Shown here: piece after piece, positions 1-32,607 of the stretch
Layout of the letters: each line of letters begins with the position of its first letter
Position numbering within the stretch: the stretch's first letter is position 1
Source of the DNA: an uncultured Caryophanales bacterium
Lineage (GTDB): Bacteria; Bacillota_I; Bacilli_A; RF39; UBA660
Length of the DNA stretch: 32,607 nt
Direction: 5' to 3'
Assembly (NCBI GenBank): GCA_946611235.1
Contig: CAMODE010000012.1
Location: 1 to 32,607 of the forward strand
Position numbers and translations under genes: made by a program
The notes under the pieces: model-generated
What the model saw: only the letters and a program-made list of their open reading frames with translations
Databases searched by the model: none
What the model was told of the DNA's origin: nothing

Positions 1-142
1 CAGATTTACTAAAAGTTTTTCCTGATTTAATTCTTATAGAATTATCATTATACTTTTTTTGGAGTTCCTTTTCTTTTATTTTTCTTTGACGTCTACCTAA
101 GTTTTGACTCTGTTCAATCTCTTTAATTAATTCTTTATTCAC
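1..142 (-). CDS. Partial hypothetical protein (N-terminus VNKELIKEIEQSQNLGRRQRKIKEKELQKKYNDNSIRIKSGKTFSKS...), runs off window edge
   Basis: Open frame from GTG at 140-142 (minus) with AAAGGTGG upstream; no stop before base 1. Confidence 0.5.
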   Translation of the reverse strand, partial: MNKELIKEIEQSQNLGRRQRKIKEKELQKKYNDNSIRIKSGKTFSKS

Positions 143-250
143 AACTACAATACCACCTTTATTCTCTTATATAGATATTGTACCATAAAAATCATTGCGA
201 AGAAAATTGTTTATAAATTTACTCTTTTTTGCTGTTATTCTATCAATTAT

Positions 251-279
251 TTGACAAATTATTATTATTATTATATAAT
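251..279 (+). promoter_or_regulatory. Sigma-A-type promoter TTGACA-N17-TATAAT
   Basis: TTGACA at 251-256, TATAAT at 274-279, 17-nt spacer, upstream of RBS ggagggg and ATG at 304. Confidence 0.85.
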
Positions 280-303
280 ACATATCGATTGGAGGGGGAG
301 TAT

Positions 304-795
304 ATGGAAAAAACAATTATTATTCATCATAGTGATAATATCAATATTAAATATATTGAAAATAGAGTCAATGAAAAAAAATGTGTTATTACATTACAAG
401 GTACTGACGAAAAAACTCATTTAATAATTACAATTACTTTCTGTAATGATCCATTTTGGGATTTAACTATTAAGAGTGAATATAGAAATTATGATAATGG
501 GTACGAGCTTGTTAGTTGCAGTTTCGAAGAAAGTACAGAGGGAAACATGTATTTTAGATATCCAGGTCATGCAGTACACTTTTCAAATGACAAAGCACCA
601 AATTATTTAGAAATATATGAACGTTTGAAATTATTTTCTAAATTTCATGCATTAAGAAATATAGAATTACAGCCTTTAATTGATAAAGCATTTGAAATAT
701 CAGAACCTAAATTAAAGGAAATGATTAATGAGTTTATAGAGCATTATTATCCAGAAGAAAAGAAAAATAATATAGCTAGAACTTTAAAACCCTAA
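304..795 (+). CDS. Hypothetical protein (MEKTIIIHHSDNINIKYIEN...)
   Basis: ORF with RBS GGAGGGGG; ORF-track start at 229 lies upstream of the promoter so ATG 304 is preferred. Confidence 0.75.
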   Translation: MEKTIIIHHSDNINIKYIENRVNEKKCVITLQGTDEKTHLIITITFCNDPFWDLTIKSEYRNYDNGYELVSCSFEESTEGNMYFRYPGHAVHFSNDKAPNYLEIYERLKLFSKFHALRNIELQPLIDKAFEISEPKLKEMINEFIEHYYPEEKKNNIARTLKP

Positions 796-800
796 GAAAT

Positions 801-828
801 AAAACTCCTAAATTAATAGGAGTTTTTT
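801..828 (+). terminator. Rho-independent terminator
   Basis: AACTCCTA-AATTAA-TAGGAGTT followed by T-run just after the stop at 795. Confidence 0.8.
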
Positions 829-976
829 ATATTTTTTCCCTTTTATATAAGTTATTATTCTATTATTTTTTTATATTGTTATCTATATATTCTTAATTTA
901 AATTATTGTTTGGAGATACAACCTATTTTTCTTTCTAAGTCATCTTCTTCTAAACTAAGTTTATTATGTCATTTAC

Positions 977-1999
977 TTATGGCTGTTTCACATTTATACC
1001 AATATTAGAGTTTTTTTCTTCTTCTGCAAGTAGATTTTTCATATAATCAATGGATAATTTATCTAATATTTTATATTCACTTACTCCAACTGGTTTATTA
1101 ATATATTTTAATGTATAATCAACTATTTTATTATTTTTGCTTTTGCATAAGATTATACCAATAGATGGATTATCGGATTTATCTTTAATTTGTTCATCTA
1201 ATGCTTGTAAATAAAAACCTATTTTACTACCATATTCAGGAACAAATTCATCTATTTTTAACTCAACAGCAATATAACATTTTAATTTAGTATGGTAAAA
1301 AAGCAAATCTATATAAAAATCTTTGTTTCCAACTGTTAATTTATATTGACTCCCAACAAATGAAAAACCATTTCCAAATTCTAACAAAACATTTTTAAGC
1401 CTTTCTAACATTTTATTTTCCAATTCTTTTTCTTTATAATCATTAGTTAATTCTATTAAATCAAACACATAAGGATCTTTCATCACTTTAGATGCTAAAT
1501 CACTATTTTTCTTAAGCGTTAAATCAAAATTATTATATTTAATATTTTTTACTTGTCTCTTATATAGATTTGTTTCAATTTGATATAAAAGTATACTTTT
1601 AGACCAGCCTTCTTCTATACATTTCTCAATATACCATTTTCTAACTATCTTATTTTTAACTTTTTCAATTAAAATTATATTATGTGTCCATGGTAATTGT
1701 GCAACCAGTTGCACAAATTCAGAATCATCTATATATTCGCTATAAAAAGTTTTCATATATTTCAAATTTCTAATCGAAAATCCTTTTTGATTTGGAAATG
1801 TTATTTTAAGTTCGAATGCTAATTTATCTAAAAATTTATTTCCCCATGATGAATTATCATATAGTACTTTACCTATTCTAAAATATAAATTAACTAAGCT
1901 AATATTAGCATTTATCATAATATCTAATTGTGTTTTATTGATGTCTTGTTTTATATTATCAATCGCATCATTATACGTTTTATCTATTTATTCTATCAT
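977..1999 (-). pseudogene. DUF1016/YhcG-family PDDEXK nuclease-like protein, interrupted by TAA at codon 4 (or restarted at ATG 1918)
   Basis: 313-aa ORF resembles DUF1016 (LPWTHNIILIEKVKN, SKSILLYQIETNLYKRQ, DFYIDLLFYHTKLKCYIAVELKIDEFVPEYGSKIGFYLQALDEQ). AAGGAGG RBS and ATG at 1999 are in frame but followed by ATA GAA TAA. Confidence 0.7.
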
Positions 2000-2136
2000 C
2001 TTTTCCTCCTTCATACTATTAATGATTAATATTTATTATAAATAAATGTTAATAATATGTCAATGATATTTTGATTTCTTACAAACAAGCGTATGCTTAT
2101 TTAAGTAAAAATAAATATAAGAGATTATTAAATCTC

Positions 2137-4404
2137 TTATATTTTTTGAATATATTCAAGTAAGTAGATAAATATTTTGATATATTTTTTATCTAGCCCT
2201 ACTCTTTTTAATTTCCTTATTTGGATTCTTTTTTTCTTTATATCTAAATTACTGAATAAAATATTATCTATTTCTTCTTTTAATTTAGTATCTATTTCTA
2301 AATCATACAGTATTTCTTTTATTTCTTCGTTAATATAAGTTACATAATTAATAAAGGTATTATTTCCTTTAATATTGATAGTTAATTCTCTTCCCACGAT
2401 TAATCCTTCTATATTAATAATAAAATCATCTTTATCATAGAAGGCATTATATCTTATACTATTATCATTTATATTAAGTTCGGTTATATTCCTAATATTT
2501 TTAAATCTTAAGATATAATTTCTTTTATTTAATAGATTTTTTCCTTCTTTTTTCTTAATGGTAAAGGTATAATTATCTTCTTTATATTCATAATTAAAAC
2601 TTGTTATCATATAGAAGCCTTTTTCATAATTATAACTTATTCCATCATCCTCATATAAATCATAATTCCCATTATCTAATGGGTAAATATTTAATTCTAA
2701 AGTACTTGGTAGATCTTCTTTAATATTATTACTCATTGGTATAATACTACCTGCTTTTACAAATATAGGATAATCTTCATCATTATAAAAGCTATTATAA
2801 TATTTATTACCGATATATTTTTTTCCTTTAAGGAAATCAAACCAGATACCATTTGGAACATATATTTTTTTGAATACCCTATTAATTATTTTGTTTTTTC
2901 TTTCTGTAATTGGAGCAATAAAGAAATTACTACCAAAGAAATACTCATTTTGATATAAAGGTTCATCTAATATCTTAGGATAATCAAAATAGAATGGTTT
3001 TATTAAACCTTTTCCTTCTTTATGATATTTATAACTTTCACTATAAAGATAAGGAATTAATTTGTATCTTAAATTCATATAATATCTTATATGCTCTTTT
3101 AAAATATAATTCCATTTCCATGGTTCTCTTTTATAGTATAATCCTCCTTCACTAGCTAGTAAAAAAATAGGACTAAAGCAAGCAAACTCGATATATCTTA
3201 AATATAGTTCATCTTCTTCTATTCCTCCAGAATAGCCTCCGATTGGATGAGCTATAAATGATACTCCAACATTATATCCTTGTAAATTGTATCTTGGAAG
3301 TAAATTTAATGTATGAAAGTTTACTTTCGTTTTACCACTCCACATAATAGGATATCTATGCATAGATATACCATGATTACGAGTAAGAGTAAGGTTTCTT
3401 TTTCCTCGCATTACCATTGCTCCTGAATGATAGTGATCAAGTTTCCATAAGTTTATTTTATCATTGCTATTTTTATAATCGATACTAAATATATCAATTC
3501 CGACATTATTATAATTATTTATTATATTGTTTAAGTATAAGCCTATTTTATCATTACTAAATGGGATAAAACTATTATTATTATCAATATTAATAGAGGG
3601 ATTAATCGTAGTACCTATTTTAATATTATTTTTAGTTAAATAATCACTTATATTTTTTACATTAATACTAGGAGCATATCCATTAAGAAGAGAATCTCCT
3701 AGTAAGAAGATGGATATTGGGAAATTCTCACTTTTAAACCTATTAATTAAGTTATATATATCTGTCTCTGTATATTTATCATTTTTATACCACCATGCTC
3801 CTAGGGCATATCTAGGTATTAAACTTGGATAACCAGTTAAGGTGAAATAATCTTTTAATGCTGAATCAAAATCATTATCATACATGAATAAATATATGTC
3901 ATAATTATTTTTACCTCTATCGATAAAAATATCATGTTCATCTAAGACTAATGAGTTTGAATCATCTAATATAGAATATCCATCTAGAGAATATAATCCT
4001 TTATCTAAGATAATATCTTCTTTCATAGTATCAATGGAATAATTTATTCCTCTTAAATTTTTAATTTCTTTACTTGATGGATTCCATTCTACTTTAGTTC
4101 TATTTATTACCGCCTTTAGTCTTCCTGCTTTAATAGGGCTATTTTTTACATAAGTTAATGTAAATATTCCTGTATTTATTTCTATTAATGTTTCACTTTC
4201 TGTAATACCAAATGAAAATTTTTCAAACTTCCTATTGATAACACAACTTGTAGGCCGATCTTCAAATATACTATTTTCGTTATATTCAATTCTAACTAAT
4301 CTTGGTGTTAAAACACTTATTCTACTTTTACCTAAGGTAATAATATTTTCTCTTTCACAAGCAATATCTTTGCTTTTAACATAATAATTACTTATATTTT
4401 TCAT
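2137..4404 (-). CDS. Glycoside hydrolase family 31-like protein (alpha-glucosidase/xylosidase superfamily), possibly catalytically altered
   Basis: GH31-like blocks: YALGAWWYKNDKYTETDIYNLINRFKSENFPISIFLLGDSLL, FSIDYKN, ISMHRYPIMWSGKT, IGGYSGGIEEDELYLRYIEFACFSPIFLLAS. ATG 4404 has RBS AGAGGTGG. Confidence 0.8.
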   Translation of the reverse strand: MKNISNYYVKSKDIACERENIITLGKSRISVLTPRLVRIEYNENSIFEDRPTSCVINRKFEKFSFGITESETLIEINTGIFTLTYVKNSPIKAGRLKAVINRTKVEWNPSSKEIKNLRGINYSIDTMKEDIILDKGLYSLDGYSILDDSNSLVLDEHDIFIDRGKNNYDIYLFMYDNDFDSALKDYFTLTGYPSLIPRYALGAWWYKNDKYTETDIYNLINRFKSENFPISIFLLGDSLLNGYAPSINVKNISDYLTKNNIKIGTTINPSINIDNNNSFIPFSNDKIGLYLNNIINNYNNVGIDIFSIDYKNSNDKINLWKLDHYHSGAMVMRGKRNLTLTRNHGISMHRYPIMWSGKTKVNFHTLNLLPRYNLQGYNVGVSFIAHPIGGYSGGIEEDELYLRYIEFACFSPIFLLASEGGLYYKREPWKWNYILKEHIRYYMNLRYKLIPYLYSESYKYHKEGKGLIKPFYFDYPKILDEPLYQNEYFFGSNFFIAPITERKNKIINRVFKKIYVPNGIWFDFLKGKKYIGNKYYNSFYNDEDYPIFVKAGSIIPMSNNIKEDLPSTLELNIYPLDNGNYDLYEDDGISYNYEKGFYMITSFNYEYKEDNYTFTIKKKEGKNLLNKRNYILRFKNIRNITELNINDNSIRYNAFYDKDDFIINIEGLIVGRELTINIKGNNTFINYVTYINEEIKEILYDLEIDTKLKEEIDNILFSNLDIKKKRIQIRKLKRVGLDKKYIKIFIYLLEYIQKI

Positions 4405-4454
4405 ATTACCACCTCTTTCTATTCTACAATATAATAATACCATATCAGAAAAAA

Positions 4455-4475
4455 AAGTGCAATTAATTTGCACTT
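4455..4475 (-). terminator. Rho-independent terminator downstream of tRNA-Arg
   Basis: AAGTGCAA/TTGCACTT stem followed by T8 on the minus strand. Confidence 0.7.
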
Positions 4476-4528
4476 AAAAATAAATAAAAAGATATGCATA
4501 ATTACTCATACATATCTTTATACTCAAA

Positions 4529-4605
4529 TGGTGTCCTGGTGGAGATTCGAACTCCAGACCGATCGCTTAGAAGGCGATTGCTCTATCCAGCTGAGCTACC
4601 AAGAC
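4529..4605 (-). tRNA. tRNA-Arg(TCT), CCA encoded
   Basis: Cloverleaf on minus: GTCTTGG acceptor, anticodon stem ATCGC-CTTCTAA-GCGAT, T-arm CTGGAGTTCGAATCTCCAC, ends GGACACCA. Confidence 0.95.
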
Positions 4606-4713
4606 GTCACTGACAGATATAATTATATAATATTATTTTCAAAATATCAACTACTTTTTAAAAAAAATTGCTTTTTTTATTTCTATACTATATAATTTAC
4701 TTAAGAGGTGCAC

Positions 4714-6036
4714 ATGAAAAAAATAATAAATATTCTATTAATAATATATATACTACTAATCTATTATCTAGTAGATACAAATACTAAATTATTAATAACA
4801 ATGAATTTTAGTTTGTATTTATTACTATATAGTTTATTTAGTACCACTAGTATAAAAGATAATAAAAATAAGAAAGAACTAATATATACCATAATATCAT
4901 TATCTATATTATCAATACCAATATCAATAATAAACTATCAATTAGGAAATATATTAAATATAGAATATTTAAATATAACTAATTTATTATGTACTATATT
5001 CTTAATAACTAATATAATAATAAAAATAATAAGTAAATATTTAAATAAAAACAGAATAATATCTATTCATAATATATTAACATTATTTATAAACATAATA
5101 TTAATAATCATATTAAAAAACAAATATAACATATCATTATTATATATAATCTCTATTAGCATATTCATAATTATATTAATACTATTCATTATTTTTGTAC
5201 TAAGAAAGCATAAACAAAACAATACATTCTATTTAAAAGAAATAAAGAATAATCTTGTAACAGACAAAGAACAAGTATTTACAAATATAATAAAATCATC
5301 TTATATCTATATATCCTCTATTATTTTATATTATATATTAACAAATACATATATAAATCCTAATACCAATATAATACTAAGTAATACTTACTTTTTTGGA
5401 ATAATACTAATAAATATAATATATAAAATAATAGAAAAATATATAACTATAGATAATATAAATAACTATAATCAAATAATAAATAAAGTATTAAATATAT
5501 CACTAACAATATGTATACCATTAATGGTAATATCATATCCCCTTAGTAAAATAATATTTTCAAGTAATTATAATATGATATTTCCATTAATAATATTATT
5601 ATTCTTTTATATTATATATAATACTATAATTAAGCTAAGTATTAATAATATAGGTAATAAAAAAATAAATATAAGTTTATTACTAGGGTTATTAGCAAAA
5701 CTATTACTAGAGGTGCCTCTTATTAATAGTGCATATCGAATGGGGTATGATTTAACATTAGGTACAATTATATCAACATCTATTAGTTTATTATTAGCTA
5801 TAATATTGTTATCAATATTTATAACTAGAAAATATAAAATAAATCTATTAAATAATTTTACCAATATCTTAAATATCATATACACAAATATAATATATCT
5901 ATTAATATTAGTATTATTCACTCTAATAATAAAAGTAGATAACCCAAAATATATAACAAATATATTAGTAGTAATCTTCTATATATTTATAAGTATAGTA
6001 TTTAATATAATAAAGAAAAAGATAATCAGAAAATAA
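4714..6036 (+). CDS. Polytopic membrane protein, polysaccharide/oligosaccharide flippase-like (MOP superfamily)
   Basis: About 440 aa with many hydrophobic helices; ATG 4714 correctly spaced from AAGAGG RBS. Confidence 0.6.
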   Translation: MKKIINILLIIYILLIYYLVDTNTKLLITMNFSLYLLLYSLFSTTSIKDNKNKKELIYTIISLSILSIPISIINYQLGNILNIEYLNITNLLCTIFLITNIIIKIISKYLNKNRIISIHNILTLFINIILIIILKNKYNISLLYIISISIFIIILILFIIFVLRKHKQNNTFYLKEIKNNLVTDKEQVFTNIIKSSYIYISSIILYYILTNTYINPNTNIILSNTYFFGIILINIIYKIIEKYITIDNINNYNQIINKVLNISLTICIPLMVISYPLSKIIFSSNYNMIFPLIILLFFYIIYNTIIKLSINNIGNKKINISLLLGLLAKLLLEVPLINSAYRMGYDLTLGTIISTSISLLLAIILLSIFITRKYKINLLNNFTNILNIIYTNIIYLLILVLFTLIIKVDNPKYITNILVVIFYIFISIVFNIIKKKIIRK

Positions 6037-6054
6037 TTTTCGATTATCTTTTTT
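6016..6054 (+). terminator. Rho-independent terminator overlapping the stop codon
   Basis: AAAAGATAATC ... GATTATCTTTT stem then T-run. Confidence 0.7.
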
Positions 6055-6065
6055 GAACTTAATTA

Positions 6066-6617
6066 TTAAATTTCTTCCATAGTAGCATAGCATCTTATAT
6101 TAATATTGAAACTAGAAGAAGAAAAACTAGTATCATATAACTCTTCATCTAACCATACATATACAGTATAACTAGATGGTGATGTTACAAGAGAAATATT
6201 ACTAGCAGCTAGTACACTATCACCATTACTAACATTACTAATAGATCCCTCAGCTACTAAAGTATCATTATTATCCAGTACAGCATATTTAAGGGCACCA
6301 GAACTAGCTAAATCACTATTAATACTAACAATATCTAAATAAATATGACCATATATATCATAAGTATTATTCTTTTTATAAAAAGATACTGTTGCAGCAC
6401 TACCACTAGTATAACTAGTACCAGGATTCAAAGTAGAACCATTAATATTAATTCCTTTAGTATATTCAATATATTTATCAAGCCCTTTAACAGTAGCATT
6501 AATATTTAAATCAGCAAACAAAACATACCTATACATAGCATAAGTAAATCCAGCAATAGTAATGATAAATAGAATAACTCCTATTATATATCCAAATAAT
6601 TTAATTTTTTTCTTCAT
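6066..6617 (-). CDS. Short surface/secreted protein with N-terminal anchor and TYA-type signal (TasA/camelysin-like architecture)
   Basis: N-terminus MKKKIKLFGYIIGVILFIITIAGFTYAMYRYVLFADLNINATVKG; beta-rich remainder; similar layout to 7950-8504. Confidence 0.55.
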   Translation of the reverse strand: MKKKIKLFGYIIGVILFIITIAGFTYAMYRYVLFADLNINATVKGLDKYIEYTKGININGSTLNPGTSYTSGSAATVSFYKKNNTYDIYGHIYLDIVSINSDLASSGALKYAVLDNNDTLVAEGSISNVSNGDSVLAASNISLVTSPSSYTVYVWLDEELYDTSFSSSSFNINIRCYATMEEI

Positions 6618-6708
6618 ATATATCCCTTATCCTTTAACTAATATAATGATAACACATTAATAAAAAAAGTGCAATCAAATTGCACCCGTTTATTTCAAAT
6701 TATTCTTT

Positions 6709-7902
6709 TTAATAAGTTACAACAGTTACATTGCTAGGTAAGTTCTCATCTGCCATAAACGTTTCATAAGTAGTGGAATTAGCAGGTACTTCAACAGTAA
6801 TACTTTTAACAGTTCCAGTAAATGCATCAGTAATATTAGTAACATTACTTGAATTAATTCTAATTGTTCCCTCTAAATTAGTACAATCTTTAAATGTACT
6901 ATTCAGATTTGTAACTTTAGAAGGAATGATAGGTACGTTAATTAAATGCGTATTTTCATGAAACATTAAACTAAAATCATACATATCTAAATTATTATCA
7001 AAATATGCCTCATTAATATCATCCAATTTTGAAAATGTATAAGAAGATTCATCCCAACATTCATTATTACATACAGTATTTCTATAATTAACCAATTCCG
7101 TGTTATATACCGTACCATTTATGGAGTATGAAGCAGGAATAGATACTATTGAATTACTTCCAACATATTTTGTTAACTTAATGTTATTACCCTCTATCTC
7201 ATATTCGAAATCAGTAATTGGATTATATGGTGGCATTATCACTGAATTTTCAGGAATATTACCATTAATTTGTTCAATTGATGCTTCTACACTAGCACTA
7301 AAATTAGTATCGCTAGCATTATTATTAGCTAACTTGCCATTTAAATAAATAGCTAAAATATAGTTCTTTCTATTCCCATTATCTGGAATAGAATCATAGT
7401 ATATTTCTTTTGTTCCAGTATTAGTTATATATCCTTTAGTTAAGGTATTAAAAGTTTCTCCATCCAAATCATTAGAGTTTACACTAGGATATTCTTCTGG
7501 ATCATAATAGAATAAAGCATATTGTAAGGCATTAGTACTATCACCATTTTCCATATATGCAGATGGTAAACTAGTAACATTAAGAGCAATTCTTAAATAA
7601 CCATCAATAGTACAATCTGATGTAGTATCTTTCCATACACTAAAATTAGAAAGAACCATGCCTTTTTTTATAGTAATTTGATTATGATATATTTCATCAG
7701 AAGGTTCAATTAATAGTAAATCTTCACCATTAATATCTTCACTTTTAGTGAAATTACCTTCAACTAAACATTTACTATTTAAAGTAACATTATAATCAGA
7801 TGTTCTCCATACTATAATAGCATATGTTACTCCTAATGCTAGAAATATAAATAATATTATACCAATTATAATTCCTATTCTTTTTGAGTTTTTAAAATTC
7901 AT
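6709..7902 (-). CDS. Long surface protein, TYA-type signal anchor, C-terminal BspA-like leucine-rich segment
   Basis: VTNLNSTFKDCTNLEGTIRINSSNVTNITDAFTGTVKSITVEVPANSTTYETF matches the C-terminus of the 8535-9791 product. Confidence 0.6.
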   Translation of the reverse strand: MNFKNSKRIGIIIGIILFIFLALGVTYAIIVWRTSDYNVTLNSKCLVEGNFTKSEDINGEDLLLIEPSDEIYHNQITIKKGMVLSNFSVWKDTTSDCTIDGYLRIALNVTSLPSAYMENGDSTNALQYALFYYDPEEYPSVNSNDLDGETFNTLTKGYITNTGTKEIYYDSIPDNGNRKNYILAIYLNGKLANNNASDTNFSASVEASIEQINGNIPENSVIMPPYNPITDFEYEIEGNNIKLTKYVGSNSIVSIPASYSINGTVYNTELVNYRNTVCNNECWDESSYTFSKLDDINEAYFDNNLDMYDFSLMFHENTHLINVPIIPSKVTNLNSTFKDCTNLEGTIRINSSNVTNITDAFTGTVKSITVEVPANSTTYETFMADENLPSNVTVVTY

Positions 7903-7949
7903 ATTATATCCCTACTCTTTCTATAAAAAGAAAATTATATAAAATATAA

Positions 7950-8504
7950 TTATTCTATTTCATTTATTACTCCACTTTCACCAGTAGCATACAAAGATAA
8001 TTTAACAGTCTTATTCATCATATTACTATTATTAACTACACTACCATCTATCCAATAATAAATATTATATACATCAGTACTATCAGATGATATTTGAACA
8101 TCACTTAGTAAAACAATATTATCATCATTATTATAATTTTCAAAATTATCTCCATCTATATATTCATTACCCTTATATATAGCCCATAAGAATGTACTAT
8201 TTTTAAGTTCATCTGGTAATGAATTAATCTTCATATATAGACTAAATCTATTACCAGGAATATCAGAAGTAATTTTAATTTGTTTTAATACTCCTTCTTC
8301 TTTATTAAGTACTGGTTCTAATTCTCCAATAATATCAGGACCGCCTATAAAAGTTATTGTACTACTTGCGGTTAAGTTAACATTAACATTTTGTTCTGCA
8401 GTACTTCTCCACTTAAACCAAGCATAGGTGCCAGTACCAAACATTACTACAAATAAGAACATTCCAATTAAAGATAAAAGGATTCTTTTTCTTTTATTAT
8501 TCAT
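7950..8504 (-). CDS. Short surface/secreted protein with TYAWFKW signal anchor (TasA-like architecture)
   Basis: MNNKRKRILLSLIGMFLFVVMFGTGTYAWFKWRSTAEQNVNVNLTASSTITFIGGPDIIGELEP. Confidence 0.55.
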   Translation of the reverse strand: MNNKRKRILLSLIGMFLFVVMFGTGTYAWFKWRSTAEQNVNVNLTASSTITFIGGPDIIGELEPVLNKEEGVLKQIKITSDIPGNRFSLYMKINSLPDELKNSTFLWAIYKGNEYIDGDNFENYNNDDNIVLLSDVQISSDSTDVYNIYYWIDGSVVNNSNMMNKTVKLSLYATGESGVINEIE

Positions 8505-8534
8505 ATATTTTTCACCTCTTGTATTTCCTTATTA

Positions 8535-9791
8535 TTATGGAGAAATTATCTGAGTTTTTCCTAATTGACTTATTTCAACATTATTAGGTATTGTTCCTTC
8601 TAAATCAGTATAAGTAGTACTACTGGCAGGTACTTCTACTACTATATTTTTAGTAGTACCATTAAAGGTATCAGAATCTACTACTACATTTTCATTTGAT
8701 ATTCTAATATAACCTTCTAAGTTAGTACAATTTTTAAATGTAGATAACATACTAGTAACACTACTAGGTACATACTCAATATTAGTAAGAGAAGTACATC
8801 CTTCATAAGTATTATTCATACTAGTAATAGTATCTGATAATTTAGGAGCACTTACTAAACTAGTACATCCTTTAAATAAACCATCTACAGAATTATTAAC
8901 TAATTCAGTACCATCATATTCTGAGAATACTACACTATCAGCAAAATTTACTTCAGTAATAGTAGTATTACCACTGAAAGTAGATGTATTATTAGAAGTA
9001 TCACTAATTATCATTACATTGTAAGTAGTATCATTAACGATATATGTACTAGGTATATTTACTACTGTATCAGTACCAGTATAACTAGTTAATAATATTG
9101 TATTAGATGGTAATTGTATACCATTATAACTATCTGTAACATAAGTAAAATCACTAATAGGAGTAGCTACAAATTGATCTGCTTTAGCACTAACAGTAGC
9201 ACTAATGTTAGCTCCGATTATATCACCTCCTACTTTATTTTTATCTAAATATATAATAACTAAATAATTATGCTTATCACCAGGACTTAAATATTCTGTA
9301 TGAATATCCATAGTACCTTCTTCAGAAATTATTCCTCTTCTTACATAAGTAAATGTTTGATTTTTTAAATATTGAATAGTAGAATCGGTATATAAATTAG
9401 GATCAAATTCCGCTACTACATATTTTAAAGACCCATAACTATTACCATTACTTGTATAAGCATTTGATAAAGAATTAACATTAAGTTCAATAGTACCAAT
9501 ACCACTAACTTTATTACATCTTTTATCTAGTTCCATACTAACAGGACTAAATCCCATAGCAGTACTTAACTTAATACTACTAGCAGTCAAGTAATCATCT
9601 TCATTAATAGCACCTATATTGCCAATAATATCATTGCCTTTACTATAGTTTATATTAAAACAATGAGTATTACCTGCTACTATAATATTACCAGTAGTAA
9701 AAGTAAGCCAAGCATATACTCCACCTAATACTAAAATAAGTAAAAGTACCGAACTAATTATAAGTATCTTAATTTTATTATTCTTTTCCAT
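8535..9791 (-). CDS. Long surface protein, YAW-type signal anchor, C-terminal BspA-like leucine-rich repeats
   Basis: MEKNNKIKILIISSVLLLILVLGGVYAWLTFTTGN...; LFKGCTSLVSAPKLSDTITSMNNTYEGCTSLTNIEYVPSSVTSMLSTFKNCTNLEGYIRI repeats. Confidence 0.6.
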   Translation of the reverse strand: MEKNNKIKILIISSVLLLILVLGGVYAWLTFTTGNIIVAGNTHCFNINYSKGNDIIGNIGAINEDDYLTASSIKLSTAMGFSPVSMELDKRCNKVSGIGTIELNVNSLSNAYTSNGNSYGSLKYVVAEFDPNLYTDSTIQYLKNQTFTYVRRGIISEEGTMDIHTEYLSPGDKHNYLVIIYLDKNKVGGDIIGANISATVSAKADQFVATPISDFTYVTDSYNGIQLPSNTILLTSYTGTDTVVNIPSTYIVNDTTYNVMIISDTSNNTSTFSGNTTITEVNFADSVVFSEYDGTELVNNSVDGLFKGCTSLVSAPKLSDTITSMNNTYEGCTSLTNIEYVPSSVTSMLSTFKNCTNLEGYIRISNENVVVDSDTFNGTTKNIVVEVPASSTTYTDLEGTIPNNVEISQLGKTQIISP

Positions 9792-10027
9792 AAATATCTT
9801 TCCTACCCTCTATCTAAGAATACCATATTTATTAAAAATTATCAAGATTATTATAAATAAAAATACATATTTTTACACTTTCATAGTAACTATTCAGACT
9901 TATGACAATAAATTATTAATATAAAATAGCTAATAATATTTTTACTTATCAACAAGCAAAAATTGAACCTTTTTGATATAGTTTTATCACATTTTCCGAC
10001 AAAATATTTATAATCAATCCCGAAAAA

Positions 10028-10046
10028 GTCGGACATTTATTCCGAC
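10028..10046 (-). terminator. Rho-independent terminator after the GerM-domain gene
   Basis: GTCGGA-ATAAATG-TCCGAC-TTTTT on minus. Confidence 0.75.
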
Positions 10047-10053
10047 ATATTTA

Positions 10054-11016
10054 TTATTTTATATCATTAATGTTTAAAGTATATATTTCTTCATTATCAA
10101 CATAAAATGATACTGTTTCTAAATTATTATATATATTATCCATAGAAAGTCCTATCGTATATATAACTTCTTCTAATATCTTATTACTATCAACATCACT
10201 AAGTACTAAATTATTAAAATTAAGTTTTAAATTATTATCTAAAAGTTCATAATTATATATTTCTGTATTAGCATTTAAATAGCTCATTAAATTAGTTTCA
10301 TATATTGGGGAACTACTAAGTTCTTTAATAATTACTTTTATTTTATCATCAGTATTATTATTTACATACTTAGTAACAGGAACATAGTATTCATAATCAT
10401 TATATTTATTAACATAATACATAGTATAATAATCAATATCTTTAGTACTAACTAAATCATAACTCTTATTAATACCAAAATCTCTATTTAATAAAGTTGG
10501 AAGTTTTGTACCACTAGGAAGAGAATTAAGTACTTCTCCTTCTACTTTTATTATGACATTATCAATACCATCAATACTAGTTAAAGTATAAATAATTGAT
10601 TCAATCATCTTATTTTCATCTTTATCATTAATATCTAGTAACTCTTTAGAAAAATTAATAGTAAGAGTTCTATCTTCTAAATTTAGATCTAATACACTAG
10701 TACCTGGAGGTATTATACTCCTAAAACCATTTGGTATAATATTAGATTTCTTACCATCAATAATAAGACCCTCTACTAAATCTTTAGCTTTATCTACTAC
10801 CTCACAATTACAACTTGATATACTAGTTCTAGCAACATAATCTTCACTATCAACTAAATATATTGTACTTACGATATTATCATAAGTATACTCAATACTA
10901 CTCTTATCTAAATCTATTTCTTTAATACTAGAGTCTGGTAGTAAATACATAATAACAAGTATTAGAATAGCACTAGTAGCTACCATAATCTTTTTAATAC
11001 TCATCTTCTTTAACAT
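10054..11016 (-). CDS. GerM-domain lipoprotein/membrane protein (sporulation/germination GerM-like), two GerM-like repeats
   Basis: Two repeats with GFRSIIPPGTSVLDLNLEDRTLTINFSKELLDI...MIESIIYTLTSIDGIDNVIIKVEG and SPIYETNLMSYLN...NLKLNFNNL...ILEEVIYTIGLSMDNIYNNLETVSFYVD. Confidence 0.8.
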   Translation of the reverse strand: MLKKMSIKKIMVATSAILILVIMYLLPDSSIKEIDLDKSSIEYTYDNIVSTIYLVDSEDYVARTSISSCNCEVVDKAKDLVEGLIIDGKKSNIIPNGFRSIIPPGTSVLDLNLEDRTLTINFSKELLDINDKDENKMIESIIYTLTSIDGIDNVIIKVEGEVLNSLPSGTKLPTLLNRDFGINKSYDLVSTKDIDYYTMYYVNKYNDYEYYVPVTKYVNNNTDDKIKVIIKELSSSPIYETNLMSYLNANTEIYNYELLDNNLKLNFNNLVLSDVDSNKILEEVIYTIGLSMDNIYNNLETVSFYVDNEEIYTLNINDIK

Positions 11017-11090
11017 AACATCACCTATTAATTAATATGTTTAATATAAGTAAGAAAGTACAATTATTTATTTTTTATAGAAAAAAAGAC

Positions 11091-12173
11091 TTACTCTAAT
11101 ACTTCTAGATTAAGTCTAATTAATTTATTACTGTTTAAATAATCCAATTTAAATTCATTATCTTTATCGATATTATTAATATTATATATAAGTATATAGT
11201 TTTGATATTTATCAGTACTTAATATATTATCTCTATATCCAACACCTATATCAGTGAAATAATTATAATATTTTTGACTAGGAATATATTTATTATTCTT
11301 ACTAATTAATACTAATTCATCTAAATCCAAACTATATTTATCTACTTTACCAATAATACTAATATTAATTATTACATAACTATTATTCAAACTAATTCTT
11401 TTTCTATCCGATATATATGATTTATTTATTTTAATATTAAAATAATTTGTACTTAGTATTTCTCCCTCATTTAAGTCACTATTAACAACATATTTATTAA
11501 AGGGGAACACCATTATAACTATTACAGCAAGTATAAAAATTATAATATTAATTATCATTTTATTATCATTATAATAATACTTTAGTTCTCTAAAAGTTTT
11601 TCTAACCATTCTTTTAATACCATTATAATTTAAGTCTGTATTAACTTCTACCTCAGCACTATCCTCTTTATTTAAATGTAATTCTTTTAAGTCACTAGTA
11701 AAATTAAATTTTTTTATATCAAAACCAAGTCCTCTAATTAGCATAGGTATTGATGCAACCACAAGTAACCAAAAGTTTATTCTTGATAAATCTCTATATA
11801 ATCTTATCATTCTACTAGAAGGTGTTAAAGTTTCTAACCCTCTAATTCTCGTATATAGATATATAAATAAAATAAATGATATTAAACAAATAAATATTGT
11901 ACCAATATAAAATACTCTAGGTTTATTCTTATACTTCATCAAATAATATATTATAAATGATAACATTATTACCATCATTATACCAATGAATATATAATAA
12001 CTAATATAGTTAGAAGAAATTACTTCTATATTACCATTAAAACTAATATAATCTTTAAAAAAATTAAGAATATATCTAGCTTTATCTATTATATACAACA
12101 ATATTAAAAACATTATTAAATGTATTAATCTAAAATGCTTAATTAAAAAAGCATATGGTCTTCTTAATATCAT
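11091..12173 (-). CDS. Hypothetical multi-pass membrane protein
   Basis: 360-aa ORF with several hydrophobic helices and an extracytoplasmic C-terminal segment. Confidence 0.6.
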   Translation of the reverse strand: MILRRPYAFLIKHFRLIHLIMFLILLYIIDKARYILNFFKDYISFNGNIEVISSNYISYYIFIGIMMVIMLSFIIYYLMKYKNKPRVFYIGTIFICLISFILFIYLYTRIRGLETLTPSSRMIRLYRDLSRINFWLLVVASIPMLIRGLGFDIKKFNFTSDLKELHLNKEDSAEVEVNTDLNYNGIKRMVRKTFRELKYYYNDNKMIINIIIFILAVIVIMVFPFNKYVVNSDLNEGEILSTNYFNIKINKSYISDRKRISLNNSYVIINISIIGKVDKYSLDLDELVLISKNNKYIPSQKYYNYFTDIGVGYRDNILSTDKYQNYILIYNINNIDKDNEFKLDYLNSNKLIRLNLEVLE

Positions 12174-12280
12174 TTTTTCACTCCCACTTTCTATCTACAT
12201 CAATTATAATATATAATCTAAAAAGATTCAATTATATTTTTCATAATTAATCAGAAAAAGCTAATTATAAAAAGAAAAAA

Positions 12281-12299
12281 AAGTCTTAAGTTAAGACTT
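12281..12299 (-). terminator. Rho-independent terminator downstream of tRNA-Glu
   Basis: AAGTCTTAACTTAAGACTT followed by T-run on minus. Confidence 0.75.
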
Positions 12300-12311
12300 A
12301 AAATGCAAAAA

Positions 12312-12388
12312 TGGTGACCTGTATGGAATTCGAATCCATGAATGTTGCCTTGAGAGGGCAATGTGTTAAGCCACTTCACCAACAGGCC
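12312..12388 (-). tRNA. tRNA-Glu(CTC), CCA encoded
   Basis: GGCCTGT...ACAGGTC acceptor with G2-U71, anticodon stem-loop TTGCC-CTCTCAA-GGCAA, T-arm ATGGATTCGAATTCCAT, ACCA end. Confidence 0.9.
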
Positions 12389-12448
12389 ATTAATTGTTCC
12401 TTTAAGGAACAATATAATATTATCATAATTTTATTATTATTTCAATAA

Positions 12449-14092
12449 CTATTTTAATTTTTCTATTCTACTTATTATTCTATCTTTTCCTAGTAATTTC
12501 ATTATTTCATATAGATCAGGAGTCATACTCTTAGAGGTTATTGCTACTCTAAGTACAGTAGACACGTCTGCTACTGAACCTTTATAGTTATCAGGATTTT
12601 CTTTATAATCTTTCATATTACTAGCATATCCTAAGTTATCACATAACTCTTTAATATTATTAAACCATACTTCTTTATCAGATATATCATAATATTTATC
12701 CATATATAGATTTAATATTTTATTTATTTCATCCTTATCCGTAATGCTACCCCAGTCATAACTAGAAGGATTATATAACTCATCATACATATAAAATATT
12801 TGATTTTTTATCTCACTATAACAAGAATAATCTTTTCTTGGTTTCTTTTGCTCTCTTTCAATATTTAGAACATTCTTTGTATAATCTTCATACTTAGTAA
12901 TTAATTCATTAAACTCTTTATCATAATCTTTAGTCCAATTATATAAGTTATCATATACTTCATCTTTAGTCATTTTACTTATAACTGTCTTAGCAATATT
13001 ATCCAATTTCTCTAAATCAAAGAAAGCTCCTGATGAACTCATCTTTTTAGGGCTATATACAAAGTCGGTAAATTCTTTATCACTATTAGCAGTATGCCAC
13101 TCTTCATAATTAGAATTAATAATAGTCATTAATGCTTCAATAACAGCTTTAACTGGATAACCTTTTTCTTTATAATAAGTCATCGATGCTTCTGGATCTT
13201 TTCTCTTACTTATCTTTCTAACACTAGTTCCTTCTTTTTTTATAATTAATGGAGTATGAACATATTTAGGAGGTTTAAAACCAAAAGTTCTAAATAATTC
13301 GATATGTTTAGGTACTGATGATAACCATTCTTCTCCTCTTACAACATGAGTAGTATGCATTAAATAGTCATCTACTAGATGAGCAAAATGATATGTTGGT
13401 AGACCATCACCTGATTTCATAATAACAAAATCTTCATCGTTTTCCGGTAGTTCTATCTTACCTTTTACTAAGTCTTCAAAAACAAACTTCTTATTAAAGT
13501 CTCCCATACTTTTAAATCTAATTACATAAGGAATACCTTCTTTTACTTTAGAAATAAGTTCCTCTACTGGTACATTTCTATATTTAGCATAACTTCCATA
13601 ATAACCAGTCCTTACTTTACTTCTTTCCTGGACTTCTCTCATTTCATCTAATTCTTCTTTAGTACAAAAGCAAGGATATGCTCTTCCTATTTCAATTAAA
13701 TATTTAATAAAAGCATGATATATTTCTTTTCTTTCACTTTGAACATATGGTCCATAACTACCTACAATATTTCCTTCAAATTCATACTCATCAGGTATAA
13801 TATTATAGTGAGTTAAAGTATCCATAATTAACTTAGTAGCCTCTTTTACTTCTCTCTTCGTATCAGTATCTTCATTTCTTAAAAAGAATACTCCATTAGA
13901 ATTCTTAGCAAGTACATAATCAATAATAGCTTGATAAAAGCCTCCTAGATGCATATATCCTGTAGGACTAGGAGCAAATCTCGTTACTTTTTCTCCTTCT
14001 TTTAAATTTCTTTCAGGATACATTTCTTCATAATCTTTTATAGTTTTAGTAATACTAGGAAATAGAAGATCCGCTAAATCTTTATTTGTCAT
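12449..14092 (-). CDS. gltX: Glutamyl-tRNA synthetase
   Basis: RFAPSPTGYMHLGG, FLRNEDTDTKRE and KISKRKDPEAS motifs; start MTNKDLAD preferred over upstream MIY. Confidence 0.95.
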   Translation of the reverse strand: MTNKDLADLLFPSITKTIKDYEEMYPERNLKEGEKVTRFAPSPTGYMHLGGFYQAIIDYVLAKNSNGVFFLRNEDTDTKREVKEATKLIMDTLTHYNIIPDEYEFEGNIVGSYGPYVQSERKEIYHAFIKYLIEIGRAYPCFCTKEELDEMREVQERSKVRTGYYGSYAKYRNVPVEELISKVKEGIPYVIRFKSMGDFNKKFVFEDLVKGKIELPENDEDFVIMKSGDGLPTYHFAHLVDDYLMHTTHVVRGEEWLSSVPKHIELFRTFGFKPPKYVHTPLIIKKEGTSVRKISKRKDPEASMTYYKEKGYPVKAVIEALMTIINSNYEEWHTANSDKEFTDFVYSPKKMSSSGAFFDLEKLDNIAKTVISKMTKDEVYDNLYNWTKDYDKEFNELITKYEDYTKNVLNIEREQKKPRKDYSCYSEIKNQIFYMYDELYNPSSYDWGSITDKDEINKILNLYMDKYYDISDKEVWFNNIKELCDNLGYASNMKDYKENPDNYKGSVADVSTVLRVAITSKSMTPDLYEIMKLLGKDRIISRIEKLK

Positions 14093-14110
14093 ATAAATCA
14101 CAACCTTTCT

Positions 14111-14623
14111 TTATACTAATACTTTATTATATTCTTTAGATTTTTCTTCAAGTAAAATAAAATTACAACATCTATCTTTTACATTTTTAGGAAGTTTATC
14201 TTCTTTGTATAATAAATATAATGCTCTTGCTTTAGTTCTAATTATTTTTCTATTAGATGTTAACCATCTTAACTGACTACGAAGCAGTTTTATTCTTAAC
14301 ATTTCATCTTTATCAGTATAATTCTTATCCAAATCATACTCTGCATAATTATTATTTGTAACTGGAATCATATTATTAAAATTAATTACACCCAAATTAC
14401 CATCATCTATTTTAACTAAATCAAGAGTATTTTTTAAATATTTATGTTTAGGTTTAGGACTAGATAAAAGTGCAAAATACTCTTTATCTTCTACCATAAA
14501 TAATACTCCAATAAATGGTCTTAATTCTTTAATACCAGCATTATATGATACCCTATTATCATACTTTCTAAGATAATTACAGTAATTATAATCTACTTTT
14601 ACAATTTTAAAACTTTTAAACAT
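14111..14623 (-). CDS. toxN: Type III toxin-antitoxin endoribonuclease, ToxN/AbiQ family
   Basis: YLRKYDNRVSYN, RPFIGVLFMVEDKEYFALLSSPKPKHKYLKNTLDLVKIDDGNLGVINFNNMIPV are characteristic ToxN/AbiQ blocks; preceded by RNA repeats and a terminator. Confidence 0.9.
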   Translation of the reverse strand: MFKSFKIVKVDYNYCNYLRKYDNRVSYNAGIKELRPFIGVLFMVEDKEYFALLSSPKPKHKYLKNTLDLVKIDDGNLGVINFNNMIPVTNNNYAEYDLDKNYTDKDEMLRIKLLRSQLRWLTSNRKIIRTKARALYLLYKEDKLPKNVKDRCCNFILLEEKSKEYNKVLV

Positions 14624-14710
14624 ATTACCCGCTCCCTTTTATTTAATAATTGATGTTTATTATATATGAATAGTTAAAACCTGCCAATATATTTTAAACA
14701 TTAAATAAAA

Positions 14711-14734
14711 GGATTAGAGTGTGCTCTCTAATCC
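14711..14734 (-). terminator. Attenuating terminator between ToxI repeats and toxN
   Basis: 9-bp perfect stem GGATTAGAG/CTCTAATCC, 6-nt loop, followed by TTTTATTT on minus. Confidence 0.85.
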
Positions 14735-14819
14735 ACTTTTTTAATTGCCATTTAGAGCTGGCTTCACTCACTTTTTTAATTGCCATTTATTTTAGGCTGG
14801 CTTCACCCGCTTTTTTTAC
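14734..14819 (-). ncRNA. toxI: ToxI-like type III antitoxin RNA repeats (2 full units plus partial)
   Basis: Units 14734-14768 (35 nt) and 14769-14807 (39 nt) share GTGAAGCCAGC...TAAATGGCAATTAAAAAAGTG on minus; third partial unit AAAAAAAGCG at 14808-14817. Confidence 0.8.
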
Positions 14820-14820
14820 T

Positions 14821-14862
14821 ATGTATACTATATACATGTGAAACGAAATAATTTCCTTTCAC
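14821..14862 (-). promoter_or_regulatory. Two adjacent palindromes in the ToxI promoter region
   Basis: ATGTATA-CTA-TATACAT (14821-14837) and GTGAAACGAAA-TAA-TTTCCTTTCAC (14838-14862, one mismatch). Confidence 0.55.
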
Positions 14863-14904
14863 GTTTAATAATATATCATAAATATTATTATTTGTCTATA
14901 ATTT

Positions 14905-16062
14905 TTATTTATCTTTTATAAATTTATTAAGTTCTTTTTTTAATACTTTACCACTTAATAATTCATCTTTAGTAATGCCTACTACTTCAAAAGAATCAAT
15001 TGACTTAGTTCTTGGATAATTAACAAGAACAGTATTAAAATTTTTCATAAATTCTTTAGGATCTTGTAAATAATTATGATATAAGGATATTGCAATTATT
15101 TTTCCAATATAATATATAATTGGATCCCTAAAGCGAATCTTATCTTTATAGTTTGGTAAATCTCTATAATAATTTAACTCTTCTTTTTTCTTTTCTGCAT
15201 TATCCATTGCCTTTTCATCATCTAAGCATATTTCTCCATTATCATTAATAACTCTGTTCTTCATAGAACTAATAATACTAGAAGAAAAGGCATCATTAAA
15301 TAATTCTATATAGAAAACATTTAGTTCGTTATTAATTTCTTTTTGATAAAGATTATTATCTTTGATATATTTTAAGAATGAATATTCAAAGAATGAAGAA
15401 ACTACTTCAGAAAAAATAGTACTTCCTTTATCAAACAAATCTCTTTTATAGTATAAATAACTCTCATATGCATGGCCTAATTCATGGGCTAGAGATGATG
15501 CAAAATATAAATCTTGTGGAAGATTGTTATTTATTAAAATAATGTTTTTCTTTATTAAATCAAAAGGAAATAATAATCCTGAATAATTGGCTTCAAATGG
15601 TTCAATATACAAATTGTCTTTATTAAATGATTTAATAAATTTTTCGATGTTGTCATCTCCAAAGTCTAGATAAAATTCTTTAACTAAGCTGATAATTCTA
15701 TCTAGTGGTAAATAATTGCAAATATGGTAATTCTTATAAAAAGGATATTTTATATTTTTAAAATTATTTATTGTATTTCTAGATAATTTACTAATTAATG
15801 ACATATTGTCATCAGCATTTTTACAAAACATATTAAATATATTCTCAATATCATATTCTAGTTTTATATCTTTAATCCAATCTCCTGACAAATCTCCAAA
15901 TGAAAAAAAGTCTTCTGAACATATATGATCAAGAATAGATATTGAACTTAGTAATCTATCTCTTTTGGATTTGGTATTTGCTTTAGAGTATAAATAATTT
16001 AATTTCTGATAGTAATTTTTCATATCTTTTTTTATTTCATTTATTGTTTTTAATTCTTCCAT
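14905..16062 (-). CDS. M3-like zinc metallopeptidase (oligoendopeptidase F-like)
   Basis: HELGHAYESYLYY zinc motif followed by STIFSEVVSSFFEY. Confidence 0.75.
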   Translation of the reverse strand: MEELKTINEIKKDMKNYYQKLNYLYSKANTKSKRDRLLSSISILDHICSEDFFSFGDLSGDWIKDIKLEYDIENIFNMFCKNADDNMSLISKLSRNTINNFKNIKYPFYKNYHICNYLPLDRIISLVKEFYLDFGDDNIEKFIKSFNKDNLYIEPFEANYSGLLFPFDLIKKNIILINNNLPQDLYFASSLAHELGHAYESYLYYKRDLFDKGSTIFSEVVSSFFEYSFLKYIKDNNLYQKEINNELNVFYIELFNDAFSSSIISSMKNRVINDNGEICLDDEKAMDNAEKKKEELNYYRDLPNYKDKIRFRDPIIYYIGKIIAISLYHNYLQDPKEFMKNFNTVLVNYPRTKSIDSFEVVGITKDELLSGKVLKKELNKFIKDK

Positions 16063-16126
16063 GTTAAATCCCTCGATAATTACTTTAACATACTAAAACG
16101 AAAAAGTAAACCAAAATGAAATTTTA

Positions 16127-17218
16127 CTACGTGCTTTGTTTTAGTTTTTCTTCAATTAATTTTTTGTTATTTAGTAATCTTTTATCATCTGGAGATAACT
16201 CTAATGCTTTATTTATATTTTCTAGTGATTTATTATAATTACCTTTATAATAGTATGCTAAAGATAATAAATCATAAGGAGTATGATTCCAACTAAATAT
16301 TTCATTGATATAACTTTTAGTACTCTTTTCTATTTTTAATGCTTTATTTGTGTATTCTTCTACTTCATCCCAATTATTTAATTCATATTCGATTAGTGCT
16401 CTTTCCATATATGGATCTCTTAAATATGGAGCTTCACTAATTGCCTTATCTGTCCACATTCTTGCTTCATCGTATCTTTTTAAATATTTATAACATCTAG
16501 CAATAAATCTCATTGAAGCACATCTTTCATCTTTCCAAGTTGCTCTAGGTAATTTTAAATGTTTAATTAATGTATCTATTGCTTCATTATATTTACCATA
16601 GAACATATATTCTCTACCTAGATAGTGCATATTTCGGTCATCATCTGGATCCTCTTTAACAGATAATTCAAGTAGTGGTAAATATGCGCTTCTAGATTTA
16701 TTATTATCTGGATAATGTTCAACCGTTATTTCATCAGTTGTTAAAAATATTTCTTTTTCTCCAGTATATGTAAGTACTTCATGTACTGGATGAGTCCATT
16801 TATAATTCCTTCTAGAGTGTATTTTCTCTATATAAAAATTTACTTCTGGATTATGATATTTATCAAAACTCCATATATAATTATATCTTAGTCTTGTTAT
16901 TTTATCATTCCAAAGTTCTTCTAGTTTATTTCTCCAACCTTCTTTTAGTACTTCATCTAAATCAATACATACACATATATCAGTATCATCATCTACCATA
17001 TCTAAACTCATATTTCTTGCTACATCAAATCGCCATGGCTTTATTTCTTTAGTTTCGACGATAGCACCTATTTTTTTTAATTTTTCTACAGTTTTATCCG
17101 TACTACCAGTATCTAAAACAAATACTTTATCTGCCTCACTTACGCTATTCATAAATCTATCTACAAACTTTTCTTCATTCTTACAGATAGCATATACACA
17201 TACTTTATATTTTTTCAT
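16127..17218 (-). CDS. Family 2 glycosyltransferase with C-terminal TPR repeats
   Basis: CVYAICKNEEKFVDRFMNSVSEADKVFVLDTGSTDKTVEKL; DLDEVL; C-terminal YKGNYNKSLENINKALELSPDDKRL. Confidence 0.9.
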   Translation of the reverse strand: MKKYKVCVYAICKNEEKFVDRFMNSVSEADKVFVLDTGSTDKTVEKLKKIGAIVETKEIKPWRFDVARNMSLDMVDDDTDICVCIDLDEVLKEGWRNKLEELWNDKITRLRYNYIWSFDKYHNPEVNFYIEKIHSRRNYKWTHPVHEVLTYTGEKEIFLTTDEITVEHYPDNNKSRSAYLPLLELSVKEDPDDDRNMHYLGREYMFYGKYNEAIDTLIKHLKLPRATWKDERCASMRFIARCYKYLKRYDEARMWTDKAISEAPYLRDPYMERALIEYELNNWDEVEEYTNKALKIEKSTKSYINEIFSWNHTPYDLLSLAYYYKGNYNKSLENINKALELSPDDKRLLNNKKLIEEKLKQST

Positions 17219-17263
17219 ATTACACCTCTCTATATTTTATGAAAGAAACTTATTTAAATAAAT

Positions 17264-17289
17264 AAAACTGTCCTATAAAGAACAGTTTT
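17264..17289 (-). terminator. Rho-independent terminator after the collagen-like operon
   Basis: AAAACTGT/ACAGTTTT stem then ATTT-rich tract. Confidence 0.65.
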
Positions 17290-17295
17290 ATTATC

Positions 17296-18297
17296 CTAAT
17301 TTAATTTTTTAACACTTAAAGTAGCATTAACTCCAGAACTTAGAGATACTCCTACTGCTAGTAATGCAGTCATGGCAAGATCTATTACTGCTCCTGCTGG
17401 TAGTGTTACGATAACACTACCACTATAGATAGAACCTACTCCTACAGATAATGCTCTTGATATTACAGTTGATGGTATATTTGTACCATTACTTCTAACA
17501 GCCATTGTAATAGTTGTAGCTGCTGCTGCAGTCATATTACTATAGTAATTAATTTCATATGTACCTGCTTGAGTTACAGTAATAGCATTAGCTGTAGCAT
17601 ATGTAGTATTTAAGTTTGGCATAGTTTCATTAAGTGGTATTTGAGTTGCAGTTCCTATAGATATACTTATTGTTTGCGCACCAGTATTATATCTACCACC
17701 ATAAGCATTTAATCCACCTGTTGGTCCTGTTGGTCCCGTTGGACCTGTTGCACCTATCAATCCTTGGGGTCCTGTTGCTCCGGTTGGACCTGTAGCGCCT
17801 ATTAATCCTTGTGGGCCTGTTGCTCCTGTTGGTCCTGTAGCGCCTATTAATCCTTGAGGTCCTGTTGCTCCTGTTGGACCTGTAACTCCTATTAATCCTT
17901 GAGGTCCTGTTGCTCCTGTTGGACCAGTAGCTCCTGCTAATCCTTGAGGTCCTGTTGCTCCCGTCGGACCTGTTGCTCCTACTAATCCTTGAGGTCCTGT
18001 TGCTCCCGTTGGACCAGTAGCACCCACTAATCCTTGTGGACCTGTTGCTCCGGTTGCGCCAGTAGCTCCTGCTAATCCTTGAGGTCCTATTGCTCCTGTT
18101 GGACCAGTTGCACCTATTAATCCTTGTGGGCCTGTGACTCCGGTTGGACCAGTTGCACCTATTAATCCTTGTGGGCCTGTTGCTCCAGTTGGACCAGTAG
18201 TTCCTGCTATTCCCTGAGGTCCTGTTGCTCCTGTTGGACCGGTAGGACCTTGTGGGATAACAAAATTTAATAAATAATCAGCATTTATAATTATCAT
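17296..18297 (-). CDS. Collagen-like protein with C-terminal BclA/TNF-like beta domain
   Basis: About 11 GPQGL(I/V/A)GATGPTGAT units, then [24 protein letters not shown]...[13 protein letters not shown]. Confidence 0.9.
17728..18222 (-). repeat. About 11 tandem 45-bp (15-aa) collagen repeats
   Basis: Repeated [15 protein letters not shown] codon units in the ORF. Confidence 0.85.
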
Positions 18298-18311
18298 TCC
18301 CTTCTTTTTTT

Positions 18312-18536
18312 TTAACCATTTATTGGTGTTATTGTCACACTAGCTGTTGTTCCTGGTTCACCAGTTGTTACTGTCCCTATTTGTAAAGTTGGTGCTGGAC
18401 CTGTTGCCCCCGTTGCACCTGTTTCTCCTTGCAATCCTTGGGGCCCAGTAGCACCTTCCAATCCCTGTGGCCCAGTTGGGCCTGTGGGGCCTTGTGGGAT
18501 AACAAAGTCTAGTATGTAACCTGTATTTTCATTCAT
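18312..18536 (-). CDS. Short collagen-like protein
   Basis: [25 protein letters not shown]... ending [34 protein letters not shown]. Confidence 0.75.
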
Positions 18537-18553
18537 TTTTTTTACACTTCCTT

Positions 18554-18958
18554 TTAAACTTCAGTAATAGTAACTTCTGCTTCAGAACCAGGAGCACCTG
18601 TTGTTACTGTCCCTATAGCAAAAGTTGGTGATTCTCCAGTTGGACCTGTGGCTCCTGTTGGACCAGTAGCTCCTGCTATTCCTTGAGGTCCTGTTGGGCC
18701 TGTGGCTCCTACTTCACCTGCTATTCCTTGAGGTCCTGTTGGGCCTGTGGCTCCTACTTCACCTGCTATTCCTTGAGGTCCTGTTGGGCCTGTGGCTCCT
18801 ACTTCACCTGGTATTCCTTGAGGTCCCGTTGGTCCTGTTGGACCACCCGAGGGGCCTGTAGGTCCAGTAGGTCCTGTCTGTCCAATTATAATTGGAAATG
18901 GCCCTGGTAGTATTGGGCATTCATTATTATCATTATTCATACAACAATTATGTTTCAT
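18554..18958 (-). CDS. Collagen-like protein with Cys/Asn-rich N-terminus
   Basis: [35 protein letters not shown]; tandem [31 protein letters not shown]. Confidence 0.85.
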
Positions 18959-18994
18959 ATCATTCTCCTTTCATAAATAGTGTATGAAAAAAAG

Positions 18995-19023
18995 AAGTAA
19001 GCAATTATTTTAATCGCTTACTT
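18995..19023 (-). terminator. Rho-independent terminator overlapping the CmpB-like gene stop
   Basis: AAGTAAGC...GCTTACTT then CTTTTTTT on minus. Confidence 0.75.
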
Positions 19024-19680
19024 TATTTTATCTTTTAAATATTTATTTATATGAGTATATGGATATATTTTATTCCATATTTTTTTACTGCCTTCTTTTA
19101 AAGTATCTATTTTAAAATTTTCTAAATTTATTATTTTCTTTATATTTTTGGAATACTTAGTTAATTTTGATAGTAGATTTATTGATATAGATAGATCTAT
19201 TATAAAAATTCCATAAAATATTCCTAGTATAAATATTTTATAATTATCATTTATAAATTCTATTGCAAAGGTATTTATCCATGAGTAAAATAATTTGTAA
19301 TATATGATAGCTAGTACTCCCCATACAAGAGAAAACTTTAAACATATTATTCTCTTATAATTTAGTTTTTCATTAGAATAATCCCAAAGTTTTACATGAA
19401 ATAAATCAATCATTACTCTTCCAGTAATAAATTCTAATAATGTTAGTAATAATATTGAAACAATGGATATTAAAATCAGTTTATGACTATTATTTATATT
19501 TATGACTAATGTACATAATAGATTTATAATTACTGCTCCAAAACCATATAGAGGAATAGCACAACCTGATAAGAAACCTGGGTTTATAAATTTCTTATTA
19601 TGATAACTTCGATATGCTACTTCTAGAAACCAACCTACTATTGAAAATATAGCAAATATAAATAAATATTTTAACAACAT
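19018..19680 (-). CDS. Putative ABC-transporter type IV (CmpB-like) membrane protein
   Basis: FSIVGWFLEVAYRSYHNKKFINPGFLSGCAIPLYGFGAV and LLEFITGRVMIDLFHVKLWDYS. Confidence 0.8.
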   Translation of the reverse strand: MLLKYLFIFAIFSIVGWFLEVAYRSYHNKKFINPGFLSGCAIPLYGFGAVIINLLCTLVININNSHKLILISIVSILLLTLLEFITGRVMIDLFHVKLWDYSNEKLNYKRIICLKFSLVWGVLAIIYYKLFYSWINTFAIEFINDNYKIFILGIFYGIFIIDLSISINLLSKLTKYSKNIKKIINLENFKIDTLKEGSKKIWNKIYPYTHINKYLKDKIK

Positions 19681-19719
19681 ATGAATCCTCCTAATTAATG
19701 GTATTCTTAAAATAATTTT

Positions 19720-20787
19720 TTATCTTACTTTTCTATATACTTTTGGTAACTTTTCATCCATGACATTTTCAATAAAACATTTAGGACATATTGATATATA
19801 ATTACCACCATTATCGATTACAACTTGGCTACCTGATTTTTGATATTCACCATTGGAGTTTATTCGTGCATTAAAGATTGCTCCTTCTCCACAAGGGCAT
19901 ACAGTTCTTAATTTAACTAAACTATCCGCGGTTTCTAATAGTCTTCCGCTTCCTGTAAAATGATTAGATAAAAAATCCACTTTTAATCCATAGCATCTTA
20001 CTGGTATATCATAATCTCTTACAATTTGTTTTAATTCATCTATCTGTCTTTCTGTTAAAAACTGGGCTTCGTCTACTAGAATATAGTTAATATGATTTCT
20101 AAGTAAATATTCTCCTTCGCCATATAACTTGGTATTATTATCGATTACTAAATCAGCTTTAGCTTGCATACCTATTCTTGATGATATCATGGATGGATCC
20201 CGATCGCTAAATGGCTTCATTAAAAATACATTTAAACCAGCCTTATCTAATTCATCTGCTTTATATAATAGTTTAGCGGTTTTACTTGAGTTCATAGCTC
20301 CGTAGTGGAATTCTAATTTTGCTCCTTTAGTTCTACGATTATATTTTAAATATTCTTCATCTATTTTTTCAATGGTATTAGATAATTCCATTAATCTCAT
20401 AGCGCCTGGTGAATATATTCCTCCCTTTAAAGTTCTGTCTCCATATGCTATAACAGGTATATTTAATAAATTGGCTATAAAAAATAAGTCTTCAGCATTC
20501 CTCTCACTCAAATACTGACTATTATCTACTAGTACACATGATATCTTTTCTTTCTTTAATATCCTTAAATATATTTCATCAAAAATACTATTATTGCCTG
20601 TTAACTTTATATCTACTTTTCTTGTTAGTGGATGATAGTTATTATTAAGTGTATATTTGCTTATAATATCTTCATTATTATAAGCATTTATTATTACTAC
20701 TTTCATATTGTTTTCTTCATAATTATATGCTGTTTCGCATAAATCTGCTGATTTACCGTTACCATATTTATAATATAACTTTGCCAT
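19720..20787 (-). CDS. tdk: Thymidine kinase with an extra degenerate N-terminal TK-like domain
   Basis: C-terminal half: HYGAMNSSKTAKLL, YILVDEAQFLTERQIDEL, CYGLKVDF, CPCG...CPKC. N-terminal half aligns but lacks catalytic motifs. Confidence 0.85.
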   Translation of the reverse strand: MAKLYYKYGNGKSADLCETAYNYEENNMKVVIINAYNNEDIISKYTLNNNYHPLTRKVDIKLTGNNSIFDEIYLRILKKEKISCVLVDNSQYLSERNAEDLFFIANLLNIPVIAYGDRTLKGGIYSPGAMRLMELSNTIEKIDEEYLKYNRRTKGAKLEFHYGAMNSSKTAKLLYKADELDKAGLNVFLMKPFSDRDPSMISSRIGMQAKADLVIDNNTKLYGEGEYLLRNHINYILVDEAQFLTERQIDELKQIVRDYDIPVRCYGLKVDFLSNHFTGSGRLLETADSLVKLRTVCPCGEGAIFNARINSNGEYQKSGSQVVIDNGGNYISICPKCFIENVMDEKLPKVYRKVR

Positions 20788-20799
20788 TTTACTTACTCC

Positions 20800-21693
20800 T
20801 TACTTCTTTGCTCTTGGATGAGCCATGTTATATGTTTTTCTTATTTGTTCATTTGTTATATGTGTATAGATACTTGTAGTATTAAGTGATTCATGTCCTA
20901 ATAATTCTTTTACTGTTACTAAGTCAGCGCCCTCTTCTAACATATCTGTAGCAAAGGTATGCCGCATGGTATGAGGACTTATTTTTATATCTAATCCTGC
21001 TTTTCTTACTAAGTCATCTATTATTACTCTAACATATCTTTCAGATAATTTATTTCCATCTTTATTTAAAATTAAGTATCCACTATTTATTTTATCAAAT
21101 GTATGATAGCCATCTTCTAAATAAGTATCCATAGCCTTCATAGTATGATTATTATATAATACCATTCTTTCTTTACTACCTTTACCTAATATTTTAATTG
21201 ATTTTTCTCCTCTATCAATATCAGATAATTTAATATTTACTAGTTCACTTACTCTAATACCTGAAGCATAAAGTAATTCTATTATTAAAGTATTCCTCTG
21301 GTTAATTGGAGTATCTTCTTTACATACTTCAAATATTTTATCTAACTCATTATCTTTTAAAAATTTAGGTAAATATAATTCTTTCTTAGGATTAGATACT
21401 TTATTAAAATAATTAGTAGTTACTATTTCTTCTCTTACTAAGTAATTATATAATCCTCTTATACTACTTAATTTTCTCGATATACTATTTTTATTTATCT
21501 TCTTTTCGTATAAATATTTTAAATATAATTTAACTGTATCATAGTTTATATCTAATATATTGGTAAAAGAATCTCCTAGAAATTCATTATATTCTATCAA
21601 ATCATCATAATATGATTTAATAGTTAAATCACTATATTTTTTTACTACTTTTAAATACTCTAAATACTTATCGATATACTTCATATTTATCAC
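20800..21693 (-). CDS. Tyrosine recombinase XerC/XerD family
   Basis: ASGIRVSELVNIKLSDID, ISPHTMRHTFATDMLEEGADLVTVKELLGHESLNTTSIYTHIT. Confidence 0.93.
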   Translation of the reverse strand: MINMKYIDKYLEYLKVVKKYSDLTIKSYYDDLIEYNEFLGDSFTNILDINYDTVKLYLKYLYEKKINKNSISRKLSSIRGLYNYLVREEIVTTNYFNKVSNPKKELYLPKFLKDNELDKIFEVCKEDTPINQRNTLIIELLYASGIRVSELVNIKLSDIDRGEKSIKILGKGSKERMVLYNNHTMKAMDTYLEDGYHTFDKINSGYLILNKDGNKLSERYVRVIIDDLVRKAGLDIKISPHTMRHTFATDMLEEGADLVTVKELLGHESLNTTSIYTHITNEQIRKTYNMAHPRAKK

Positions 21694-21753
21694 TATATAA
21701 ATAATAACACATAAAAAAAAGATAGTAAATTATTTTGACACTATCTTTACAAA

Positions 21754-21786
21754 AAATATTTTGGTAATAAACTTACCAAAATATTT
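21754..21786. promoter_or_regulatory. 14-bp-arm palindrome overlapping the -35 of toxin module 1
   Basis: AAATATTTTGGTAA-TAAAC-TTACCAAAATATTT. Confidence 0.75.
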
Positions 21787-21812
21787 ACTTATATGATAAT
21801 AATTGGTATAAT
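21784..21812 (+). promoter_or_regulatory. Promoter of toxin module 1, TTTACT-N17-TATAAT
   Basis: Same architecture and spacing as module 2 (23380-23408, minus). Confidence 0.75.
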
Positions 21813-21892
21813 GTTTATAGGAATATTTGATAGTTGGGTGTGGCCATTTTTTTCTTTCAGGGGTGTCTTTGGAAGAAAGGATGGCGATAATG

Positions 21893-21970
21893 ATGAACAA
21901 GAAGGATTGTTTAATTTTTTCTCTAGTAGTAATTATTCTGTTACTTGTTGTCGTAATACTTAAGAAATAA
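21893..21970 (+). CDS. 25-aa hydrophobic peptide, candidate type I toxin 1 (MNKKDCLIFSLVVIILLLVVVILKK)
   Basis: Ungapped 25-aa alignment with the peptide at 23229-23306 (13/25 identical); in-frame alternative starts at 21881 and 21890. Confidence 0.7.
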   Translation: MNKKDCLIFSLVVIILLLVVVILKK

Positions 21971-22078
21971 ACAGCCGCCTAACTCAGCAATTGACTTAGG
22001 CGACTTTCCAATTGAAGGTTGCACTCAACAGGCTAATATCAAGTGTTCCTTTTTTATTATATGAAATTTCTTTCATCT
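21970..22078 (-). ncRNA. Candidate antisense antitoxin RNA 1 convergent to toxin 1
   Basis: Promoter TTGATT(22108-22113)-N17-TATTAT(22085-22090) on minus; terminator CGCCTAA/TTAGGCG (21976-22002) then TGTTTATTT. Confidence 0.65.
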
Positions 22079-22180
22079 GTATACATAATAACATACTTTA
22101 ATATAAAAATCAAGTACTAGGCCATGTTCCAATATACTTGTAAAAGTATGTTTATTTATTTATTTATAAATGTAAAAAAA

Positions 22181-22199
22181 GTATCTATTTTCTAGATAC
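22181..22199 (-). terminator. Rho-independent terminator of efp (overlaps the 3' end)
   Basis: GTATCTA/TAGATAC stem then T7 on minus. Confidence 0.75.
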
Positions 22200-22742
22200 A
22201 TATTTTCCATCTTTAGTAGATACGATTATTTCTTCGCCTTCTTCAATGAATAAAGGTACTTTTACAAGCATTCCTGTTTCGATGATTGCATCTTTAGTAG
22301 CATTAGTAGCAGTATTTCCCTTAATAGCAGGCTCAGTTTTAGTAATTTTATAATCAATCTTTTCAGGAAGTTCTATTCCAAGCATTTCTCCTTCAAAAAA
22401 GATAATAATTACTTCTAATCCTTCTTTAAGAAATTTACATTCATTTTCTATTTGCTTTTTAGATAATTCTACTTGCTCATATGTTTCCATATTCATGAAG
22501 CTATAATTATCTCCATCAGAATACAAGAATTGCATCTTTTGTTTTTCTACATGAGCAGTAGGTACTTTAATACCAGCATTAAATGTATATTCTGCGATTG
22601 ATCCAGTTCTTAAATTTTTAAGTTTAGCTTTTACAATAGCAGCTCCTTTACCAGGTTTTACATGATTAAATTCTAATACTTGATATAAGTTACCATCATA
22701 GTTAATAGTTTGTCCAGTCTTAAAGTCATTAACATTAATCAT
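22185..22742 (-). CDS. efp: Translation elongation factor P
   Basis: MINVNDFKTGQTINYDGNLYQVLEFNHVKPGKGAAIVKAKLKNLRTGSIAEYTF. Confidence 0.97.
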   Translation of the reverse strand: MINVNDFKTGQTINYDGNLYQVLEFNHVKPGKGAAIVKAKLKNLRTGSIAEYTFNAGIKVPTAHVEKQKMQFLYSDGDNYSFMNMETYEQVELSKKQIENECKFLKEGLEVIIIFFEGEMLGIELPEKIDYKITKTEPAIKGNTATNATKDAIIETGMLVKVPLFIEEGEEIIVSTKDGKYVSRK

Positions 22743-22754
22743 TTAAATTACCTC

Positions 22755-22925
22755 CTATTTCTTAGTTTCTTTGTGTTTAGTTGTCTTACGACAGAATTTA
22801 CAATATTTGTTTAATTCTAATTTCTCTGGAGTGTTCTTTTTATTTTTTTCTTCTGTATAGTTAATATTTTTACATTCTTCACACATCAAAGAAACTAAAC
22901 CTCTATTTTCGTTTTTCTTTGCCAT
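22755..22925 (-). CDS. rpmG: 50S ribosomal protein L33
   Basis: Read manually, absent from ORF track: [56 protein letters not shown]. Confidence 0.93.
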
Positions 22926-23118
22926 TTTAAATTCCCTCCTATTAATCCGTTTCTTATTAATTATATCATATTTTCCTTATTTTACAACTATTTTTTGTTA
23001 TTTTTCTTTCTTTTTACTAAGCTATATTCTTTAATTAGTATAATCTTATATGTTGTATTTATATTAATATACTCTAAAATTTATTGATTTCTATACTAAA
23101 ATATGTTATTATGTATAC

Positions 23119-23235
23119 AGATGAAGGAAACTTCATATAATAAAAAAAGGAACACTTGATTCAAGCTCAAGTGGGCCAAAATTAATTGGTTTGCCACCTA
23201 AAACTTTGCTGCTTTTAGGTGGCCACTTTTATTTC
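23119..23235 (+). ncRNA. Candidate antisense antitoxin RNA 2 convergent to toxin 2
   Basis: Promoter TTGATT(23084-23089)-N17-TATTAT(23107-23112); terminator GCCACCTAAAA/TTTTAGGTGGC (23193-23223) then CACTTTTATTT. Confidence 0.7.
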
Positions 23236-23306
23236 ACCAGTTGTATAACCTGTTGAAGCAGAATAATAATGATTAAAAGTAAGATAAGAAAATCTCTTTT
23301 GCTCAT
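23229..23306 (-). CDS. 25-aa hydrophobic peptide, candidate type I toxin 2 (MSKRDFLILLLIIIILLQQVIQLVK)
   Basis: ATG preceded by AAGGGAGGCGG; paralogous to 21893-21970. Confidence 0.75.
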   Translation of the reverse strand: MSKRDFLILLLIIIILLQQVIQLVK

Positions 23307-23379
23307 ATTACCGCCTCCCTTCTTAAGAGTAACCCCCTAAAAAGATTGGCCTCACCCATATCAAATATTCCTTAAATAC

Positions 23380-23408
23380 ATTATACTAAATAAGCACATA
23401 TAAGTAAA
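23380..23408 (-). promoter_or_regulatory. Promoter of toxin module 2, TTTACT-N17-TATAAT
   Basis: ATTATA 23380-23385 and AGTAAA 23403-23408 on plus, 17-nt spacer. Confidence 0.75.
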
Positions 23409-23438
23409 TATCTTGGTAAGATTATTACCAAGATATTT
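23406..23438. promoter_or_regulatory. 14-bp-arm palindrome overlapping the -35 of toxin module 2
   Basis: AAATATCTTGGTAA-GATTA-TTACCAAGATATTT; symmetric substitution relative to the module 1 palindrome. Confidence 0.75.
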
Positions 23439-23522
23439 TTATGCAATACGAGTTAAATGCTTATAAAATAAGGTATAAACATAATATTATATTTATAATG
23501 GACTCTTCTAATAGAAGTATTT

Positions 23523-23558
23523 CCGCGGATTAACCTGTTAATCCGTTAGCGATAGCGG
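23523..23558. other. GC-rich nested stem structure downstream of rnc
   Basis: CCGC-[GGATTAAC-CT-GTTAATCC]-...-GCGG nested pairing in otherwise AT-rich intergenic DNA. Confidence 0.45.
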
Positions 23559-23568
23559 TTTAATATAG

Positions 23569-24219
23569 TTATTTTATTTTAGCTCTTTTGCTTAAGGCAT
23601 CTTTAGCAGCTTCTTGTTCTGATTCTTTTTTACTACTTCCTACTCCTTTACCCATAACAATTTCATCTACTTTAACAATAGAAGTAAACTTTTTATTATG
23701 AGCAGGTCCTTCTTCATTTATTACTTCATATACTACCGACTTCTTTTCAGTTTGTACTAATTCTTGTAATGTTGACTTATAATCATGTAAGAAATCGACT
23801 TCTTTTTCAATATAAGGTACTATTATATTTAAAACAAATTCTTTAGCTATATCGAATCCTTGATCTAAGTAGATCGCGGCAATAAAAGCTTCAAAAACAT
23901 CTGCTAGAATGGTATTATTTATTTCTTCTCCACTTCCTACTTTAATATCAGCTTCTAGTCCTAATTCTCTAGCATAAGTAGCACATGCTTCTTCACAGAC
24001 ATAAGCTGCTCGCATCTTTGTCATTGTTCCTTCTTCTAAATGTCTTTCTTTATATAGATACTCACTTATTGTTACTTCAAGAACAGCATCTCCTAGAAAC
24101 TCTAATCTCTCATAATCAGGATAACTAGGATTCTCATTAGTATATGATGAATGAGTAACCGCAGCAGTATATAAATTCATATTCGTAGGACTCATATCTA
24201 ATTTTTTAAATACTTTCAT
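23569..24219 (-). CDS. rnc: Ribonuclease III
   Basis: YERLEFLGDAVLEVTISEYLY, ILADVFEAFIAAIYLDQG, C-terminal dsRBD. Confidence 0.96.
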   Translation of the reverse strand: MKVFKKLDMSPTNMNLYTAAVTHSSYTNENPSYPDYERLEFLGDAVLEVTISEYLYKERHLEEGTMTKMRAAYVCEEACATYARELGLEADIKVGSGEEINNTILADVFEAFIAAIYLDQGFDIAKEFVLNIIVPYIEKEVDFLHDYKSTLQELVQTEKKSVVYEVINEEGPAHNKKFTSIVKVDEIVMGKGVGSSKKESEQEAAKDALSKRAKIK

Positions 24220-24848
24220 TATTCTTTCACTCCTTCTAAGTAGTTTATTTTAATTCCTTTACTTGTAAACTTATCTTCATATTCAGTAGTTATAATATTA
24301 TCTTTATCTTTATGTAAATCTCTTGTTACATTAAATAATATATATCCATGTTCTTTTAGTGTTTCTAATGAATATTCAAATAAAGAATTATTATCTGTCT
24401 TCATAATTATTATATTTCTATTTTTAAATATTTTATCATATCTTTCGAGAAATCTCGGAGAAGTAAGTCTTCTTTTAGCATGTCTATCTTTGGGCCATGG
24501 ATCAGAAAAATTTAAATATATTAAATCGATTTCTTTATCAAAGATATCTTCAATTAATCTCGCATCCATTCTTATTAAATATAAATTATTGAGTTCTAAG
24601 TCATTAGTTTTTTCTACTGCTCTTAAGATTACTGAGTCATACATTTCTATTCCTATATAATTAATATTAGGATTATTTAGAGCATTCTTAATAATAAAAT
24701 TACCTTTACCCATACCTATTTCAATATAAATAGGATTATTATTATTAAATAATTTATGCCATTTACCTTTATAATCACTAGGATTATTTATAAAATATTT
24801 CCCCAGTAATATTTTTTCACTTGCTCCTTTAATATTTTTAAGTCTCAT
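24219..24848 (-). CDS. trmB: tRNA (guanine-N7-)-methyltransferase
   Basis: IEIGMGKGNFI, IGIEMYDSVILRA, LIYLNFSDPWPKDRHAKRRLTSPRFLERY; stop overlaps rnc start (TAATG). Confidence 0.95.
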   Translation of the reverse strand: MRLKNIKGASEKILLGKYFINNPSDYKGKWHKLFNNNNPIYIEIGMGKGNFIIKNALNNPNINYIGIEMYDSVILRAVEKTNDLELNNLYLIRMDARLIEDIFDKEIDLIYLNFSDPWPKDRHAKRRLTSPRFLERYDKIFKNRNIIIMKTDNNSLFEYSLETLKEHGYILFNVTRDLHKDKDNIITTEYEDKFTSKGIKINYLEGVKE

Positions 24849-24859
24849 AATTATCTCCT

Positions 24860-25504
24860 TTAACTTATACGATAATGTCCTATTACTTTACCATAATATT
24901 CTAGTATATCTTCTTCATAATTTACTTGATAACTATTTGCATGATGAATGATGAAGGGTATTCCCTTTTTATTTCGAGAATCTGATACAATACCGATATG
25001 TTTATTAAAGATAACGATATCTCCTCCCTGCCACTCATCTATTTTATGAATATCAGTAGTAAGCTCAATAGCATTTCTTTTGAAATATACTTTTAAATTT
25101 TGAACTCTTCGAAAATCAATATTAATATCTATTTTATCAATATTATATTCTTCTTTATTATTATTGATATCATCATCCACTAAGGTCATTAAGTCATAAC
25201 CTGCATTCTTTAAGGCATTGGCTACGACATCAGTACATACTCCATATTCATCATTAGAGTATCCTGATGCGTAATATTTACTTTTATATTTTGGTTTAGT
25301 TTTAATATATTCTTTAGCACTATTTAAGATATCCGTTTGATCATCGATACCATCATTATCTTTATCGATACTACTTTGATATGTAATTATATCAAAGTCT
25401 TTATTATAATACTTCTTATGAGGTATGATATTAAATATATATAATACTACAAATATAGTTATTATAAATAATAATAAAATACTTATTAATACTTTTTTAA
25501 ACAT
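24860..25504 (-). CDS. DUF1287 (NlpC/P60-like) secreted protein
   Basis: N-terminal TM; YGVCTDVVANALKNAGYDL, WQGGDIVIFNKHIGIVSDSRNKKGIPFIIHHAN. Confidence 0.75.
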   Translation of the reverse strand: MFKKVLISILLLFIITIFVVLYIFNIIPHKKYYNKDFDIITYQSSIDKDNDGIDDQTDILNSAKEYIKTKPKYKSKYYASGYSNDEYGVCTDVVANALKNAGYDLMTLVDDDINNNKEEYNIDKIDINIDFRRVQNLKVYFKRNAIELTTDIHKIDEWQGGDIVIFNKHIGIVSDSRNKKGIPFIIHHANSYQVNYEEDILEYYGKVIGHYRIS

Positions 25505-25577
25505 ATTTCCCTTCCCATAGTATTATATCACAGTAATTAGTTTTTGTCTAAAATCTTACATTTAAAAAAGACAAAAA

Positions 25578-26426
25578 CTATTTGTCCATTTTAAGTACTT
25601 TGGTTATTTTTCTTTCATTTAATTTTCTTTGCATATCTGTTAAAGTATCATCATTTTTTCTATTACAATTCATTTCTACTTTATGTAAAGTGTTTAATAA
25701 TTGTATTCTTGCTTTTAATAGTTCTAAACTATCTTTATTTAAATCGATTATCTCACTATTAGATGTATTTAATTCTATATTATTATAAATGGTAACTGGA
25801 GATTTAATAGCACAAGTAAAACCATAATTACTATTATCTATCTTTATTTCTTTTAGAGCTTTTATCATACTTTCATCGTTATAAAAATAAGCACTATTTA
25901 AATATACGTATGGACTACTTATAGTACTATTTTTTAGTGATATTATTTTACTATTTATTCCAATATTACCACTGTATTCACTACATACAAAAGAGTTTTC
26001 TATAATAACTGATTCCCCATTTATATTTAGTTTGACAAATGGTCTATCATACTCTTTTACCTTTGATTCATTTATAAAATTATCTTCTATTAAGATAGTA
26101 TGTCCATTTAAATTAACATAATTATTGGCATAACCATAAAAAACATATCTATTATTTTTTAATTGAATAAAATAAGCATTTTTAATATTTATTGACTCAG
26201 TAAATGTACAATTATGAAAAATTAAGTCACAATTCGATCCATCAATAATAGTTTCATCTCCAAAATTTATATCATAAAATAAATATCGAACTCTCTTTCC
26301 ATTTTGACTACCTGTTAATAATATTTTATGATTATATCCAACACTTTTTTTAACGTATACTTTAATCATATCATTTTCTTCTTCTACTCTACCATATTTT
26401 GATAATTTACTCCTGTTAAAAAACAT
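25578..26426 (-). CDS. Hypothetical protein, possible beta-helix
   Basis: Short repeated beta-like segments (CDLIFHNCTFTESINIKNAYFIQLKNNRYVF...HTILIEDNFI...ESVIIENSFV). Confidence 0.6.
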   Translation of the reverse strand: MFFNRSKLSKYGRVEEENDMIKVYVKKSVGYNHKILLTGSQNGKRVRYLFYDINFGDETIIDGSNCDLIFHNCTFTESINIKNAYFIQLKNNRYVFYGYANNYVNLNGHTILIEDNFINESKVKEYDRPFVKLNINGESVIIENSFVCSEYSGNIGINSKIISLKNSTISSPYVYLNSAYFYNDESMIKALKEIKIDNSNYGFTCAIKSPVTIYNNIELNTSNSEIIDLNKDSLELLKARIQLLNTLHKVEMNCNRKNDDTLTDMQRKLNERKITKVLKMDK

Positions 26427-26487
26427 AATTCCTCCTCTTAACGTTATTTATTATATTATATTAATAGCTTTTTGACAAGTATTTGTA

Positions 26488-26514
26488 CCTTATAATTGAA
26501 TAATGCATATACTA
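26488..26514 (+). promoter_or_regulatory. Possible sporulation sigma-K/E-type promoter (TACC-N16-CATATACTA)
   Basis: CATA-N3-TA at 26506-26514 with AC 16 nt upstream. Confidence 0.3.
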
Positions 26515-26535
26515 TAGTGAAAGAAAGTGTGATAT

Positions 26536-26817
26536 ATGAAAGAAAGAGATATGATGTATGGTGGTTATTATCAGGGAGTGCCAGGTAATAATATGTATGG
26601 TAACTTTGGTTATCAAGGCCCTCCGGGAACATTAATGAATATGAATAATTCTTATATGAATAATAATGGATATAATAATAGTTACTTAGAGAATAATCCT
26701 TTTGTGGATATTAATAATAGACTTAATGAACTAGAAATAAAAGTTAATAATTTAGAACAAAAACTAAGTAGATATAAGAGTGTTAAAGAAGAAGATGATT
26801 CTATTTATATGTTATAA
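26536..26817 (+). CDS. Gly/Tyr/Asn-rich small protein with C-terminal coiled coil, spore-coat-like composition
   Basis: MMYGGYYQGVPGNNMYGNFGYQGPPGTLMNMNNSYMNNNGYNN... NRLNELEIKVNNLEQKLSRYK. Confidence 0.65.
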   Translation: MKERDMMYGGYYQGVPGNNMYGNFGYQGPPGTLMNMNNSYMNNNGYNNSYLENNPFVDINNRLNELEIKVNNLEQKLSRYKSVKEEDDSIYML

Positions 26818-26846
26818 GAGAGAATAAATTAATTATTCTCTCTTAT
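26814..26846. terminator. Bidirectional terminator between convergent genes, containing both stop codons
   Basis: ATAAGAGAGAATAA-ATTAA-TTATTCTCTCTTAT, 14-bp perfect stem. Confidence 0.75.
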
Positions 26847-28736
26847 GTATTTATATCCATTAGTGGTAAATACAGCTTTACTAAAAGCCACTTTATTTTG
26901 AATAGTATTATTTATATATTCAATATATTCATCAGTTGCTTCACCAGTAAAAGAATTATCAGTACTGTTAAATTTACCTTTACTTGTAATCCAAGACCTA
27001 TTTCCTAATATTACTAAGCCTTCTTTATCAGAGAAAAGATCAGTACCAGCGAATAACCTAGAATCATAATCGATACCAAATAAATTATATATTGTTGGTA
27101 TAACATCAATAGGCATTCCATACTTATCTATTTCTTTTGTTCCTATTCTATTATTCCATAGTATTAATGAATTATGATTTATTTCAAATAGGGAGTCTCT
27201 TTCATAACTTGATATTTCATTTACTTCATCTAATGATAGGGCATATGGATAATGATCCGCTAGTAAAACGATAACGGTATCATTTAGTTTACCATTTTCT
27301 TCTAATTTATTAATTAGTAATTCTAAAGCTTTATCTAATTCAATATTACAAGCTATATATGCTCTTGGTTTTTCACTATAAGGAAGATCTTTTACTAAGT
27401 CTTTATTTTTTACTGCCATCATATTTGCATTAAATGTATATTCAAAATGACCTGATACTGTCATATAATAAGCTAAAAATGGTTTATCACTATCAATATA
27501 ATCAGTATATGTTTTTTCTATCATTTCTAAATCACTTTGAGGCCACACATCACAATCAATATCAAGTCCCATGTAGCAGGCTTTAAAATTATCAAAGCCA
27601 ATTGATTTTAAATATTTATTTCGATCTTGAAAATAGCCTGAGTTGTTATGATAGGCAAAAGCATTATATCCTTTGTTTTTAAAAGTAGTAGCAAGTCCAT
27701 ATGGAAAATTAGTCGTACCACTTCGCCAAGTACTAAGTATTGATGAATCGGGATATAATCCAGTAAGAGATTGAAATTCTCCTCCTATTGTACTTAGATA
27801 GTATGGTACATAAAAGTTATTAAAAACAAAACCCGAATGAGTTAGTTTATATAGTGTAGGAGTAAGTTCAGGAGATACTGCTATCTCACTATAACTTTCC
27901 GCTACTACAAAGACTAAATTTTTGCCTTCAAAATAAGAAGTATATTCATTCTTTTTGCTTGGTGTAGTCCCCTCTATATAACCCCTTATAACATCAGGAG
28001 TATTATCATCTAATACTAAATCTAATTTATTATCTTCATATATAATTTCTTCTGGTTTCTCTATCTTTTCTTCAGTATATTCTTTAACACTTACTATTTT
28101 TTCTTCAAAACCAAAGATACTTCTTTTTATATCTATATATGCACTTGATAATACTCCAAGCTTTTGAATAGCAAGATTAGGATTATTGACATTATAATAT
28201 AAATCATATATTCCTAACGTTTCTTTTTTATTGGTATCTAAATATAAGCGATAAGAACATATACTAAGAGGTATTAGTATAAGATGTAATATTAAATATT
28301 TCTTTTCTTCCTTTAATATATTAAAATCAAATTTCTTTCTAAATATAATAAACATAATAAATGGTAAAAAGAATAATATTATTCCATATAAATTATAAAA
28401 GATTGCTTTAAATACTTCATCTATAAAACTAGTTACTTGGTCTGCTATTCCAAACATAGAGAAAGAGAAAAAACTATCTAAGAATGATTTAACAGTAAAT
28501 TGTCCTGCGAACCATACTGATATTATAAAATAGATTATGTAATTAAAGATACGATTTAGTTTTTCACTAAATAAATTAGTTAGTACTGTTATAATAAATG
28601 AAGAAAATAATATATAGATAAAACTACTTATAATTGTATCTTTACTATATGTATCAAACATTAATAAAGCAAATAATAATTCATAATAAGTTAGTAATCC
28701 TATATTTATTAAATTATTTTTTAATATTTTTTTCAT
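26829..28736 (-). CDS. LTA synthase/sulfatase family phosphoglycerol transferase-like membrane protein
   Basis: N-terminal TM helices; NLVFVVAESYSEIA, YYLSTIGGEFQSLTGLYPDS, YHNNSGYFQDRNKYLKSIGFDNF, VIVLLADHYPY. Confidence 0.9.
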   Translation of the reverse strand: MKKILKNNLINIGLLTYYELLFALLMFDTYSKDTIISSFIYILFSSFIITVLTNLFSEKLNRIFNYIIYFIISVWFAGQFTVKSFLDSFFSFSMFGIADQVTSFIDEVFKAIFYNLYGIILFFLPFIMFIIFRKKFDFNILKEEKKYLILHLILIPLSICSYRLYLDTNKKETLGIYDLYYNVNNPNLAIQKLGVLSSAYIDIKRSIFGFEEKIVSVKEYTEEKIEKPEEIIYEDNKLDLVLDDNTPDVIRGYIEGTTPSKKNEYTSYFEGKNLVFVVAESYSEIAVSPELTPTLYKLTHSGFVFNNFYVPYYLSTIGGEFQSLTGLYPDSSILSTWRSGTTNFPYGLATTFKNKGYNAFAYHNNSGYFQDRNKYLKSIGFDNFKACYMGLDIDCDVWPQSDLEMIEKTYTDYIDSDKPFLAYYMTVSGHFEYTFNANMMAVKNKDLVKDLPYSEKPRAYIACNIELDKALELLINKLEENGKLNDTVIVLLADHYPYALSLDEVNEISSYERDSLFEINHNSLILWNNRIGTKEIDKYGMPIDVIPTIYNLFGIDYDSRLFAGTDLFSDKEGLVILGNRSWITSKGKFNSTDNSFTGEATDEYIEYINNTIQNKVAFSKAVFTTNGYKYIRENN

Positions 28737-28746
28737 TATATCCCTC

Positions 28747-29889
<1,143 letters not shown>

Positions 29890-29918
29890 TTAACAAATAA
29901 AGAAAAAAGTAGCAATAA

Positions 29919-30242
29919 CTAATTACTACTTCTTTTCTTATTTTTTATTTTATAATGGCTATGATCTAAGGCTTCTAAATTATCTTTAATAATAGATGAA
30001 TCATTTACAAAGATATATCCTTCTTGCATAGCCTTTAATCTTGTTTCTTCTGAATCATATCCAAAAAGTACATTTCTTATAAAGTAAGTTTTTTTACTTT
30101 CGTCATCATATATAATTGAAGCACCATATAAATAACATATATTATTAATTATATGAGGATAGTAAATTTTTTCTATGCTACAACCTTTATTCTTTAACAT
30201 AATTAATTTAATTTTTAATTCATTTAATAACATTTTCTTCAT
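29919..30242 (-). CDS. Hypothetical protein
   Basis: ATG at 30242 preceded by AGAAAGGA; the TTG at 30263 is unlikely to be the start. Confidence 0.6.
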   Translation of the reverse strand: MKKMLLNELKIKLIMLKNKGCSIEKIYYPHIINNICYLYGASIIYDDESKKTYFIRNVLFGYDSEETRLKAMQEGYIFVNDSSIIKDNLEALDHSHYKIKNKKRSSN

Positions 30243-30302
30243 ATTTCTTTTTCCTTTCTGCAAACGTATTATAACACATGATAAATTATATTACAATCAT
30301 TT

Positions 30303-31148
30303 TTATATTTCTTTTATTTCAATAGCATCAATTATACTACCGTTACCAGCATATCCTTTTTCTCTATCATTTATATTATAGTCTTTTCCATATACCCATG
30401 GAAGCCAATATTTTTTATTTTTATTATGAACCCTGTATTTAACACTACCTGATACTGCTACATCGGTTATTGCTCTTCCAATTATTCCAGCATAATCACT
30501 TCTTCCAGTTACTTCAGGAAGCCACCTATTACTCACTTTGACACAGTATTTTAATTTATCGATATATAATCCATCCATGGTTACACCAAAGACACCAGCA
30601 TAATCATTTTCATTAAAGGAGACATTAGGATACCATCTTCTACCTAGTCCATGGCTTTGATATAAATAATTACTCTTACCAGTATACTTTTCTACTTCTT
30701 CTCTTGTAACATGGAAATAGCTATAAGGATCACTCCAATAAGAGGCATTTCCTCTTGTTTCATCTCCATAATATGTACCATTTGTTCTTACATCTAAGTG
30801 GGTATAACTATAATTAATATAAGCTATACCAGTAAATCCTAAATCAAAGGCTACACAGCATATTATTTTGCTAGGTATTACTTTACCATCGATATCATAA
30901 TAAACACAGTCTACCGCTAAACCTTCACTATGTCTACCTAAAAATCCATTTTGCTTCTTATCATAATAAGGGCATCTATATCCTGATGATATTATACATT
31001 TACTAGCATGCACTTTAGAGAATAGTTCTTCTAATTTTTTTACTAGTTTAGTAGATACTTTTATTTCTTTGCAATGAGGACACTTAAATTCACTAGAATT
31101 AAAATGAGAACTTATTTGTATATTTGGAAGATATGTATTAACACTCAC
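30303..31148 (-). CDS. Peptidase M15-type phage-like endolysin with C-terminal wall-binding repeats
   Basis: FKCPHCKEIKVSTKLVKKLEELF...ISSGYRCPYYDKKQNG...SRHSEGLAVD-like block (GRHSEGLAVDCVY); C-terminal DYAG repeats. Confidence 0.85.
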   Translation of the reverse strand: MSVNTYLPNIQISSHFNSSEFKCPHCKEIKVSTKLVKKLEELFSKVHASKCIISSGYRCPYYDKKQNGFLGRHSEGLAVDCVYYDIDGKVIPSKIICCVAFDLGFTGIAYINYSYTHLDVRTNGTYYGDETRGNASYWSDPYSYFHVTREEVEKYTGKSNYLYQSHGLGRRWYPNVSFNENDYAGVFGVTMDGLYIDKLKYCVKVSNRWLPEVTGRSDYAGIIGRAITDVAVSGSVKYRVHNKNKKYWLPWVYGKDYNINDREKGYAGNGSIIDAIEIKEI

Positions 31149-31480
31149 TATTTCACCTCCAGATCATTATTTATGATATGAATAGAATTATAAAGGAGAA
31201 CTCTTAGTTCTAAATCGCTTATCGTTATTCCTTTTTCTTTTAGTATTTCTTTTGTACTAGTAATAGCAGTATTAAGTTTATCTTCCCCATTACTATTTGG
31301 ATATATTTCATTTACATAGTTACATACTTTATCTACTACTTCTTTTTTTGTTTTATCTTGGATATATTTCTTATATTCTTTTTTAATATCTAATGCTATA
31401 TAAGATAATACTCCCATTACGATACTATGTATTATTTGTGTACCATATTCTTTTGTAAACTCTATTAATATATTATTCAT
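31148..31480 (-). CDS. Phage holin, LLH-like family
   Basis: Single N-terminal TM, KEVVDKVCNYVNEIYPNSNGEDKLNTAITSTKEILKEKGI; stop overlaps endolysin GTG start. Confidence 0.75.
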   Translation of the reverse strand: MNNILIEFTKEYGTQIIHSIVMGVLSYIALDIKKEYKKYIQDKTKKEVVDKVCNYVNEIYPNSNGEDKLNTAITSTKEILKEKGITISDLELRVLLYNSIHIINNDLEVK

Positions 31481-31544
31481 ACTGTCACCTAATATATTAT
31501 ATAAAAAAAGAAAAAGCCCTTTTATATTAAAGGACTATTATTAT

Positions 31545-32195
31545 TTAAAAATTATTATAATCAGAATGTTTATAAAATTCTCTTTTTTTCATTTTAATTG
31601 CATTGTAGTTCTTTTTCATATTTTCAAATGGAATGGAGATATCAATCATCTTCCAAGGTAATGCTTCAATAGTTTGAGAAGGCTTATAAAACAATGGATT
31701 TGTTTCTTCAGGATGAGGGGAATTCTTATCTGAAAATGGTATTAAAAAATGACCATATGTAATTCCGCAGTCAATTACATCGGGAGATAAATATTCTTTT
31801 AAATGACTCATACTAAATATTTGATAAGGTTTTTCATCTTCCCATAAAATACAATAATCTTCCCCATAAAAATTTACCAACTGAGACATTACTATTTCCA
31901 TATAAGGATATGTAAAAGCAAGAGCAAAATCCTCTTTTCTATCATCATATTTTGGTATGTCTGCAAAAGGAAGATATTTATAAAATTTGTCATATCTATT
32001 TTTGTCTACAACTGCCTTGCTATCAAATGATCTAGCATCATTATAATAGTCCTCAAAAAAACTAAACCATATACTACCATACATTCCTTTAGAAGTATCT
32101 AATGCCTTTTTTTGAACTGTTCGTATACTTTTATTTAGTTCATCATTTTGTATCAATATAGTATCTCCAATATCATTGAATATTTCTTTATTCAT
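31545..32195 (-). CDS. Hypothetical protein
   Basis: 216-aa ORF with RBS AAAGGAGAACA; terminator at about 31505-31535 (AGTCCTTT/AAAGGGCT then T-run). Confidence 0.65.
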   Translation of the reverse strand: MNKEIFNDIGDTILIQNDELNKSIRTVQKKALDTSKGMYGSIWFSFFEDYYNDARSFDSKAVVDKNRYDKFYKYLPFADIPKYDDRKEDFALAFTYPYMEIVMSQLVNFYGEDYCILWEDEKPYQIFSMSHLKEYLSPDVIDCGITYGHFLIPFSDKNSPHPEETNPLFYKPSQTIEALPWKMIDISIPFENMKKNYNAIKMKKREFYKHSDYNNF

Positions 32196-32439
32196 CTTGT
32201 TCTCCTTTCAATTAAAAAACAAAAATGGTGCTTGTGGTGGGAACTTTTTAAAAGCCTAAAGTCTTACAAAATAAGGTTTTTTTATTTTATTATTCCCGTT
32301 TTTACTCTCATCTTTTCGCTCATTTCGTGTACTTCGGAGTCATTTGGGAGTAATTTTTATATAAAAAAATAGTAAATTAAAAATGCACAATAATTTGATA
32401 AAAAAGTGCATTTTTTTTATAATTTTTTTCAAAAAAGTG

Positions 32440-32468
32440 TTGACATATCTTACGATATGTGATATACT
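32440..32468 (+). promoter_or_regulatory. Strong promoter TTGACA-N17-TATACT with embedded palindrome
   Basis: TTGACA 32440-32445, TATACT 32463-32468; ACATATC-TTAC-GATATGT 32443-32460. Confidence 0.85.
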
Positions 32469-32508
32469 TAATATGTAATCAAGGAAAGATTACAGAAAGG
32501 AGTTGAAT

Positions 32509-32607
32509 ATGAATTACTTATTAAAAAAGCCAATTGGAAAGCTTACATTGAACGACTGCTACCAATTGACTAAATTAGGATACATCATTACTAAAAGCAA
32601 TGATAAA
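32509..32607 (+). CDS. Partial CDS, N-terminus MNYLLKKPIGKLTLNDCYQLTKLGYIITKSNDK..., truncated by window end
   Basis: ATG with GAAAGGAG RBS, open to the window end. Confidence 0.7.
   Translation, partial: MNYLLKKPIGKLTLNDCYQLTKLGYIITKSNDK

Follow-up and report, generated by a model that had tools for sequence, protein, structure and literature searches.

Does the short repeated sequence on the minus strand ahead of a ToxN/AbiQ-like gene encode an RNA antitoxin in this uncultured Bacilli-like bacterium? A sequence-only reading of the window (the whole stretch of DNA analysed here, 32,607 nt) had proposed an unannotated ToxI-type antitoxin, and our analysis supports this proposal. Because candidate promoter, repeats, terminator and toxN follow one another in this order, the toxin belongs to the matching family, the stems covary and the repeat type agrees with the ToxN clade, the locus is very probably (about 93%, judging from sequence comparison) a chromosomal type III toxin-antitoxin system of the ToxIN family. 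Four of the features by which type III systems are recognised were found, namely a ToxN/AbiQ-family toxin, short repeats arranged in tandem ahead of its gene, covarying H-type pseudoknots and a Rho-independent terminator separating the array from toxN.

The positions of these features are given in Table 1. The minus-strand sequence that had been quoted for 14711-14820 matched the actual letters, and the interleaved stems described there (GRGU with GCYY and GCCA with UGGC) were located in both units. In unit 2, stem 1 (S1) is GAGU:GCUC (14769-14766/14758-14755) and stem 2 (S2) is GCCA:UGGC (14762-14759/14750-14747). Unit 1 has GGGU:GCCU as S1 (14808-14805/14797-14794), with two G-U wobbles among the four pairs, and again GCCA:UGGC as S2 (14801-14798/14785-14782). 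The S1 changes claimed between the units, A-U to G-C and G-C to G-U, are both real; together with a four-base loop insertion, the stem-1 changes make up the main differences between two units that keep S1, S2 and the A tracts. The span proposed as antitoxin had to be narrowed, the units being retained while 14711-14734 is a terminator hairpin and not antitoxin. As for unit lengths, 35 nt stands, and 39 nt holds with an A6 tract but becomes 40 nt with the A7 tract. The A6-7 tracts, which had been likened to ToxN cleavage sites, do fit the ToxN_Bt cut, AAA|AA (PMC8860590). The A6-GTG stretch ahead of the terminator, identical in L036 and L041, is presumed to be the 3' cleavage site of unit 2.

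Table 1. Features of the ToxIN locus (positions in the window) and related promoters in the family.
Feature	Position	Strand	Description
Candidate antitoxin-transcript promoter	14870..14898	(-)	TAGACA, 17 nt, TATATT, extended -10; 10/12 consensus matches
Leader, two hairpins	14821..14862	(-)	GUGAAA..UUUCAC; AUGUAUA-UAG-UAUACAU; -13.2 kcal/mol, z -4.7
ToxI-type unit 1	14778..14817	(-)	40 nt with A7 tract (39 with A6); model R1 E=4.3e-9
ToxI-type unit 2	14743..14777	(-)	35 nt; model R1 E=1.7e-14
Partial third unit A6-GTG	14734..14742	(-)	last G opens terminator stem
Intrinsic terminator	14711..14734	(-)	GGATTAGAG-AGCACA-CTCTAATCC then TTTTATTT; 9 pairs; -12.5 kcal/mol, z -5.0
Possible second promoter before toxN	14659..14687	(-)	TTGGCA, 17 nt, TATAAT; 11/12 consensus matches; lead only
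toxN	14111..14623	(-)	170 aa endoribonuclease toxin; Leu52 replaces invariant Pro
LexA/DinR-like box promoters between terminator and toxN			loci L053, L039, L050, L055, L033, L042, L045, L007, L013, L043

The toxN product matched the Pfam ToxN family (PF13958) over the full profile length (E=3e-41) and the PADLOC AbiQ model (5.3e-32), and no NCBIfam model matched it. Its best match in the PDB was 4ato (ToxN_Bt, 2.4e-15), followed by ToxN_Pa and ToxN_Ec (3e-11 and 3e-10), and a search found no relatives of the toxin in viral contigs. With residue roles taken from PMC8860590, the active-site residues R35, S54, S55, K57 and Q117 were present, R35 corresponding to K33 in Pa and to R in some E. 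coli clusters. The catalytic positions of ToxN (K33R, T52S, S53, K55, Q117) are kept or conservatively replaced, and Pro50 is changed: codon 52 (window 14468-14470, minus strand) encodes Leu. The equivalent residue is Pro in 57/57 aligned relatives, the sister locus L002 included, as well as in ToxN_Pa, ToxN_Bt and ToxN_Ec; in ToxN_Ec it belongs to the strand on which the catalytic Thr and Ser are reported to lie (PMC8860590). The window comes from one MAG-type assembly, and Leu52 is possibly a single-base sequencing or assembly error. Since Leu52 adjoins the active site and the array is one unit short, this ToxIN copy may be weakened.

We looked at the same locus across the bacterial family. 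ToxN was found in 58 of 291 same-family genomes and in 0 of 14 control genomes. The upstream plan of the relatives is promoter, leader, units, terminator and toxN, the arrays usually holding three units of about 33-38 nt that each begin with an A tract, and the terminator stems are often CTAGAG or TTAGAG with the complement. Homologous loci lacking the repeats had been named as the observation that would speak against an antitoxin; every same-family ToxN with a complete upstream region had at least one unit-like repeat, and three distant loci (L004-L006) showed no obvious unit array upstream. Units were counted by eye from the sequences, and arrays at contig ends (L010, L043, L046, L082, L101, L102) were excluded from the counts of short or orphan arrays. 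Among 49 intact-toxN loci with a complete array, 38 had three units, six had two and two had one, which makes the array of the window shorter than usual. At eight loci, toxN is broken by frameshift or truncation (L084-L088, L047, L051, L056), and most of these arrays have one or two units: at least three units were present in 2/8 of the broken loci versus 41/49 of the intact ones (p=0.002, with relatedness uncorrected). Within the genus of the window, G295, whose flanks are about 92% identical, keeps the terminator and three units, whereas of toxN just the final codons remain before gltX; stem 1 of its middle unit contains an A-C mismatch, and the internal A tracts of this array are interrupted (TATAAAAG). 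Two other genomes of the genus, G140 and G244, have neither the peptidase nor ToxIN ahead of gltX. Because G295 has lost toxN, G140 and G244 are without the locus and the window carries Leu52, the ToxIN locus is, as far as these genomes tell, an accessory insertion, which some members of the genus have lost or carry in damaged form.

The same observations bear on a second reading, according to which the locus is a decaying ToxIN whose toxin was weakened or killed by Pro52Leu, and whose array is a remnant after the loss of one unit. It draws on the replacement of a Pro that lies next to the catalytic strand (PMC8860590) and is kept even in the sister protein, on the same-genus G295, where nearly all of toxN is gone and three units are kept, and on the lower unit numbers at broken loci. 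However, the toxN reading frame is intact across the whole domain, the remaining active-site residues are all kept, both units retain S1, S2 and the A tracts, and two units also accompany an intact toxN at five other loci (L013, L029, L034, L040, L052). We hold decay to be possible rather than probable.

The sequences flanking the array were compared in the same way. Relatives have promoter-like sequence in the same position upstream of their arrays as the candidate promoter of the window, although the promoter scan that yielded this candidate gives equal numbers in shuffled sequence. Their leaders carry small hairpins at the equivalent place, of other sequence (e.g. GCTACTTAGTAGC, by eye). 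For the second promoter, promoter-like sites were no commoner than in shuffles. The toxN stop lies 18 nt ahead of the gltX start (window 14092-14111) with no terminator between them, and the toxN-gltX junction is the same in the near relative L002. This short gap, and the G295 array that now stands directly before gltX, would agree with repeats and hairpins that regulate toxN and its neighbour gltX in cis, as a leader, and are not a trans-acting antitoxin. We consider this very improbable, as a strong terminator follows the array, the array travels with toxN across many contexts, the unit type tracks the ToxN sequence, and the A tracts and pseudoknots match ToxI with no match to regulatory RNA families.

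Some neighbouring genes deserve mention. Transcription of the toxin operon may extend into gltX, an essential gene. The protein encoded at 14905-16062 (minus strand) has 385 aa and contains the zinc-peptidase-like motif HELGHAYE; it is accessory (4/11 genus genomes), and at the default threshold neither Pfam nor NCBIfam models matched it. Two proteins with long collagen-like repeats, resembling by eye the spore-surface protein BclA, are encoded at 17296-18958 (minus strand).

The case for ToxI rests on comparison across genomes, because the pseudoknot evidence from single units is modest (6/300 and 14/300 shuffles formed equally good pseudoknots) and ordinary minimum-energy folding of single units, which is blind to the pseudoknot and uninformative, was unremarkable. 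A covariance model built from 20 relatives, the window excluded, matched both units with the E-values of Table 1, the next best match within the 32.6 kb having E=5.9. In a structure-blind MAFFT alignment of 53 distinct family units (A1), the interleaved stems were paired in 86% of cells versus 70% when shuffled, and much of the remaining unpaired loss came from rows shifted by one base in stem 2. Double-changed (compensatory) cells numbered 76, versus 21 in shuffled alignments and 23 in the best slid version, and the covariation score was 0.464 versus 0.197 shuffled and at most 0.143 slid. Shuffling does not remove relatedness; sliding keeps relatedness, and the stems still stood far above it. 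When the alignment was made of window-like units (A2), 98% of cells were paired and four pairs were changed on both sides, and unit L049b showed a compensatory S2 change from C-G to U-A. Repeat type changed five times along the ToxN tree (minimum possible 4, shuffled mean 22), and repeat type tracking toxin phylogeny is reported for type III systems generally (PMC5086642). The claim that the antitoxin is unannotated was borne out for Rfam 15, where no antitoxin family matched the window or 15 related loci at the gathering threshold; a permissive threshold gave implausible sub-threshold matches only, which were dismissed. That the repeats are chance low-complexity sequence beside toxN, as the A+T-rich region and the unremarkable folding scores of single units might suggest, has a negligible probability and is refuted by the two model matches and the strong covariation.

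Taking the window locus as ToxIN, its mode of action can be modelled on the solved ToxIN systems, which are the source for cleavage, ring and release (PMC5086642, PMC8860590) and likewise for growth arrest and phage defence, while locus order, toxin family and covarying pseudoknot come from the present analysis. The transcript would start at about 14863 on the minus strand and carry the two ToxI units, each predicted to fold into an H-type pseudoknot with A-rich tails. By analogy, ToxN would cleave the A6-7 tracts, freeing single units that may hold it inactive in a closed ToxN-ToxI ring, each unit bridging two toxins. The terminator would leave antitoxin RNA in excess of the toxN message, and a drop in ToxI supply, for instance upon phage transcription shut-off, could release ToxN to cut RNAs. 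As antiQ is functional with 1.8 repeats, two units and a tail lie within the working range reported for antiQ (PMC5086642).

Among known type III systems, ToxIN_Bt from Bacillus thuringiensis pAW63 (PDB 4ATO) has the closest solved toxin by score, and resembles the window locus in its 34-nt repeats, its A-rich cut and its order of promoter (in the window a candidate one), repeats, terminator and toxin (PMC5086642, PMC8860590). It is plasmid-borne with 2.9 repeats, whereas the window locus is chromosomal, lies between the peptidase-like gene and gltX, and has two units with a tail and a diverged toxin. AbiQ/antiQ from Lactococcus lactis pSRQ900 is alike in its 35-nt repeats, its short array (2.8) and the PADLOC AbiQ match; it differs in residing on a phage-defence plasmid, and the solved AbiQ chain was absent among the PDB sequence matches of the window toxin. 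ToxIN_Pa and ToxIN_Ec have toxins of the same family and repeats of comparable length that form H-type pseudoknots, but their arrays are longer (5.5 and ~4.6 units) and are cut at AA|AU and GAA|AU (PMC5086642, PMC8860590). CptIN and TenpIN have the same general locus order, but the window toxin had no sequence match to solved CptN and matched the Pfam ToxN family instead. Altogether, the comparison confirms that an uncultured lineage outside Rfam coverage has a ToxIN branch whose repeats are of a type of their own, with GCCA:UGGC as second stem, and the dozens of covarying units collected here could serve to build an Rfam model. ToxIN systems as such are known; the more novel leads, which may surprise a specialist, are the arrays without toxin and the toxN promoters with LexA-like boxes described below.

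Orphan arrays were sought by running two unit models against the family genomes and then inspecting the surroundings of the matches. Downstream toxN was missing behind twelve arrays, each with two or three units, one in the genus of the window (L071, G295:C9) and eleven elsewhere in the family (L074, L075, L076, L077, L083, L089, L094, L095, L096, L097, L098). Lone R1 matches in L080, L081, L090, L091 and L092 lay in unrelated sequence with no array and were rejected as spurious. Most orphan arrays retain the promoter-like sequence, the A tracts and the terminator, and the downstream genes vary. In L074, two units have CAGU:GCUG and the third CGGU:GCCG, a compensatory difference. The decay order, toxin first, is as addiction predicts. 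ToxI arrays might also outlive the toxin as stand-alone RNAs, retained because they protect the cell by neutralising either a ToxN brought in by plasmids or phages (anti-addiction) or one whose gene lies at another place in the genome; we regard this idea as rather unlikely, and the fate of an RNA antitoxin after toxin loss has become testable. Our search of open-access text found no literature on orphan ToxI, and orphan antitoxins of other types have been described. To our knowledge, published surveys begin from the toxin and would miss toxin-less arrays. About 250 nt past the orphan array of L076, a protein resembling the Abi_2/AbiF group by eye suggests a defence neighbourhood.

Finally, at ten loci of the family, the window not among them, toxN is closely preceded by a sigma-70-like promoter that contains an AAC-N4-GTT box with at most one mismatch in six (Table 1), versus 0.4 by dinucleotide shuffling (maximum 3). 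This promoter-plus-box count supersedes a count of bare boxes, which was confounded by terminator stems (AACTCTAGTT). In the window, the promoter-like site of toxN carries no LexA-like box, and no LexA match was found in its own genome. A review describes type III operons as transcribed from a single promoter (PMC5086642), and among the papers covered by our literature search none dealt with a type III toxin controlled by LexA. Whether some systems so far described as single-promoter have their toxin under SOS control can now be tested. The box promoter was also present in L024 and in the orphan L089. Similar boxes were found ahead of lexA and recA in most genomes checked, and G256 has one and the same box sequence (CGAACGTATGTTTA) before toxN and before recA.
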